Source: Limibacter armeniacum (GTDB lineage Bacteria > Bacteroidota > Bacteroidia > Cytophagales > Flammeovirgaceae). Taken from it: a DNA stretch of 64,000 nt. The stretch covers positions 1,302,001-1,366,000 of the forward strand of contig NZ_JBAJNO010000008.1 of the NCBI RefSeq assembly GCF_036880985.1, written 5' to 3'. Positions 1 through 64,000 of this stretch are shown one piece after another; the stretch's first letter is position 1, and every line of letters begins with the position of its first letter. The position numbers were made by a program, and so were the translations under genes. The notes below the pieces were generated by a model that saw only the letters and a program-made list of their open reading frames with translations, had not been told where the DNA came from and did no database searches.

Positions 1-801
1 GGTGAAGATGGCAGTGTTCAGACAATCGAGAAACAAAGAGTGGAGCAACTTCAAACAATTGAATTGGGCTACAAAGGTCAGCCAGTGAAAAGCAAGCTGT
101 TTATCGATGCCAATGCTTATTACAATATCTCAAAAGACTTCTTAAGCCCTGTAACAGTAATCGGTGTAGCTGACAAGATGGGTGATCAGAAAGTGACGGA
201 TGTACAGTCAAACCCTGCTTTGGGAGGATTGGTTGCTACTTATGTCAACTTTGGTGAGTTCAATACTTACGGTGCTGATTTGGGTATCAACTATTACTTC
301 AGTGATCAGCTGAGTGCTACGCTGAATTACTCATACTTCGGGTATAAAATTGATGAGAACAATCTAGAAAATGACTTCAATAAAGACGGTGTAGTAAACA
401 AGCTGGACCTATTAGTGAATGCACCTAAAAACAAGGCTTCACTAGGTTTGAACTATAGTGGTAGCAAGTTCTTCGGATCGGTATTCACTCGTTGGGTAGA
501 GAAATATGATTACTTCTCAAGCTACCAGATTGCAGCTGAAACACAGGATCTGGTTTACCGTGGCGTACCAGTAGTAGAAAATGCAAGAAGTGCCAACGCC
601 TTCAACTACGGTCCACTTGGTGGGTTTGTAACGATGGATGTTAGCTTAGGTTACCACATCAACGAGATCTTCACAGTATCAGGTATGGTGACAAATGTGT
701 TTGATCAGGAGTTGAGAGAGTTTACAGCAGCTCCTCCAACAGGTAGACTGATGTCACTGGAGTTGAAAGTGAATTTGCCTTCTTTCACAAAAGCAGATTA
801 G
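1..801 (+). CDS. TonB-dependent receptor, C-terminal part (5' end outside window)
   Basis: The frame is open from base 1, so this is the last 266 residues of a longer protein. It is rich in alternating aromatic/polar beta-strands such as ATLNYSYFGYKID and VTMDVSLGYHINEIF, and ends in a strand with LMSLELKVNLPSF, as in TonB-dependent outer-membrane receptor barrels. Such receptors import large substrates across the outer membrane with TonB energy. The plug and N-terminus are not visible, so SusC-type and plain receptors cannot be told apart. It lies 70 bp upstream of a fatty-acid-type reductase on the same strand, so it may serve the lipid or ester pathway downstream; that link is inferred. 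Confidence 0.85.
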   Translation, partial: GEDGSVQTIEKQRVEQLQTIELGYKGQPVKSKLFIDANAYYNISKDFLSPVTVIGVADKMGDQKVTDVQSNPALGGLVATYVNFGEFNTYGADLGINYYFSDQLSATLNYSYFGYKIDENNLENDFNKDGVVNKLDLLVNAPKNKASLGLNYSGSKFFGSVFTRWVEKYDYFSSYQIAAETQDLVYRGVPVVENARSANAFNYGPLGGFVTMDVSLGYHINEIFTVSGMVTNVFDQELREFTAAPPTGRLMSLELKVNLPSFTKAD

Positions 802-870
802 TAGTAATAAATAAACCATCGAGGGGTGAGGCTGCAATGCCTCATTCCTTCATTTTAACCGAATAAAAAA

Positions 871-1614
871 ATGAAACGACTAGCAGGAAAAACAGCAATC
901 ATCACAGGTGGTGCAGCAGGTATTGGCAAGACAGCGAGTTTGATGTTTGCCCGTGAAGGAGCTTCCGTAGCCATTTGGGACTTGAATGAGGAAAAGGGAC
1001 TGGAGACGGTTCAGATGATTGAGGAGACAGGTGGAAGAGCGATGTTCCAAAAAGTGAATACCGCTGACTATAACAGTGTACAGTCCGCTGTAAGCAAAGT
1101 GATCCAAGAGTATGACCAGATTGACATTCTGGTAAACAATGCAGGCATCACAAGAGATGCATCACTGAAGAAAATGACACCTGACCAATGGCAGCAGGTA
1201 ATTGATGTAAACCTGACAGGCGTATTTAACTGTACAAAACTGGTGGCAGACCATATGGTCGAAAAAGGTAAGGGACGTATTATCAGTACTTCTTCAGTGG
1301 TAGGTCTGTACGGAAACTTTGGACAAACCAACTATGTGGCGACCAAGTCTGGTGTAATTGGTATGACCAAGGTTTGGGCTCGTGAACTGGGACGTAAAGG
1401 GATCACCTGTAATGCAGTTGCTCCTGGGTTTATCGAGACGGAGATGACCAAACAGATTCCTGAAAACGTGATTGATGGCATCAAGGCAAAAATCCCAATG
1501 GGACATATGGGTAAGCCTGAAGACATTGCAAATGCCTATTTATTCCTGGCTTCTGATGAGGCTAAATATATCAATGGTACTGTCCTAAGCGTGGATGGCG
1601 GTATGGTTGGCTAA
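871..1614 (+). CDS. Short-chain dehydrogenase/reductase, FabG-like 3-oxoacyl reductase
   Basis: A classical 247-residue SDR, expected to reduce a 3-oxoacyl-ACP/CoA or similar ketone with NAD(P)H in the cytoplasm. Seen: nucleotide-binding TGGAAGIG (12-19), NNAG (89-92), structural Asn114, and catalytic Ser142, Tyr155 and Lys159 (in NYVATK). The C-terminus SVDGGMVG is typical of FabG. The length and motifs match FabG/PhaB-type enzymes, not the longer extended SDRs. It heads a co-directional run with a KAS III-like enzyme, an acyl ligase and a hydrolase, which suggests a dedicated acyl-chain pathway rather than bulk fatty-acid synthesis. A weak hairpin follows it, so transcription with the next gene is uncertain. 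Confidence 0.88.
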   Translation: MKRLAGKTAIITGGAAGIGKTASLMFAREGASVAIWDLNEEKGLETVQMIEETGGRAMFQKVNTADYNSVQSAVSKVIQEYDQIDILVNNAGITRDASLKKMTPDQWQQVIDVNLTGVFNCTKLVADHMVEKGKGRIISTSSVVGLYGNFGQTNYVATKSGVIGMTKVWARELGRKGITCNAVAPGFIETEMTKQIPENVIDGIKAKIPMGHMGKPEDIANAYLFLASDEAKYINGTVLSVDGGMVG

Positions 1615-1627
1615 TGACCAAGATCAG

Positions 1628-1656
1628 GCACGGTTCGCCGTGTCTTCCCTTTATTT
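1628..1656 (+). terminator. Possible weak terminator after the SDR gene
   Basis: A 6-bp stem (GCACGG/CCGTGT, one G-U pair) closes a TTCG tetraloop and is followed by a T-rich stretch after a short gap. The stem is short and the T run is not adjacent, so termination may be partial. Confidence 0.35.
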
Positions 1657-1756
1657 TTTCAGATGACTTTATTATTCGCGGACAGGATACACATGCAAGT
1701 GAAAAATCTATTGTCTAGCATCTGGTATCTAACATCTTATATTTTACTTCTACAAA

Positions 1757-2749
1757 ATGAGAAATGCAATCATACTATCCTCAGGTATGTATGTGCCTGA
1801 GCAAATTGTGTCCAATCAATACTTCAATGACTTACTGGGAGAGGATGTCGATACATGGCTAAGAGAAAATGTACAGATTCACGAAAGACGCTGGTGTACA
1901 AAAGAGGAGTCTGTCGCAGACCTTTGTGTCAAGGCAGCCGAGCAGATTCTGGAAAGAGCCAATGTAAAAGCAGAAGAATTGGATCTGCTGATTATCGCAA
2001 CGGATACGCCTGAATATATATCTCCATCCACTGCTGCCAAGGTGCAGGACAGGATAGGAGCAAAAGACTCTGGCACTTTTGATGTGAATACGGCATGTGC
2101 AGGATTTGTAACTGCCCTTGACATTGCCAGCAAATATATCCGCTCTGATGAGCAGTACAATAAGGTGCTGGTAATAGGCGCCTATGCCATGAGCAAATAC
2201 CTCAATTTGCAGGATAAGAAAACAGTAACCCTGTTTGCAGATGGTGCTTCCGGTGTACTGTTAAGTGCAGATACTTCTGATTCAGGAAGAGGATTTTTGG
2301 GTGGTGAACTGACAACTAAGGGAGAATACGCTGACTGGATGGGCATTTACGGTGGCGCAACCAAGACTCCAACTTCTTTAGAGATGGTGGAAAGAGGCGA
2401 TCACCAACTGAAGTTTGTCAAGAAATTCCCTTCTGAATTGAACCCTGAGATGTGGACACAGATGGCACTTAACCTTTGCAAAAAGTTGGAGGTGCAGCCA
2501 CATGAGGTAGCCCATATTTTCCTGACGCAGATCAATATCAACAGCATCCATGCTACAATGGATCGTTTGGGTTTACCGATGGACAAAACTACTACTGTAA
2601 TGCATCACTACGGTTATACAGGTTCAGCTTGTATTCCAATGGCTTTTGATCAGGCTTTGCAGGAAGGGAAGGTGAAGGAAGGCGATCTGGTGTTCTTTAT
2701 CGGGTCTGGTGGAGGACTTTCATTCGGAAGTGCGGCTTTTAGGCTGTAA
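1757..2749 (+). CDS. KAS III-like (FabH/thiolase-fold) enzyme with altered catalytic triad
   Basis: At 330 residues this is full length for the FabH family. The nucleophile is clear: Cys114 in DVNTACAGF. The C-terminal fold motif GSGGGLSFGSAAFRL also matches. Aligned by eye with E. coli FabH (from memory), the motif that normally reads PHQAN reads LTQIN here, putting Thr257 in place of the His. The motif GNTSAAS reads GYTGSAC, putting Tyr287 in place of the Asn. These two residues drive decarboxylation of malonyl-thioester, so normal KAS III condensation looks unlikely. An acyltransferase or non-decarboxylating role is inferred. The gene precedes an acyl ligase and a hydrolase on the same strand, which could supply and release its acyl substrates. 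Confidence 0.85.
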   Translation: MRNAIILSSGMYVPEQIVSNQYFNDLLGEDVDTWLRENVQIHERRWCTKEESVADLCVKAAEQILERANVKAEELDLLIIATDTPEYISPSTAAKVQDRIGAKDSGTFDVNTACAGFVTALDIASKYIRSDEQYNKVLVIGAYAMSKYLNLQDKKTVTLFADGASGVLLSADTSDSGRGFLGGELTTKGEYADWMGIYGGATKTPTSLEMVERGDHQLKFVKKFPSELNPEMWTQMALNLCKKLEVQPHEVAHIFLTQININSIHATMDRLGLPMDKTTTVMHHYGYTGSACIPMAFDQALQEGKVKEGDLVFFIGSGGGLSFGSAAFRL

Positions 2750-2835
2750 GAATAAATGACAATCGAACCAAGGGTTCCCATGTGGAGGAACTCTTGGTTG
2801 AGATAATTTTTGACCTTGGATAGAAATAACTGAAC

Positions 2836-4356
2836 ATGGTAACAAAGGACTGGAGTTCGAAATGGGCAACTTTCAGCGGCAATAAAGTGGCGGTTAGGGA
2901 AGCCGACTCAAAGCGGGAGATCACTTACAGTGATTTGGACAGAAGAAGCCGGTTGTTGGCTTTGGCTCTTCAGCGGAAAGGGTTGAAAAAGGGGGATCGG
3001 GTAGCTGTTCTGGCGGAGTTTTGTTTGGAGTATGTCTTGCTGTTTGCTGTAGCCCAAAAGATAGGAATTATTCTCGTACCGCTTAATTACCGCCTTTCGG
3101 GAAGGGAATTGAACTACATGCTGGAGAATTCAAAGCCAGCATTGGTTATTACCGATTTTGCATATCAACACCTTGTAGAGATACAGCCAGACTATCAGTC
3201 TGTACCATTGAAATTATTGATTCAGGACTTACCTAATCTGGAAGATGATTTTCAGCAGTGGGGAAATGAGTTGGTGAAGGCAGACATTTCGGATGCTGAC
3301 CCTGTATTTATACTATATACTTCTGGAACGACAGGTTTTCCGAAAGGAGCGATTTATACACATGGTATGATGTTCTGGAACAGTGTCAATACGCAGTTGC
3401 GGTTAGCACTCACTTCAGAAGACCATACAGTGGTTTGTATGCCACCTTTCCATACTGGAGGCTGGAATGTACTGCTCACTCCGTTGCTGATGCATGGCGC
3501 CACTATTACACTGATGCCTAAGTTTGATGCGGATAATATTCTCTCTGAACTGGAAGGGCAACAGGCGACCATTTTTATGGCGGTACCGACCATGCTCAAG
3601 ATGATGGCGGACAGTCCTTTGTTTGATCAGGTGAAACTGGAAGCGCTAAGGTACTTTGTAGTGGGTGGAGAGGCAATGCCTATTCCTCTGATTGAAAAGT
3701 GGGCTACCAAAAATATACCTGTCCGTCAAGGTTTTGGACTGACAGAAACAGGCCCTAATATCACCTCTCTTCATCAGGATGATGCGATTCGTAAGAAAGG
3801 CTCAATTGGAATTCCTAATTTCTATGTGGAAATCATGTTGGCAGACGAGCAAGGAAAAGAAGTGATGGAAGGAGAAGTTGGGGAATTGCTGATCAGAGGA
3901 CCAATCGTCACGCCGGGATATTGGCAAAATGAAGAGGCTACTGCAAAGTCATTTTTCGGGGAGTGGTTCCGTACAGGTGACTTGCTGAAACAAGACAGGG
4001 AAGGGTTCCTTTTTGTGATGGATCGTATCAAGCATATGTACATTTCTGGAGGTGAGAATGTTTATCCTGCCGAAGTGGAGCACATCTTTAGGGAAATAGA
4101 GGGAATAAAGGAAGTGGCAATTGTTGGAGTGCCTGACAAGAAATGGGGAGAAACAGGTTTGGCTTTTGTGGTTAGAAATAAGGAACTGAATGTAGAGGAC
4201 GTGTTGAAAGCCTGTAAGGGGAAGCTTGCTAAATTCAAGTTACCAAAGCATATCCATTTTGTTGAGTACCTGCCTAAAGGCGATACCGGCAAACTGGATC
4301 GCAAGCAACTAAAACAAATGGCATTGGAACAGCTAGCCGAATTGGAAAATGTATAG
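2836..4356 (+). CDS. AMP-forming acyl-CoA synthetase / acyl ligase
   Basis: A 506-residue adenylate-forming enzyme (ANL superfamily) that activates a carboxylic acid with ATP, usually to acyl-CoA. Seen: A3/P-loop YTSGTTGFPKG (161-171), GFGLTETGP, the WFRTGDL motif with its conserved Asp, hinge and C-domain ISGGENVYPAEVE, and the catalytic Lys region KGDTGKLDRK near the end. The length fits medium- or long-chain fatty-acyl-CoA synthetases; substrate specificity cannot be read from sequence. Its last bases overlap the start of the hydrolase gene, so the two are almost certainly co-transcribed and translationally coupled. Confidence 0.9.
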   Translation: MVTKDWSSKWATFSGNKVAVREADSKREITYSDLDRRSRLLALALQRKGLKKGDRVAVLAEFCLEYVLLFAVAQKIGIILVPLNYRLSGRELNYMLENSKPALVITDFAYQHLVEIQPDYQSVPLKLLIQDLPNLEDDFQQWGNELVKADISDADPVFILYTSGTTGFPKGAIYTHGMMFWNSVNTQLRLALTSEDHTVVCMPPFHTGGWNVLLTPLLMHGATITLMPKFDADNILSELEGQQATIFMAVPTMLKMMADSPLFDQVKLEALRYFVVGGEAMPIPLIEKWATKNIPVRQGFGLTETGPNITSLHQDDAIRKKGSIGIPNFYVEIMLADEQGKEVMEGEVGELLIRGPIVTPGYWQNEEATAKSFFGEWFRTGDLLKQDREGFLFVMDRIKHMYISGGENVYPAEVEHIFREIEGIKEVAIVGVPDKKWGETGLAFVVRNKELNVEDVLKACKGKLAKFKLPKHIHFVEYLPKGDTGKLDRKQLKQMALEQLAELENV

Positions 4357-5191
4357 GTGGTGGAAATATCAGGGACATCGGATAGCTTACCTTGATAATG
4401 GAGGGAAAGGCGAGACCATTATTTTCCTGCACGGTATGGGAAGCAACAGTCTGGCTTGGCAGTATGCAATAGCTGAACTGGAAGACTTCCGCTGTATTGC
4501 GCTGGATTTGCCAGGTTATGGTAAGTCGGAATGGATACCGACAGATGACCTCTTTGGCTGTTACAGGTCACTTCTAAAAGATTTTATTCTTCAGACTGGA
4601 TTGAGAAAAGTCACGTTGGCAGGGCACTCCATGGGGGGACAACTTGCCCTGCTAGCAGCTTTTGATCTTCCGGAAAAAGTAGAAAGGCTTATCCTGTCAG
4701 CACCAGCAGGTCTGGAAACATTTACGGCTCAAGAGTCGGAAATGCTGAAAGCGGCTTTCTCTGTTGAAAATGTCTGTAACTGGGACGTGGAAGAGGTCCA
4801 ACAGCATACCTTGAAAAACTTCTATTTTGCTTCTTCAGAAGCAGTACAAAAAGTAGTGGAAGAGCGAATAGCAAGGATGCAAAAGGACGGTTATGTGGAG
4901 TTTTGCAAGGCTGTGTCCTATGCTGTAAAAGGGATGTTGGAGCATCCAGTTGCCACAATGCTTCCAAAGCTGAGCATTCCTGTATTACTCTTTTTCGGTA
5001 AACAGGACGGGTATATTCCCAACACATTATTACACCCTTCTCTTACAACTGCACTATTGGTAGAAAAGACTGCTGAGACTATTAGCAACTGCCAATTCAA
5101 AATGATAGACCAGTGTGGACACTTTCCACACTTGGAACACCCTGAAGTTTTCTGTAAAGCTTTAGAAGAATGGATGGCTGTTACAGCTTGA
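4349..5191 (+). CDS. Alpha/beta hydrolase
   Basis: A 280-residue alpha/beta-hydrolase fold protein with no signal peptide, so probably cytoplasmic. Seen: oxyanion-loop HGMGSN near residue 28, nucleophile elbow AGHSMGG with Ser94, acid in FFGKQDGYIP, and catalytic His in QCGHFPHLEHP near the C-terminus. It overlaps the acyl ligase gene by 8 bp. Together with the KAS III-like protein, ligase and reductase it gives the same four protein classes as the OleABCD hydrocarbon pathway. The SDR type and the altered KAS III site argue against simple orthology. Ester or thioester hydrolysis is the safe call. Confidence 0.88.
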   Translation: MYRWWKYQGHRIAYLDNGGKGETIIFLHGMGSNSLAWQYAIAELEDFRCIALDLPGYGKSEWIPTDDLFGCYRSLLKDFILQTGLRKVTLAGHSMGGQLALLAAFDLPEKVERLILSAPAGLETFTAQESEMLKAAFSVENVCNWDVEEVQQHTLKNFYFASSEAVQKVVEERIARMQKDGYVEFCKAVSYAVKGMLEHPVATMLPKLSIPVLLFFGKQDGYIPNTLLHPSLTTALLVEKTAETISNCQFKMIDQCGHFPHLEHPEVFCKALEEWMAVTA

Positions 5192-5290
5192 CCTACCTGC
5201 AAACTTCTCTCAATAATGAATGTTCCGTAGCCCTGTAAGCTGTACAGGGTTACATCTCCATATTCACCTTTCACCCTAATCGATAAACAC

Positions 5291-7249
5291 ATGAACCGAT
5301 TGAACCACTCGCTACTGTTGGTCGTAAGTATGCTGTTTCTGTATACTACTGCCAACGCTCAACTCACCCAAGTATCAAGTTTCGGGTCTAATCCCGGAAA
5401 CCTCACGATGTATTACCATGCACCTTCTGGAATTGGAAGTAACGTAGCTGTTGTAGTCGTTATGCATGGTTGTTCCCAAACGGCATCAGGATATGCAGCA
5501 GAAAGTGGATGGAACGTTTTGGCAGATACCTATGGCTTTTATGTCGTCTACCCTGAGCAGAAATCAGCCAATAACTCCTCCACCTGTTTTAACTGGTTTG
5601 AAACTGGAGATATCGCCAGAGGGCAAGGAGAAGCACTTTCCATCAAGAATATGGTAACCTATATGGTGAATACGTTTGGTGTAGATTCAGATAGGGCTTT
5701 TGTGACAGGGTTTTCAGCAGGAGGTGGTATGACCAATGTGATGTTGGCAGCTTATCCAGATGTGTTTGCTTCAGGAGCTGTGATGGCAGGGATTCCGTAC
5801 AAGTCAGGAACAGGACTGACAGGTGCTTTTCAAGCCATGAATCCCGGCAACGATAAAACTCCGCTGCAATGGGGGAATCTGGTAAGAAATGCTTCATCGA
5901 ATAGTGGTGACTGGCCTACAGTCGCGGTTTTTCATGGGACAAGTGACTATACTGTCAATTCCATGAACCTGTTGGAAACTGTAGAACAGTGGGTAAATGT
6001 ACATGACCAAACGATTCAAAGTGCAAGTCAGGTAATAGCGAGTAGCAGTCAAAATGATTTCAATGGAGCAACTGGAGTAACCAGAAAAGGATATTCAGTT
6101 GGTGGGCAGGAGATAGTGGTAAGCTATAGTATCTCAGGAATGGGGCATGCGATTTCCATTGATCCGGGAAGTGGTACAGGACAGGGCGGACAAACAGGCA
6201 GCTATGCTGTCGACAAGGATTTATATTCATCCTATTGGGCTGCAGTTTTCTTTGGATTGACAGGAGCTGTTACGCCACCACCAACTGCCGATTTGAATGT
6301 TCCAACTGGTGTAACAGCTATAGCTACATCTTCATCTGCCATTGATATTAGTTGGACAGATACCAATACAGATGAGGCTGGCTACGTTGTGGAACGAGCA
6401 TCAAGCAGTGGCGGGCCGTTTTCAGAGATAACCTCATTGGCTGCCAATACTGTAAGTTATACAGATGAAGGGTTAACTGCCGAGACGACCTATTACTATC
6501 GGGTTGCAGCTGAGGATGCTGATGGCGAAAAAGTATATGGAACGGTGGTCAGTGCAACAACTGACTCTGATGGAAATGGAGGTGGATCTACTACTGAAAC
6601 ATATGCCATTGAGCAGTTACTCGGACCTTACTTTTTTGCTCAGTTGGCAACATCAGATTGCGGACAGTCTTTTACGACAATATCAGCAGGGACATTGGAG
6701 AGTATTGAAGTGAAACTTAAATCAGCCATCAGCAATACAACGCTCAAGATTTTCAGTGGAAGTACGATATCTGGTACGCCAATTTACACCCAAACGGGGG
6801 TGAGTGCAGGTAGTGGATTGCAGACTATCACCCTTACAGCTCCGCCAGCCTTGGATGCCAATTCCAGTTATACCTTTTTTCTGGAAAATGCTTCTTTAGG
6901 TGTGAATTATACCAATGTATATAGTGGGGGTAGCTTCTTTTGTGACAATGTCAACTATGCCTATTATGATGCTTATTTTGTAATTAGTATTGCAGAAGCA
7001 AGTGGCGCAAGGTGGGCAGCTCAAACTATAAAGCCTCAAGTAGATTGGTACTTGGATAGTAAGCATGTATTAAGGTTTGGAGCTGAAAGTAGTGGTGTAT
7101 TGACCTTGATTGGTCTGGATGGGAAGATGCTAATGAGAAAACCGGTTTCATCTGATAAGATCACAGTCCCGAATATTGTCCAAGGATTAGTGATTGGTAT
7201 TTGGGAAACAGATAGTGGTGTGCAACGGAAAAAGCTTTTATTCAGGTAG
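5291..7249 (+). CDS. Secreted CE1/PHB-depolymerase-like esterase with Fn3 and sorting tail
   Basis: A 652-residue exported enzyme. The signal peptide is about residues 1-23 (ends TTANAQ). The catalytic domain (about 25-325) belongs to the esterase_phd/CE1 group. It has oxyanion MHGCSQ (58-63), nucleophile GFSAGG with Ser142, an Asp in HGTSDYT and a His in GMGHA. A fibronectin type III domain follows (about 337-425), then a beta-rich domain (about 440-565). A short C-terminal tail with VLTLIGLDGKML resembles type IX secretion sorting domains. Family members cleave polyhydroxyalkanoates, feruloyl esters or acetylated xylan; the substrate here is unknown. Its position after the acyl ligase/hydrolase pair suggests extracellular release of an acid that those enzymes then process. 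Confidence 0.85.
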   Translation: MNRLNHSLLLVVSMLFLYTTANAQLTQVSSFGSNPGNLTMYYHAPSGIGSNVAVVVVMHGCSQTASGYAAESGWNVLADTYGFYVVYPEQKSANNSSTCFNWFETGDIARGQGEALSIKNMVTYMVNTFGVDSDRAFVTGFSAGGGMTNVMLAAYPDVFASGAVMAGIPYKSGTGLTGAFQAMNPGNDKTPLQWGNLVRNASSNSGDWPTVAVFHGTSDYTVNSMNLLETVEQWVNVHDQTIQSASQVIASSSQNDFNGATGVTRKGYSVGGQEIVVSYSISGMGHAISIDPGSGTGQGGQTGSYAVDKDLYSSYWAAVFFGLTGAVTPPPTADLNVPTGVTAIATSSSAIDISWTDTNTDEAGYVVERASSSGGPFSEITSLAANTVSYTDEGLTAETTYYYRVAAEDADGEKVYGTVVSATTDSDGNGGGSTTETYAIEQLLGPYFFAQLATSDCGQSFTTISAGTLESIEVKLKSAISNTTLKIFSGSTISGTPIYTQTGVSAGSGLQTITLTAPPALDANSSYTFFLENASLGVNYTNVYSGGSFFCDNVNYAYYDAYFVISIAEASGARWAAQTIKPQVDWYLDSKHVLRFGAESSGVLTLIGLDGKMLMRKPVSSDKITVPNIVQGLVIGIWETDSGVQRKKLLFR

Positions 7250-7266
7250 AGGTAAAAACTGAAAGT

Positions 7267-7305
7267 AAAAACTCCGACATTTTGTAAGATGTCGGAGTTT
7301 TTTTG
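7267..7305. terminator. Bidirectional terminator between convergent genes
   Basis: Perfect stem AACTCCGACAT/ATGTCGGAGTT with a short loop, flanked by A4 on the left and T7 on the right, so it can end transcription from both sides. Confidence 0.85.
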
Positions 7306-7317
7306 TTTGTCACAAAC

Positions 7318-8121
7318 TTATTTGAGGATTTCCTGTAGCTCATACTCAGGAATGAAGAATACAATTTTGCCCTCAGAGTATGGCGCGATCTCATATGGAT
7401 TGTAAAGGAATACAAGGTTTCCTTTTTCAAAAGTAAAGTTATTAGGCAACCTAAATTTACTGTCATCAAACCAGTATCCTGCTGACTTAAGGTCGTCATT
7501 ATTGCCAAGGTTACGGCTGTCTCTAAAGTACTGTTCTGCTTTTTGGAGCAATAGCTCACGGTTATGTGCAGGAATCAGCTCCTCCAAAGTGATGATGGTT
7601 CCAGTGGCAGGGTCAAAGTTTCTGTAGATCACATACTGAATACCATGTACTCCTCCTGTAAACTCATAATAGTTGAATTCAAGAGACAACATAGCCTCAT
7701 CATTGTTGATCACTTCTATATGAGTAGCTGCCTGATAGGGAGCAGAAAGCTTCGTTTTTACATAAGCATCTTTGTATGACTGAATAAAGGCTTCCATGCT
7801 TTCTTCAGGAGTGGCACGGTTGTATGATTCAGACATACTTAGGTGGTTTGTGATAAAAGTATTTAGTGTATCACGAATAGCTTTGTTTCCCCCAGTGGTA
7901 AAATGTGGGTAAGTGAAACTGATAAAAGAAGTGTTGTTGTCTCCTTCCAGCTCTTCATTTACATAAGACTTTTCCTGCTTTTCAGTAGTGAAATGGAGTT
8001 TGTTATTAATGGATTGGGCCTTGATTAACTCTGTTTGCTGTTCTTCACTTTTTGTGGGTTGCTGACAACTGAATAATGAAAAAGCCATCAGCAGGAACAT
8101 GATTTGGAAAATATGCTTCAT
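7318..8121 (-). CDS. Lipoprotein with DUF3298/RsiV-like C-terminal domain
   Basis: A 267-residue protein with an N-terminal lipoprotein signal (lipobox LFSC with Cys at about 19). It is therefore probably anchored to a membrane, facing the periplasm or outer surface. The part from about residue 70 shows the DUF4163/DUF3298 pattern found in PdaC- and RsiV-like proteins: a predicted alpha/beta domain, then GGVHGIQYVIYRNFDPATG and the C-terminal LVFLYNPYEIAPYSEGK. The function of stand-alone members is not established; lysozyme binding (RsiV) and peptidoglycan or oligosaccharide deacetylation (PdaC) are known in relatives. No catalytic motif is evident. It is convergent with the esterase gene and shares its terminator. 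Confidence 0.75.
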   Translation of the reverse strand: MKHIFQIMFLLMAFSLFSCQQPTKSEEQQTELIKAQSINNKLHFTTEKQEKSYVNEELEGDNNTSFISFTYPHFTTGGNKAIRDTLNTFITNHLSMSESYNRATPEESMEAFIQSYKDAYVKTKLSAPYQAATHIEVINNDEAMLSLEFNYYEFTGGVHGIQYVIYRNFDPATGTIITLEELIPAHNRELLLQKAEQYFRDSRNLGNNDDLKSAGYWFDDSKFRLPNNFTFEKGNLVFLYNPYEIAPYSEGKIVFFIPEYELQEILK

Positions 8122-8427
8122 TGTTGGTCGATAGGTTTTATGTCATTATCCCTTCAGTAAAATGGGAGCTGGTGAATAAAATTGTTTGCGTAATAAATGT
8201 GAAATGAAAATCCAATTACCTGATGCAAACAAATATATGTGATATCTTATACTAGATTCACTAAAGTCTTGTTTGAAAAGGATTTTTTTAAGCTTTTTTA
8301 GTATTCAGCGGTTATTTATACCCAATGATTAAAATCCTTAAAAGTCAGTAAGTTCTACTATTGGAAGAAGTGTATAATGACTTATCAAATAAGTAATAAC
8401 TAACAATTTTATACCCAAAAAACAGCT
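8122..8427. promoter_or_regulatory. Divergent intergenic region with a possible Bacteroidota -7 box
   Basis: AT-rich spacer between divergent genes. On the minus strand CAAATATA at 8230-8237 reads TATATTTG, which fits the Bacteroidota -7 consensus TAnnTTTG, about 110 bp upstream of the lipoprotein gene. No clear -33 TTG partner was found at the expected spacing. Nothing else is recognisable. Confidence 0.3.
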
Positions 8428-8706
8428 ATGGAAAGACATTTGAATATCACTGTCACAGGGAATGTACAAGGGGTTGCCTATAGAGCATACACCCAGAAAA
8501 AAGCTACAGAACTAGGATTGAAAGGTTTTGTTCGCAATTTGGAAGATGGTTCGGTTTATCTGGAAATAGAAGGAGAGCAGTTACCGCTTGCAAAGATGCT
8601 TTCATGGTGCCAAAAAGGTTCACCAACTGCAAAAGTAACCAGTATGCAGGTCAAGATGGGACCTCTGAAAGGTTACCAACAATTTGATATTGATGGGATG
8701 AGATAA
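8428..8706 (+). CDS. acyP: Acylphosphatase
   Basis: A 92-residue single-domain protein that hydrolyses acyl phosphates such as acetyl- or carbamoyl-phosphate in the cytoplasm. The family signature is complete: GNVQGVAYRAYT (11-22) with phosphate-binding Arg19, and GFVRNLEDGSV (33-43) with catalytic Asn37. The length is normal for the family. It has its own terminator directly downstream, so it is probably monocistronic. Confidence 0.93.
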   Translation: MERHLNITVTGNVQGVAYRAYTQKKATELGLKGFVRNLEDGSVYLEIEGEQLPLAKMLSWCQKGSPTAKVTSMQVKMGPLKGYQQFDIDGMR

Positions 8707-8777
8707 TAAGAAATGTGCATTAGATGACATTTTTCTGTCTCAAAATTATAAATAAGGACGGATGTTCTCTATTTTTA

Positions 8778-8816
8778 AACCTTCGGGAAAACAGATTCCC
8801 GAGGGTTTTGTTTTTA
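8778..8816 (+). terminator. Rho-independent terminator after acylphosphatase gene
   Basis: Stem AACCTTCGGGAA/TTCCCGAGGGTT (11 of 12 paired), 6-nt loop, followed by a TTTTG-TTTTT tract. Confidence 0.8.
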
Positions 8817-8878
8817 TAATGCTGAGGGAGATTTCCTCGGCAGTATCGTAGATTTTTTTAGCGGTAAAAATTGAAGGT

Positions 8879-9907
8879 ATGCCTACTCAGGAAGTTGTAA
8901 GAAGCAGCAAGTTGTCTCTGTTGCGTTATATGCTGATCGACAGTATGATTCGAAGTAAGTTTAAACCATTCCCGACCAAGCAGGAAATATTGGATGCCTG
9001 TGAGGAACGCTTCGGAGTACGTTCTATCTCTACAATTGAAAAAGACCTCAATGCAATGCGCTTTGAGTTTGATGCGCCCATCGAATACAGCAAAAAAAGT
9101 AAAGGGTATTACTATAGTGACCCTAGTTTTAAGCTGTTGGGAATGAACTTTTCGAAAGAGAATCTGGAAGCGTTGCAGTTTGTTGGAATGTTGCTGGAAG
9201 GCTTCAGGGATCTGCCTGTGTTCAATGAGTTTTCAGATGCAGTGGATAAGGTATTGGATGGTGTGGAAATTACGAGGCAAGCCAACGACAGTGAAAGACC
9301 ATTCGGAAATTTTATTCAAATTGATAAGTCAGGTTATATAAAAGGAAGTGATATTCTGGCGAACCTGATCAGGATTGTCAAGGAAAAAGGTGTTGTTCGT
9401 ATTGGTTATCAGAAATTCGGGTCAGAGGAATGGAAACATTATACTGTCCATGCATACCTTCTGAAAGAATACAAGGACCTTTGGTACCTGACAGGTTTTG
9501 TTGAAGAGCGCAATGAAGTCAGGACCTTTGGTGTAGATAGGATTACCACAGTGGAAGAATTGAATAAGGGGCGGATCGAGGAGTCTGAAGTGAATTTTGA
9601 TCCTGACAATTTCTTTAGGTACTGTTTAGGAGTGACTGCATTGGCCGAAGAACCTCAGGAGATCATGTTGTCTTTTACCCCTCAGATGGGAAATTATATC
9701 AAGACTTCGCCCGTACATCATACACAGGAAATCGTTCAGGATGATGAAGATGTGTGTGTGGTAAGGCTGAAGTTGGTCAACAACCATGAGTTGAGAAATT
9801 GGATTTTAGGTTTTGGTGCTTCAGTAAAAGTATTGAAACCTGAAAAATTGAAAGAGCAGATCAAGGAAGAAATACTTCAATCGATGCTGCATTACGACAA
9901 AGCATGA
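8879..9907 (+). CDS. WYL-domain transcriptional regulator
   Basis: A 342-residue cytoplasmic regulator. The first 80 residues form a helix-turn-helix with RSISTIEKDLNAMRF as the likely recognition segment, followed by a small wing (KSKGYYYSDP). The WYL-type ligand-binding domain is around 165-235, with YLLKEYKDLWYLTGFVEER. A WCX-like C-terminal part follows. Such proteins sense small ligands or nucleic acids and repress or activate nearby genes. The stop codon overlaps the next start by ATGA, so it is coupled to the ACP phosphodiesterase-like gene. The regulatory target is unknown. Confidence 0.85.
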   Translation: MPTQEVVRSSKLSLLRYMLIDSMIRSKFKPFPTKQEILDACEERFGVRSISTIEKDLNAMRFEFDAPIEYSKKSKGYYYSDPSFKLLGMNFSKENLEALQFVGMLLEGFRDLPVFNEFSDAVDKVLDGVEITRQANDSERPFGNFIQIDKSGYIKGSDILANLIRIVKEKGVVRIGYQKFGSEEWKHYTVHAYLLKEYKDLWYLTGFVEERNEVRTFGVDRITTVEELNKGRIEESEVNFDPDNFFRYCLGVTALAEEPQEIMLSFTPQMGNYIKTSPVHHTQEIVQDDEDVCVVRLKLVNNHELRNWILGFGASVKVLKPEKLKEQIKEEILQSMLHYDKA

Positions 9908-10488
9908 ATTTTTTAGCACATATATATCTCTCTGCACAAGACGAGGATGAGATGGTAGGTAACTTTATGGGAGATTTTGTGAAGGGAAGAGACTTTGCTA
10001 CCTATCCTGAAGCCATATCAAGGGGTATTCGTCTTCATAGACAAATTGATACCTTTACTGACCAGCATCCTGTATTTAGACAGAGTACAGCACTTTTAAG
10101 ACCTTATAGTGGTAAGTATGCAGGTGTTTTGGCTGATGTATATTATGACCACTTTTTGGCTGCTAACTGGGAAAGTTTTTATAACCTTCCCTTACTTGAT
10201 TTCTCTCTCCATTTCTATCAGAATATGGAACGGAATTACCAATACTTACCTGAGCGTGTCAAGGGCTTCTTTCCGAATATGCGAAGTAATAACTGGCTGG
10301 TTCATTATGGAGAAATGTGGGGAATAGAGCGATCGCTACAGGGCATTGACAACAGAACGAATGGCAAATCAAAATTGGGAGAGGGAGCTACTTGGTTAAG
10401 AGATCACTATGAGGAGCTGAAAGCACACTTTATGTTATTTATGCCAGAAGTTAGAAGTTTTGTAGAAGAGACAAGAGAAAACCTTTAA
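9904..10488 (+). CDS. AcpH-like acyl-carrier-protein phosphodiesterase (DUF479)
   Basis: A 194-residue protein matching the AcpH/DUF479 family. It has N-terminal MNFLAHIYLS, then GNFMGDFVKGR, HRQIDTFTDQHP and VLADVYYDHFLAANW. These carry the His and Asp residues that form the metal site in HD-like phosphodiesterases. Family members remove the 4'-phosphopantetheine arm from acyl carrier protein. The start overlaps the stop of the WYL regulator by 4 bp, so the pair is one operon ending at a strong terminator. Confidence 0.85.
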   Translation: MNFLAHIYLSAQDEDEMVGNFMGDFVKGRDFATYPEAISRGIRLHRQIDTFTDQHPVFRQSTALLRPYSGKYAGVLADVYYDHFLAANWESFYNLPLLDFSLHFYQNMERNYQYLPERVKGFFPNMRSNNWLVHYGEMWGIERSLQGIDNRTNGKSKLGEGATWLRDHYEELKAHFMLFMPEVRSFVEETRENL

Positions 10489-10515
10489 TTGGGTTTTGAA
10501 CAATATGTGTATAAA

Positions 10516-10552
10516 AAAGCCACTGATCTGTAATTGATCAGTGGCTTTCTTT
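10516..10552. terminator. Bidirectional terminator
   Basis: Perfect 13-bp stem AAAGCCACTGATC/GATCAGTGGCTTT with a 7-nt loop, A-rich before and T-rich after, between two convergent genes. Confidence 0.88.
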
Positions 10553-10565
10553 TATTTCTATCTGA

Positions 10566-13500
10566 TTAGAAGTCATGTCCTATTGTTAGGTAATACTTAG
10601 GTTTGTCACGACGGAAACCATCTTCAATGGCCCATGCCGCATCAAACTTCAGGTAATACCCCAATAGAGTTGAACGAGCTCCTGCACCGTGTCCCATTAG
10701 GAATGGTTCACTGAAGTTTTTGACAGTAGCCTTAAATGAACCACTTTCAATTACTTCGGTATTCAGATCGTTGTTTTCATCAAATGGACTGCCGTTAGAC
10801 CATGCTGTACCAATATCAAAGAAAGCTGTAAACTGAAGGTTTCGGAAGAAGTTTGACTTCACTGTTTTCTTAGTAAAGAACTTCACAATTGGTAACCTGA
10901 TTTCAGTATTCAGTAACATGTAGTTTTGCCCGTCCAGCTTGTTGTAGTTAAAGCCTCTAAGCGGTGCCGCAAACCTTGTAAATAACAGCTTACTGAGATC
11001 TTGAGCTTCTTCATTGATTGCTGTTCCACGAGGGTCTCTGTCGATACTGTTGAACATCCAGTTGTCCATACCACCTAAGCGGTAACGAGGCGTATTGCTA
11101 CCAATAAAAGCACCGCCACTTAGTCTTGTTGCCCATGTCAGCGATCGGAAAATCTTTTGGTAATGGCGGATATCCACAGAAAGGTTAGCAAAGCTTTCAG
11201 CCAGTTCAGATAAGCCCATGTAGTTTTCTAACCTTACTTTTGCACGTGTACCTCGCATCATGTTTTGTCCAATCACGAAGCTATTGTCATAAACAAATTC
11301 TGCATTAAACCCTGAGTAAATTCTTACCACATCGGAAGTAGAGATGGCAGACAAGCTCATATCAGTAAATCGGGTATTCAATACAAATGGAGATACTGAT
11401 AATCTGCTTCGAATTGTCAATGGGTACGAAACGCCCAGTTCCAGCATATTCAAGGCATACTTATGTTGGTATGCTGGGGTTTCTATATTGAGTGTACTTC
11501 TTTCAAATTTAGCTCTGTAGTCAAAGCGTTTTGGCAAGTACTCATATTCAATGTAAAAGCTAGCGTCATTCAAGTCCAAGGCACCAAACAAACCAGCATT
11601 GATCTTGTGGTTTTCAAGGATGTCGGTCATGTGTGGCTCAAGCAAGAGTCCCCAACCCCTTAGTGGGTCAATACGGAGTGTCGAGGTCATTTCCTCAACA
11701 GTGAATCGCTCCTTATACTCAATAGGCCTAGAGTAAAGAGGTTCTTCTCCTATCTCTTCTTGACGGGCTTGCAGTTTCTGCTTATAGCGTTCGAGGAAGC
11801 TTTTTCGCTTATTTTGAGAGAATGTGTCAAACTTGTAATTGTCAGTGTCAACTTCTTGCTCCTCAGGTTTCTTCTCAGCAATTTCTTCATCAGGATCCTC
11901 TTCAGGTAAGATCAAATCCTCTTTATTTTCAGTGTCAAGACTGTCGATTGTCTGAGTTTGTTGCCCTGTACTGTCATTTTCTGTGAGTTTTTTTAACTCT
12001 TCCTCCAAGCGCTTTTGCTCCTCTTCTTCCTGCTTCTTGCGTTCATTGGCAATACGGATACGTTCCTCGGCTTCTTTTTTCCTTAATTCTTCCAACTCTT
12101 TCTGCTTGCGGATTGCCTGAAGTTGTCTAACGTCCAGTATCTCCTGTCTAAATGTTTTTGGTGTAAACTTGGAAGTCTTGGCAGTGAAATCATCGTAATA
12201 GATATTTTCCTTGCCGTCCTCAAACATGACATAGACCATCTTGTCATCACGGATATGGTAATCTTTGATGGAATATTTGAAATCAGTCAACTGTGTAAAG
12301 ACTGTATCCTCTAGGTTGAAATCGTATAACTCTGTAATACCTTTCTGAGAGCTGAGGAAAGTGAATTCCTCATTATTGAGAGGTATGGGTCTTGTTTCCT
12401 TACCAATATTGTTGGTCAAACGAGTTAACACTTCAGGGTCTTCCTTCTTATACATAAAGATATTGAAGTCTTCAGTGATATCGTGTGGATCAGCATCTAT
12501 GACTTTGGTAGAGTCTACCGTTCTGTTAGAACTGAATACAATGTCCTTGTTATTAGGCATAAATGATGGTGTAAGGTCATCATAAATGTCCTTGGTGATC
12601 TGCCATGTTCTTCGTCTTTTCAGATCGTGGACAAAGATATCGCTTTGACCTCGTCTCTCTGCACTGATCGCTAGCTTGTTACCATCTGGAGCAACACTGA
12701 AGTCATTGATGTGTTCAAACTGGAATTCGATTTTCTTGGAAACATAACGGAAGAATTCCCAGAGTCCCCACTTTGAAGTATCATAAATCCACATGTAGTT
12801 TTTCCCTTTTGTCTGAGAGAAAACGACAAGGTCTTTATTGTCAATCCATCCCACAATAGGGGTGTCATAATCTATCTGTTGATTTACTACACGATATCCG
12901 CCTTTAAGAATGGTTTTAGTCTTACCTGTGATCATGTTACGGATTTTAACCTTGTATTTACCGTCGTCATTCTCTGTGTATGCAGCCCAAATTCCATCAG
13001 GGCTAAGGGATATCTTATTGTAGACCTTCTCTTTTCTGTTTTTCCGGATTACAGTAGCATCTTCAGGTAAAGTGTAGGAGTCTTCCACCTTCTTGTACTG
13101 ATCTCTGTAGAACTTTTCCCAATCATTGATAAAGCTATTGTAGTCAATGCCCAACGTGTTTTCGATACTGACTTTTTCATCTCTAACAATACGGGTCAGG
13201 TTCAGTACACTGGATACATTGGCTTTACCATACTTTTCAGCCATGTAATTCCATATGGATTGTCCTACACGGCTAGCTTCCTGCCCTTCGAGGTAGCGAA
13301 TTTTACCGACTTTCGGATTACGGCTAAAGAAGTCACGCATATAGTCATCCATCTCCTGAGACCATCCTTCGGCCATATACAGTGAGGCCCCTGACATAAA
13401 CCAATCCGGAAGGTTGAGCAAGTAGCTATTTTTGAGCATATCCTTCAGGCTTCCTCCATACATCATCTCAAAAATAAAGGCATCAGAAATGCCGAGTGTC

Positions 13501-13952
13501 AACTCTTCCTGAAACTCATATTTATTACCGTTAAAGGCGATCTCCACTTCAGGGCGAATAAAGCGTGTCTGACCACTGGCAATATATCCTTGGAAATAAA
13601 TACCAATGTTACTTTGCTGTAAGTCCTGAATGGAATTGTAAATAAGAAGCTTGGTCTTGTAATAAGGGGAGAAACCTACCAGTTCGGTGATACGTTTGAA
13701 CTCTTCTTCTACGTATTCAGCCGTTAACTTGGCAACAGTATAACCGTTGTCATAGTAATAGATTTCAAAATGGGGAGATTCGATGTATCGCCATTCAAAT
13801 TTCTTGAACTGAAGTCGGTTCTTTCCATACTTGTATGGATGAAAGAATGACTGGGATTGTCCTATCGCTTGGATAGAGGTAAACAATCCTAGTAATAATA
13901 TAAGTAGAAACTTGTACTTTTTGCAGAGTATGTTAGTCATAGAGCAGCTCAA
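10566..13952 (-). CDS. TolB-type propeller fused to BamA/surface-antigen-like outer-membrane barrel
   Basis: A 1128-residue exported protein. A signal peptide (about 1-31, IQAIGQ) is followed by an N-terminal segment resembling peptidase MA-like domains (about 40-290). Next come repeated WD40/PD40-like propeller blades (about 300-600; for example LSPDGIWAAYTEN, SVAPDGNKLAISAERR, SFMPNNKDIVFSSNR). A highly charged coiled coil rich in Glu/Lys (about 620-665) and an acidic linker to about 720 follow. The C-terminal beta-barrel (about 770-1128) has FNAEFVYDNS and AFFDIGTAWSNG and ends in Phe, like BamA/TamA-type proteins. The call of outer-membrane assembly or surface function is inferred. It is probably transcribed alone. 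Confidence 0.8.
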   Translation of the reverse strand: MSCSMTNILCKKYKFLLILLLGLFTSIQAIGQSQSFFHPYKYGKNRLQFKKFEWRYIESPHFEIYYYDNGYTVAKLTAEYVEEEFKRITELVGFSPYYKTKLLIYNSIQDLQQSNIGIYFQGYIASGQTRFIRPEVEIAFNGNKYEFQEELTLGISDAFIFEMMYGGSLKDMLKNSYLLNLPDWFMSGASLYMAEGWSQEMDDYMRDFFSRNPKVGKIRYLEGQEASRVGQSIWNYMAEKYGKANVSSVLNLTRIVRDEKVSIENTLGIDYNSFINDWEKFYRDQYKKVEDSYTLPEDATVIRKNRKEKVYNKISLSPDGIWAAYTENDDGKYKVKIRNMITGKTKTILKGGYRVVNQQIDYDTPIVGWIDNKDLVVFSQTKGKNYMWIYDTSKWGLWEFFRYVSKKIEFQFEHINDFSVAPDGNKLAISAERRGQSDIFVHDLKRRRTWQITKDIYDDLTPSFMPNNKDIVFSSNRTVDSTKVIDADPHDITEDFNIFMYKKEDPEVLTRLTNNIGKETRPIPLNNEEFTFLSSQKGITELYDFNLEDTVFTQLTDFKYSIKDYHIRDDKMVYVMFEDGKENIYYDDFTAKTSKFTPKTFRQEILDVRQLQAIRKQKELEELRKKEAEERIRIANERKKQEEEEQKRLEEELKKLTENDSTGQQTQTIDSLDTENKEDLILPEEDPDEEIAEKKPEEQEVDTDNYKFDTFSQNKRKSFLERYKQKLQARQEEIGEEPLYSRPIEYKERFTVEEMTSTLRIDPLRGWGLLLEPHMTDILENHKINAGLFGALDLNDASFYIEYEYLPKRFDYRAKFERSTLNIETPAYQHKYALNMLELGVSYPLTIRSRLSVSPFVLNTRFTDMSLSAISTSDVVRIYSGFNAEFVYDNSFVIGQNMMRGTRAKVRLENYMGLSELAESFANLSVDIRHYQKIFRSLTWATRLSGGAFIGSNTPRYRLGGMDNWMFNSIDRDPRGTAINEEAQDLSKLLFTRFAAPLRGFNYNKLDGQNYMLLNTEIRLPIVKFFTKKTVKSNFFRNLQFTAFFDIGTAWSNGSPFDENNDLNTEVIESGSFKATVKNFSEPFLMGHGAGARSTLLGYYLKFDAAWAIEDGFRRDKPKYYLTIGHDF

Positions 13953-14189
13953 ATTTCAGCCATTTTTGAGTCGAAAGGATCGCTATCTTCCATATGCAGA
14001 AGCTATATAAAGCTAGCGTAAGGTTGTGTAATATACAAAAGGGTTTTGGTTAAAAACTATTGTATAATGATAAGATAGGAAAAAAATCTAAGTAAAAAAT
14101 ACTAGTGTACTGGTAATAATTTAATTAGGGTTCTGAAGGTCAGGGAAGTGTAGGCTTTCACCTAACCTTCAGGTGTACCCGTAAGCGGA

Positions 14190-15320
14190 TTATAACCTTT
14201 GCATCAGTTTTTTGACCATGATATCTTTCCACTCTCTGAAGTCTCCTTCAATGATATGTTTTCGGGCTTCTTTTACAAGCCACAGATAAAATGTAAGGTT
14301 GTGTACACTTGCTATTTGTGCTGCAAGTAACTCTTGGGCACGCATCAGGTGTCTAAGGTAAGCCTTTGAATAAAATGTACTTACATATCCTCCCAATTCC
14401 TCATCTATTGGTGAGAAATCACGCTCCCATTTTTGGTTTTTGATATTGATGATACCTTGGGTGGTAAACAGTTGACCGTGGCGAGCCTGTCTTGTAGGCA
14501 TTACGCAGTCAAACATATCGATTCCCAACCCAATTCCTTCAAGAATATTGGCAGGCGTACCAACTCCCATCAGGTATCTTGGTTTGTCTTTTGGAAGAAT
14601 GTCTGTTACAAGATCAGTCATCTCGTACATATCTTCAGCTGGTTCACCCACTGAAAGTCCACCAATGGCATTGCCTTCACGCTCAAAGCTGGCGATGGTT
14701 TCTGCCGATTGGATACGAAGATCCTTGAATGTACTTCCCTGTACAATTGGGAATAGGGTCTGGCTGTACCCATATTTGTCTTCTGTTGAATCAAAACGGT
14801 CTACGCAACGCTTAAGCCAACGATGGGTACGCTCCATAGAAGTCTTAGCATATTGGTGGTCACATGGATAAGGAGTGCACTCATCAAAAGCCATAATGAT
14901 ATCCGCACCGATGGTACGCTGAATGTCCATGATGTTTTCAGGTGTGAAAACGTGTTTTGAACCGTCAATATGAGATTTAAAGACAACGCCTTCTTCCTTG
15001 ATTTTCCTGTTGTTTGACAAAGAGAAAACCTGATACCCGCCACTGTCAGTAAGGATAGGTTTATCCCAGCCATTGAATTTATGCAGACCGCCAGCTTGTT
15101 CTATTGTTTCCAGTCCCGGACGCAAGTACAGGTGGTAAGTGTTTCCCAGAATAATCTCAGCTTTGACATCTTCTTTCAGCTCACGTTGGTGAACCGCCTT
15201 AACGGTACCTTGTGTACCGACAGGCATAAAGATAGGTGTCTGTATTTTACCGTGGTCAGTAGTGATTTCGCCCACCCTTGCTTTGGATTGGGCATCTGTA
15301 TATTGAAGTTCAAATTTCAT
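14190..15320 (-). CDS. tgt: tRNA-guanine(34) transglycosylase
   Basis: A 376-residue enzyme that exchanges G34 of GUN-anticodon tRNAs for a queuosine precursor. The start at MKFELQYTDA is preferred; an upstream in-frame ATG would add 15 residues that lack family similarity. Seen: TDSGGYQVFSL with Asp92, FPIVQGS, GGLSVGEP, MGVGTPANILEGI and DMFDCVMPTRQARHG with Asp271. Unusually, the zinc ligands are missing. Where E. coli Tgt has C-x-C-x-x-C, this protein has Leu309, Gly311 and Ser314; the following His (His340 in SVHNL) is kept. From memory this may be common in Bacteroidota. Lone gene. Confidence 0.92.
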   Translation of the reverse strand: MKFELQYTDAQSKARVGEITTDHGKIQTPIFMPVGTQGTVKAVHQRELKEDVKAEIILGNTYHLYLRPGLETIEQAGGLHKFNGWDKPILTDSGGYQVFSLSNNRKIKEEGVVFKSHIDGSKHVFTPENIMDIQRTIGADIIMAFDECTPYPCDHQYAKTSMERTHRWLKRCVDRFDSTEDKYGYSQTLFPIVQGSTFKDLRIQSAETIASFEREGNAIGGLSVGEPAEDMYEMTDLVTDILPKDKPRYLMGVGTPANILEGIGLGIDMFDCVMPTRQARHGQLFTTQGIINIKNQKWERDFSPIDEELGGYVSTFYSKAYLRHLMRAQELLAAQIASVHNLTFYLWLVKEARKHIIEGDFREWKDIMVKKLMQRL

Positions 15321-15400
15321 CTGTTCAGAAAATTTATGTATTGAAGGAATCCTGATACAAACCAAAAATTCCCATTGGCTGAAAGCCAGTCAAAAACGTG

Positions 15401-15408
15401 CAAATTTA
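15401..15408 (-). promoter_or_regulatory. Putative -7 box of tgt
   Basis: CAAATTTA on the plus strand reads TAAATTTG on the minus strand, matching the Bacteroidota consensus TAnnTTTG about 80 bp upstream of the tgt start. The -33 element is not clear. Confidence 0.35.
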
Positions 15409-15521
15409 CGAAAAAAAATTGTGAAGCGAAGTCTATAAATATTTGTGAGGTAAAATGTACGTTCTCAATCTTTTTATTACGTGGGAGAGGAAATGCCAGA
15501 CTCTTAAGACACAGTTAGGGA

Positions 15522-16619
15522 ATGGATGATTACATTTTGAGGGTATGCTTAAATTTAACCACAATCCCATTTGTCATGAATTTATACAGATACCTATCAC
15601 AGTTTAGTCTTATGAAACGCTTTTCTACCAAGTTTTTGGTGATTGCGTTTTTTGGAACCCATATACCCCTTATCGGTATTATTGTTTACCTGTCTTTTGC
15701 CGAAACCCCTTCCCAGACGTCCATTCTCCTGACTACTTTAGGGTTGACTTTGATTGCGACAGCCATGACTTTGTATTTGCAGCATGAACTGTTGGCTCCA
15801 ATCTACCTATCTCAAAAAGCCTTGGAAGAATATGTTGAATCAAGGATATTACCTGAGCTGCCTAATGACTTGCCAGATGAGGTAGGAGTACTGATGCAAA
15901 AAATCAATATTGCTTTGGGTACACTTGATGATATGTATAAGGAAAAGGACGATATGATGGCATTGTTGTCTCATGATTTAAGGTCTCCCTTGAATAGAGT
16001 CTTGAGTTTGGTTGACTTGATCACACTCACTAAGGATGAAGAAAAAATGCCGGAGTTTCTAGAGATGATCAAGTCTGCATGTACACAGCAACTTGATCTG
16101 CTTCATCATACACTTATGCTTATGAAAGAAGACCATACTACTTCTTTAGAAAAAGTGGAAGATATTTCATTGGATGAAGTGATCAATTATTTGGAGACTT
16201 CATTTTCACAGCAGATTGATTTCAAGAAGTTGAAAATCAATAAAGATTATGATACTTCAATGATGATTAAGGGAGACAGGTATTTAATGTGCGAAGTTCT
16301 TCAGAATCTGCTTAATAATGCGATTAAGTTTTCACCTTATGGAAAAGAGATAACAGTCAAAGGTGTAAATGAGGAAGCCAAATGTTTGGTGTCTGTTGAA
16401 GATGAAGGGATCGGTTTTGATGATCGAATTGCAGCAAAACTTTTTGACCGATTTACCTCTGTTGGAAGAAAGGGGACAGCAGGGGAAGAATCCAACGGTA
16501 TTGGGTTGCACTTGAGCCGTAAGATTATCATGAAACACAAAGGAACCTTGACAGCTTATAGCAAAGGAGAAAACAAAGGCTCCAAGTTTACCATTGAGTT
16601 GCCTACTTGGAATAATTAA
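15522..16619 (+). CDS. Membrane sensor histidine kinase
   Basis: A 365-residue kinase with two membrane segments (about 37-58 and 69-86) and almost no periplasmic loop. A HAMP-like linker is followed by HisKA with phospho-acceptor His151 in SHDLRSPLNR. The HATPase domain has the N box LQNLLNNAIKFSP, DEGIGFDD (G1) and NGIGLHLSRKI (G2). It should autophosphorylate and pass phosphate to a response regulator; no regulator gene is adjacent, so it is an orphan. The short sensor region suggests sensing within the membrane. Translation might instead begin at Met19 (MNLYRYLSQ). The gene ends at a strong shared terminator. Confidence 0.88.
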   Translation: MDDYILRVCLNLTTIPFVMNLYRYLSQFSLMKRFSTKFLVIAFFGTHIPLIGIIVYLSFAETPSQTSILLTTLGLTLIATAMTLYLQHELLAPIYLSQKALEEYVESRILPELPNDLPDEVGVLMQKINIALGTLDDMYKEKDDMMALLSHDLRSPLNRVLSLVDLITLTKDEEKMPEFLEMIKSACTQQLDLLHHTLMLMKEDHTTSLEKVEDISLDEVINYLETSFSQQIDFKKLKINKDYDTSMMIKGDRYLMCEVLQNLLNNAIKFSPYGKEITVKGVNEEAKCLVSVEDEGIGFDDRIAAKLFDRFTSVGRKGTAGEESNGIGLHLSRKIIMKHKGTLTAYSKGENKGSKFTIELPTWNN

Positions 16620-16623
16620 TTTA

Positions 16624-16661
16624 AAAGCCCTGTAACAAGTTCGTTACAGGGCTTTAATTTT
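16624..16661. terminator. Bidirectional terminator
   Basis: Perfect 13-bp stem AAAGCCCTGTAAC/GTTACAGGGCTTT with a 6-nt loop, followed by a T-rich run, between convergent kinase and MATE genes. Confidence 0.88.
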
Positions 16662-18098
16662 TTAAAGATGGTCTACAAGGTTTCTGACCCATTTGCCTGA
16701 CTGCATACGCCAAGAGACCACAATAATTCTGAGAATTTCTTCTATTGAAACGGCTATATAGACCAAGTAAACAGGTAGGTTAAATACGAATGCAGCCAAC
16801 AATCCGATGGGAATTGAAAATACCCAAGTACTGAAGAGTCCTAGTCTGGTTGTAAACTTGGTGTCGCCTCCGCTACGAAGTACCCCCCCTCCAATAATCA
16901 TATTTGAAACCTTTATAGGAAACAGTACTGAAAAGATAATACATATGGTTCTGGCATAAGAGGCTGCTTCCGGAGGTACATTATAGGCATCTATATATTT
17001 CCATGAAGTAATTGCAATGACAAATGCCAATGGAATAGTAATGATAAGTCCTGTTGAAACAATTTTTTTAGCAGAAGCCATCCCATAACGTAACTTTCCG
17101 GCGCCAAGCTGCTGTCCTATCAGAATCGCTGCTGCGGCACTCAAACCTGTGAAAAACCCAATGGTCAAAGCTTGTAATGGAAAAGTCATTGTAATGGCAG
17201 CAACCTCACTGGTACCCATTCTGCCATAAATAAACATGTAAGCAGATTCTCCAACAGCCCAAGAGAAGTCGCCGAGCATCAAGGGGAGACTGACTAGCAA
17301 GATGGGTTTCAATATGGACCAAGGTACGCTGGTAAGCTGTTTGAAAGAAAAGCTTCCTGTCAGTTTTCTTCGGTAGACAATTGCTAAAAGGACGATCGCT
17401 TCAAAAAACTGAGAGATAACCGTAGCGATGGCAGCGCCTTTTAATCCCTCTATTGCAGAAGGGACACTTCCCATAAACGTAATTGTATTCTCTTGCCAAT
17501 AAGGATATCCTGCTACTCCGAAGATCAAAATGTAATTCAAAATTGTATTGAGAATGACCTTCGCAATACCAATTTTCATGATCAGTTTTGCAAAACCAGT
17601 ACTTCTAAGAACTGCTCCATAAATTACAGATAACATAAGGGGCAAAAAGCCAATTGCGTTGATGACCTGATATAAAACCCCTTGTTCTATCACATCCTGA
17701 TCTACGGTAAAAAGGTGCATCAATTGGGATGGGAAAAACACACAAACCACTCCTGCTAGCAAAGTGATGCCTCCTCCCAGCAGTAGCATGCTGCCCACTA
17801 CTTGAGCAATTTTGCTGTAATCCTTTTTACCCCAGAATTGAGCAACGTATACACTGCCACCACCTGCCATTGCCATCAGTACAAAGGTGTAAATAAAGAT
17901 TGGTCTCAAACCTAACCCTACGGCTGCAATGGTTTGTTCCCCTAGCTGTCCTACCATAATCTGATCAATCATATTTAGGGATGATTGAAGCAGACTTTGC
18001 ATAGAAATGGGAAGTGCAACATGCAATAAATCCTTAAAAAAGGACTTGTGTTTGAATAGTTGCTGAGGTTTTCTGGCAATAGCCATTGTGTTTTTCAT
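16662..18098 (-). CDS. MATE-family multidrug/sodium antiporter
   Basis: A 478-residue polytopic membrane protein with about 12 hydrophobic segments and the two-fold MatE repeat. Seen: N-terminal LPISMQSLLQSSLNMIDQIMVGQLGEQTIAAVGLG motif region (read at about 30-64), GSVYVAQFWG, and second-half VGESAYMFIYGRMG and ILIGQQLGAG. Such proteins export cationic drugs or metabolites using Na+ or H+ gradients across the inner membrane. The substrate cannot be told. It is a lone gene, convergent with the kinase and divergent from the DUF4385 gene. Confidence 0.9.
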   Translation of the reverse strand: MKNTMAIARKPQQLFKHKSFFKDLLHVALPISMQSLLQSSLNMIDQIMVGQLGEQTIAAVGLGLRPIFIYTFVLMAMAGGGSVYVAQFWGKKDYSKIAQVVGSMLLLGGGITLLAGVVCVFFPSQLMHLFTVDQDVIEQGVLYQVINAIGFLPLMLSVIYGAVLRSTGFAKLIMKIGIAKVILNTILNYILIFGVAGYPYWQENTITFMGSVPSAIEGLKGAAIATVISQFFEAIVLLAIVYRRKLTGSFSFKQLTSVPWSILKPILLVSLPLMLGDFSWAVGESAYMFIYGRMGTSEVAAITMTFPLQALTIGFFTGLSAAAAILIGQQLGAGKLRYGMASAKKIVSTGLIITIPLAFVIAITSWKYIDAYNVPPEAASYARTICIIFSVLFPIKVSNMIIGGGVLRSGGDTKFTTRLGLFSTWVFSIPIGLLAAFVFNLPVYLVYIAVSIEEILRIIVVSWRMQSGKWVRNLVDHL

Positions 18099-18123
18099 AA
18101 ACCCTTAAATCAAAATCAAGCCG

Positions 18124-18131
18124 CAAATATA
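18124..18131 (-). promoter_or_regulatory. Putative -7 box of the MATE gene
   Basis: CAAATATA (TATATTTG on the minus strand) matches TAnnTTTG, 26 bp upstream of the gene start; no convincing -33 element was found. Confidence 0.3.
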
Positions 18132-18271
18132 CTGAGCGTATTCAAATGGCATGTTGAAATAGGGTGAATTTTGAATAATATTTTGGACTACCTTTTATCT
18201 TAACAAACCTGTTAGGGGAATTATCTTTTGGAATCAGCTTTTTATAAGAAAAGAATGTTATGTGATTAAAA

Positions 18272-18811
18272 ATGGGCATTGCTATGGCAAGAAACGCATT
18301 CAACTATCAGCTGGACTTTGAGCATACTAACTTTAGAAAACATCCTGAGTTGTATAGAATTGGAATAGGAGAACAAGGGGTGTTATTGGTACAGCCATAC
18401 AAAAGTGAACTGCTACCGCATTGGCGTTTTAAGACAGAGGAAGCTGCAAAAGTATCAGCTGAGAAAATCTATAGCATGTTTGAGGTATACCTTCAGGCAA
18501 ATGACTTTGTGGGTGCTGATATGGCTAGAAAATTTTTGCAGATGGGTTTTACAAGGGCTAGGCGTTACGCCAATCATAAAAGTGGTAAAAAGTACCGTGA
18601 TTCAGCTGATGACAAAACAGAAGGATTGTCTTATCCTTACTCAAGTGGAAGCAAGAATAAAGGCAATGAGATATTACCAACAGAAACGGATGCATTGACC
18701 AATGAAAAAGCAAGGGCAGCTGCCGTATTTAAACACTTTTGGTGTAAGGCAAAAGACCATACTGAATACCAAAAACAAAAGGAAGCTTTTAAGGCTAAAT
18801 ACTACCAATAA
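18272..18811 (+). CDS. DUF4385-like conserved protein
   Basis: A 179-residue soluble protein. The N-terminal pattern FNYQLDFEHTNFRKHPELYRIG, GEQGVLLVQPYKSE and LLPHWRFKT matches my recollection of the DUF4385 family, found in many bacteria and some phages. Its function is unknown. The C-terminal part has ADMARKFLQMGFTRARRYANHKSG and a basic tail. Translation may begin at the second Met (18284). It is a lone gene ending at a shared terminator. Confidence 0.7.
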   Translation: MGIAMARNAFNYQLDFEHTNFRKHPELYRIGIGEQGVLLVQPYKSELLPHWRFKTEEAAKVSAEKIYSMFEVYLQANDFVGADMARKFLQMGFTRARRYANHKSGKKYRDSADDKTEGLSYPYSSGSKNKGNEILPTETDALTNEKARAAAVFKHFWCKAKDHTEYQKQKEAFKAKYYQ

Positions 18812-18814
18812 AGA

Positions 18815-18849
18815 TAAAGGGACCATCATTTGCATGAAAAGTCCCTTTA
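18815..18849. terminator. Probable terminator between convergent genes
   Basis: Stem TAAAGGGAC/GTCCCTTTA (9 bp) with a 17-nt loop. The T-rich run is weak on the plus side. Confidence 0.6.
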
Positions 18850-18859
18850 CTGTTAAAGC

Positions 18860-20080
18860 TTAATTCTTGAAGACAAAGTCTTCCATATAATCAAATTTCT
18901 TGGTCAGCTCACCTCCACTGGCAATGGTAGCATTACAGATAATTCCATGAGGGTCACTGTTGAGCAGGAGTGGAATGATCTCCTCCAAAAGTGACTGACC
19001 AAATCCTTCTGAGGCATCTTTTGGAAGTTCACAAGGTAGGTTGTCTACCGCCATTACCGTGATGTTGTCTGGATCAGAAAAAGCAGGAGCTTCTTCTCCA
19101 GTTATCCTATTATAGTCATAGATAGGGTCAGCGATGGTACTTGGTCTGAGCGTAGACGGAATCGGGTCTGCGATATCACAGCTGATGTCTGCTATCAGGC
19201 GGATACGGAAGTCTGCTGCTTTTGCTTGCTCTTGAGTAAAGAAAACAGGAGAAGTATTGTCCCAGAAGTGTCCAGCAATAAACAAGTCTGTATTACGGTA
19301 AAAGCGTTGGAAGTTTGATTCATACTCTTCACCATGGTTGTAAAAGTGGCTGTACTCAAATGGTTTCCCGTCTTTGTGTTTTACATAGTCTTCCGCATCA
19401 ATCCAGCAATATACAGGCTCGTCAAATGTTTTGTTGAGATATTCCTCTACCTCCACTTTACGTAATGATAAGGCCTCCAATATTTCATTGGCTCCTTTGG
19501 CTACCCTTCCACTACCAGTCAAGAGAATCTTGATAGGAGATAGTTCTACTTTTTCTAACTCATGTAGCATTTCCTGCATGTCATCACATTGATTTGCAGG
19601 CTTGAGTTCATAAGCTTTTTCTCTTTTGCCATATGCCAGAATACCATTATAGGCTCCTACAATACCTGCATACCTTCCAAATCCCAATACTCTATTTCCC
19701 TGTGGATATGTAAGGCACTCATAGTCCGTAAGGCTAATCTGCTTATCAATAATTGCCTTGATCAAAGGCTGGTTATATGGCTGAAGCTTATGGGTATGTG
19801 AGAAGAAGAAATATTGCTTCTCAGGCATCAATTGGGAGATAGGTACTTCCTTGACACCAAAAAGAATATCGCAGTCAGAGAGATCTTCTTTCATCTCTAT
19901 GCCCTTAGCTTCGTATTCTTCATCCGAAAAACACCTGATTGGACTGGGCTGTACAAATAGTTCAGCAGCTGGATATAAGTCTTTGATCTGTTTACACTGT
20001 TCTGGAGTAAACGGAACACGTTTGTCTGGCGGGTTTTTGCCCTCCCTGATAATGCCAATGCGATGTGTCTTGTTGTTCAT
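18860..20080 (-). CDS. Saccharopine/alanine dehydrogenase-like NAD(P) oxidoreductase
   Basis: A 406-residue protein of the alanine dehydrogenase/transhydrogenase N-domain family, closest in look to lysine-forming saccharopine dehydrogenase (LYS1-type). Seen: N-terminal RIGIIREGKNPPDKRVPFTP, LTDYECLTYPQGNRVLGFGRYAG, the nucleotide-binding stretch ILLTGSGRVAKGANE, and LIADISCDIADPIPSTLRPS. Family members oxidise amino-acid derivatives with NAD(P). The exact substrate is not evident, and no lysine-pathway genes are adjacent. It lies upstream of nothing on its strand except the convergent terminator. The LRR gene upstream on the same strand could be co-transcribed across a 69-bp gap. Confidence 0.78.
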   Translation of the reverse strand: MNNKTHRIGIIREGKNPPDKRVPFTPEQCKQIKDLYPAAELFVQPSPIRCFSDEEYEAKGIEMKEDLSDCDILFGVKEVPISQLMPEKQYFFFSHTHKLQPYNQPLIKAIIDKQISLTDYECLTYPQGNRVLGFGRYAGIVGAYNGILAYGKREKAYELKPANQCDDMQEMLHELEKVELSPIKILLTGSGRVAKGANEILEALSLRKVEVEEYLNKTFDEPVYCWIDAEDYVKHKDGKPFEYSHFYNHGEEYESNFQRFYRNTDLFIAGHFWDNTSPVFFTQEQAKAADFRIRLIADISCDIADPIPSTLRPSTIADPIYDYNRITGEEAPAFSDPDNITVMAVDNLPCELPKDASEGFGQSLLEEIIPLLLNSDPHGIICNATIASGGELTKKFDYMEDFVFKN

Positions 20081-20149
20081 TCAGTAAAAAGGGGTTTGTG
20101 TTTATAGTTAGTGTATCTATTAATGGATATTGAATTTAATTGAAAACAT

Positions 20150-20794
20150 TTAGTCTTCAATGATAAGCTTGCAGTCAGGGTGAGATTTTCTGAAAGCATT
20201 GATTTCCTGTTGGCTGACAGTTTCCTGACTGATATAGAGTTCTTCCAGATTGCTAAGTTCATACAGCATCATCAAAGAGTCTATGCTTGTTTCACGTAAA
20301 TCTAGCTTTTTGAGTGTATGTTGGTTACGTAATGGTGCCAACTCACTGATGTCCGTGTCTTTTGCCGAGAATTCTTCCAGTTGCATAGAGGAAAGTGGCA
20401 TCAGCTCATCAATATAAGTATGGTCAATATGAAGGACCCTAATACTGTTATTCAGCATGAGGCTTTCAAGTGAATCTATTGGTGTATGGCTGATATACAG
20501 CTCTTCCAAAAGAGGGAAATACATCAAGGGAAAAAGGGTGTCAATATCCGCATTCTGAAGGTAAATACGTCTCAACTGAAGCAAGTTGTGAAGAAACATG
20601 GTATCAGGCCAAAGTGGAGCTGATATTTCATCACCAAAAATGGATACGTATGCCTCCAGTGGAGAAGTATTGGCTTTTTGGGCAAATGCCTTTTGAATTG
20701 TATTGCTGTCTGTCTGTTCTTCCTGAAACCTGAGACTAACCATCAGGTTTGTCTTCCATTCATCTGGTAGTTTGCGCCAATCAGTGCTTTTCAT
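20150..20794 (-). CDS. Leucine-rich-repeat protein
   Basis: A 214-residue soluble protein with at least five degenerate leucine-rich repeats from about residue 70. They carry the pattern LxxLxxLxIxxTxIDSLxxL, for example LEELYISHTPIDSL, LKKLDLRETSIDSL and LEELYISQETVS. No signal peptide is visible, so it is probably cytoplasmic. LRRs bind proteins; no partner is evident. The first 60 residues have no recognised domain but recall the STAND-adjacent LRR proteins of Cytophagales, which is only an impression. It sits 69 bp upstream of the dehydrogenase gene on the same strand. Confidence 0.75.
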   Translation of the reverse strand: MKSTDWRKLPDEWKTNLMVSLRFQEEQTDSNTIQKAFAQKANTSPLEAYVSIFGDEISAPLWPDTMFLHNLLQLRRIYLQNADIDTLFPLMYFPLLEELYISHTPIDSLESLMLNNSIRVLHIDHTYIDELMPLSSMQLEEFSAKDTDISELAPLRNQHTLKKLDLRETSIDSLMMLYELSNLEELYISQETVSQQEINAFRKSHPDCKLIIED

Positions 20795-20920
20795 ATAGTA
20801 ATTCGTTTAGTCATTTGTGGCCTAATATTTTTGCGACGCAAAAAACGATGCAAAATGTCAATGCAAGATACGACAGTGGAAGAGTTGGTGCAAGTAGTAA
20901 AAGTAGGCTGTTGCCATAAT

Positions 20921-20960
20921 AAAAGGGTATCCCAACAGTAGCTGGAATACCCTTTTGTTT
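20921..20960 (-). terminator. Terminator after acyl-CoA ligase gene
   Basis: Stem AAAAGGGTAT/ATACCCTTTT (10 bp) lies just beyond the stop of the ligase gene; the A4 arm gives a T run when read on the minus strand. Confidence 0.75.
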
Positions 20961-20982
20961 TAATTATAGTCAGATAACTTGC

Positions 20983-22836
20983 CTAGTTTGGACTTTCAAC
21001 TGATTGTCCTTCGTATATCTGATCGATCAAATCCTGATGCTTTTTCAAGATAATACGGCGCTTGGGTTTCATGGTAGGTGTAAGCTCGGCTTCACTGCCA
21101 TCAGTCTTCTCTGCTTCCCATGTAGCCCCAACCAGTGCAAATTTCTTGATCTGTTCGATATGACTGAACTCGGGGTTATACATATCTATAATTTTTTGGT
21201 AATACTCCAATACTTCAGTCTTTTGAATGACTTCACCTAAAGTGGTCCATTGGATATTTTTATGGTCACACCAGTCTTTCAAGGCTTCTTCTGCCGGAAC
21301 GATCAGTGCAGAAACAAATTTGCGCTGTTCACCTACAACCATGATTTGTTCAATGAGAAAATCTTCTTTGAACCTATTCTCGATTGGAGCTGGAGCCACA
21401 TATTTACCTCCGGATGTTTTCAGAAGCTCTTTCTTACGGTCTGTGATTTTCAGGAACTGCATGCCATTTCTTTCCACCAGTTTGCCTATGTCTCCAGTTT
21501 TGAACCAAACATCACCATCGATCTCAACCATTACTTTGGCTGTTTCCTCAGGTTTCATGTAATATCCTTTCATGATATTAGGTCCTTTGGCGAGTAGCTC
21601 TCCCTCACCTTCAGCATAATTGCCATCGCTGCTGTCAATTCTTAATTCCACATTACTTAGTGCAGGTCCAATTGTTCCTAATAAAGCACCATTTTTCTCG
21701 AAACGTCCAATAGCCAAACCTGGAGAAGTTTCTGTAAGTCCATAGCCTTCTCGGATAGGAATACCCGCAGCGGAAAATACCTGTGCAATTTTCATAGGCA
21801 AAGGAGCTGCACCAGAAATAATGCCTTTCACATTTCCTCCAAGTGCTGCACGCCATTTACTGAAAATCAGTTTATCAGCAATAGCCCACTTAATGCCCTC
21901 AATAAAACCGTACTGCTTGTCATACTCAAAGCTTTTGGTCAGGTTTAATGCCCAGAAAAACAACGTGCGCTTGATACCTGTGAGGTCAAGACCTTTATTG
22001 TAGATCTTTTCATATACCTTTTCCAGCAGGCGAGGCACTGATGTAAAGAAGTGTGGTTTCACTGCTTGAATATCGCCATCCTCACCTCCAAGGTTATCCG
22101 TGCCAACATAATGTACATTGACGCCATTGGCAATATAGAAGTAAGTGGTTGTGCGTTCAAATATGTGGCATAGTGGAAGGAAACTCAATGTACGGTCGCC
22201 AGGTTCCAAAGGTGTGATGTCTCTTACATCCATCACATTGACCAATATATTATGGTGTGTCAGCATAACCCCTTTAGGGTTACCGGTAGTACCAGAAGTA
22301 TAGATGATGGTAGCTAGGTCATCTGCTTTTACAGCATCTCGAAGTTGCTCCAGTTCACTGTTGAGCTCATTGGTGAAAATGTCTTTCCAGAACTTGCAGC
22401 CTTTACGTTCGTCAAAGACGAAGACTTCCTGAATGGAAGCTACATTCTGCTGTGCCAACGTTACCTTTTCGTAGAGATCAGCACCACCCACAAAACAGAA
22501 CTTCACCTCTGTTTCATTGAAAATATACTCATATTCTCTTGGGCTAATAGTTGGGTATACAGGGACACTGATAGCTCCAATCTGTTGGATGGCCATATCC
22601 ATCATCACCCATTCAGGTCGGTTCTGATAGGCCGCAATTGCAATTCGGTCACCAGGCTTTACGCCTAACTTCAGTAAACCTCTGCCGGCGTGGTTAATAA
22701 TTTCCACGGCTTCTTCTGTACTGAAGTGTACCCAATTGCCTTTGTTTCTGTATCCAAATGCTTTGGATTGAGGGAAATTCTTTAATTGGAAATAAAGCAA
22801 ATCAAAGAGACGGGTCGCTTCTTGGATGTTTTTCAT
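20983..22836 (-). CDS. Long-chain fatty-acid-CoA ligase (FadD15/ACSL-like)
   Basis: A 617-residue AMP-forming enzyme of the long ACSL type; activates long-chain fatty acids for degradation or lipid synthesis. Seen: IIYTSGTTGNPKGVMLTHHN (about 195-215), FLPLCHIFERT, GYGLTETSPG, VWFKTGDIG, and ITDRKKELLKTSGGKYVAP with the fatty-acid gate region. The length and the ITDRKKELLKTSGGK motif distinguish it from the shorter ligase at 2836. It is a lone gene with its own terminator. It has no signal peptide and is likely associated with the inner membrane surface. Confidence 0.92.
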   Translation of the reverse strand: MKNIQEATRLFDLLYFQLKNFPQSKAFGYRNKGNWVHFSTEEAVEIINHAGRGLLKLGVKPGDRIAIAAYQNRPEWVMMDMAIQQIGAISVPVYPTISPREYEYIFNETEVKFCFVGGADLYEKVTLAQQNVASIQEVFVFDERKGCKFWKDIFTNELNSELEQLRDAVKADDLATIIYTSGTTGNPKGVMLTHHNILVNVMDVRDITPLEPGDRTLSFLPLCHIFERTTTYFYIANGVNVHYVGTDNLGGEDGDIQAVKPHFFTSVPRLLEKVYEKIYNKGLDLTGIKRTLFFWALNLTKSFEYDKQYGFIEGIKWAIADKLIFSKWRAALGGNVKGIISGAAPLPMKIAQVFSAAGIPIREGYGLTETSPGLAIGRFEKNGALLGTIGPALSNVELRIDSSDGNYAEGEGELLAKGPNIMKGYYMKPEETAKVMVEIDGDVWFKTGDIGKLVERNGMQFLKITDRKKELLKTSGGKYVAPAPIENRFKEDFLIEQIMVVGEQRKFVSALIVPAEEALKDWCDHKNIQWTTLGEVIQKTEVLEYYQKIIDMYNPEFSHIEQIKKFALVGATWEAEKTDGSEAELTPTMKPKRRIILKKHQDLIDQIYEGQSVESPN

Positions 22837-23699
22837 TGTTTCCGAGTTAGTTGTTTTAATAGGATTTAGTTTTGCGAATTTGCATAAACTACAATAATAA
22901 CAAGGCGCTTTCTAGCAGATTAGTGTATGTATGCATGTTTTTACCTTGTTATTCTTTTAAACTGTACTGAAAAACAAATATATACTCGTTCTCCAGTAAA
23001 TAATGATGTTGATTATTGGATCTTAAATTATTGTTATTTAGAGAGTATATCTGAAAAAAACAATCTAAAGAGCTATAATATTTGGATTATAGTTGTTTTG
23101 GTGTGCTAGATCGAAAGTACGTATTCATTTAATGGGGTGTTTTTACTACAGGTAGGTTAATGTTACTGCATAAAAAATCAGCCAGATAAGCATTTCAGTT
23201 CTATAGGTAGATTCTACTATTGATGATACTTACTGTAGTATCATTAAGACTATTTGAAGTAATTATATGGATGAGGGACTTGTTGTTTTTTGTATAAAAA
23301 TACTAAACTGATTAATAATTTGATATTGAGTGTGTTGTTTTTTTAAAATACTGTAACCGATTCATATATAATGATTATGTAGTCAGAAAAGGCTATTTAA
23401 GTTATGATCAATAGTTAATTATATTTAAATTTATTGAATTATTAATGGGAGGTGCTATAGGTTGCTAATGAGTTGTTTGTAGCCTTATATCTACCCTTGA
23501 ATAGATTTAAAGGTGATTTTTAAACTAGAAAATCAAATTTTTATTAACCTTAATTTTTAACTCACGTAAAAATGAAATATCAATATTAAGATCGATGTAA
23601 AACTATTTTTTGTTTAAACATCGAGATTCTTTTCGTATTTAATTATTCAATTTTTTTAGACAAGCCTAAAGTTTAAACTAAAATCAAAAACCATTTTTT
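22837..23699. other. Long AT-rich intergenic region upstream of the giant subtilase gene
   Basis: About 860 bases without a believable gene; the short frames present have no protein-like features. The region is strongly AT-rich with many TTTAAA-type runs. It probably carries the promoters of the divergent ligase and subtilase genes. No repeat, tRNA or clear consensus promoter was found. Confidence 0.5.
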
Positions 23700-26600
23700 A
23701 TGTACCGGAATTTTATCTCCAAGCTTATTGGGTTAACCCTGATAGGATTGCTTATGTGTGCACATTCGTGGGCACAATGGCCTACAAGTGTTTCCTTTGC
23801 TGATGTAAATGAACATACCATTAGGGTAAAACTAAAAGCTGAATCATTAGCTAAATTTGATAGTAAAATAGCAAGAAAGTCAGCTACAGGTGTTGTAGAG
23901 TTTGGTAGGTCTGATGTTGATAACCTGAATAAGCAATTCAGTGTGAAAAACTGGACAAGAGTATTTCCTTACTCTGCAAAATTTGAAGATCGCCACCAAA
24001 AACATGGTCTACACTTATGGTATGAATTAAAGTTTGAAGGAGATGTTTCTTCAATTGAAGTGGCAAAAGCTTACAAACAGATTTCAGATTTTAGTATCGT
24101 AAAACCTGTTTTAAAGAAAAGCCTTCCTAAAGAGCAATTTCAAAAAGTAGAAAAGACAACAGCATCAACTTCTTCTGTTTTTAATGACCCTATGTTGCCC
24201 TATCAGTGGCATTACAATAATACAGGTCAGTCTGGTGGTACAGCAGGTGCCGATATTAACTTATTTGAAGCTTGGTCTCAGTCATACGGTTCATCAAATG
24301 TAATTGTAGCGATTACTGACGGAGGGGTAGATGTGAATCACGAGGACCTGAAAGATAACCTATGGGTTAATGAGGCAGAACTAAATGGAGTAGATGGAGT
24401 AGATGATGATGGTAACGGTTATGTTGATGATATACATGGGGTCAATTTTGCTCTCAATACTGGTAATATTGAACCGGATAATCACGGTTCACATGTGGCA
24501 GGAACTATTGCAGCTGTCAACAACAATGGTATTGGTGTTTCAGGAGTTGCTGGTGGTAGTGGTCAGGGCGATGGTGTACGCGTCATGTCTTGTGAGACAT
24601 TTACCAATTACGGTAATACAGGTTTTGCCCAATCCTACATTTATGCAGCGGATAACGGCGCTGTTATCTCACAAAACAGTTGGGGCTATACCTCTCCTGG
24701 TTATTATGAGCAGGAGGTTTTGGATGCTATTGACTATTTTATTGAAGAGGCTGGTAATTATGCAGGAAGCCCAATGAAAGGTGGTATTGTGATCTTTGCA
24801 GCTGGAAACGATGGTAGAGATGACAGTTACTATCCAGGTTATTACGAACCCGTATTTTCAGTAGCGTCTACTAACCATAATGATGTAAAGTCGTGGTACA
24901 GTAATTATGGAACATGGGTTGAGGCTTCTGCTCCAGGTGGAGAAACCAACTCAGTAAGTAATCAAGGAGTACTCAGTACACTTGCGTATAATTCTTATGG
25001 TTATTACCAAGGTACTTCAATGGCATGTCCACATATGTCAGGTATTGCAGCTTTGGTGATTTCTAAAGCAAATGGAAATATTACCAATCAGGAGCTATGG
25101 GATATTCTGGTAGAATCGACTGATAATATTGAAGCCTTAAACCCAACTTATCAAGGAAAGCTTGGTAGTGGTAGGATTGATGCCAAATTGGCATTGGATA
25201 AGGTGTCTAGTGTAGGAAATCTAACATTTCAGCCTGGTTCCTTGACCTTTAATCTTAAACAAGGAGAGACGACAAGTCAAGTATTGAAATTGGTTAATAC
25301 TTCATCTGATGAGATTGATTTTTCGTTGACATCAGCTAATGCATGGGTAACACTAGATGTGACAGATGGGACAGTAGCGGCTGGTAGCGTAACCAATATT
25401 GAAGTAATGATTAATGCTACAGGTTTAACGTCAGGAGTCTATGAAAGTCATATTTCGATAGAAGCAAACGGTGGCAGTATTATACCTGTAAGGCTGGATC
25501 TATTAGGAGATCCTAATCTGATTCAACCTTCAAATATTGATTATGGAACTGTCTATGTAGGAATGGATAAAACCATGTATGTAGAAGTGATTAATAGTCA
25601 ATATGGGATTTTAGAAATCTCAGATATAACTGTAGATAATGCGGACTTTACCATCACCAATACGAGTCTGACTTTACCTCCTTATGGGAATGATTTTATT
25701 GAAGTGAAGTTCTCACCTTCAGTAGGAGGGAGCCGTACAGGTATGATGACTATAGTATCTAATGACCCGGATACTTCGCAAATGACAGTGAACCTAACAG
25801 GTATTGGTAATGCGAATACACCTCCTACAGCTTCCCTTTCAGTTACAGAAATTCAGGTTAATCAGCTTGAGGCTGGAGCGGATACTGTTACGATGACATT
25901 AACGAATACGGGAGGTGAGTTATTGAACTATAGTTTTGGGTATTATGATCCTAATATATCTGTTAATCAGTTGTCAAGGGTAGGGCGGTTTACAAATTAC
26001 GAACCACAAAAGGGTGAAGAGTCTGTCCAAAAAGGTTTTCCTGTGCAGTATGGCTATGGTAATGATGGTCAACTAAATGGATACAGATGGGTAGATAGCA
26101 ACGAAAATGTTGGATTTAATTATGAATGGAATGATATATCAACTACGGGTTCTGCTAGAAGTATGTCAGATGATAGTTATTTCCAGCTTAACTTGAATAA
26201 TTTTTCATTCCCATATTATGGACAGAATTATTCCAGTGTATATATCTGTAGCAATGGCTTTTTAAATTTTCAGTCAGGTTATTCCAATACTGGAGGAAGT
26301 GCTTTGCCTAATATGGGTACTCCGAATACAGTAATTGCACCATATTGGGTAGATCTACTTTACACGACTGTTTACTATCAAGAATTTGCTGACCGATTGG
26401 TAATACAGTACAACTCTAAATATTTTTCAGATACTTCTCTGGATGCCATTTTTCAGGTAGTACTTTATGCTGACGGTAATATTAAGTTTTTCTATAATAA
26501 AATAGATCGTCCAACATCTGGAACAGTAGGGATAGAGAATGAAGATGGTTCGAAGGGGATGACGGTTGTTTACAACAACACTTACCTGCAGAATGGTTTG

Positions 26601-29600
26601 GGAGTACTGATTACTCAAGATGATTTGATTACGTCAGTGACGCCAGGTGCTGGAACCTTGTCGGTAGGGGAAAGTACAACGGTAGCATTAGCCTACAATA
26701 CAATCAACACATTTGAATTAGGAGGATATAGTGAACGAATTATTCAGCTATATTCTAATGATCCTGTAAATGAAACTCGGAATATTCCATTTTTGGTAAA
26801 GTATGGAGGTGTATTTTTAAATGCATCACCAGAAGAAATAAAGACACAAGCATTTTTAGGATATTCGTTTGAGGATTCTGTTTTACTGGAAAATACTGGT
26901 TATGCAGATATCAGTATTACAAATATTGCAACGGATATTACAGGGTTGATATTTGACCAGACAAGCTTTACACTTGGAGACAAAGAGCGTAAGGCTATAA
27001 TCATGTCTTTGGATCCTCAGACACTAGGTACATTGACTGGAAATATTACTTTCAATACAAGTGATACAACACAGGCAACTGTTACGATTCCAGTAACCAT
27101 TGAGGTTGTTAATGCACCATCAGGAGAGGTGTCCGTTGATTCTCTTTCAATGACACTTTATCAAGGACAGGTAGACTCACTAACTTTTGAGTTGACTAAC
27201 CTTTCTTCTACAGCTAATCTAGTATACGAAGTTTCAGTGCATGAACTTGGGACTCTGGAAAATATTAAGACACTGGTTTCTAGATACGAAATACAGAGGG
27301 TGAAGAAAGAAAGTGATCACAAGTCTTTCGTTGTTGAACAGTATCATGTGGATAAACCACAAACTGTTTTTGTTAATCCAGCTTCAACTTCAGGAATGCA
27401 CGTAGCAGTTTTGGCTGCGGACTTTGATGGAAACAGGCAATATTTTACGGAGAGATTACAAGAGTTTAGTGACTTTGAATCTGTGTCACATTTTGATTTG
27501 TCAACTTGGACGCCAGATCTTGAAGCGCTAATGCTTTTTGATGCAGTACTTGTTTATAGTGCTGATAATTTTAACGATAGAGAGGCATTGGGTGACGTAT
27601 TGGCTGACTACTATGATTTAGGGGGAGGTGTTGTGACGGGCTTGTATGAGATGATAACAAGTAGTGATTATCCAGAGGTGACAATCGGTGGTAGATGGGA
27701 GAATGAAAATTACTATTTGTATGAGAGAGGTAATTACCAAAGAGTCGGAGCTAGTTTGGATATGAGCTTTGATGCTACTCACCCAGTAATGCAGGGAGTA
27801 GGACCTTTTACTTTATATACATCTCCTGGTACTGGAGCAACGAATGGTGCTGAGGTGTTGGCTTCTTTTGATAATGGTTTACCAGCAGTGTTGGTTAAAG
27901 ACAGATTAGTATCTTTAGGTATATATCCATTGGATATTAGTTGGTTTAGTGAAGGAATACAGTTGGTGATAAATGCGCTTCACTATAGTGGGAAAGATAA
28001 AAAATGGTTATCAGTACTTCCTAAATCTGGTACAGTTTCTCCTACTGTATCAAATGAATTGAACGCAATTTTCAATGGATCAGCATTAGCACCAGGGATC
28101 TATGAGTTAGAGGCAAAAATAGCGACCAATATACCGGATGTTCAGTCATTTAGTCTACCAGTAAAAATGACTGTGGATGCAGCACCTGTTATGCTAGTAT
28201 CTACACCATATTTTGAGAACTTTGGATCACAATACGTTGATAGTATATATGTAAAGGCTATATCAATTAAGAACTTAGGTGGTGCATATTTAGATGTGAA
28301 TCTCTCAACTACTTTGGAGGATTTCTATTTGGAACAAACTGCGATAAGTGTAGCTCCTTATACTGAAAGATATGTCAATGTATATTTCCAACCAAGAAGT
28401 GAAGGGCGGAAGGATGCTTTATTGGAAATCACTAGTAATGCTTACAATCTTTCATCCTTATCATTGAATATGTTTGGCAGTGGGGTTGCCAACAGTTCTT
28501 ATTCTGTAGATAAATCTTCTATTGATTTAGAAATGACTATAGGAGATGCAGAAACTGAGCAATTGGTTCTCAAAAACAATGGACAAAGTGAAGTAGACTA
28601 TGTTCTGAATGTTGTAGGAAAAAATGCGGTTGTAAATACAGCTGAAGGAAATGAACCTATTATTGTGAAAAATAATGAGGGGCAAATTATCCTGATGAAG
28701 AGGGAGGTATCTAATAAATCTCCTATGTATGTCGATTATGGTTTTGACTTACTAGTGTTGACTACAGCTCCGTATGAGTATCAGACCTACATCTGGGAAG
28801 ATCTTTGGCAAGCAGGTGATTTCAAAACGATGAGTATTGAAAGAATAAATAATTACATTCCTCCACTTAGTACCATACAGAAATATGATGCAGTATTATT
28901 ATTTGGATATGGAAGTAACAGTATTTATTCAAAAACAGAGTTAGGAAATTATCTTTACCAATATGTGCAAGAAGGAGGAAATGTAGTAACAGCCAGTGAT
29001 TATAATAGTGGATATACCTATAGTGTATTGGGAGGTGCTTGGGAAACAAATGGTTACAATCTATATGAGCCTGCATCTTTCAATAGTCCAGGAATTCAAG
29101 GGTTAGGAGAAGTGGTTGTAACAGATCACCCTATTATGGAGGAAGTAGATACATTGTTAAGTACCTATAATACCAGAAGACAAAATATTTCAACCTTAAT
29201 AACAGGTACTTCAGTAGTGGCAAGATGGGCAGATAACCTACCTCTTGTACTGGAGAAAGAAATAGATGGACATCGCTTGATACACCTTAATTTTATGCCA
29301 GGCACTGGTGTATGGGACGAAAGTACAACTGATGGCACTAGAATGTTGGCTAATGCTATTAAGTACGTTAACGTTGCGAATGGTGGTACAGATGTAGATT
29401 GGTTGTCTGCAAGTTCATATGAAGGAACGCTAGCTGTGGGAGACTCGGCTTTGATAGACCTTACATTCAGTGCCGACACGTTGGCAGAAGGCTTGTACAA
29501 TGCAGATATCAAATACTATACTTATGATCAAGATGTATATAGATACAAAGGTTCGATACCTGTTTCGTTAAACTTACTGGGTACACCGAATTTAGAAACA

Positions 29601-32600
29601 GTATCCCAAGTTGACTTCGGTAATCTGTTGAAGACGCATGAGACTAGCCAGAAACTGACTTTGAAAAATACAGGTAATGGTAAGCTGATATTGGACTCTC
29701 TTCAAATATCTAATGACTCCTTAGTGACTGTAAAAGGTTTTGCAGATGGAATGTTGTTGGAAGTCGGCGCTGAAAAGGTGATTACAGTAAATTACAATGC
29801 CGTTGAGACAGGAATGGTTTCGGAGTATCTCAAGATTTTCAGTAATGACCCTGATAGTGTATGGGAAGTGGCATTAACAGCCATCGTATTACCTGTAGGT
29901 GAGCTGGCGCCAATTGATACAACAGATGTGAGTGTGGCTTACGGTGAGACAACGACTTTTACTCTTCCAATTGTTAACCAAGGAGAAGCAAGTACAGAAG
30001 TTTATTTCAGTAGGTATTATGCTGAGGAAAAGCTGTCGGCATTACAGACTAAAAATAACGTTTCACCAATTCAATTTGGTAATGTTCCTGTAAAAGGTGA
30101 AAAAGATGAAAGAGTAGGGCATGTTGTTCAGAACGGTATGGGTAGTGACAATTTTGGTTACACCTTTATAGACAGTGACGAGGAAGGTGGGCCTGCTTTT
30201 GTCTGGACGGATATTACCACGGATGGTACACGATTGACATTGGGAGATGATCAGGCGGCAATGGTTTCACTACCATGGGAATTTGAATTGTATGGGTTTA
30301 GATATGACAAAGTTTATGTTTCTTCTAATGGTTATCTGACGTTCAACGAAAATCAGGGTATTTCTCCTATTAACCAGCAGCTTCCTTCAACTACAGCACC
30401 AAACAATGTGATAGCAGGTTTTTGGAAAGACTTGAACCCATCAACAGGATCGGTGCACTATAAGCAGTTGGAAGATAGGATAATTGTTCAATATACAGAT
30501 GTAGCGGACTTTGAAGGAACTGGTTTATTCACGTTCCAAATTGTACTTGTCAAGAATGGAAATATTGAATTCAAATATCTCCAGATGAGTGGGAATACAA
30601 CCGATGCGACTGTAGGTATAGAAAATGAAAATGGAACAGAAGGACTGCAAACAGCATTCAATACCATCTACATTCACAATGAAATGGCAGTGATGGTATT
30701 TGCACCTCACAGCTTGGTAAGTCCTGAAGTATCACATTTTACATTGGCTGCTGGGGATTCTGCTGAAGTGATGTTTACAGTAGATGCTACATCATCAGTA
30801 GTCGCTGGGCAGTATATGGAAAGCTTAGGACTTTCAACCAATAACTTAACTCAGGATGTAACTGTGCCAGTAAGGGTGACTGTGACAGGAGGAGAACCTA
30901 ACTTAAAGATGTATGAAGAAAGGTTGACATTTGATGAAACCTTTGTGGGCAATACTTCTATTATTCCTGTTGCTATTTACAATACAGGTACTGGTTACAT
31001 GGATATGCCTCAGGTACAGGCTATGTCAGACGACTACTTTGTGGTTTTCTCAGATGATGTATCGAGTTTACAGGGTATGAAGAAAGAGGCACTGCTTGAG
31101 TTGGATAGTATTGTTACGGTAGCACCTAAAAATTGGAAAAGAGGTGCGGTGGTATTTGCGCCATTATCTGAAGGTACTCTATCTGATACTTTAACCTTTG
31201 AGAATGCTATAGGACAAACACATCAAATAGCAGTATCAGGGGTAGGAGTAATGCCAACCATAGTCTTGAGAACAGATACTAACCTGCTGACAGATACATT
31301 GGCTGTTAATACAACTGCTACGAAATCATTCGTGGTGACCAATGAAGGAGATAGTCCATTGAACTATTCACTAAGTGTCAGAAAATCGGAATTTATAGAG
31401 TTGCATCTGCCTCCAGCAGAAAGAGACGCTACACCTAATTCGAATATCTCTCATCAAGTAGGAAGAGTGCCAGCAGGTATGTTGGGACAAAATATAACTT
31501 CGGAGCCAAGTAAATATTTTGAAACATCAGAAGAAGTGGCTTATGGCTTTGTGTATGACTATAATGCTGATAGAGAATACTTAGGAGAGTTTGCATTAGC
31601 CAATCCAAATGATGTAAGAGAAATTACTGGATCAAAAGGTATTGGAAGTGGTTTCCATAATGCTGGAGCATATATTCTGGATTTTACTTCTCCATACTTT
31701 ATTGAAATAACAAATAATGGTGAAGTGATTAAAACGGTTGTGTCAACAGGTGAAGTCATCTTCTTAGGCAATGTAAGCGTCGCTGCAACAGGTATGACTT
31801 ATGATATCACAACAGGCATATGTTATATAGTTTCCCAAACAGGTCTTTATACCTTTAATCCAAATACTTTGGAGACACAGTATATAGGCTTAGTTAATAA
31901 TAACTATATCATGATAGATGTGGCAATTGCAGGAGATGGAAAACTTTATGCTTTTGAAATTGTAAATGATATTTTCCTTGAGATTGATAAGGAAACCGCA
32001 GAGGCGACAGAAATAGGATATATCGGATTCAATTCAAATTATGGACAAGGTATGGGTTACGACCCTGTATCAGATAAACTATTTATGGCAGTTTATGATA
32101 TTGGAAGTGGTACTCATCAGTTGAGAGTGGTAGATACGCAAACAGGAAATACAGCATTCGTAGATTACATTGGAGAGAATGGTCAAGGAAAGCAGTTCGG
32201 TTGGATCGATTTTGTAATTGATGGACTAACATACCTTTCATTTGATCCGAAATCAGGTTCAATTGCACCAGGTGCTTCTGAAAATATCACAGTCAGTTTT
32301 GATGCAACAGATCTATTGAATGGAGACTATAAAGCTGACATTGTGATTAGTAGTAATGATCAGGTAAATCCTATTCAAACTGTTAAGACTGTTCTGCAAG
32401 TATATGGCAATGAAGCTGAACTTATGTTGAGCGATAGTCTACTTGATTTTGGCCACGTTCATATTGAGCAAGGAAGTGAAAAGACTTTCTTTATCGAAAA
32501 TACCGGAAAGGCATCCGTAATGATAGACTCAATTCAAGTAAGCAATCATGAAAATGTATTCACAGTTTCTGTAATGGATAGTCTGGTGAGTATAGGAGAT

Positions 32601-33293
32601 ACGCTGTCAGTGAAGGTTGGTTTTAATCCTGAATACTCAATCTCTTATGAGGAAACCTTGACCATCTACTCAGCTTATGGTACACAGGAAGTCAGTTTGT
32701 TTGGTACAGGTTATGGCGTGAATACAGCACCAGAGATTGTAGGAGATGTAGCGAATTTGTCAATCGACTTAGCTCAGGGAAGTGTGGTATTCGGTTACGA
32801 AGGTGTCTTCAAAGACCCTGATCTGGATGAGTTGACGTATGAAGTAGTTGTGGCAGATACAGAGATTGTAAACCTTAGAGAGGTTACTTCAACGTCGATT
32901 TATGTAGATCCACTGTTAGTGGGTAGTACAACGTTGACAATCACAGTTAGTGATGGTGACAAAACATCTACTGTAGACGTATTTGTAGAGGTTTATGACA
33001 GTACACCATTGGGTATTGATAATGAAATTTCAAAGTCACTCAATGTTGTTGCATACCCGAACCCTACAGCTGGACTGTCCACTGTAGAGTTTACGTTGAT
33101 CCAGAAGATGAATATTACGCTGGAAGTGATTAATACAGGTGGTATAAAGGTTCAGACTTACCAATTGGGTGATATTAACGCAGGAACACATCAATATGAT
33201 GTAGACCTTTCAAATCTACCGAGCGGTATCTACTTGTATAAAATAATGAATAATGGTACTTCACTGAAGACGGTTAAGGTGATGGTACAGTAA
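23700..33293 (+). CDS. Giant secreted S8 subtilase with duplicated ThuA-like and lectin-like modules, T9SS tail
   Basis: 3197 residues. The signal peptide is about 1-25. The subtilase domain (about 195-480) has Asp207 (AITDGG), His262 (NHGSHVAGT), oxyanion Asn370 (FAAGN) and Ser440 (GTSMACPH), so it should be active. The rest is modular. ASH/choice-of-anchor D-like beta domains occur through about 500-1200. A beta module at about 793-975 is repeated at about 2143-2340; both contain SNGxLxF and GIENExG. A GATase1/ThuA-like Rossmann module at about 1230-1435 is repeated at about 1674-1897. A propeller-like segment lies at about 2610-2845 and a cadherin-like domain at about 3010-3100. The T9SS type A tail starts with VAYPNPTAG. 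It is expected on the cell surface, in adhesion, protein degradation or gliding; that role is inferred. Confidence 0.88.
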   Translation: MYRNFISKLIGLTLIGLLMCAHSWAQWPTSVSFADVNEHTIRVKLKAESLAKFDSKIARKSATGVVEFGRSDVDNLNKQFSVKNWTRVFPYSAKFEDRHQKHGLHLWYELKFEGDVSSIEVAKAYKQISDFSIVKPVLKKSLPKEQFQKVEKTTASTSSVFNDPMLPYQWHYNNTGQSGGTAGADINLFEAWSQSYGSSNVIVAITDGGVDVNHEDLKDNLWVNEAELNGVDGVDDDGNGYVDDIHGVNFALNTGNIEPDNHGSHVAGTIAAVNNNGIGVSGVAGGSGQGDGVRVMSCETFTNYGNTGFAQSYIYAADNGAVISQNSWGYTSPGYYEQEVLDAIDYFIEEAGNYAGSPMKGGIVIFAAGNDGRDDSYYPGYYEPVFSVASTNHNDVKSWYSNYGTWVEASAPGGETNSVSNQGVLSTLAYNSYGYYQGTSMACPHMSGIAALVISKANGNITNQELWDILVESTDNIEALNPTYQGKLGSGRIDAKLALDKVSSVGNLTFQPGSLTFNLKQGETTSQVLKLVNTSSDEIDFSLTSANAWVTLDVTDGTVAAGSVTNIEVMINATGLTSGVYESHISIEANGGSIIPVRLDLLGDPNLIQPSNIDYGTVYVGMDKTMYVEVINSQYGILEISDITVDNADFTITNTSLTLPPYGNDFIEVKFSPSVGGSRTGMMTIVSNDPDTSQMTVNLTGIGNANTPPTASLSVTEIQVNQLEAGADTVTMTLTNTGGELLNYSFGYYDPNISVNQLSRVGRFTNYEPQKGEESVQKGFPVQYGYGNDGQLNGYRWVDSNENVGFNYEWNDISTTGSARSMSDDSYFQLNLNNFSFPYYGQNYSSVYICSNGFLNFQSGYSNTGGSALPNMGTPNTVIAPYWVDLLYTTVYYQEFADRLVIQYNSKYFSDTSLDAIFQVVLYADGNIKFFYNKIDRPTSGTVGIENEDGSKGMTVVYNNTYLQNGLGVLITQDDLITSVTPGAGTLSVGESTTVALAYNTINTFELGGYSERIIQLYSNDPVNETRNIPFLVKYGGVFLNASPEEIKTQAFLGYSFEDSVLLENTGYADISITNIATDITGLIFDQTSFTLGDKERKAIIMSLDPQTLGTLTGNITFNTSDTTQATVTIPVTIEVVNAPSGEVSVDSLSMTLYQGQVDSLTFELTNLSSTANLVYEVSVHELGTLENIKTLVSRYEIQRVKKESDHKSFVVEQYHVDKPQTVFVNPASTSGMHVAVLAADFDGNRQYFTERLQEFSDFESVSHFDLSTWTPDLEALMLFDAVLVYSADNFNDREALGDVLADYYDLGGGVVTGLYEMITSSDYPEVTIGGRWENENYYLYERGNYQRVGASLDMSFDATHPVMQGVGPFTLYTSPGTGATNGAEVLASFDNGLPAVLVKDRLVSLGIYPLDISWFSEGIQLVINALHYSGKDKKWLSVLPKSGTVSPTVSNELNAIFNGSALAPGIYELEAKIATNIPDVQSFSLPVKMTVDAAPVMLVSTPYFENFGSQYVDSIYVKAISIKNLGGAYLDVNLSTTLEDFYLEQTAISVAPYTERYVNVYFQPRSEGRKDALLEITSNAYNLSSLSLNMFGSGVANSSYSVDKSSIDLEMTIGDAETEQLVLKNNGQSEVDYVLNVVGKNAVVNTAEGNEPIIVKNNEGQIILMKREVSNKSPMYVDYGFDLLVLTTAPYEYQTYIWEDLWQAGDFKTMSIERINNYIPPLSTIQKYDAVLLFGYGSNSIYSKTELGNYLYQYVQEGGNVVTASDYNSGYTYSVLGGAWETNGYNLYEPASFNSPGIQGLGEVVVTDHPIMEEVDTLLSTYNTRRQNISTLITGTSVVARWADNLPLVLEKEIDGHRLIHLNFMPGTGVWDESTTDGTRMLANAIKYVNVANGGTDVDWLSASSYEGTLAVGDSALIDLTFSADTLAEGLYNADIKYYTYDQDVYRYKGSIPVSLNLLGTPNLETVSQVDFGNLLKTHETSQKLTLKNTGNGKLILDSLQISNDSLVTVKGFADGMLLEVGAEKVITVNYNAVETGMVSEYLKIFSNDPDSVWEVALTAIVLPVGELAPIDTTDVSVAYGETTTFTLPIVNQGEASTEVYFSRYYAEEKLSALQTKNNVSPIQFGNVPVKGEKDERVGHVVQNGMGSDNFGYTFIDSDEEGGPAFVWTDITTDGTRLTLGDDQAAMVSLPWEFELYGFRYDKVYVSSNGYLTFNENQGISPINQQLPSTTAPNNVIAGFWKDLNPSTGSVHYKQLEDRIIVQYTDVADFEGTGLFTFQIVLVKNGNIEFKYLQMSGNTTDATVGIENENGTEGLQTAFNTIYIHNEMAVMVFAPHSLVSPEVSHFTLAAGDSAEVMFTVDATSSVVAGQYMESLGLSTNNLTQDVTVPVRVTVTGGEPNLKMYEERLTFDETFVGNTSIIPVAIYNTGTGYMDMPQVQAMSDDYFVVFSDDVSSLQGMKKEALLELDSIVTVAPKNWKRGAVVFAPLSEGTLSDTLTFENAIGQTHQIAVSGVGVMPTIVLRTDTNLLTDTLAVNTTATKSFVVTNEGDSPLNYSLSVRKSEFIELHLPPAERDATPNSNISHQVGRVPAGMLGQNITSEPSKYFETSEEVAYGFVYDYNADREYLGEFALANPNDVREITGSKGIGSGFHNAGAYILDFTSPYFIEITNNGEVIKTVVSTGEVIFLGNVSVAATGMTYDITTGICYIVSQTGLYTFNPNTLETQYIGLVNNNYIMIDVAIAGDGKLYAFEIVNDIFLEIDKETAEATEIGYIGFNSNYGQGMGYDPVSDKLFMAVYDIGSGTHQLRVVDTQTGNTAFVDYIGENGQGKQFGWIDFVIDGLTYLSFDPKSGSIAPGASENITVSFDATDLLNGDYKADIVISSNDQVNPIQTVKTVLQVYGNEAELMLSDSLLDFGHVHIEQGSEKTFFIENTGKASVMIDSIQVSNHENVFTVSVMDSLVSIGDTLSVKVGFNPEYSISYEETLTIYSAYGTQEVSLFGTGYGVNTAPEIVGDVANLSIDLAQGSVVFGYEGVFKDPDLDELTYEVVVADTEIVNLREVTSTSIYVDPLLVGSTTLTITVSDGDKTSTVDVFVEVYDSTPLGIDNEISKSLNVVAYPNPTAGLSTVEFTLIQKMNITLEVINTGGIKVQTYQLGDINAGTHQYDVDLSNLPSGIYLYKIMNNGTSLKTVKVMVQ

Positions 33294-33338
33294 GCGTTTG
33301 AAAATAATAGGGAGATATTCCCACTCAAATGAGCAAGA

Positions 33339-33376
33339 AGAGGCATAGGATTGATTTCCTATGTCTCTTTTTTTTA
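33339..33376 (+). terminator. Rho-independent terminator after giant subtilase gene
   Basis: Stem AGAGGCATAGGA/TCCTATGTCTCT (11 of 12 plus one G-U), 6-nt loop, then at least seven T. Confidence 0.88.
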
Positions 33377-33557
33377 GGGTAACTGGGATCAATTAATTGC
33401 TTTGTGGTCTTTGTTAATATTTGGTTTATATTTACATATATGATTTTTATTTTAATTTTTTAGACTTATTAAAGTTGATTCATCTGTATTATTATAAATA
33501 ATCAAAAGGTGTTGAGCTTTTTGATGTAATCATTCAATTATTTAAAACATCTATTCC

Positions 33558-36500
33558 ATGATCAAACGACTATCGTTGCTGGGTGCGCTTTTGGCTTTGC
33601 TGATACAGTGTGCCTTTGCACAGGTGACTAAGCCTGTCAATGGCGTGGTGGACAACAGGGCTGAAGCCTATGCTTTCACCAATGCAACCATCTTTGTGGA
33701 CTACCAAACAAAGCTGGAGAGTAGTACACTCGTTATCCGTAATGGCAAAGTGGAGGCTGTAGGGCAGAGTGTACTGATTCCTGCAGATGCTACGGTTATT
33801 GACCTGAAAGGCAAATTCATTTATCCATCTTTTATTGATATGCACACCCATTATGGACTTGCTGAGCCTAAAAAAGGTGGAGGAAGTTTCTTTGGAGGAG
33901 AGCAAATTCAATCAAAGAAAGAAGGGGCATACAACGCCAATGAGTCTGTAAAGGCAGAGTTTGCGGCATCTGAACTGTTCAAGCAAGATAGCAAGGAAGC
34001 GGAAGCTTTGCGTAAGCAGGGTTTTGGTACTGTATTGTCTTTTCAGGCAGATGGTGTGGTAAGAGGTACTTCCTCATTGGTAACACTGGCTGACGACAAT
34101 GAAAACCTGATCATGCTGAACAAGAAAGCAGCAGCCCACTATGCCTTTGATAAGGGAACTTCCCGTCAGATGTACCCTGTATCTGTCATGGGTTATGCGG
34201 CTTTGCTTCGCCAGACCTATATGGATGCTGCCTGGTACAAGGAAAGTGGATACAAGGAATTCAAGGACCTTTCGCTGGAAGCATTCAACGCACAGCAGGG
34301 GATTCCTCAGATTTTTGATGCCAATGACCTGATGAATACCCTGAGAGCTGACAAGATTGGGGACGAGTTTGGGGTGCAGTATATCATCAAGGGTGATGGT
34401 AGCGAGTACCAGCGCATGGCAGATATCAAGGCGACCAATGCTCCGCTTGTTGTGCCGGTTGATTTTCCTGAAGCATATGATGTAGACGATCCGTATGAGG
34501 CAATGATGGTAACAGTAGGCAAGATGAAGCATTGGGAGATGGCGCCAACTAACCTTAGCATGTTGGAGAATAACGGCATTACCTTCGCTATCACAGCAGA
34601 TGGCTTGAAGAAGAAGGATGACTTCCTGAAAAATATCCGCAAGGCTATCCAATATGGTTTGAGTGAGCAAAGTGCACTGAAGGCAATGACCTTGACGCCT
34701 GCTCAATTGCTGAAAGCAGATGGCGAAATTGGTAGTCTTGCAAAAGGTAAGGTGGCCAACTTCCTGATTGCTTCGGGTAATATCTTCGAAAAGGATACAG
34801 ACCTGTATGACAACTGGGTACAAGGTAAACGCTATAAACTGAAGGAGTGGATTGATACGGATTTCAGTGGTGTATACGCATTGGAAGTAGCGGATGCGAA
34901 ATATATGTTGGAAGTAAGCGGAAAACCGGAGAAACCGTCTTTCAAGATTGTGATCAACGACAGTACGGAGATCAAGGTGGATGGTTCTTTTGAAGAAGCA
35001 TTGGTGTCTTTGCGTTTTCAGCAGGATACGGCAAAAGCTTCCAAAGGAATGGATATCCGTTTGTCGGGCTGGGTAAAAGATCAGGTAATGAAAGGAGAAG
35101 GACAGTTGCCTGATGGCAGCTGGGTGCGCTGGTCTGCCAAGTATGAGAAATCATTGGAAGAGAAAGAGAAGAAAGAAAAGGACAAGAAAGAAGAGAAGGC
35201 ACCTGAACTGGGTAAGGTGATGTTTCCGTTTGTGGCTTTCGGAAATGAGGCTGTACCCACACAGCAGACGATCATCTTTACCAATGCAACAGTATGGACC
35301 AACGAGTCTGAGGGGATTATGGAAAATACGGATGTGATGGTGAAAGACGGAAAGATTGCAAAAATCGGTCAGGGACTGAAAGAGCGTGATGCCGTGTATG
35401 TGGATGCAACAGGCAAGCACCTGACAAGTGGTATCATCGATGAGCACTCACACATTGCGCTTTCAGCTGTTAATGATGTGGACAAGATGTCTTCCATGGT
35501 GAGAATGGCGGATGCGGTTGATCCAACCAATATCAATATCTACCGTCAGTTGGCAGGTGGCGTGACAGCCGCACAGCTATTGCACGGTTCTGCAAACCCT
35601 GTGGGCGGTCAGTCAGCATTGGTGAAACTGAGATGGGGTAAGTCGGCAGAGGAAATGCTGATCTCAGGAGCGGACAAGTACATCAAATTTGCCTTGGGTG
35701 AAAACGTGAAGCGTTCTGCTTGGAGTAGCTCTCACCGTTATCCGCAAACAAGAATGGGTGTGGAGCAGGTGTATATGGATGGCTTCACAAGAGCTAAGGC
35801 TTATGACGAAGAGTGGAAGGCTTACAATGCACTTCCTGCAAAGGTAAAGGCAAAAACAGCAGCCCCTCGTCGTGATTTGCAGCTGGAGGCATTGGCAGAA
35901 ATCCTGAATGGTGAACGCTTTATCTCATGCCACTCTTATGTACAGTCAGAGATCAATATGCTGATGAAAGTGGCAGAGAAATTCGGTTTCCGTGTCAATA
36001 CTTTTACCCACATTCTGGAAGGTTACAAGGTGGCAGACAAGATGCATGAGCACGGTGTAGGCGCTTCCACTTTTGCAGACTGGTGGGCTTACAAGTTTGA
36101 GGTGTATGAGGCAATCCCTTACAACGCGGCACTGATGACGCAGCAGGGCGTAACAACAGCCATCAACTCGGATGATGCTGAAATGGCAAGACGCCTGAAT
36201 CAAGAGGCCGCTAAAGTAGTAAAGTACGGTGGCTTGTCAGAAGAGGAAGTATGGAAAATGGTTACCCTGAATCCTGCCAAGCTGTTGCATCTGGATGACA
36301 GAATGGGTAGCGTAAAAGTAGGAAAGGATGCCGATTTGGTACTTTGGACAGACAATCCGCTGTCAATCTATGCCAAGGCTGAAAAGACATTGGTGGATGG
36401 CGTAGTGTATTACGATATGGAACAGGATCTGGCAAAACGTGAGGCAATCAGACAGGAGAAGGCTAGAATCACCATGAAAATGAAGGCAGAGAAGAAAGCT

Positions 36501-36596
36501 GGAGCGCCAACCCGTAAGCCAACTCCTACTCAACTGCATGATTGGCACTGTACAGATATCATGTTCAATGAAGCATCTGCACAGCATGGTCATTAG
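33558..36596 (+). CDS. Exported double-domain amidohydrolase
   Basis: 1012 residues with a signal peptide (about 1-22, QCAFAQ). Two amidohydrolase-superfamily units lie in tandem. Unit 1 (about 35-430) has MHTH with His96/His98, but the late metal-ligand motif is ITADG instead of the usual S/N-D-D. Unit 2 (about 575-980) looks complete: EHSH with His630/His632, a His in SCHSYVQ, a His in TFTHILEG and Asp in NSDDAEM. A Lys/Glu-rich linker (about 530-555) separates them. Such enzymes hydrolyse amides, including cyclic dipeptides and imidazolones; the substrate is unknown. The next gene, 51 bp on, is a relative, so the two form an operon of exported amidohydrolases. Confidence 0.88.
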   Translation: MIKRLSLLGALLALLIQCAFAQVTKPVNGVVDNRAEAYAFTNATIFVDYQTKLESSTLVIRNGKVEAVGQSVLIPADATVIDLKGKFIYPSFIDMHTHYGLAEPKKGGGSFFGGEQIQSKKEGAYNANESVKAEFAASELFKQDSKEAEALRKQGFGTVLSFQADGVVRGTSSLVTLADDNENLIMLNKKAAAHYAFDKGTSRQMYPVSVMGYAALLRQTYMDAAWYKESGYKEFKDLSLEAFNAQQGIPQIFDANDLMNTLRADKIGDEFGVQYIIKGDGSEYQRMADIKATNAPLVVPVDFPEAYDVDDPYEAMMVTVGKMKHWEMAPTNLSMLENNGITFAITADGLKKKDDFLKNIRKAIQYGLSEQSALKAMTLTPAQLLKADGEIGSLAKGKVANFLIASGNIFEKDTDLYDNWVQGKRYKLKEWIDTDFSGVYALEVADAKYMLEVSGKPEKPSFKIVINDSTEIKVDGSFEEALVSLRFQQDTAKASKGMDIRLSGWVKDQVMKGEGQLPDGSWVRWSAKYEKSLEEKEKKEKDKKEEKAPELGKVMFPFVAFGNEAVPTQQTIIFTNATVWTNESEGIMENTDVMVKDGKIAKIGQGLKERDAVYVDATGKHLTSGIIDEHSHIALSAVNDVDKMSSMVRMADAVDPTNINIYRQLAGGVTAAQLLHGSANPVGGQSALVKLRWGKSAEEMLISGADKYIKFALGENVKRSAWSSSHRYPQTRMGVEQVYMDGFTRAKAYDEEWKAYNALPAKVKAKTAAPRRDLQLEALAEILNGERFISCHSYVQSEINMLMKVAEKFGFRVNTFTHILEGYKVADKMHEHGVGASTFADWWAYKFEVYEAIPYNAALMTQQGVTTAINSDDAEMARRLNQEAAKVVKYGGLSEEEVWKMVTLNPAKLLHLDDRMGSVKVGKDADLVLWTDNPLSIYAKAEKTLVDGVVYYDMEQDLAKREAIRQEKARITMKMKAEKKAGAPTRKPTPTQLHDWHCTDIMFNEASAQHGH

Positions 36597-36647
36597 TATG
36601 GGGATGAATTCAAAGTCTTATATCTTAAATCTCAGATTTGTATTAAT

Positions 36648-37964
36648 ATGAATAAAATCATCAAATATATATTGCCACTGTTTGTCACTTGTTGGGCAGG
36701 TAGTGCAATGGCGCAGGTGCCTACGCCCGCCCCAAAACAGGATACCCCAATCTTGGTAAAAGGAGCCACAGTCCATACAGGTGCTGGAACCGTAATCGAG
36801 AATGGGGCAGTAGCCTTTGAAGACGGTAAAATTACCTATGTGGGCAGTGCCGACGGCTTTACCATGACAGGAAGCTTTAAGGAAGTGGATGCTGCCGGTC
36901 AGCATGTGTACCCTGGGCTTATCCTGCCTACAACAGACCTTGGTCTGGTGGAGATCGGTCAGGTCAGTGCTTCCAAAGACGAAAGGGAGGAAGGAAGCAT
37001 TAACCCTGAGGTAAGGGCTTTGGTAGCCTACAATACAGATTCTCATTTGCCGCCAACTATCCGCTCCAATGGTATTCTGATGGCGCAGATTGCACCACAA
37101 GGAGGGCTTTTCTCAGGAACGTCATCTATCGTGCAGTTGGATGCTTGGAACTGGGAAGATGCAGCTTACTCAGTGGATGAAGGAATCCATTTGAACTGGC
37201 CTAGCAGGTACCTGTCTCCACGTTGGTGGATGGGTGAAACAGATGTAAGAGTCAACAAAAAGTATAACGAGTTGACAGAAGAAGTGGAGAAAACCCTGCG
37301 CGATGCGGCAGCCTATGCACAGGCTTCCTCTCCTGAAGAAGTGAATATCAAATTGGAAGCATTACGTGGTTTGTTTGATGGCAGCAAGACACTTTACATG
37401 CATGCAGATATTGCCAAAAGTATTTTGCAAGGATTGCAGCTAGCGGAAGAACTTAACGTGAAGCGTGTGGTACTGGTGGGAGGCGCACAGGCTTGGTACC
37501 TGAAGGATTACCTGAAGGAAAATAACATCCCTGTAATCCTGAGTAACATTCACCGATTGCCTTCTGTAAATGATGAGGATGTGGACTTGCCTTACCGATT
37601 GGCTGCCATGCTGCAACAGGAAGGCGTATTGGTTGGACTGGGTTATAGAGAAGAAGCCATGAAAACCCGAAACCTGCCATTCTTTGCTGGTACGGCTGCT
37701 GCCTATGGCATGGACAAGGAAGAAGCCTTGAAAATGATTACTTCCAATACCGCCAAGATTCTGGGTGTGGCAGACAAGACAGGTTCACTGGAAGTGGGCA
37801 AGGACGCTACCCTGATCATCTCGCAAGGCGATCTGCTGGATATGAGAACCAGCAATGTAACACAGGCTTTTATCCAAGGAAGAGACATTGACCTGAACAA
37901 CAAGCATAAGATGCTTTACCAAAAGTTCAAGGGCAAGTATGAGTCAACTGAAAAGGTAAACTGA
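36648..37964 (+). CDS. Exported amidohydrolase-like protein lacking the HxH metal motif
   Basis: 438 residues with a signal peptide (about 1-22, SAMAQ). The composite beta-domain and TIM-barrel layout of imidazolonepropionase-like amidohydrolases is clear: ILVKGATVHTGAGTVIENG at the start and ITSNTAKILGVADKTGSLEVGKDA at the end. Where the family has xHxH after VYPG, this protein reads LILPTTDLGL (91-100), so both first-shell histidines are gone. Other candidate ligands are also unclear. It may be a non-catalytic partner of the two-domain enzyme encoded just upstream. A strong terminator follows the gene. Confidence 0.85.
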   Translation: MNKIIKYILPLFVTCWAGSAMAQVPTPAPKQDTPILVKGATVHTGAGTVIENGAVAFEDGKITYVGSADGFTMTGSFKEVDAAGQHVYPGLILPTTDLGLVEIGQVSASKDEREEGSINPEVRALVAYNTDSHLPPTIRSNGILMAQIAPQGGLFSGTSSIVQLDAWNWEDAAYSVDEGIHLNWPSRYLSPRWWMGETDVRVNKKYNELTEEVEKTLRDAAAYAQASSPEEVNIKLEALRGLFDGSKTLYMHADIAKSILQGLQLAEELNVKRVVLVGGAQAWYLKDYLKENNIPVILSNIHRLPSVNDEDVDLPYRLAAMLQQEGVLVGLGYREEAMKTRNLPFFAGTAAAYGMDKEEALKMITSNTAKILGVADKTGSLEVGKDATLIISQGDLLDMRTSNVTQAFIQGRDIDLNNKHKMLYQKFKGKYESTEKVN

Positions 37965-37981
37965 TTTTTTTATAAATTTAA

Positions 37982-38014
37982 AGACCGCAGCAAGAAGTTG
38001 CGGTCTATTTTTTT
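37982..38014 (+). terminator. Terminator after amidohydrolase operon
   Basis: Stem AGACCGCA/TGCGGTCT with a loop containing GCAAGAAGT, followed by T7. A near copy of the hairpin recurs at 38396-38416. Confidence 0.85.
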
Positions 38015-38033
38015 CATTAAAACCTGAAAAATA

Positions 38034-38345
38034 ATGAGAACCCTACTGACAATTTTTTTTGTGTCACTCATCGCTGTTAGCTGTAAAACAGTAGAAAAGA
38101 ATCAACCCAATATCGAATCAGCATTTATCACAGATGGGAATAACTACTCCCTGATGGATGCCCAACAGTCCAAAACTATAGTAGAGGCCTACTACAGCAA
38201 TCAAAAAATGAATGAAACAGCAAGAGTCCTTTATAAGGGTGCTATTTACCCAATCGCCTCTTTGGATAGCCTTATTTCTTTACAGAAAACCCCATCTTTT
38301 GACATAATTAAGGTGAAATCTTTGATACATTACCAAAAGAAGTGA
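38034..38345 (+). CDS. Small lipoprotein, function unknown
   Basis: 103 residues with a lipoprotein signal peptide (FVSLIAVSC, Cys about 17). I do not recognise a family. The mature part has a short alpha/beta-looking segment with VLYKGAIYPIASLDSLISLQKTP. It begins 20 bp after the terminator of the amidohydrolase operon and is itself followed by two hairpins. Function not inferred. Confidence 0.65.
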   Translation: MRTLLTIFFVSLIAVSCKTVEKNQPNIESAFITDGNNYSLMDAQQSKTIVEAYYSNQKMNETARVLYKGAIYPIASLDSLISLQKTPSFDIIKVKSLIHYQKK

Positions 38346-38395
38346 AGGAGGTGATTAGGGTTAATTAGAAATATTTATTGTAAACGAAGAATTAA

Positions 38396-38416
38396 ACCGC
38401 AGCAAGAAGCTGCGGT
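38396..38416 (+). repeat. Second copy of the CCGCAGC hairpin
   Basis: Stem ACCGCAGC/GCTGCGGT; sequence ACCGCAGCAAGAAG is shared with the terminator hairpin at 37982-38006, so this is a duplicated terminator hairpin without a long T run. Confidence 0.7.
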
Positions 38417-38424
38417 CTATAACT

Positions 38425-38458
38425 GGTCTTAGTGTCTCACTAAGACCTTTTATTTTTT
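38425..38458 (+). terminator. Terminator after small lipoprotein gene
   Basis: Perfect 10-bp stem GGTCTTAGTG/CACTAAGACC, 3-nt loop, then TTTTATTTTTT. Confidence 0.85.
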
Positions 38459-38515
38459 GAAGTGTCTTGCTTCAGTGAGTGGGACACTCACAATTTAATA
38501 GGTCGTAGCGGATGT

Positions 38516-38672
38516 TCAATGCTGTCAACTTAAGCAAAAGTGTAGAAACAGAGCCTTGCTCTGTTCTTGCGAAGTACCACGAAACACATACCCGTGGGAC
38601 ATTTGTGACACGATTGAACACGGCAAGGCCGTGTTCCTACAGTGGTTCGTGTTGTTAAGTTGACAGCATTGA
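38516..38672. mobile_element. MITE-like 157-bp element with 18-bp perfect terminal inverted repeats
   Basis: TCAATGCTGTCAACTTAA at 38516-38533 is exactly inverted at 38655-38672. Inside are two hairpins: AACAGAGC/GCTCTGTT at 38547-38565 and GAACACGGC/GCCGTGTTC at 38616-38636, both with GCAAGGC or its complement at the centre. There is no coding capacity. An imperfect 7-bp direct repeat (GCGGATG/GCGGGTG) flanks the element, a weak sign of target duplication. It looks like a non-autonomous transposable element or a REP-type composite. It separates the lipoprotein gene from a broken gene. Confidence 0.7.
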
Positions 38673-38744
38673 GCGGGTGCTACCACCAGTAAGGCTTTAA
38701 TAGCAGCGGAAGACTATAGGGTATTGAAATACAAAATTCGAAAT

Positions 38745-39659
38745 ATGAATAGACTAGAGAGTCATCTAAAATTAGATGAAAAATTCATGGCGATGTTAGA
38801 GGTGCGTGCCAATTCAGTAAAAGAAGCTAAATTTATCGGATGGCTTAAAAAGGTATATGATTCGGATAAAGTAAATTTTGCTTTAGCTAGCAATTATATG
38901 ATCGAAACATTCATCTTCTCATGTATGGCGGAGGAGCCTGAGGAAGACTACTTCAAGTGGCTGCTTTATGCCCGTGACCTGGGAATCCTGCATCTGCAAA
39001 GAGTGACCTATCTTAACCGGGAAGTCAATGTACAGGTAGGAGACCGGATGGTAACCATGCAAGGGAAAATAGACAGGGAAGATATTGACTGTGATTACTG
39101 GGAAGCTTGATGGAATCTCTGCGTTATTACCCGTTACCGCAAAGGAGTGGATCAGCTGAATGAAATGCCACTGGAGCTGCACAAGAACTCTGTCATTCAT
39201 GAGGATGCCATCAGCCTGGTGATGGTCAAGCTGCTGCGTGAGATGCTTAGCCATGATATGTCTGGTCAGTTTGCCCTGCTGCAAGAAGCCAAGCAAACTA
39301 TCAAGGAGCATATCGGGGAGATGGACAAGTTCAGGGAGGAATATATCCTTTGGAACGACCTGCCGCTGCTCAACGTCTATGCCATGATCTTCGGCAGAGA
39401 TGAGGAAGGTTACAATAAGGAACTGGCAGAAGCCTTGGAATTGCACAAGGAGTATTGGTCGCAAGAAGTAACACACGACAATGGGCACGTTGAACTCCGC
39501 CATCGAGACTGGAAAGGTTGGATAGCTTGGCGATTGGTGGCAGCTGCTTGCATAGCCCGTTCCAACGGGTTGATGACCAAGATTCAAACGCCTTATTTAC
39601 CTGAGTGGTTATTGGCAGGAGACTTTGAAGGGTTGCCGACTACTGTTGAAGTTGAATGA
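38745..39659 (+). pseudogene. Immunity-like gene split by an in-frame TGA
   Basis: One reading frame of about 300 codons is interrupted only by TGA at 39108-39110 (between WEA and WNLC). Both halves are protein-like and alpha-helical. The second half contains LPLLNVYAMIFGRD, ALELHKEYW and WKGWIAWRLVAAACIARSNG followed by YLPEWLL. This recalls DUF1911-type (PoNi) immunity proteins of polymorphic toxin systems. That family call is from memory and moderate. The nearest ATG is at 38745; an upstream TTG is at 38724. The two parts could be expressed separately (GTG at 39147), but a single nonsense mutation is simpler. No selenocysteine context is seen. Confidence 0.55.
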
Positions 39660-39731
39660 TTTTAACTGGCCTTTGAAAGATATTACGTCCAGTATCCTCT
39701 CAATTATATTTTGCTTACACACTAAACGGAA

Positions 39732-40015
39732 ATGAATATATTTTTTAAGGTATTGAAGACAGCATTTCTAGGCCTGATGTTTTTTATCAACTTTTCTATA
39801 CTGACACCCTATTTTCTGGAGTAAAAGCCGGAAGCTTATGACAACGCGGCTGGCTCTTTACCCTGTTTTTTGAAATATCTTCCGATACAGGTTATATGCC
39901 TGAGCCATCCTTCTATAATTTTTTGAATACAATAATGACCGGATTGGTATTGGGCGGTGTTTTCTCACATTACCTGATCTGGAAAAAAAGAAGGGCGCAT
40001 TTAGGTCTTGAGTAA
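39732..40015 (+). pseudogene. Remnant of a small membrane protein, stop plus frameshift
   Basis: An ATG at 39732 opens a hydrophobic 30-residue stretch (FLGLMFFINFSILTPYFLE) that ends at TAA 39822-39824. In a different frame the continuation from about 39842 reads GWLFTLFFEISSDTGYMPEP, then a second membrane segment and a basic end KKRRAHLGLE with stop at 40015. The two parts together look like one two-helix membrane protein of about 90 residues that has decayed. No function is known. Confidence 0.5.
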
Positions 40016-40029
40016 GGAATATGGACTTA

Positions 40030-40240
40030 CTAGTTTAATTTAAATTCTAGTCCAAGATTAACTTTGTAAAGTGTTGAACCAGTTGGTCTTCCTGAAGGAG
40101 ATTGAATTGATATACCAAAACCGGAGCATATTTGATACTGATATTTTCCTAAGGAGACTAAAGCTATTCCTGATGGACTAAAATATAATCCATCAAAGCG
40201 TAAGGTGTTTCTGGTTTCATACCATAAATTTACCTTACGC
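40030..40240 (-). pseudogene. Possible C-terminal remnant of an outer-membrane barrel protein
   Basis: On the minus strand this stretch encodes about 65 residues with beta-barrel character, including KVNLWYETRNTLRFDGLYF and ending TLYKVNLGLEFKLN before a stop. No start or N-terminal domain is present within a plausible distance. The upstream end merges with a hairpin and the signal peptide of the plus-strand oxidoreductase gene. It is called a fragment on pattern alone. Confidence 0.3.
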
Positions 40241-40246
40241 TTTTTT
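40195..40246 (+). terminator. Long hairpin with T run upstream of Gfo/Idh gene
   Basis: A 12-bp perfect stem AAAGCGTAAGGT/ACCTTACGCTTT encloses a 25-nt loop with its own TGGT/ACCA pairing and is followed by T6. It ends 36 bp before the ATG of the oxidoreductase gene. It could be a plain terminator or a leader attenuator. Confidence 0.55.
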
Positions 40247-40282
40247 ATACCAGAAGAATTACTAAACAATAAACTAACTGAG

Positions 40283-41389
40283 ATGAAAAGAATAACAGCA
40301 CTCTTAGGAATCATGCTGATGTTGACGTGGAATGCATTTGCACAGGAAAAGCCCTTGAAGGTTGGGGTAATCGGGTTGACACATACCCATGTACATGGCA
40401 TTTTTGGGAGTGAAGGCAGGGGAGATATCGAGATTGTCGGGATTGTAGAACCGAATAAGGAACTGGCGCAGCGTTATGCCAATATGTATAAGTTCTCGTT
40501 GGAAAAAGTCTACAACTCTATGGGTGAGCTGATTGAGGCAAAGCATCCTGAAGCAGTGACGGCATTCGGAACCATCTATGACCACCTGAAGATTGTGGAG
40601 ACTTGTGCGCCATTAGGTATTCATGTGACGGTGGAAAAACCATTGGCGGTAAGTATGGATCATGCAAGGAAAATGGAAGCGTTAGCCAAAAAACATAATA
40701 TCCAATTGCTGACCAACTATGAAACAACTTGGTACCCATCTAACCAGAAAGCCTATGAGTTGGTCAATCAGGACAAGGTAATTGGTGATATCAGAAAAGT
40801 AATCGTTCGGGATGGACACAAAGGCCCTAAAAAGATTGGCGTAGACTCTGAGTTTCTGGAATGGCTGACAGACCCTGAGCTGAATGGCGGAGGAGCTATC
40901 ACAGACTTTGGTTGCTATGGTGCCAACCTGATGACGTGGCTGATGAAAGGCAAGAAGCCGAATAGTGTAACAGCTATTACACAACAGCTTCAGGCAGAAA
41001 ACAATCCAAAGGTAGATGATGAAGCGATTATCATCTTGCAGTATGACAGTGCCGTGGCATTGATACAGGCTTCTTGGAACTGGCCAATCGGCAGGAAAGA
41101 TATGGAGATTTATGGCCTGAAGGGCGTCGTGTATGCAGACAACAAAAAAGATGTGCGTGTCCGCATCTCGGAAGGGTATGACGGTTTTACAGAAGATGCC
41201 CAAACATTGGAAGAAAGAAAAGCCCCTTATGATGATCCTTTCTCCTTCTTGGCGGCAGTTATAAATAATGAGATAAAGTTACAGCCTTTCGATCTGTCAT
41301 CACTGGAAAACAATATGGTGGTAGTGGAGATATTGGATGCAGCCATCAGAAGTGCGAAGTCAAACAAGACGATTGAGTTGAAACACTAA
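40283..41389 (+). CDS. Exported Gfo/Idh/MocA-family oxidoreductase
   Basis: 368 residues from the ATG at 40283, which directly starts a signal peptide (MKRITALLGIMLML...NAFAQ); the longer frame upstream lacks sense. Seen: Rossmann GVIGLTHTHVHG, EPNKELAQRYA, and the family catalytic motif VEKPLAVS. The second domain has GGGAITDFGCYGANLMTWL. Relatives use NAD(P) to oxidise or rearrange sugars and inositols; exported Bacteroidota members often act on glycans, a few by NAD-dependent glycosidase chemistry. Substrate unknown. It stands between two decayed zones and has its own terminator. Confidence 0.88.
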   Translation: MKRITALLGIMLMLTWNAFAQEKPLKVGVIGLTHTHVHGIFGSEGRGDIEIVGIVEPNKELAQRYANMYKFSLEKVYNSMGELIEAKHPEAVTAFGTIYDHLKIVETCAPLGIHVTVEKPLAVSMDHARKMEALAKKHNIQLLTNYETTWYPSNQKAYELVNQDKVIGDIRKVIVRDGHKGPKKIGVDSEFLEWLTDPELNGGGAITDFGCYGANLMTWLMKGKKPNSVTAITQQLQAENNPKVDDEAIIILQYDSAVALIQASWNWPIGRKDMEIYGLKGVVYADNKKDVRVRISEGYDGFTEDAQTLEERKAPYDDPFSFLAAVINNEIKLQPFDLSSLENNMVVVEILDAAIRSAKSNKTIELKH

Positions 41390-41422
41390 AGGAAGTTGGT
41401 GATATCACCAGTTCGTAAATAA

Positions 41423-41463
41423 AAAGAGGTTCATTCAGTTTTTCACTGTTTGAACCTCTTTTA
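41423..41463. terminator. Bidirectional terminator
   Basis: Stem AAAGAGGTTCA/TGAACCTCTTT (11 bp perfect) with a 17-nt loop, between convergent genes. Confidence 0.8.
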
Positions 41464-41487
41464 GTTTAGCGGTTAACTATTTGATTT

Positions 41488-42477
41488 TTAATTAATATTA
41501 ATCGTATCCTTTTCGTAAAGGGATTCATTAAATAAAATAGACATATCCTGTACTTCGTTTCCATTTTCGGCTCCAGTAAACTCTCCAAGGTCATTAGTTG
41601 GAATTTCAGGAATATTGATATTTAAATACATATAGCTAAGGGTAAAGCTATTGAAATTGTTTTCATAATTCAGAATGCTGCTGGTGGCATCACTTGGAGA
41701 CTTGTAAAGTACCTGTAGTCCATATAGGTAGTCTCGGGTTGCTAAAAGTTGATCAGCCGGCATCTCATCAATGTTAAAGGTAATAGAGTCATTTGAACCA
41801 TTGAACCGAAGATAAACATCCCCTAAAAGATTTGCATTTATAGGAGCACTATGAATGTTTAGATCAAATAACCTAGGTCCAAACAGTGCAATATAAAATG
41901 TTACTGTGTCGGCAGGAGGAGTGATGTCCCCACTTGCATATCCAAACATCCAGTTGAGGGTATGTTTCCCAAAGGAAAATGAAGGAAGGTATTGGGTGTC
42001 ATTCAGGATGGTGGTTGTACTTTTCACTGTAGCTTCATCACTCATTGAGTTAGTGATATTAATGACCTCAGTGATTAGATTATCATTCTGAGCAGCCAGA
42101 ACTTCCTCATTTGAAAGCATATAGTTTGCCTTGAAATTTAGTTCGTAGGTTTTTAGAGGTGCCAATGAAATATTGATTGTGCCATTCTGTACAATATATT
42201 CGTAATCGTAATAAGCATAGTTGATTCTTTGGTAATCGCCATCGCCCACTTTTTCCAACACTTCAATTAGGTAGACAAGGTCTTCGAAATCAGGAATATT
42301 CTTATTGGCAATTTTATAATTACTCTGCTCTTGTTGGTACTCCTCCAATAGTGCTCCAACATTTAAAGAAATCATCGTTTCCGCATTGTTAATTTGGTCC
42401 TTTTCATCGTATTGATCACAACTAATAAATAGTAAGGTCACGATAGTACAGATAATGAGGTTTACTTTGTAGTCCAT
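41488..42477 (-). CDS. Lipoprotein, function unknown
   Basis: 329 residues with a lipobox (LLFISC, Cys about 20) and a polar, beta-rich mature part. No domain is recognised. Features include ISLAPLKTYELNFKANYMLSNEEVL and PSFSFGKHTLNWMFGYASG. The N-terminal mature part (DQYDEKDQINNAETMIS) is acidic, as in surface lipoproteins. It is a lone gene, divergent from the phosphatase gene. Confidence 0.7.
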   Translation of the reverse strand: MDYKVNLIICTIVTLLFISCDQYDEKDQINNAETMISLNVGALLEEYQQEQSNYKIANKNIPDFEDLVYLIEVLEKVGDGDYQRINYAYYDYEYIVQNGTINISLAPLKTYELNFKANYMLSNEEVLAAQNDNLITEVINITNSMSDEATVKSTTTILNDTQYLPSFSFGKHTLNWMFGYASGDITPPADTVTFYIALFGPRLFDLNIHSAPINANLLGDVYLRFNGSNDSITFNIDEMPADQLLATRDYLYGLQVLYKSPSDATSSILNYENNFNSFTLSYMYLNINIPEIPTNDLGEFTGAENGNEVQDMSILFNESLYEKDTININ

Positions 42478-42954
42478 TTTGGGTGTTAGGGTTAAATAAA
42501 AAGGGTCTTTTATTCAGAATTTCAATTCTCGCTAAATATATTAAAAAGGGTTGATTTTGTGAAAGTTAACTGCGTAAAAAAAGATGCTAAAAAAGTGGAT
42601 AACATTGTGTTTTAAATTTTGGAGGGGTAAAAAGTACAGAATTAGAATGTTCTGACCATAAAGTTTGAGATGAAAAGAAGCTTTGTTTGTCAGCTATAGA
42701 ATAACACTAGGTACTTTGAATGGTTAGCTGATTTTTATATAGAATCTAAATATTAATAGTGTACACTTCTACTTTAGGTTTAATTAATTGTGATGTAAGT
42801 GTTACTATATGAATCACTTGTGTATCTTTGGTGAAATGATTATTGTTATGTTTTTATAATCGGATTATGGAATGTTATATGCTTTCATTTTTTAGTGCAG
42901 AATCCTTTTTGGGTACGTAAATGTAGCTTTAAACTAACTGACGACTTTCTTTCA
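42478..42954. promoter_or_regulatory. Divergent intergenic region; candidate -7 box for the phosphatase gene
   Basis: AT-rich 477-bp spacer. TATCTTTG at 42823-42830 fits TAnnTTTG about 125 bp upstream of the phosphatase ATG. A -33 TTG at the right distance is not evident. Nothing else is recognised. Confidence 0.3.
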
Positions 42955-44388
42955 ATGGCAACATATATTAATACCAACTCATTTGAGCGTAAAGTGCTCA
43001 ACTTTTCTGCTATTACAACCAGTTTCTTTTCTGCCTTGGCCATTATCTATGACCTACTTTATGGGGAGGGAAATATAGTGGTCTTTATGTTTACTTTTAA
43101 TGCGATTTGCAATTTCACATTTGTACTGACAGCAAAAGGACAGTTGAGTGAAAAAACCGTAATCGGCTTTTTTATCTTTAATGGAATCTTTGCCCTATAC
43201 GCTTGGTATGCTTTCGGAAATATCGAAAACCTATGCAATATGTGTGGTCTCCTGATGGCAACACAAGTCAGGGTTGTACTCAATCACAATGTCAAAGTAG
43301 TCAATGTACTTTCCATCTCATTCGCCATTCTGCTGACATTCCTCCATATCATAGCTATCGTCTATCCATCCTATATCCCGACTGTCAACAGGGAACTGGT
43401 ATTCTTTAACCTTGGAGGTATGTTTGTGACCTATACCTTTATCACATTGGCAATCAAACACTATAGCCAAAAGGTAATGGAAGAGCGGAAGACTGTCCAG
43501 CAACAGCAAGAAGAATTGGCAGTACAGAACGAAGAACTACAGGTAAATAATGAGGAGCTGATTTCCAATCAGGAGGAGATTTCAGCACAACGGGAGAAGA
43601 TAGGACGTCAGCATAATGAGTTGCAGAGAGCCAACAATGATCTGCTGAATTCAATCAACTATGCCAACCATATCCAGACTGCGTTGTTCAGCTCTTCCAT
43701 TGAGAAGCTTGACCGTGAAAAAAGTTTTGTGATCAATATGCCAAAGGATATCGTCTCAGGAGATTTCTGTTTTGTCAGGGAGGTAGGTAACGTGACTTAT
43801 ATTGTGCAGGGAGACTGTACCGGTCATGGAGTGCCGGGTGCTATCCTGACCGTCATTGCAACAGAAATTCTGGATAAGGTGATTGTGGATAAGAAAAACT
43901 GGTCACCAAAGGAAATCCTGACCGAACTGGATAATGAGATGGAAAAGCGGTTAAGGCAAAAGGGCAGGATGAACCTTGATGGTTTAGAAGCCGGTATTCT
44001 GGCGATTGACAATAAGGTGCATGTGGCTTTGTATGCAGGTGCCAAAAGACCTTTGATCTACTGGAACTCAGATGGCCGTTCATTTGAAATAGTAAAAGGC
44101 ACCAAGAAAGCGGTAGGTAATGTGATGAATGTGGAGAATGAGTATAGGGAGCATATATTTAAGGTGAGGTCAGGAGACAGGTTCTATTTATTTACGGATG
44201 GTTACGTGGATCAGTTTGGTGGAAAGAACAATAAGAAGTACTCATCCAAAAGGTTTTTAAAGACCATTACAGAACTTTCAGATACTGGTATTCTGGAGCA
44301 GGCAGAAATACTGACAGATGAATTCAATAACTGGAAAGGAAACAAGCGGCAGATTGATGATGTAATGGTTTTGGGTATTGAGGTTTGA
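42955..44388 (+). CDS. Membrane PP2C/SpoIIE-type serine phosphatase
   Basis: 477 residues from the ATG at 42955 (an upstream GTG at 42895 would add 20 unlikely residues). The first 170 residues hold about six hydrophobic segments. A Gln/Glu-rich coiled coil (about 175-230, repeating QEELAVQNEELQ and NNEELISNQEE) leads to a SpoIIE domain. That domain has MPKDIVSGDF and GDCTGHGVPGA for metal-binding Asp residues, then LFTDGYVDQFGG and DDVMVLGIEV at the end. It should dephosphorylate Ser/Thr on a regulator such as an anti-sigma antagonist. No partner gene is adjacent. A terminator follows. Confidence 0.88.
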   Translation: MATYINTNSFERKVLNFSAITTSFFSALAIIYDLLYGEGNIVVFMFTFNAICNFTFVLTAKGQLSEKTVIGFFIFNGIFALYAWYAFGNIENLCNMCGLLMATQVRVVLNHNVKVVNVLSISFAILLTFLHIIAIVYPSYIPTVNRELVFFNLGGMFVTYTFITLAIKHYSQKVMEERKTVQQQQEELAVQNEELQVNNEELISNQEEISAQREKIGRQHNELQRANNDLLNSINYANHIQTALFSSSIEKLDREKSFVINMPKDIVSGDFCFVREVGNVTYIVQGDCTGHGVPGAILTVIATEILDKVIVDKKNWSPKEILTELDNEMEKRLRQKGRMNLDGLEAGILAIDNKVHVALYAGAKRPLIYWNSDGRSFEIVKGTKKAVGNVMNVENEYREHIFKVRSGDRFYLFTDGYVDQFGGKNNKKYSSKRFLKTITELSDTGILEQAEILTDEFNNWKGNKRQIDDVMVLGIEV

Positions 44389-44416
44389 TAGAGGGTTGTT
44401 TTGGTAAAGAATGATA

Positions 44417-44452
44417 AGGCAGCCTCCATAGGTGGAAGCTGCCTCGCTTTAC
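44417..44452 (+). terminator. Terminator after phosphatase gene
   Basis: Stem AGGCAGC-TCCA/TGGA-GCTGCCT with one mismatch bulge, a short loop and a weak T run after CGC. Confidence 0.6.
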
Positions 44453-44469
44453 TTTGAATCAAGATAAAG

Positions 44470-44813
44470 CTATTCTACCACTACTTCTTCACAGCTGCTG
44501 TAAGAAACCTTATAGCTTGCTATATTACCGTTATCATATATAATGGAAACTTCTTCAGGGTAACCATATTCATTATATTGATAATTGTAGTTGGTGTAAT
44601 AATAGATTTCTTCATCTTCAAAACCTGTATAAGTATACTTGATCAAATTATTGATTCCACTAGGTAGGCCAACTAATATCCAACGTAGTGCAACTTCTTC
44701 ATAGAGTGAGTAGAATGGACTTTTTTTATTACCATATACAAACTCTTCAATACTATTTATTCAAAACAAGCAATTTCACCCGTTGTAAGCGAGTTCATTT
44801 TATTATAACCCAT
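44470..44813 (-). pseudogene. Decayed C-terminal part of a YD/DUF4595-like lipoprotein
   Basis: The minus strand encodes IEEFVYGNKKSPFYSLYEEV, then NLIKYTYTG and NYNYQYNEYGYPEEVSIIYD, ending CEEVVVE and a stop at 44470. Upstream, in a shifted frame, YNKMNSLTTGEIACFE ends in a stop. Both pieces fit one protein of the type with repeated YxYNxxGxPxxV motifs, so the gene is broken by a frameshift and lacks its N-terminus. Confidence 0.5.
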
Positions 44814-45034
44814 AATTGGAGACTAGTACCCCTTTCCTTTTTAATAACAATGTATATTTAGGTGGTTTGTGAAAGTGTTGTACCCCTTTTTGAAAAGGTG
44901 ACTAATCGTTGTACCCCCAATTGTAGCCGTTTGTTTTTTGGCTTGAAAGCCCTCAAACTGTAATATGAGCATAGAAATTTGAATTTTTCCTCTACATGGA
45001 CAGTGATTGCTGCTGTACCCCAACCAACAATTTT

Positions 45035-48013
45035 ATGCAAGACATATTACAAAGACTACTATTCTCAAAGACTGTACTTCGTCGCCTAAGGCAAGTAGGT
45101 TTGCTTGGCTACTTTCTATGCTTAAATGTTGCATTCTCATTGGCTGCTGACTGCTCAGGTGTGGCAGAATACCAGACTTATCCGAGCATTTATATGACAG
45201 GTGATAAGGTGGTTTACAATGGCAACCTATATGAGTGTCTGACGGATAACCTTTACAATGTTACACCAGGTACGGCAGATCATTGGTGGTCGCCTCTGGG
45301 GGCATGTGACGGTGGCGGTGGAGAAAATGTAGACCCAACCGTATCTTTTGTGTCACCTCAGGACAATGCCTTGATTGAGCAGGAAGCACTTTCAGCGGTT
45401 GCGATTGAAGTAGCTGCTGCTGACGCTGACGGTACTGTCGATGCTGTTTCAATTACAGTGGACGGACAGTCATTCTCAGGGACTACCGCCTCATGGACAC
45501 CATCTGCCTATGGTACTTTTGCCATCACTTCCACAGTAACGGACAATGAAGGGGCTACAGGAACAGCCTCCGTTTCCGTTACCATTTCGCAAACAGTCGA
45601 TACACCTCCAGTGGTGGCTTTTGTAAGTCCATCAGCTGACCTGACGGTTACGCAGGAAACTTTTGAAGAGATAACGGTGTCGATTTCTGCCACTGACGAT
45701 GGGACGGTCACTTCATCGCAGATTGATATTGCAGGCACAGTAACCAGTGGAACAACAGCTTCCTTCACACCAACAGCTTATGGTGATTATGTGGTGACAG
45801 CTTCTGCTACCGATGATGCTAACCAGACTACTATAGTATCGATTACGATCACAGTAGCAGAACCAAGTGCTTCGACTTGTTCATATGCTTCATGGAGTGC
45901 GTCCACTACTTATGTGGGAAATGATATTGTAGAGTACAATGGTTTGACTTACAAGGCGGCTTGGGCACCAGCAGTAGGGGCAGAGCCAACGGTAGATGAC
46001 GTTTGGAAACTGGAAGGCTCATGTGGAGCATTGGATTGTACCCAATATCCTGAGTGGAAAGCTAGCGTAACTTATCAGGAAAATGGTATGCTGGTTACTT
46101 ATAATGATAAGGTTTACAAGCTGCTGAACTACTGGTCTGTAGGACAGGTGCCTTCAGATACACCAGCTAGCTGGCAGGAATTTGCAGATTGCGGCGGAAC
46201 GGGTGGTGGCACAGGTGGTCAGGACGCTGAACCGTCTGTAAGTTTTACCTCGCCTACTACCACTACTTTTGTAATGCCCACCTTCTCATCCATTGCAATT
46301 GCTGTTTCGGCAACAGACCATAATGGGGTTGTCTCTGATGTGACGTTGGCTGTGGGCGGACAGACTTTTGCTTCCAGTACTGCTTCATGGACACCATCGG
46401 CATACGGAACCTTTACTATCACGGCTACGGCAACCAATGAGATCGGTTCTACAGTGGAAACATTTGATGTAACGATTGTGGCTGAAAGTGGTGGAAGTGA
46501 TATCAATGCTGATGGCTCCATTGTACTGACTGGACCTTTTGCACCTACACCGAATACATCTAACCAGCGTATTGTTGGTTATATCCCAACTTGGAGAGAT
46601 ACCGAAACCCTTGATTTCAGTAAAGTGACACATGTGAACGTTGCGTTCCTGTTGTTTGATCAGAAGGAAGGGGCTGCCTATTCTGATAGCGACTTTTCGA
46701 GTGGCGCATTCCATCCAGTACATTATGCTACCTTGGATTCTATGCTGCCGGGTATTGTAGAGCGTGCACACAACCAAGGGGCAACAGTTTCCATTGCATT
46801 GGGTGGTGCTACAGACTTCGCCTTCCTTTGGCTGATGGAACATTATCAGGACAATCCTGCCATGATCGAGACGATTGCCAATCAGGTAGTGGACTATGTA
46901 AATCTATATAACCTTGATGGTGTTGACCTTGATCTGGAATGTTGGTGGCAGGATGCTTCCATTGCAGGTACTTCTGAGCAAGGTGGACGTACAAGAGGTC
47001 AGGATGCATGGGGTGGCGATGTAGACCAAGGGGCGCACCCTGCTGGTTATGGCATGACTTTACTGGCTAAAAAGCTTCGTGCAAAAATGCCGAACAAGTT
47101 ACTTTCAGCAGCCGTATTTGCTACGCCTTGGTATGCCAATAACTATGACGCTGATGCTGCCGAGTACCTCGACTGGGTAGGTATTATGTCCTATGATTTT
47201 ACTGGTTCTTGGGATACTTCACCAAAAGGTCCTCATTCAGCTCTGTACGAAGTCAACAACTCCCTTTACCAAGGAGCAAGTGACAGCAACCCGATTTACT
47301 CAATCGAGACAGCGATGCGTTACTGGAGCGGTGATTGGTCAACATGGCAAGGTTCAGGACAGCAGGTATCAAAAGACAAGCTGGTGATTGGGGTACCATT
47401 CTATGGCTATGACCTGAATACTAAAAAGTCACAGGCAGGACAGTCAGGCAATGGTTACCATTTTATCACTTATGCCGAAATATTGGCAGATTATCCTAAT
47501 GCGGATACTTCTTATGACCCGAATGACCCGAACAATCAGGGTGGATTGGTCAGTGAGGATGGTAAGCTGATCTTCTTTGATACACCGAAGATGGTGAAGG
47601 CTAAGGTAGAATATGCCAAGGCGCAAGGTACTCAGGGAACGATGATTTGGGAGCTGACTTACGACACGGCTGATCCTGCGAAGAGTTTGCTGGTGGCTAT
47701 GAACGAGGCGAACAGCAATGCCCGCATTGCGGGAGTGCCATTGTTGGAACAGTCTGCTATTGAAACGGTATTTTATCCAAACCCATTTAAGCAGCAGATA
47801 AGCCTTCAGTTTAACCTGAAAAAGAATGGCAATATCGCAGTGCAGGTGTATAACCTTCAAGGCAAGGTGGTGAAAGAAATCATCGAAACAAGGGAGAAAG
47901 GAAGTCAGGTATTGGAGCTGGATGCCTCAGACTTGCCGGAAGGGATTTACCTGATCAAGGCAAAGACAGATCAGTTTAGTATCACAAAGAAAATGCTTAA
48001 AGGACGTCAATAA
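45035..48013 (+). CDS. Secreted GH18 chitinase with three chitin-binding modules and T9SS tail
   Basis: About 992 residues from the ATG at 45035 (an in-frame ATG at 44996 would give 1005). A hydrophobic export segment ends at SLAADCSG. CBM5/12-like modules with paired Cys and aromatic residues lie near residues 50-100, 296-350 and 352-402 (numbered from 44996). Examples are VVYNGNLYECL and VEYNGLTYKAAW. Three Ig/Big-like domains (VSFVSPxx repeats) separate them. GH18 spans about 519-895 with DGVDLDLE (Asp641, Asp644, Asp646, Glu648), a complete catalytic motif. The end FYPNPF...EGIYLIKAKTD is a type A sorting domain. It should cut chitin outside the cell and feed the SusC/D pair downstream. 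Confidence 0.93.
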   Translation: MQDILQRLLFSKTVLRRLRQVGLLGYFLCLNVAFSLAADCSGVAEYQTYPSIYMTGDKVVYNGNLYECLTDNLYNVTPGTADHWWSPLGACDGGGGENVDPTVSFVSPQDNALIEQEALSAVAIEVAAADADGTVDAVSITVDGQSFSGTTASWTPSAYGTFAITSTVTDNEGATGTASVSVTISQTVDTPPVVAFVSPSADLTVTQETFEEITVSISATDDGTVTSSQIDIAGTVTSGTTASFTPTAYGDYVVTASATDDANQTTIVSITITVAEPSASTCSYASWSASTTYVGNDIVEYNGLTYKAAWAPAVGAEPTVDDVWKLEGSCGALDCTQYPEWKASVTYQENGMLVTYNDKVYKLLNYWSVGQVPSDTPASWQEFADCGGTGGGTGGQDAEPSVSFTSPTTTTFVMPTFSSIAIAVSATDHNGVVSDVTLAVGGQTFASSTASWTPSAYGTFTITATATNEIGSTVETFDVTIVAESGGSDINADGSIVLTGPFAPTPNTSNQRIVGYIPTWRDTETLDFSKVTHVNVAFLLFDQKEGAAYSDSDFSSGAFHPVHYATLDSMLPGIVERAHNQGATVSIALGGATDFAFLWLMEHYQDNPAMIETIANQVVDYVNLYNLDGVDLDLECWWQDASIAGTSEQGGRTRGQDAWGGDVDQGAHPAGYGMTLLAKKLRAKMPNKLLSAAVFATPWYANNYDADAAEYLDWVGIMSYDFTGSWDTSPKGPHSALYEVNNSLYQGASDSNPIYSIETAMRYWSGDWSTWQGSGQQVSKDKLVIGVPFYGYDLNTKKSQAGQSGNGYHFITYAEILADYPNADTSYDPNDPNNQGGLVSEDGKLIFFDTPKMVKAKVEYAKAQGTQGTMIWELTYDTADPAKSLLVAMNEANSNARIAGVPLLEQSAIETVFYPNPFKQQISLQFNLKKNGNIAVQVYNLQGKVVKEIIETREKGSQVLELDASDLPEGIYLIKAKTDQFSITKKMLKGRQ

Positions 48014-48022
48014 TAGGCATTG

Positions 48023-48083
48023 TCACGAATAGATTTGTAGGTGAAAGGAACTTTTAAAATTCACGATACAAATCTGTTCGTGA
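48023..48083. repeat. 17-bp inverted repeat after chitinase gene
   Basis: TCACGAATAGATTTGTA at 48023-48039 pairs with TACAAATCTGTTCGTGA at 48067-48083 (16 of 17) across a 27-nt loop, with no T run. It could be a 3' mRNA stabiliser, a weak terminator or an extragenic repeat. Confidence 0.6.
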
Positions 48084-48131
48084 TGAACATTAATAAATAA
48101 CTATCTGAATACAATCAATCAAAACCTAATT

Positions 48132-48164
48132 GGAGGTAGGCTACCAGTCTGCCTCCTTTTTTTG
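48132..48164 (+). terminator. Terminator upstream of GH73 gene
   Basis: Stem GGAGGTAG/CTGCCTCC (one G-U), 9-nt loop, then T7. Confidence 0.75.
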
Positions 48165-48242
48165 TGTCAAATGTTGGTTCATCAATTCAAATCCACCTTT
48201 TTTGAGGGAAATTTGATAGGAACAGCTATTTACTTGTAAAGG

Positions 48243-49232
48243 ATGAAATGGAAAGCTTTTTTGTATCTGATATTGCCGTTTTTTTGCTCGGTCACTTATG
48301 CTCAGAAAGGGGTTGGACTTTATGTACAGCATCCTGAAAGAGCCGTTAAAGGAGAGACGGTATATTTCAATATATATGCAGGGGATAAGGTGAGTTCGGT
48401 TAAGGTATTGGCGAAAGACGGATCATTGGGCGTGCTTAAGGTCGAAGCAGTACCTGCTGCCTTCAGCTTTCAGTTTAACTATGAGGGCGTAAAGGAGTTG
48501 ACGTTTATTTCCTTGGACAAGAATGGAATCGCATTAAGCGAATTGGAAAGCGGATTGACTGTTTTGCCTCAAGTTACTTCAGTATCGTTCCCACCTACAC
48601 CAGTTGAGGATGAGGAGAAGGGAAGAAACGATAATGCCTATCTGGCAGCGACCACTAAAGTTTCAAAGTCAGAAAAGGAGACTTTTGTTCAATCTCTCAA
48701 GCCAATAGCCCAAACGTTGGGAAAGGAATATAATGTGCCTCCAAGTGCATTGCTCGGTATTGCTGCTTTGGAAAGCGGGTACGGAACTACCCGAACCGCT
48801 TACTTTGCCAACAACCTGATGGGTATCAAGAAATGGGGTATTCAACCTACGAATGCCTATCAGCTAAAAGGTCAGCCTGATGAGGATGAAGGGAATGTAA
48901 AGGTACTTAGGCATACAGTTTCTGGACAACTGATCTTTGATGAGGAAAACAGGAAAGATAACTGGTACCAGAAGTTTGAATCAAAGGAGGCTTGCCTTCG
49001 CTTTTTTGTGGAAATTATCCTCTTGAATCAGGATGGTTCCCGTTGGCGTGAATACAGGCAGGTAGTAACAAAGTACCAAACCAATTGGCGTAATGAGTTG
49101 GACAAGCGTTCAGCCTCAAGGAAATTTGTGTTTGAGTTGGGAGAAAAAGGTTATAACCATTTGGGAGGAAATACATACCTGAACAGGGTAGGAAGAGTTA
49201 TGGATGAATTGAACCTTTACAGGTTTGATTAA
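48243..49232 (+). CDS. Exported GH73-type glucosaminidase
   Basis: 329 residues with a signal peptide (about 1-20, SVTYAQ), a beta domain (about 25-110) of Ig-like look and a C-terminal FlgJ/GH73 domain (about 145-329). Catalytic Glu177 lies in GIAALESGYGTT; NNLMGIKKWG and YQKFESKEACLRFF are typical of the family. It should cleave beta-N-acetylglucosaminyl bonds in peptidoglycan or related glycans in the periplasm or outside. Position between chitinase and GH2 genes fits handling of GlcNAc polymers, though cell-wall turnover is equally possible. Confidence 0.85.
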   Translation: MKWKAFLYLILPFFCSVTYAQKGVGLYVQHPERAVKGETVYFNIYAGDKVSSVKVLAKDGSLGVLKVEAVPAAFSFQFNYEGVKELTFISLDKNGIALSELESGLTVLPQVTSVSFPPTPVEDEEKGRNDNAYLAATTKVSKSEKETFVQSLKPIAQTLGKEYNVPPSALLGIAALESGYGTTRTAYFANNLMGIKKWGIQPTNAYQLKGQPDEDEGNVKVLRHTVSGQLIFDEENRKDNWYQKFESKEACLRFFVEIILLNQDGSRWREYRQVVTKYQTNWRNELDKRSASRKFVFELGEKGYNHLGGNTYLNRVGRVMDELNLYRFD

Positions 49233-49298
49233 AGTTTTAGAGGTAGTCCTTCACATTTGAATTTCAAAACCGCCGCATAACATAAATGACCTACAGGT

Positions 49299-51659
49299 AT
49301 GAAGTTTTTTCGCCTTGCTTCACAGTATCATTTTCTACTTTTTTTGACGATATGGACTTTTCTTAGTGCATGTCAAGAGAAGAAAAACCTGCCATCTCCT
49401 GTTTCAAATTTTAATCAAGGATGGGAGTTTGTCAAAGCTAATGATACTAGCTGGGTAGCTGTGACAGTACCTCATACACCTAAGGTTGAACCGCTTGTGG
49501 TGAATGACCAGTGGCAGGGCGCATGTACTTACCGTAAGCGTTTCAGTTTGAAGAAAATACCAAACGAAAAAGTCTGGTTGGAGTTTGAGGGAGTGATGAA
49601 CAATGCGACAGTGTCTTTGAATGGAACAGAATTAATAAAGCACAAAGGAGGTTACTTACCTTTTGTCGTTGATTTGACAAAACAGCTGAAGGAAGGGGAG
49701 AATGAGTTGGTGGTCAAAGTTTTGAATGTAGATGACCCGACCATTCCACCTGGGAAACCATTGAGAAAGTTAGATTTTAATTTCTATGGCGGTATTTACA
49801 GGGATGTTAACCTGATTAGAAAAAAGAAATGTTATATCACACATCCGGTAGTTGCAGAAAAAACTGCAAGTGGAGGCATTCTGATACATTTTGATACGAT
49901 AACTAATGAGGTCGCTAATGGAAGTCTACAGGTTCATATTCGGAATGAGTTCGATAGTGAGCGGGATATTTATATAGAAGCCAGTTTGACGGATGAGCAG
50001 GGGAAACGAAAGAAGTTCAAGGCTGAAGAAATTGAGTTGTCGGCAGGGGAAGACAAAGAGATCATTGTAGACCTGACGGTGAAAAAACCGATGTTGTGGA
50101 GTCCTGCTGATCCCAACCTTTATGATCTGAAGGTAATGCTGGAAGTGGATGGTGACTTGGTGGAGGTAATGGAAAAGCGTATTGGAATCAGGAAGATAAA
50201 CCTGACAGAGAAAGGGTTTCTGCTCAATGATAAAGAGATTTTTATGAGTGGTACCAACCGACATCAGGAGTATCCATATGTTGGGTACGCTATCTCGAAT
50301 GAAGCAAACTGGAGAGATGCAGTCAAGATCAAGAATGCAGGTTTTGACTTTGTCCGCTTGTCCCATTATCCGCAGGACGAATCTTTTCTGGATGCCTGTG
50401 ATGAATTGGGGATTATCGTAATGGATGCGATTCCCGGATGGCAGTTTTTCAAGAAAGGAGAATTTACTGACAACGCTATTCAAGATATAAGGGATATGGT
50501 TCGTAGAGACAGGAACCACCCTTCAATTTTCTTTTGGGAAGTATCCCTGAATGAATCGGAAATGTCAGAAGCATTTATGGAACGAGCCAATAAGGTGTTG
50601 AACGAAGAACTGCCTTTCAATGATACCTACAGTGCTGGCTGGCTGGATCATCCTGCTTATGACTTGTTTATTCCAGCAAGGCAACACGGTGAATTCCCTT
50701 TTTATTGGAACGGGTATAAGGATGGAAAACGGAGCGTCTTTATCTCAGAATATGGAGACTGGGAATATTATGCACAAAACGCGGGGTTTAACCAGACTGC
50801 ATTTGAAGGTTTGAAAGAAGAAGAACGTACAAGCCGACAGTTGAGGGAAGCTGGTGAAGTCAGGCTCAAGCAGCAGGCGCTTAACTTTCAGGAAGCTGCC
50901 AACTCCAATTTGAAGGGAAAAGGAATGGGGACCATCGGAATGTCAAATTGGTTGATGTTTGATTATAACCGTGGCTATGCAGATGACCTTGAGACTTCAG
51001 GAGTGAGTGATATATTTCGACTACCCAAGTTTGCCTATTATTTCTATAAGAGTCAGCGACCCGCAGATGTGGATATTAAACATAGTCTAGCCGAAAAAGG
51101 ACCTATGTTAAAGATTGCCAGTTTTTGGAATAACAAAAGTGATTCTATTGTGAGGGTGTTTTCCAATTGTGAAGAGGTAGAGCTTTACCATAATGGGAAG
51201 TTTATTGCCCGAAAAAAGCCTGAAATAAATGAGCTGAATGACAGGCTGATTTCTCCTCCATTTGACTTCAACTTAGGAAAGTACATTCATGGAGTTATTG
51301 TAGCCAATGGATATATAGATGGAGAAAAAGTGATACAAGAGGAGATCAATACCGCTGGGCTTGTAACAGATCTGGATGTGAGTATTGATTACTCAGGTAT
51401 TCCACTTTCTACAGAAGACCCCGATATTGTGTTTGTGTATGCTAAGGGGGTGGATGAATATGGTTACTTCAATGAGCGGTTTGATGAAGAAGTAACTTTC
51501 GAGTTGGAAGGGAAGGGGGAGCTTATTGGTAATAACCCTGTAAAGGCAAAAGCAGGCATAGCGACAATATTGTACAAATCCGTTCCAGGCGATACAACTT
51601 TTAATATTAGCGCCAAGAGTAAATGGATGTATGGTACACTGAAAGAAATTGACCATTAG
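49299..51659 (+). CDS. Glycoside hydrolase family 2 lipoprotein
   Basis: 786 residues with a lipobox (TFLSAC, Cys about 26). The order is GH2 sugar-binding jelly roll (about 35-190), Ig-like (about 195-300), TIM barrel (about 305-590) and extra beta domains. Acid/base Glu419 is in SLNESEM and nucleophile Glu484 in ISEYGDW; GTNRHQEYPYVGYA is the typical GH2 entry motif. GH2 includes beta-galactosidases, beta-mannosidases and exo-glucosaminidases; subfamily cannot be set by eye. A terminator follows, so it is separate from the SusC gene, but likely in one functional cluster. Confidence 0.88.
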   Translation: MKFFRLASQYHFLLFLTIWTFLSACQEKKNLPSPVSNFNQGWEFVKANDTSWVAVTVPHTPKVEPLVVNDQWQGACTYRKRFSLKKIPNEKVWLEFEGVMNNATVSLNGTELIKHKGGYLPFVVDLTKQLKEGENELVVKVLNVDDPTIPPGKPLRKLDFNFYGGIYRDVNLIRKKKCYITHPVVAEKTASGGILIHFDTITNEVANGSLQVHIRNEFDSERDIYIEASLTDEQGKRKKFKAEEIELSAGEDKEIIVDLTVKKPMLWSPADPNLYDLKVMLEVDGDLVEVMEKRIGIRKINLTEKGFLLNDKEIFMSGTNRHQEYPYVGYAISNEANWRDAVKIKNAGFDFVRLSHYPQDESFLDACDELGIIVMDAIPGWQFFKKGEFTDNAIQDIRDMVRRDRNHPSIFFWEVSLNESEMSEAFMERANKVLNEELPFNDTYSAGWLDHPAYDLFIPARQHGEFPFYWNGYKDGKRSVFISEYGDWEYYAQNAGFNQTAFEGLKEEERTSRQLREAGEVRLKQQALNFQEAANSNLKGKGMGTIGMSNWLMFDYNRGYADDLETSGVSDIFRLPKFAYYFYKSQRPADVDIKHSLAEKGPMLKIASFWNNKSDSIVRVFSNCEEVELYHNGKFIARKKPEINELNDRLISPPFDFNLGKYIHGVIVANGYIDGEKVIQEEINTAGLVTDLDVSIDYSGIPLSTEDPDIVFVYAKGVDEYGYFNERFDEEVTFELEGKGELIGNNPVKAKAGIATILYKSVPGDTTFNISAKSKWMYGTLKEIDH

Positions 51660-51679
51660 TGTATTATAACATCGCTTTT

Positions 51680-51716
51680 AAGCCTCATGTGATTCAATTG
51701 CATGAGGCTTTTTTGT
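51680..51716 (+). terminator. Terminator after GH2 gene
   Basis: Stem AAGCCTCATG/CATGAGGCTT (10 bp perfect), 11-nt loop, then T-rich run. Confidence 0.85.
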
Positions 51717-52122
51717 GTACAAACAATTGCGTTAGCTGCAAGGTGGAAAGTTGTATTATTGTATGGTTTATAAAATATCGGGTATGTGTTTAAGTTCGGA
51801 TTTATGTATCGAATTTAAACTTCTGTTTAAAATTAAATTTCGATAAACTTGCATTTTTTACATATAAAATATTTTCTTTTTAATATTTATTCGATAAACT
51901 AGAAACCACTTTTTGTTTAGAACATAACTAACGGTGCTACTGAACACTAAGGTGGATAACTAATTACCAACCCTAGATCAATATTGAAGGAAGCTCACAT
52001 TGAAAAACAACCAATTCAACATAGGCTCAATCAATTTAGGCCGGAACATACTTGCAAGACGTTTCCGAGTCGGGTCAATGGGGATACTAGCTGTATCTTT
52101 TTACCTTAATTCAAATTATTAC
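51717..52122 (+). promoter_or_regulatory. Leader region of the SusC/SusD operon
   Basis: About 400 bases with no gene. The first half is AT-rich with runs of TTTAAA; it must hold the promoter of the susC-like gene. A TTG at 52000 opens a frame continuous with susC, but the residues before the ATG at 52123 do not resemble a signal peptide. No exact TAnnTTTG box was found. Confidence 0.35.
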
Positions 52123-55020
52123 ATGAAAAAAATTCAACTGATTCTATTGCTACTAACAATGGTGCCGACAATGCTATTCGCTCAGGAGCGCAGCATTTCG
52201 GGTACTGTAACTTCTGGGCTGGAGCAAGAGCCTCTTCCGGGTGTGTCTGTCATTATTGAAGGAAGCGCTCAAGGAACCGTAACAGACTTGGAAGGAAAGT
52301 TTAAACTGAATGCCAAGCAGGGGGATGTTTTGGTATTCAAGTTTGTGGGGTACAAGATCCAGACACAAACTGTTGGACCTAATAATTCTTTTGACATTTC
52401 GCTTGAAGAAGATGTAACCAGTCTGGATGAGGTAGTGGTTTCTGGTTTGGCATCCAGTATCAAGCGTTCCAATCTGGCAAATGCTGTAGGTACTGTAGAT
52501 GCAGCCCAACTTGCCGGAACAACCAGCCAACCAACCATGGATGGTGCTCTGTATGGTAAAATCACGGGTGTGAATATCACGGCAAGTTCTGGTGCGCCAG
52601 GTGGTGGTATGGGTATTCGTTTGAGAGGTGTCTCCTCTATCAAGGGTAACAACCAGCCGTTATTTATTATCGATGGTATTTATTTGAACAATGCAGAAAT
52701 CCCAAGTGGTTTGAGGTTCGCATCTGGTGCAAATAGAGGTAATGAGGAAAACTCTGCTAACCGTATTGCAGACCTTGACCCAACAGATATTGAATCGATT
52801 GAGGTACTGAAAGGAGCTTCAGCTGCTGCCATTTATGGTACAAGAGCGAATGCGGGTGTAATCATTATTACAACTAAGAAAGGTAAAGCAGGTAAAACCA
52901 AAATCAATTTTAGCCAAGATGTAGGTGTCAATACCATTCAGCGCTATATGGGTGTAAGGAACTTCACTGAGGAATCAGTAAGAGCAACTTATGGTGACGC
53001 TGAAGTTGAAAAGTTTAAGGCGGCACAGGCTGCTGGCAAAATCTATAACTATGAGGAAGAGCTGTACGGTGAAAAAGGGCTGATCACCAATACAAAATTG
53101 AGCCTTTCTGGAGGCAATGATAAAACAAGCTTTTTCATTGCCGGTTCGATGAGAGATGAAGAAGGTATTGTGAAAAATACTGGATTTGAAAGAAACTCTT
53201 TGAGAGCAAATATCAACCATCAGCTAAGTGATGCCATCAAGTTGGGTTTGAGTACCAACTATGTCAATACTTTTACAAGAAGAGGTACAACAGGTAACGA
53301 AAATGAGGGAGGTCTTTCATATGGATACAACCTTGCCTTTACAAGACCTTGGGCAGAGCTTCATCCTGATGAGAATGGGAATTACCCAGCTAACCCCAAC
53401 TTTGCAGGTAACATGCTTTTTGTAAGAGATAAAGTAAAAAATGAGGACCGTGTCAACCGTATCATGCAAGGTGCTAACCTTGAGATTAAGTTGTTGCAGA
53501 ATAGTACTACCTCAATGAAAGCGAAATTGAATGGAGGTTTGGATTTCTTTATGAATGAGACGTATGTCTATGTTCCTGAGGATCATGGGCCGCAAATCGG
53601 TACAAAAAATGGCTTTGTAGGTGTAGGTAAAAACAAGTTCAGAAACCTGAACTACCAAGCATTTATGGTATTCGATAAGTTCCTGATGGACAATAAGCTG
53701 AGTTTGAGTACGCAAGCGGGTATCTCTTATCTGAACTTTAACAGAGATCTGGTATACAACCAAACCACGCAGCTGATCCCAGGGCAGGAGAACCTGACTC
53801 ATGGTGGAGCAAAGGACATTATCCAGACACAGGAAGTGGAAGAGGAGTTTGGTATCGTATTGCAGGAAGAAGTGAATTACGATGACAAGATCATTGGTAC
53901 GTTAGGTGTTAGAATGGATAAGTCAAGCCTCAATGGTGACCCTAATGAGTATTATCCGTTCTTGAAAACATCACTGGCTGTAAACATTGCCAACTTTGAC
54001 TTTTGGTCAGTGGATGCCATGAATGTGCTGAAGGTACGTGGTGCTTACGGTGAGACAGGTACAAGTGCAGGTTACGGTTCGCTGTTTACGCCACTTGTGT
54101 CTACCGTAATTGACGGTATGCCTGGTACTGTAATCCGAGGAAACAGAGGTACTCCTGACCTGATTCCTGAGACCTCATCAGAGATGGAATTCGGATTAGA
54201 TATGGCGTGGCTTGATAACCGTATCAGCTTGGAAGCATCCTATTATAGCCGTGATGTAAATGACCTGCTTTTTGACCGTGCATTGGAGTCGTCATCAGGT
54301 TATACTTCACAGGTAATCAATGATGCAGATATCAATAACCAAGGTATTGAGTTGGGCTTGACAGTGGATGCTGTAAATAAAGAAAACTTCAGATGGGTGT
54401 CTACAACCAATTTCTGGAAAAATAAATCAAAAGTAACCAGACTGGGTGTTCCTTCATTCCCGCCTCCAGGCAATGGCTTTGGTCTTGGACTAGGTACATT
54501 CTATATGGAAGAAGGAGCTTCTGTAACGCAGTTGGCACAGTCAGTTGATGGCGAAGTAGTGAAAGTAGGTGATGCAGAGCCGGACTTCCAGATGTCATTC
54601 ACTAACAATATTACCTTCCTTAAAAACTTTGACTTCTCTTTCCTTGTGCATTGGAAACAAGGTGGTGAAAACCTGAACCTGACAAAGCTCCTGACAGACC
54701 TTGGTGGTACTACTGTTGATCTGGATACTGAAGCAGGTCAGAACAGGTCATCATTTATTGAACCGGCAGGGTATGTAAGGTTAAGAGAGGTAGCCTTGTA
54801 CTACAGAATTCCTAAGACGGCACTTTCAGGCGTTTTCGGCGATACCGTTGAGCGTGTAAAACTGGGTGTGTCAGGTAGAAACCTTTGGACAAAAACAGAC
54901 TACTCGGGTTATGACCCTGAAGTTTCTGTAAACGGTAGTAACGTGATTTCAAGTGGTTTGGATGTGACTCCATTCCCAAGTTCAAAGCAACTGTACTTCC
55001 ACTTGAATGTTGCATTCTAA
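52123..55020 (+). CDS. SusC/RagA-type TonB-linked outer-membrane receptor
   Basis: 965 residues from the ATG at 52123, which directly opens a signal peptide (KKIQLILLLL...LFAQ). A carboxypeptidase-regulatory-like domain follows (ISGTVTSGLEQEPLPGVSV...). The plug has SLDEVVVSGLAS, GVSSIKGNNQPLFIIDG and the SusC signature DPTDIESIEVLKGASAAAIYG. The barrel ends SKQLYFHLNVAF. Together with the SusD-like lipoprotein encoded just after it, this forms a glycan importer in the outer membrane. The preceding chitinase, GH73 and GH2 genes suggest a GlcNAc-containing or related glycan; this is inferred. Confidence 0.93.
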   Translation: MKKIQLILLLLTMVPTMLFAQERSISGTVTSGLEQEPLPGVSVIIEGSAQGTVTDLEGKFKLNAKQGDVLVFKFVGYKIQTQTVGPNNSFDISLEEDVTSLDEVVVSGLASSIKRSNLANAVGTVDAAQLAGTTSQPTMDGALYGKITGVNITASSGAPGGGMGIRLRGVSSIKGNNQPLFIIDGIYLNNAEIPSGLRFASGANRGNEENSANRIADLDPTDIESIEVLKGASAAAIYGTRANAGVIIITTKKGKAGKTKINFSQDVGVNTIQRYMGVRNFTEESVRATYGDAEVEKFKAAQAAGKIYNYEEELYGEKGLITNTKLSLSGGNDKTSFFIAGSMRDEEGIVKNTGFERNSLRANINHQLSDAIKLGLSTNYVNTFTRRGTTGNENEGGLSYGYNLAFTRPWAELHPDENGNYPANPNFAGNMLFVRDKVKNEDRVNRIMQGANLEIKLLQNSTTSMKAKLNGGLDFFMNETYVYVPEDHGPQIGTKNGFVGVGKNKFRNLNYQAFMVFDKFLMDNKLSLSTQAGISYLNFNRDLVYNQTTQLIPGQENLTHGGAKDIIQTQEVEEEFGIVLQEEVNYDDKIIGTLGVRMDKSSLNGDPNEYYPFLKTSLAVNIANFDFWSVDAMNVLKVRGAYGETGTSAGYGSLFTPLVSTVIDGMPGTVIRGNRGTPDLIPETSSEMEFGLDMAWLDNRISLEASYYSRDVNDLLFDRALESSSGYTSQVINDADINNQGIELGLTVDAVNKENFRWVSTTNFWKNKSKVTRLGVPSFPPPGNGFGLGLGTFYMEEGASVTQLAQSVDGEVVKVGDAEPDFQMSFTNNITFLKNFDFSFLVHWKQGGENLNLTKLLTDLGGTTVDLDTEAGQNRSSFIEPAGYVRLREVALYYRIPKTALSGVFGDTVERVKLGVSGRNLWTKTDYSGYDPEVSVNGSNVISSGLDVTPFPSSKQLYFHLNVAF

Positions 55021-55075
55021 GCAATTGGAAAGAGCCGTTGATTTAAAGTTTTTAAACCTAAATTGGAAAATACTG

Positions 55076-56401
55076 ATGTTAAGAAAATATATAACGATTG
55101 GCCTGATGGCTGGGGCTTTGATTGCTTTTCAAAGCTGTACAATTGATGAAGCAGTTGACTTGAATAACCCAAGTGTAAACGATGTCCTGAGTGATCCTAC
55201 AGTAGCTGAGTTGAATAACTTGGTAGTAGGAGTGATGGCAAGCATGAGAGAAGATGTGGGAGTGCATGTTACTGCGATGGGAACTATTGCCAGAGAGTTC
55301 TACATCTTTGATGCTGACCCAAGAAATACGGAAGATTTGCTTGGAAAAGATGGTGTGAGCTTGGATAACAACTCTTTCTACAGCACTGCAAGTTTTGCTA
55401 GCAGGTATCAGGTAGTCAAGTTGGCGAATATCATTTTGGAAGCAGTAGAGGAGGCAACAGTACTTTCAGAAGAGCAAAAGAATGGCTATAGAGGCTTTGC
55501 CAATACAGTGAAAGCGCATGAGCTGCTAATGGTATTGAACCAGTTATATGATAACGGAATCAGAATTGATGTATCAGACCCTCTTAACCTAGGAGGTTTT
55601 GTCACTAGAGCTGAAGCCGAGAAGCATATTGCAGACCTGTTGGATACAGGAGCTACCCAACTGACTAGTGCAGGTAGTGATTTTGCTTTTACCCTGACAT
55701 CAGGTTATGCAGGTTTTGATAAGCCTGCAACTTTCAGAACGTTCAATAGGGCAGTGGCAGCTAGAGTGGCATTGTACAGAGGTGAGTATGATGACGTACT
55801 CAATATCATGGATGAGTCATTTATGGATATGTCAGCTGACTTGTCTATTGGGCCCAAACACGTGTTCAGTACACAAGGTGGTGATATGCTGAACCCATTA
55901 TTCAAAGTTCCTGGACAGAATGGAGACCAGATTGTGGTTCATGAGAGCTTTGTAGAAGATGCAGAGATGGGTGATATGAGAGTGGCCAAGAAAACCATTC
56001 TTAGAACGGATCCTACAGTGCAGGATAACCTGACAGGTTCATATTCTACAGCATTGTTTACATCAGCAACAGCACCAATGGACATTATCCGTAATGAAGA
56101 ACTTCTCTTAATCAAGGCAGAGGCATATATTCAATTGAGTATGTTTGATGAGGCAATTGAGTTGATTGATGTTGTACGGACAAAAGCGGGCTTAACTCAG
56201 TATAGTGGTGAGAAGACCAAAGATGCCATGGTAGACCAGATTTTGTACGAAAGAAGATATTCGCTGTGGGGAGAATACGGCCACCGTATGATCGACTTAA
56301 GAAGATATGGAAAGCTCAATAGCAATGAATTGCCATTGGATAGGGCGAAAGACCAAATCTTTACACAATTCCCAATTCCTTTAACAGAGAACCAAGGGTA
56401 A
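55076..56401 (+). CDS. SusD/RagB-family glycan-binding lipoprotein
   Basis: 441 residues from the ATG at 55076; the frame extends 23 codons upstream but only this start gives a lipoprotein signal (IAFQSC). The helical TPR-rich SusD fold is suggested by NTVKAHELLMVLNQLYDNG, NEELLLIKAEAYIQLSMFDEAIELIDVVR and the closing LWGEYGHRMIDLRRYG, a standard SusD motif. It is somewhat short for SusD (usually 480-600). It sits at the outer surface and hands glycan to the SusC partner encoded 55 bp upstream. Confidence 0.9.
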   Translation: MLRKYITIGLMAGALIAFQSCTIDEAVDLNNPSVNDVLSDPTVAELNNLVVGVMASMREDVGVHVTAMGTIAREFYIFDADPRNTEDLLGKDGVSLDNNSFYSTASFASRYQVVKLANIILEAVEEATVLSEEQKNGYRGFANTVKAHELLMVLNQLYDNGIRIDVSDPLNLGGFVTRAEAEKHIADLLDTGATQLTSAGSDFAFTLTSGYAGFDKPATFRTFNRAVAARVALYRGEYDDVLNIMDESFMDMSADLSIGPKHVFSTQGGDMLNPLFKVPGQNGDQIVVHESFVEDAEMGDMRVAKKTILRTDPTVQDNLTGSYSTALFTSATAPMDIIRNEELLLIKAEAYIQLSMFDEAIELIDVVRTKAGLTQYSGEKTKDAMVDQILYERRYSLWGEYGHRMIDLRRYGKLNSNELPLDRAKDQIFTQFPIPLTENQG

Positions 56402-56424
56402 TAGTTGATCCAATTGTTACTGAG

Positions 56425-56462
56425 CGGACATCAAGGAATTACCCTTGGTGTCCGTTTTTTAT
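56425..56462 (+). terminator. Terminator after SusD gene
   Basis: Stem CGGACATCAAGG/CCTTGGTGTCCG (one G-U), 6-nt loop, followed by T6. Confidence 0.88.
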
Positions 56463-56833
56463 TTGTAACCAATTAACTGCCATTCACTTTCAGGATTTCA
56501 CTTAAAAGACCTTATATTTGAAGTCTGTCAAAAGCAAAATTCGAACTAACTAATATGAATTGATAAGTTAAAAGCAGTAGCCAATAGCACACTGCACTAT
56601 TTTAACTACACAAAATCTCATCATTCTACAGCTCATTGTTGAACTATGAAATAACAGAAACTTATGAACAAAGTATCCTCTATACCCCTCCATTAACATA
56701 ACCTCCTTTTTTAATATCCTAAGAGCTTATTTTGCCTTGTTTAATTTTACTATATTATACACAATTGGGACTAATTTTATACGGGGACGTCCCTAATATG
56801 TCCCTATTTTTTTGACAACTAACAGTGTATAAT
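56463..56833 (+). promoter_or_regulatory. Integrase upstream region with repeated GGGAC/GTCCC boxes
   Basis: AT-rich 370-bp spacer. GGGAC occurs at 56767-56771, a perfect palindrome GGGACGTCCC at 56784-56793, and GTCCC at 56800-56804, just before the integrase start. This spacing of half sites looks like an operator. TATATTTG at 56513-56520 matches the -7 consensus but lies far upstream. Confidence 0.4.
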
Positions 56834-57886
56834 ATGAGTGTTAAAGTAAGATTGAAGAAGATCTCAGGTGGAAGGTCTCACCTTTACTTGGATATTTCAA
56901 AAGATGGCTACAGAAAAAAAGACTATCTGAAGCTGTACACTTTTGACAACCCGAAAGACCAGGAAGAACGTAGGCACAACAAGCAGGTGAAGGAGCTGGC
57001 CAGACAGTACGCACTTGACAGGGAGCGGCAGATGGTCACCGTGCAGCGGGGTGGTGTCATTGAGTCGAATATGACATTTGATAAAGTATACCAGCTTCGC
57101 ATTTCCTTTGTCAGCAACCAGAATACCCTTAACAACTACCAGTACATGTTTGAGGCAGCGCAGCGTCTTGGTATAGACAAGATAAGTATTAGTCATATAG
57201 ACCGCTATACCTGTGAGCGACTGATGAAGCTGTTGTCTGAAAGCCTGAAGGAGAGCACAGCAAACGAGCGATACAACAAGTTCAGTACTGTGATGAATTA
57301 TGCAGTAAAGGAAGGAATCATAGGCTCAAATCCTGCCACTTTTATAGAGAAGAAAAAGGTCGAGGAAAAGGATATCAGATACCTTGAAGAGTCCGAGCTG
57401 AAGCAACTTGCTTCGGTTAAGCCAGATGGGGAAGAGGTAGAAGTAATGAGGGCGTTCTTGTTCAGTTGCTACACTGGATTAAGAATCAGTGATATCAGGC
57501 GACTGGATTGGAGCATGATTGAAGGGGACAGACTTACAATGGTACAGAAGAAAACAACAGATAGAGTTTACCTGCCTTTGAACAGTACAGCATTAAGACT
57601 ACTAGGGGAGCGTAAGCATGGAAAAGTGTTTTCGGATAATCTTACTACATCACGGATTGATTGGCATTTAAAGAAACTTGCAACAAAGGCAGGTCTCTCC
57701 AAATCAATCAGTTTTCATGTTGCCCGTCATACTTTTGCAACTTGGTTAATCACACGTGGGGTTGATATCTATACGGTTCAGCAATTGATGGGACATAAAA
57801 ATATAAATTCAACTATGAGATATGCGAAAGTGATTAGTGAGAAGAAAAGACAGAGTGTTGAGAGGTTACCAGATATATTACAGTAG
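56834..57886 (+). CDS. Tyrosine recombinase (arm-binding plus SAM-like, Bacteroidota type)
   Basis: 350 residues from the ATG at 56834 (GTG at 56825 is an alternative). The N-terminal arm-type DNA-binding domain (about 1-75) has KKISGGRSHLYLDISKDG. A SAM-like core-binding domain (about 80-175) follows. The catalytic domain has Arg217 (TGLRISDIRRL), Lys239/240, His295 and Arg298 (HVARHTFAT), His321 (GHKNINST) and nucleophile Tyr330 (RYAKV). All catalytic residues are present. The roughly 16-20-residue insertion between box 1 and box 2 that marks integron IntI proteins is not seen. It is encoded in the same direction as, and directly before, the attC-like cassette array, so it may act on it; that is unproven. 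Confidence 0.88.
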   Translation: MSVKVRLKKISGGRSHLYLDISKDGYRKKDYLKLYTFDNPKDQEERRHNKQVKELARQYALDRERQMVTVQRGGVIESNMTFDKVYQLRISFVSNQNTLNNYQYMFEAAQRLGIDKISISHIDRYTCERLMKLLSESLKESTANERYNKFSTVMNYAVKEGIIGSNPATFIEKKKVEEKDIRYLEESELKQLASVKPDGEEVEVMRAFLFSCYTGLRISDIRRLDWSMIEGDRLTMVQKKTTDRVYLPLNSTALRLLGERKHGKVFSDNLTTSRIDWHLKKLATKAGLSKSISFHVARHTFATWLITRGVDIYTVQQLMGHKNINSTMRYAKVISEKKRQSVERLPDILQ

Positions 57887-57950
57887 ATACTGTTTAGATA
57901 TTAAATCTTTTTGAAACTTATTATAGAATTTAAATATATGTTATGATGAA

Positions 57951-58079
57951 AATTTGAACAAAATCAAGAATCCACTAGATTAAAGTAGTTTTTGACACAG
58001 TGCATATATCAACCATGGTGCTTTTACCCCCTGATTTTACGGAATATATATCACTGTGCACTATATACAATTGTTAGCT
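57951..58079 (+). repeat. Leftmost attC-like site (site 0), part of a 126-bp direct repeat
   Basis: The right half is palindromic: CACAGTGCATATAT at about 58009 pairs with ATATATCACTGTG at 58046-58058 with one extra base unpaired. It is followed by TGCACTATATAC, a spacer, and GTTAGCT at 58073, the left junction of the first gene unit. Positions 57951-58076 match 61441-61566 at 112 of 126 bases without gaps. An R''-type box is not certain. Confidence 0.65.
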
Positions 58080-58096
58080 ATCAATAGAACAAAATT

Positions 58097-58663
58097 ATGG
58101 GAGTAAACCTAATTGCTATTTTCCCTTACACTCAATTGAATGAAAAGTTGGATGAGCTGATTGGAAAAATTGAGAAACAAGAGTATTATTCCATAAAAGA
58201 ATATTATGAAGCAACTCTATCCGAAGGGTTTCCCGAATTACCTGATTTTGGTTCACAATGGTATCTTGACGATATAAAAATAAGAGAACGACCAAAGTTA
58301 CCTGACATTAATGCTGCTATTGAATTGTCTAAAGGCTTAGTTATGCGGTTCGGAGAAAGTGGTTTTGAAATATGGAGTTTGATAAGAGCTTTTTTAGCGA
58401 TAAAATTTTATCCAAAAATTGGACAAAAACTATGTGAAGTTTATAAAGAAATTGGAAATGAATTTGGAGCAAATGAATGTTGGATTATGGGCGACGATAA
58501 TCCAATATACCATTCCTTTTTAAAAGGTCAGGATTTTGCAACCATAGCCAGAGAAGTTTCCGAAAAAAATGAATTAAATGAACTTTATAGAGAAATAAAT
58601 GAAGGAGAATACGCTGGTAGCTATGAAATTAAAGGATACTATAAATTGAAAATAAGAGAATAG
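58097..58663 (+). CDS. Cassette gene 1: hypothetical protein
   Basis: 188 residues, soluble, no recognised family. It contains EYYEATLSEGFPELPDFGSQW and a helical middle (IWSLIRAFLAIKFYPKIGQK). The start lies 24 bp after the unit's left junction GTTAGCT, and the stop TAG is part of the R'' box of the attC-like site that follows. Lower GC than the core genes upstream. Function unknown. Confidence 0.7.
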   Translation: MGVNLIAIFPYTQLNEKLDELIGKIEKQEYYSIKEYYEATLSEGFPELPDFGSQWYLDDIKIRERPKLPDINAAIELSKGLVMRFGESGFEIWSLIRAFLAIKFYPKIGQKLCEVYKEIGNEFGANECWIMGDDNPIYHSFLKGQDFATIAREVSEKNELNELYREINEGEYAGSYEIKGYYKLKIRE

Positions 58664-58729
58664 CTAACAATTTGTATAGTTCATATGCTCCCTGCGGGAA
58701 GCAAACGAACCATACAAGAGGCGTTGTGC
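58660..58729 (+). repeat. attC-like site of cassette 1
   Basis: 70 bp. R'' ATAGCTAAC (58660-58668) is the exact complement of this unit's left junction at 58073-58081; the match extends to 13 bases. Arms TTGTATAGTTC (58672-58682) and GAACCATACAA (58707-58717) pair with one mismatch. GCTCCC/GGGAAGC forms the tip. It ends GGCGTTGTGC, which begins the next unit. The TAACAATT...GCGTT layout closely resembles class 1 cassette attC sites. Confidence 0.82.
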
Positions 58730-58743
58730 TTAATAGAAGACGA

Positions 58744-59184
58744 ATGACAAAGGTATTAAAGTTTATAACTGTTGGACTCTGGATTTTAATCCTAATAATT
58801 TGGATTGGAGATTTGTGGGTTGGTATTCCAACAGACGTTTCTGACGATGTTACTCGAGGAATCGTTGAACCAATGCGAACAGACATGGACAATGCGATTC
58901 AAACAAGAAGAATAATATCGGTTCTTATTTTAATTCCTGCCTTGACTGTTTTCGGATTGATAATTTATGGTATACAAAAAAAGAAAAATCACCTGTTTTA
59001 TATCGGAATGACATTGACTATTATACCAATACTAACAATTGGAATACTTGGTCTGATTCAAGAATCTGAAATGCCATACAAAAATGTAGTACTGTTGATT
59101 CTCTGTACTCCTCTAATATTTGGACTGATAAAAGGACTAAAAGAAATACACGAATACAGAAAATTAAAACTTGAAAATAAATAA
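58744..59184 (+). CDS. Cassette gene 2: small membrane protein
   Basis: 146 residues from the ATG at 58744; the open frame extends upstream into the attC-like site, which is not expected to be coding. Four predicted membrane segments: LWILILIIWIGDLWVG, VLILIPALTVFGLIIYGI, IGMTLTIIPILTIGILGLI and VVLLILCTPLIFGLIKGL. No family is recognised. The stop is 6 bp before the R'' box of the next site. Confidence 0.7.
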   Translation: MTKVLKFITVGLWILILIIWIGDLWVGIPTDVSDDVTRGIVEPMRTDMDNAIQTRRIISVLILIPALTVFGLIIYGIQKKKNHLFYIGMTLTIIPILTIGILGLIQESEMPYKNVVLLILCTPLIFGLIKGLKEIHEYRKLKLENK

Positions 59185-59190
59185 AACTAT

Positions 59191-59342
59191 GCACAACACT
59201 GTATATAGCAAATAGGGCGTTCTGTGGTTAACGAAAGTTTAAACCTATTTACAAACACCACCAAATCGTTGATTTGGCTCAGTACAAACTTGATACTTTA
59301 TCTGGATCTTGTGCCCTACTTGCCATATACTAATCATTATAT
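59191..59342 (+). repeat. attC-like site of cassette 2
   Basis: R'' GCACAAC (59191-59197) is the exact complement of this unit's left junction GTTGTGC (58723-58729). Long arms GTATATAGCAAATAGGGC (59201-59218) and GCCCTACTTGCCATATAC (59313-59330) pair at 16 of 18. The right end is weaker: ATTATAT at about 59336 stands where GTT is expected. Confidence 0.75.
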
Positions 59343-59372
59343 TTAATTCCTTACCAATAATTTATATAGAAA

Positions 59373-59861
59373 TTGAATTTTTATGAACTAACCGCACTAA
59401 GAGATAAAGATGCTATTGTATTACAAGCTAGTAAGATTAATGGCTTTACTATGTACAAGACGTTATTCGAACAGTCTAAAATCCTAGATGAAACTCCTCT
59501 TAAAGTTATTAAAGGTTATATAGAATATGATATAGTTGAAATTTATGGAGTAGGATCTCATTTTTTAATAAGTAATAGGGTTCTTGAAATACTTCGAAGG
59601 AATGAAATAAAAGGATACAGTATTTTAGAGCCATTATGTGATGAATTAAAAGGTAGTTATTATTGGTTTATAGTTAATGGAAAAGCAGGGCCAATTATTA
59701 ATAACATCGATAACTCAAAAAAACTTGAATTTGACATAAATACGTGGGATGGGTCAGATTTCTTTAACCTAGACGGCACCCTCTTGAATGTTTGCACTGA
59801 CAAGGTTGCTGAAATTCTTGAAAATGAAAACATTTCAAATATTGAGATAAGGCTTTTATAG
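59373..59861 (+). CDS. Cassette gene 3: Imm11-like immunity protein candidate
   Basis: 162 residues using a TTG start at 59373; no in-frame ATG precedes it within the unit. The C-terminal half with GSYYWFIVNG, WDGSDFFNLDG and VCTDKVAEILENENISNIEI recalls the DUF1629/Imm11 immunity family of polymorphic toxin systems. The call is from memory of motifs and moderate. No toxin gene is adjacent. A solitary immunity gene in a cassette would fit a bystander-protection role. Confidence 0.6.
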   Translation: MNFYELTALRDKDAIVLQASKINGFTMYKTLFEQSKILDETPLKVIKGYIEYDIVEIYGVGSHFLISNRVLEILRRNEIKGYSILEPLCDELKGSYYWFIVNGKAGPIINNIDNSKKLEFDINTWDGSDFFNLDGTLLNVCTDKVAEILENENISNIEIRLL

Positions 59862-59894
59862 TTGATTTCTTCATTCATCGAATAATTAAAAGAA

Positions 59895-59984
59895 AAACAT
59901 AACATCGGTTATAGGTGCATTTCGAGACGTTACGGTCGACTAGACCTTTGCCGGCACACATGCACTATAGTTTAGTCATTGTAG
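59895..59984 (+). repeat. attC-like site of cassette 3
   Basis: R'' AAACATAAC (59895-59903) matches the complement of the left junction ATTATATTT at 7 of 9. Arm TATAGGTGCA (59910-59919) pairs with TGCACTATA (59961-59969) with one extra G left unpaired. The tip is GGTC/GACC. A 39-base stretch (59901-59939) is identical in the next site. Right end TCATTGTAG, with A in place of the usual G. Confidence 0.75.
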
Positions 59985-59999
59985 TTAAATAAATGAGTT

Positions 60000-60383
60000 T
60001 TGAATGTTACCAAGAATACTTTAACAATAGCATTGTTTGTGCTATTTATTTCAGCTAATAAGCCTGTTAATATTCAAGGTTGTTATTCTGGAGGATATTT
60101 TGATACTAGTTACCTATATCAATTTATTGATGGTGAATTTAAATTGTCAGTAGTCGGACATGGAGGACCTTATAATGTAAAGGGGTTTTATGAAGTTGTA
60201 GCAGATACATTAGTCTTGTTCAAAGTAGAAAATAGAAGAGTAAGAGGAAGAGAAAAAATGCTTATAGATGGAGATTCATGTATCATAGATCTAAGAACTT
60301 ATCGGGATTTTTGTAAAATTGAATTAGATCAAGATTCTACTTTTACGGAGCACTCTTCTAGAAAACGAAAAATAAAAAAATAA
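60000..60383 (+). CDS. Cassette gene 4: small exported protein, function unknown
   Basis: 127 residues with a TTG start at 60000; an ATG at 59993 is out of frame and gives only a short peptide. The first 20-25 residues (TLTIALFVLFISANK) look like a signal or anchor segment. The mature part is beta-rich with a CYSGGYFDTSYLYQF segment and FYEVVADTLVLFKVENRR; it resembles small lipocalin-like or LPS-binding folds only loosely. No family assigned. The stop TAA overlaps the region of the R'' box. Confidence 0.6.
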   Translation: MNVTKNTLTIALFVLFISANKPVNIQGCYSGGYFDTSYLYQFIDGEFKLSVVGHGGPYNVKGFYEVVADTLVLFKVENRRVRGREKMLIDGDSCIIDLRTYRDFCKIELDQDSTFTEHSSRKRKIKK

Positions 60384-60469
60384 CTACAACATCGGTTATA
60401 GGTGCATTTCGAGACGTTACGGTCGAGCCGACCTTTGCCAGAACACACACACTATACTAGGTGTTATAG
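60382..60469 (+). repeat. attC-like site of cassette 4
   Basis: R'' AACTACAAC (60382-60390) is complementary to the unit's left junction ATTGTAGTT at 8 of 9. It shares 39 identical bases (60388-60426) with the preceding site, including TTATAGGTGCA and the GGTC...GACC tip. It ends TAGGTGTTATAG (R' at 60463-60469). Confidence 0.78.
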
Positions 60470-60493
60470 ATAAACAAGAATAGAGAATATTAA

Positions 60494-61120
60494 ATGGCTA
60501 ACAAGGTTATTAAAATATTACTAATTGGATTAATTGTCTTACTTATAGCCTTCTTAGGCTTCAAGTATAGCTGGCGGCTATTTGATGATAAAGACGAATT
60601 GATAACATTTTCACTTAGAGTAGAAAATACAAAAAATATTCCTGACAGCTTAATGGATATCTACACTACAGTTTATCCACATCATATCAATAAATCAACA
60701 ATACAAGAAATAGTAATTGGATACGGTAGTAATATATTAGCTGGTGTTGTAAAAGATTACGATAATTGTTTTTGCGACGAGATAATTCGTGATGAACTAT
60801 TTGGATATAAAAAATACCCAAAAGCTCTTATTAGAAGATTTCAGTCATTACGCCTGTCGTTTGGACTCGAATCTCTTGTAGAAGAAAATAAGTGCTTAAA
60901 TTACTATCTAATAAAGGAATACGAAGAAGTAAATCGTAATAATTCAAGTTATGCTTATACATGGGCAAATAAAACGATATTCGAACTTACAAAGTTAGAA
61001 TTTATTGAATTTTTGGCTATAAGAAATGCACCTAGGTATTATAACAAATTTCTTAACAAGGATAATTATAACCGAAGTATGAACTTCATTGAAAATAAAA
61101 TAAAAAATGCCAGCCTATAA
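60494..61120 (+). CDS. Cassette gene 5: membrane-anchored protein with GT51-like tail
   Basis: 208 residues. An N-terminal membrane anchor (IKILLIGLIVLLIAFLGF) is followed by a soluble part. The C-terminal segment FELTKLEFIEFLAIRNAPRYYNKFLN resembles the end of peptidoglycan glycosyltransferase (GT51) domains, where LSxxExAxLxxxxxxPxxYNP is typical. The usual catalytic Glu motif (EDxxFxxHxG) is not visible, so activity is doubtful. Its stop overlaps the R''-like box CTATAAT. Confidence 0.5.
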   Translation: MANKVIKILLIGLIVLLIAFLGFKYSWRLFDDKDELITFSLRVENTKNIPDSLMDIYTTVYPHHINKSTIQEIVIGYGSNILAGVVKDYDNCFCDEIIRDELFGYKKYPKALIRRFQSLRLSFGLESLVEENKCLNYYLIKEYEEVNRNNSSYAYTWANKTIFELTKLEFIEFLAIRNAPRYYNKFLNKDNYNRSMNFIENKIKNASL

Positions 61121-61569
61121 TCGAGTAGACGCCGTGAGCCATAAGCTTACAGTATTTCTCCTCAATAATATAATACTACCATAAGTCTTATACGAAAATT
61201 TCAGAGCTAGACCCTTAGGGTTTGGCTTTTTTGTTTTATGATATGGTCTTGAAATATCACATCCGTTTCCAACCTACCCAGTAGAACTTTACTTCCTGAC
61301 TGATAACACATGTGTGGTCAAATTACCAAGTGCTTTATAGTGGAAAGAAATTAACTTCTAAAATTCTAATTTGATAACTGTCTGTAATTTAGTGATAAAG
61401 GAAAAATGCAATCTTAAATACACACATATGTACAATGAACAATTTGAATAAAATCAAGAATCGATTAGATTAAAAGACTTTTTGATACAGTGCGAATATC
61501 AACCATGATGCTTTTACCCCCTGATTTTACGGGCTATATACCACTGTGCACTATATTCAATTGTTATAA
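61115..61569 (+). repeat. Extended attC-like region of cassette 5 with second copy of the 126-bp repeat
   Basis: It opens with CTATAAT (61115-61121), complementary to six bases of the unit's left junction GTTATAG. The 3' part (61441-61566) is the second copy of the 126-bp repeat and ends CAATTGTTATAAGC. The stretch of about 320 bp between them has no gene, only a terminator-like hairpin. This site is longer than a normal attC, so an extra degenerate cassette may be hidden here. Confidence 0.55.
61205..61233 (+). terminator. Terminator-like hairpin after cassette gene 5
   Basis: AGCTAGACCCT/AGGGTTTGGCT (9 of 11 paired) followed by TTTTTTG. Confidence 0.6.
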
Positions 61570-62160
61570 GCTATTCGGAAAGTCCTGCGTTTTGGTGGAG
61601 AGGTGGCTAGCAAGGAGGTAAGTAATGGCATCCGCAAAGTGGTTTTTAAGTAAAATATACAACTTAGCTTTTTCTGTGCCAGACCCAAAGGGTTTGGTTT
61701 TTTACTTTCCGCCTGAATCCTTGAGAAAACGTGTTTTCGGAAAGCGGAAGGTAGCAGGTAAAAAAAGCTGATAACCTGTCAGCGTATGCAGAAAAGCTAA
61801 CGCAATTAAAGGACAAAAACCACCTTACGCCGATAAATGAATAGCATCTCCTTAGCAGAAGAGTAGCTCCAAAACTGGTTTCGTGCCGGCTTGTACATTG
61901 GAGAAACGGCCGATAGTTTAGCCAAAGCCTCAAACACTATCCGTTTCATTTTTTAATACTCCCTTCTAGCGTAAAGAAAAAGCCGGATCGAACAAAGTAG
62001 CAGGAGCAGGAATTCCCGACGGTACCTGTTTTACTTTCACACACTGTGCCTCACCAAAGAAACGCTGTAAAACAGCTTATAACATGTGCTATCAGTTTAT
62101 TAAATCTTGGATTAGTACTATATTGAGAAGGATCAAGCTTGAACAAACGATAGCTTGGTG
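61564..62160 (+). other. ORF-poor cassette
   Basis: This unit has an exact junction pair: GTTATAAGCT at 61563-61572 and AGCTTATAAC at 62074-62083. It has no recognisable plus-strand gene beyond a possible 48-codon ORF. A minus-strand frame of about 89 codons exists but does not look like a protein. Base composition is richer in GC than its neighbours, and a hairpin CCAGACCC/GGGTTTGG with a T run lies near 61680. It may carry an RNA, a promoter or a dead gene. Confidence 0.55.
61625..61771 (+). CDS. Possible 48-residue small protein
   Basis: An ATG at 61625 is preceded by AAGGAGG at good spacing, an unusually strong ribosome-binding site here. The product is basic with an amphipathic start (MASAKWFLSKIYNL) and a Lys/Arg-rich end. 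The internal terminator-like hairpin argues against it. No homologue is recognised. Confidence 0.3.
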   Translation: MASAKWFLSKIYNLAFSVPDPKGLVFYFPPESLRKRVFGKRKVAGKKS

Positions 62161-62169
62161 TTGTGTGTA
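62074..62169 (+). repeat. attC-like site of the ORF-poor cassette
   Basis: R'' AGCTTATAAC (62074-62083) is an exact 10-base complement of its left junction. GCTATC (62088-62093) pairs with GATAGC (62149-62154). It ends GGTGTTGTGTGTA, the left junction of the next unit (62160-62169). Confidence 0.78.
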
Positions 62170-62204
62170 ACATTTAGAAATCAATACTAATAGGCTCTTT
62201 AAAC

Positions 62205-62957
62205 ATGGAAAAATTCACTTTTGTTGGTGATTGGGAGTTCAAACTTAAACTAGATTTACTGTCGAGTGATCAAATCGATTGTAGAATAAATGATGTTAAG
62301 GACGAAAACCCAAATCCTGAAATAGAACAGATCAACTCAGTTAACTATCTAATTTCAAATCAAGGTGAAATATTGACAGGGATTTGTCAAGCTCTTAAAG
62401 AAAAATTCATCCCTACATTTAACTCGTTAGTTGATGATGATCAAGAGCAAATCCCAACAAATCAGAACGATAAAGAACTTTACGATAAGGAATTATACCC
62501 CGGAAGAATTATTATTTCGAATATATATAAAGACAACTATGCATATGTACTGCTTTCGTTTGGTTCTACACAAATAGACCCAGAACATGGCATTAGTTTT
62601 ATTTTTCACAAGAACAGATACGTTGGATCTGATGACGATTTTAAGGAAGCACATGAAGAATTAGGATTTAATTACAAAAAAATCCTTCAAGATATAAGTG
62701 CTAAAAATCAAGCTCAATTCGATAATAAGGATTACAACTTTCATGAACCTAAATCAGAAAGTGTCACTTTAAAACCATGGCAAATACAGGAGAATAGAAT
62801 TTACCCTTATAGGCTTCTTCAAACTAACCAACCCGAAAAATTCATTGATTTCATGGAAAACAAAGGGATTCATTTAGAGTTAGATATTTCATCTTTGAAA
62901 AACGTTGCCGAAAATCAAGGTCTTAAAAAAGTATCTGATTTTTTAGAAAACATGTAA
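62205..62957 (+). CDS. Cassette gene 6: DUF6985-like hypothetical protein
   Basis: 250 residues, soluble. The middle has SFGSTQIDPEHGISFIFHKNRYVG, which recalls the DUF6985/DUF2262-type pattern EHGLGVxxHKxR found in many toxin-neighbour proteins. The C-terminus (FIDFMENKGIHLELDISSLK) is helical. The function is unknown. ATG at 62205 is 45 bp after the left junction; the stop precedes the R'' box directly. Confidence 0.6.
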   Translation: MEKFTFVGDWEFKLKLDLLSSDQIDCRINDVKDENPNPEIEQINSVNYLISNQGEILTGICQALKEKFIPTFNSLVDDDQEQIPTNQNDKELYDKELYPGRIIISNIYKDNYAYVLLSFGSTQIDPEHGISFIFHKNRYVGSDDDFKEAHEELGFNYKKILQDISAKNQAQFDNKDYNFHEPKSESVTLKPWQIQENRIYPYRLLQTNQPEKFIDFMENKGIHLELDISSLKNVAENQGLKKVSDFLENM

Positions 62958-62959
62958 AA

Positions 62960-63119
62960 TACACACAACAAGGGCTATGATACCATGTCGTGTCAGTGGG
63001 TTACGGTAGGTTTGTGGTTACTTACAAGCCCCGCGAATTCAAAGAATTCGCTACTTAGATAAACGAAACAGAATACGAACTTAAACACGCCACGGTGCAT
63101 AGCCAGAGCGTTGCCTACA
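62960..63119 (+). repeat. attC-like site of cassette 6
   Basis: R'' TACACACAAC (62960-62969) is an exact 10-base complement of GTTGTGTGTA (62160-62169). The long arms at 62973-62993 and 63085-63104 pair at about 17 of 20 with one extra base on the left arm. The tip is a perfect GCGAATTC/GAATTCGC hairpin (63033-63051). Ends GAGCGTTGCCTACA. Confidence 0.82.
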
Positions 63120-63138
63120 ATACAAAAGATCGAAACAG

Positions 63139-63828
63139 ATGAAATATTTTTTAGCTTTAATACCAGTTTTGTTATTCATTTCTTGCATGAATAGCTCAAA
63201 TAATAAGGACGAACAGAAAATAGTTAAATCAGTTGCAGAACCTGTAAAAAGTACTAATGAAAAAGTTGAAGTCAATTCATTAGAAAATGAAGAGATTTCC
63301 TTAGAATCTTGGGCAGATTTAATTAAAAATGCTCCAGAAAATAGTAAATCAGAGTTTTATTTAAAGGATTTTAAAATTGGAAATTTAATTTGTCTGGATT
63401 CTACGAAATTTGGAGAAGAAATTCGTAGAATTTATTTATTAGAATCTTCATATTTATTAAGTGTAAAACCCAATATTGGAAAATTCTATCCATGCATAAT
63501 TTATGGACAACAATATGACTGTGATCAAATTACAAATTTTTTAGCTTTAACAATGATTGACTCTACTTTTAAATCTTTAGGTCAAATTGAATTTATTTCA
63601 GGATTTGGAAACGATTGGGAAGGCAGTTGGGATTATAGGGGCATAATCAGGGATTCTACATTATTAATAAAGCGCATTGACGATGTTGAATGTTTGGATG
63701 AAGAAGGAAATCCAATTGAAGGCTATTCTCATCTTGAAATTGATGAAAAGTATAAATTAAATATAGATGGTAGTATTCAGAATATAAGTAATGATACCAT
63801 AAACAAAAAGTACTGTAGGCAACAATAA
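63139..63828 (+). CDS. Cassette gene 7: lipoprotein, function unknown
   Basis: 229 residues with a lipobox (LLFISC, Cys about 16). The mature part is acidic and Asn/Ser-rich at first (NSSNNKDEQK), then mixed alpha/beta with WADLIKNAPENSKSEFYLKD and FISGFGNDWEGSWDYRG. No family recognised. The last codons (CRQQ and stop) lie inside the R'' box, so the recombination site shapes the protein's end. Confidence 0.65.
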   Translation: MKYFLALIPVLLFISCMNSSNNKDEQKIVKSVAEPVKSTNEKVEVNSLENEEISLESWADLIKNAPENSKSEFYLKDFKIGNLICLDSTKFGEEIRRIYLLESSYLLSVKPNIGKFYPCIIYGQQYDCDQITNFLALTMIDSTFKSLGQIEFISGFGNDWEGSWDYRGIIRDSTLLIKRIDDVECLDEEGNPIEGYSHLEIDEKYKLNIDGSIQNISNDTINKKYCRQQ

Positions 63829-63950
63829 ATATACGTAATGCGGGGTGATTTTGTGAATTTGAACATTAAAGCATTTAATAAACAATGTATCGGTTTGACA
63901 GTGGAGTGCCTTGAAATCCCGAACTACGCATATTCGAGCCGTTGTAAATC
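63814..63950 (+). repeat. attC-like site of cassette 7
   Basis: R'' TGTAGGCAAC (63814-63823) is an exact complement of GTTGCCTACA (63110-63119) and overlaps the gene end. Arms ATACGTAATGCGGG (63831-63844) and CCCGAACTACGCATAT (63918-63933) pair imperfectly. It ends GAGCCGTTGTAAATC at 63941, the start of the next unit. Confidence 0.75.
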
Positions 63951-63969
63951 ATAAAACTAAATACCAAAT

Positions 63970-64000
63970 ATGAAAAAATTTGTGGTTAATAAAGTTTTAA
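63970..64000 (+). CDS. Start of cassette gene 8 (runs off window)
   Basis: ATG at 63970 opens MKKFVVNKVL, still open at the window edge. Its position, 29 bp after the GTTGTAAATC junction, fits the start of the next cassette gene. Nothing about function can be said. Confidence 0.4.
   Translation, partial: MKKFVVNKVL

Follow-up and report, generated by a model that had tools for sequence, protein, structure and literature searches.

The tyrosine recombinase gene next to the cassette array in the analysed window (the whole stretch of 64,000 nt from Limibacter armeniacum, positions 1,302,001 to 1,366,000 of contig NZ_JBAJNO010000008.1, here called C8) encodes the integrase of a tailed prophage of 38.9 kb, whereas the row of small genes beside it looks like part of an integron-like gene-capture system that is seen in many relatives and is headed by a different recombinase. 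The latter is related to IntI but lacks the I2 insertion, which is thought to be needed for the capture of gene cassettes. We hold this explanation, in which two separate things lie side by side, with good confidence, although recombination was not measured. A sequence-only reading of the DNA had described the flagged protein as a tyrosine recombinase with an N-terminal arm-binding domain, without the IntI insertion and pointing the same way as the cassettes, and this observation is confirmed. It had further proposed that the array is either an integrase-less cluster or is moved by a different recombinase family, which turned out to be correct only in part: the array does lack a local integrase, and a different family does seem to move such cassettes, but that family is not the one of the flagged protein. 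The features are listed in Table 1.

Table 1. Features of the window and related positions on contigs C8 and C9 of the same genome (window coordinates unless a contig is given; matches are between the seven bases at the start and at the end of a cassette)
Position	Strand	Feature	Details
56658-56676		left flanking repeat of prophage P1	18 of 19 nt identical to its partner, first 15 exact
56784-56815; C9:647800-647845		GGGACGTCCCT..TGTCCC motif just upstream of both prophage integrases	perhaps arm-type or operator sites
56825-57886	+	flagged tyrosine recombinase, integrase of P1	353 aa from GTG; ATG at 56834
57945-57983	+	3' remnant of the array's own I2-less integrase gene	DENLNKIKNPLD, stop; last 12 codons
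57984-58075	+	attI-like site	ends in GTT at 58073-58075; conserved at 13 places of the genome, some partial
58074-58723	+	cassette 1	ORF 58097-58663; 6 of 7
58724-59336	+	cassette 2	ORF 58672-59184 begins before it; 6 of 7; site ends in ATT instead of GTT
59337-59978	+	cassette 3, decayed	ORF 59373-59861; 5 of 7; site ends in ATT
59979-60463	+	cassette 4	ORF 60000-60383; 7 of 7
60464-61121	+	cassette 5	ORF 60494-61120; end decayed (AAT for AAC); 4 of 7
61199-61236; 61671-61708		repeated terminator-like hairpin	GACCC..GGGTTTGG then T run; also upstream of the integrase in loci L002 (the intact integrase gene) and L004
61441-61566	+	second copy of integrase tail plus attI-like site	89% to the first copy; GTT at 61563-61565
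61564-62160	+	cassette 6	597 bp, no evident gene; 7 of 7; two further copies at 94% in the array at C8:524731
62161-63110	+	cassette 7	ORF 62205-62957 (DUF6985); 7 of 7
63111-63941	+	cassette 8	ORF 63139-63828; 7 of 7
63942-64000	+	start of cassette 9	its AAC lies at 64583, outside the window; 6 of 7
95545-95563		right partner of the P1 repeat	outside the window (C8:1397545-1397563)
C8:1358658-1397563		prophage P1	38,906 nt from end to end; window coordinates 56658-95563
C9:607901-647964		second, related prophage	about 40 kb; exact 23-nt repeats at 607901-607923 and 647942-647964
C9:646744-647790		paralogue of the flagged protein	69%
C9:1638522-1639643		intact I2-less array integrase gene (L002)	374 codons; heads a full array
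C8:1070221-1071341		second copy of the array integrase gene	disrupted

The flagged recombinase and its prophage

Pfam searches of the flagged protein gave Phage_integrase (95.9 bits), Phage_int_SAM_5 (33.3 bits) and Arm-DNA-bind_5 (31.0 bits), each over its cut-off. In an alignment of 15 rows the catalytic R, H-x-x-R, H and Y columns (R234, H323, R326, H349 and Y358 of the first row) are invariant, this protein included, while the catalytic K is not in an aligned column there. The roughly 50 columns that IntI1 has between patch II and the H-x-L-R-H box are absent from the protein, and integron-integrase models score far below cut-off (TIGR02249, 57.9 of 265 bits). The gene reads in the same direction as the ORFs and sites that follow.

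The DNA beyond this gene and beyond its paralogue on C9 is colinear from 66384 to 93367, in nine blocks of 85-95% identity. Encoded there are small and large terminase subunits, a prohead protease, a probable tape-measure protein, an exonuclease, a replication initiator and a repressor-like protein, the last three assigned by PHROG matches. Both elements are flanked by direct repeats, and in both the repeat lies about 150 nt before the integrase. These are two related tailed prophages, and the flagged gene, which lies at the end of the first, is its integrase; in this view its job is to integrate and excise that prophage, reactions that were not assayed. Membership of an unrelated prophage or ICE had been named in advance, in the sequence-only reading, as a finding that would speak against a role of this recombinase in the array, and it is what we found. 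Between the integrase end (57879) and 66384 no DNA match at E 1e-5 links the two prophages: in this cargo interval between integrase and repressor region the first carries the cassettes, at 31.9% GC against 46.0% in the rest of the prophage, whereas the second carries other DNA with no chained cassettes on either strand. Similar to Bacteroidota prophage and mobile-element integrases with Arm-DNA-bind_5, the protein has a three-domain make-up and lies at a prophage end; Bacteroidales plasmid records carry a 'site-specific integrase' at 29-34%, the best-listed match among phage records has 34.0% identity, and nothing unusual was seen.

That the flagged protein itself moves the cassettes, as its position directly upstream and its direction might suggest, is very unlikely. 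Homologues at E 1e-60 were found in 1 of 58 relatives and in 1 of 295 sampled genomes of the class, the own genome each time, while such arrays are widespread; in these large searches only the best first-look candidates of each genome were scored.

Platform and cassettes of the array

The array has a platform of its own. A 126-nt repeat at 57951-58076 and 61441-61566 consists of the end of another integrase gene and the stretch after it. The intact gene on C9 shares this tail and attI-like site at 96% identity over 128 nt. The tail and site are scattered over 13 places of the genome while one integrase copy is intact and one disrupted; how the tails spread is unexplained. The copies that were read diverge directly after GTT and one further base. 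A near-palindrome of 41-47 nt, perhaps an operator, sits just upstream of the intact integrase gene (L002:821-867), between it and a divergent small ORF, and also beside the attI copy at C8:524731. A canonical intI elsewhere in the genome, which the sequence-only reading had named, with an attI and identical attC sites, as evidence against its interpretation, was sought with TIGR02249: of 21 matches none was over the cut-off.

Downstream of the intact gene, ORFs alternate with hairpin sites; the cassettes are single-gene cassettes that read the same way as the integrase. Each cassette starts with GTT and about seven bases and ends with their reverse complement and AAC, with other letters in other cassettes. 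A hairpin scan of 29 loci (11 from the own genome and 18 of the 21 from relatives, L102, L107 and L108 being left out because little sequence follows the gene) found 176 sites, with none in the Persicobacter plasmid locus L122. Start and end agreed at 6 or 7 of 7 bases in 65 of 148 neighbouring pairs, against 106 of 2194 other pairs, some of which are repeated cassettes, and 8 of 176 for the two sides of one site. This is the cassette logic of integrons, where R'' and R' come from the two ends of one circular cassette. At its low threshold of 8 the scanner finds about as many sites in shuffles or on the reverse strand as on the real strand, so that the counts for cassette pairing and for array occurrence rest on a threshold of 10 and above all on the start/end rule. 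The detector and its thresholds were built on these data, and the 6-of-7 rule enriches for pairing; a looser link to the first cassette was not used. Cassettes recur as units with ends at the crossover: of 201 repeat copies over all loci, 85 begin within 12 nt of the cassette start, 121 end within 12 nt of its end and 55 do both, and many of the others run on into a neighbouring site of the same type.

In the window the scanner alone chained only two pairs, since several sites have decayed; the other boundaries were placed by reading and then scored. The base at position 8 after GTT is A and unpaired in all nine cassettes. Among 10 cassette-interval proteins Pfam found one domain (DUF6985), PADLOC found nothing in 8 proteins, and Rfam had no match at gathering score in 40000-64000.

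To locate attI, a hairpin-plus-GTT score was used to choose one GTT within 180 nt of the integrase stop codon without regard to cassettes. In 29 of 50 loci the next seven bases matched the end of the first or second cassette at 6 or 7 of 7; by sequence an attI that accepts cassettes lies next to the integrase gene, but its recombination was not tested. The hairpin scored 8 or more in 12 of 55 loci, in 0 of 275 shuffles and in 0 of 24 stretches beside XerC/XerD genes, the direction of which was not checked; many attI-like sites are near-perfect inverted repeats.

Distribution and kinship of the array integrase

The array integrase has matches at E 1e-40 in 28 of 58 relatives' genomes, own included, and a profile of eight array integrases matches 148 of 295 class genomes at E 1e-65, own included. 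From along that ranking 40 stretches were taken, avoiding visible contig ends, and the 31 with at least 2 kb after the gene were analysed: chained cassettes were found on the integrase strand in 17 and on the other strand in 1. The latter, L172, has chained cassettes on both strands downstream of its integrase, 3 forward and 2 reverse, perhaps an inverted or second array. In a scan of named genomes (best 80 of at least 585 kept), 25 Bacteroidota loci had 2 kb or more downstream; 13 were positive, 1 on the reverse strand, and 0 upstream on either strand. With our detector 14 of the 31 and 12 of the 25 loci showed no chained cassettes. Of 21 loci from other or unassigned phyla none was positive downstream, and one, in Pseudoalteromonas, was positive upstream on the divergent strand. 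Positive hosts include Arundinibacter, Aquiflexum, Winogradskyella, Seonamhaeicola, Aquimarina, Arcticiflavibacter and Carboxylicivirga.

Two other candidates for moving the cassettes were considered, and both are very unlikely. The arrays could be ordinary CALINs (attC clusters) served by a canonical IntI, past or in trans. Canonical IntI over the cut-off is indeed common in the phylum (84 of 296 genomes), and on eight such loci the same detector found chained cassettes on the divergent upstream strand in 4 and on the opposite strand in 0; of two of these searched downstream as well, one gave a single chained pair. However, the own genome has none over the cut-off, among the 84 positive genomes one is listed as same class and none as same order (the number of class genomes sampled is not shown), the arrays start beside the I2-less gene and run in its direction, and position 8 of R and the stems differ from those of IntI sites. 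Alternatively, host XerC/XerD or another recombinase could act, with the I2-less gene as a passenger. XerC/XerD-type matches were found in 36 of 41 genomes sampled in the phylum for each model, so these enzymes are available, but the arrays are tied in place and direction to the I2-less gene, with the attI-like site by its stop codon.

The best NCBIfam model for the array integrases is NF040815 ('tyrosine recombinase/integron integrase'), over its cut-off in three of five members and under it in two, or TIGR02249, at 194.5-221.6 bits in the five members and thus below its cut-off of 265 bits. The TIGR02249 match is in two stretches, in the own genome model positions 7-180 and 240-313, and IntI1 has about 50 extra columns in between. 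Of 34 array-positive integrases, 33 have 48-63 residues from patch II to H-x-L-R-H and one was not measured, against 82-100 in the 5 of 16 IntI rows that the pattern could measure; the I2 insertion near patch III is missing. A predicted model of a member (mean pLDDT 84.2, pTM 0.55) shows one helix in that stretch. Foldseek ranks XerA chains first and VchIntIA (2a3v) fifth, which we take as support only, and the best solved-structure sequence matches are an archaeal XerC-like enzyme and XerA. The array integrases share with XerA, XerC and XerD the fold and the absence of I2, but differ in carrying attI and cassettes.

In a tree of 70 proteins the array integrases plus IntI stand apart from XerC plus XerD at 100/100, and IntI is a clade of its own at 100/100 into which the I2-less integrases do not fall; they lie beside or around it. 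Two XerD rows in a wrong frame (L223, L230), the rows L191, L207 and L208, two IntI fragments (L125, L129) and the arm recombinases were left out of this tree. The I2-less group is whole in 10% of 200 bootstrap trees, but holding it whole is not rejected (p-AU 0.203), so that a sister and a nested position of IntI are both compatible with the data. In a wider quick tree of 104 rows, from which near-duplicates were also left out, IntI again lies among I2-less recombinases, including proteobacterial ones, which showed no arrays. The array-bearing Bacteroidota integrases L199, L290 and L299 fall nearer to IntI than the main group in this tree. IntI is kin to this group, with its exact sister open.

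Site structure, mechanism and relation to known systems

Of 262 chain-verified sites in 47 loci, C precedes GTT in 258, a purine follows in 258 and a pyrimidine precedes AAC in 257; the median length from AAC to GTT is 122 nt. Comparison with the integron core site GTTRRRY/RYYYAAC gave a mixed picture that does not settle agreement with it, since GTTR is present in 258 of 262 sites but the next base is T or C in 128 of 262, and the second and third bases after GTTR are often not purines. In 186 chained cassettes, selected for 6 or more matches of 7, pairing after GTT is 96-100% at positions 1-6, 70% at 7, 2% at 8 and 84% at 9 and 10; positions 8 and beyond were not selected for. Position 8 is A opposite C in 102, A in 20, G in 16 and T in 3 of 141 distinct arms, and is kept unpaired in 138 of the 141, whereas in IntI arrays it is paired in at least 20 of 25. 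Of 198 stems 127 are straight, 38 have a 5' bulge, 17 have a 3' bulge and 16 are unclear; with most stems straight but some bulged, these counts do not decide whether extrahelical bases of the attC kind belong to the sites. The corresponding numbers for IntI arrays are 1, 7, 2 and 11 of 21, a small and largely unclear sample.

The sequences themselves show the platform, the attI-like site, cassette boundaries at G^TT, hairpin sites with cassette-specific and complementary outer arms, the recurrence of cassettes with matching ends, and the association with this integrase family across the class. What the integrase does at these sites is our inference: it would cut G^TT in attI and in a hairpin folded from one strand of a circular cassette, inserting cassettes at attI and excising them, and the conserved unpaired A eight bases after GTT, with other mismatches, would mark the strand in place of extrahelical bases. 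Recombination of a folded single strand is inferred from arm pairing only. That the window array, its local integrase lost, could be served in trans by the intact copy is a guess. An alternative, which we consider unlikely but less so than the others, is that the I2-less integrase acts on double-stranded L'-GTT sites like Xer or a phage integrase, the hairpin form being incidental or serving another purpose. The lack of the I2 helix, the mostly straight stems, as on the CTXphi site that is said to mimic double-stranded DNA (PMC4792948), and the near-perfect inverted repeats of many attI-like sites are in line with this. However, the two ends of a cassette pair with each other while the letters change from cassette to cassette, and position 8 is kept unpaired; a purely double-stranded reaction needs neither, which argues for a folded strand as substrate.

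Similar to integrons, the system has an integrase gene related to IntI, an adjacent attI-like site, arrays of short cassettes, and attC-type hairpin sites with AAC/GTT ends, crossover at G^TT and cassette-specific complementary ends. It differs in the missing I2 insertion, the co-directional integrase, the bases after GTTR, the stems mostly without a bulge and the unpaired A at R position 8. By its features the system is integron-like but it lacks I2, so we do not file the integrase as IntI. In the integration of folded single strands of the CTXphi type by XerCD (PMC4792948, PMC7790495), hairpin sites largely without extrahelical bases are likewise used with an I2-less recombinase, which for the present system is inferred; here the integrase is dedicated, has an attI-like site and serves arrays of many cassettes.

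Published work states that I2 is necessary for cassette capture, has been found in no other protein and is, with single-strand recombination, exclusive to integron integrases, but also that direct proof of causality is lacking and that no inferred ancestor is available (PMC7790495, PMC4792948). Archaeal IntI also have the IntI-specific domain (PMC9668308). Complete integrons are said to be very rare in Bacteroidetes (PMC9024848); integrons are listed for the phylum Bacteroidota (PMC8618304) and intI is reported in the Bacteroidetes/Chlorobi group (PMC2426708). A literature search, restricted to open-licence papers and without bioRxiv preprints, listed no paper that describes an I2-less cassette system or such arrays in Bacteroidota. 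It is somewhat more likely than not that Bacteroidia carry a widespread second kind of integron, the integrase of which, sister to or of the ancestral type of IntI, captures cassettes through folded single-stranded sites without I2 and mostly without extrahelical bases, using the conserved unpaired A in the R arm to set the strand; cassette capture then preceded I2 or arose without it, and in this genome a prophage carries such an array. An attI-linked, array-bearing, I2-less integrase family in half of the sampled class genomes could explain part of the lack of an ancestor and of proof as a blind spot of IntI-based searches. It would make the origin of the integron reaction testable with living enzymes and point to a large pool of mobile, mostly unannotated genes.

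Many draft contigs stop within about 2 kb after the integrase (9 of the 40 stretches taken from class genomes), as if repeated cassette sites break assemblies. In addition, seven listed near-identical copies of a related recombinase with a 326-aa frame, 36-37% to the array integrase, occur at several places on contig C1 of G021, one of the genomes searched, like a multicopy mobile element.
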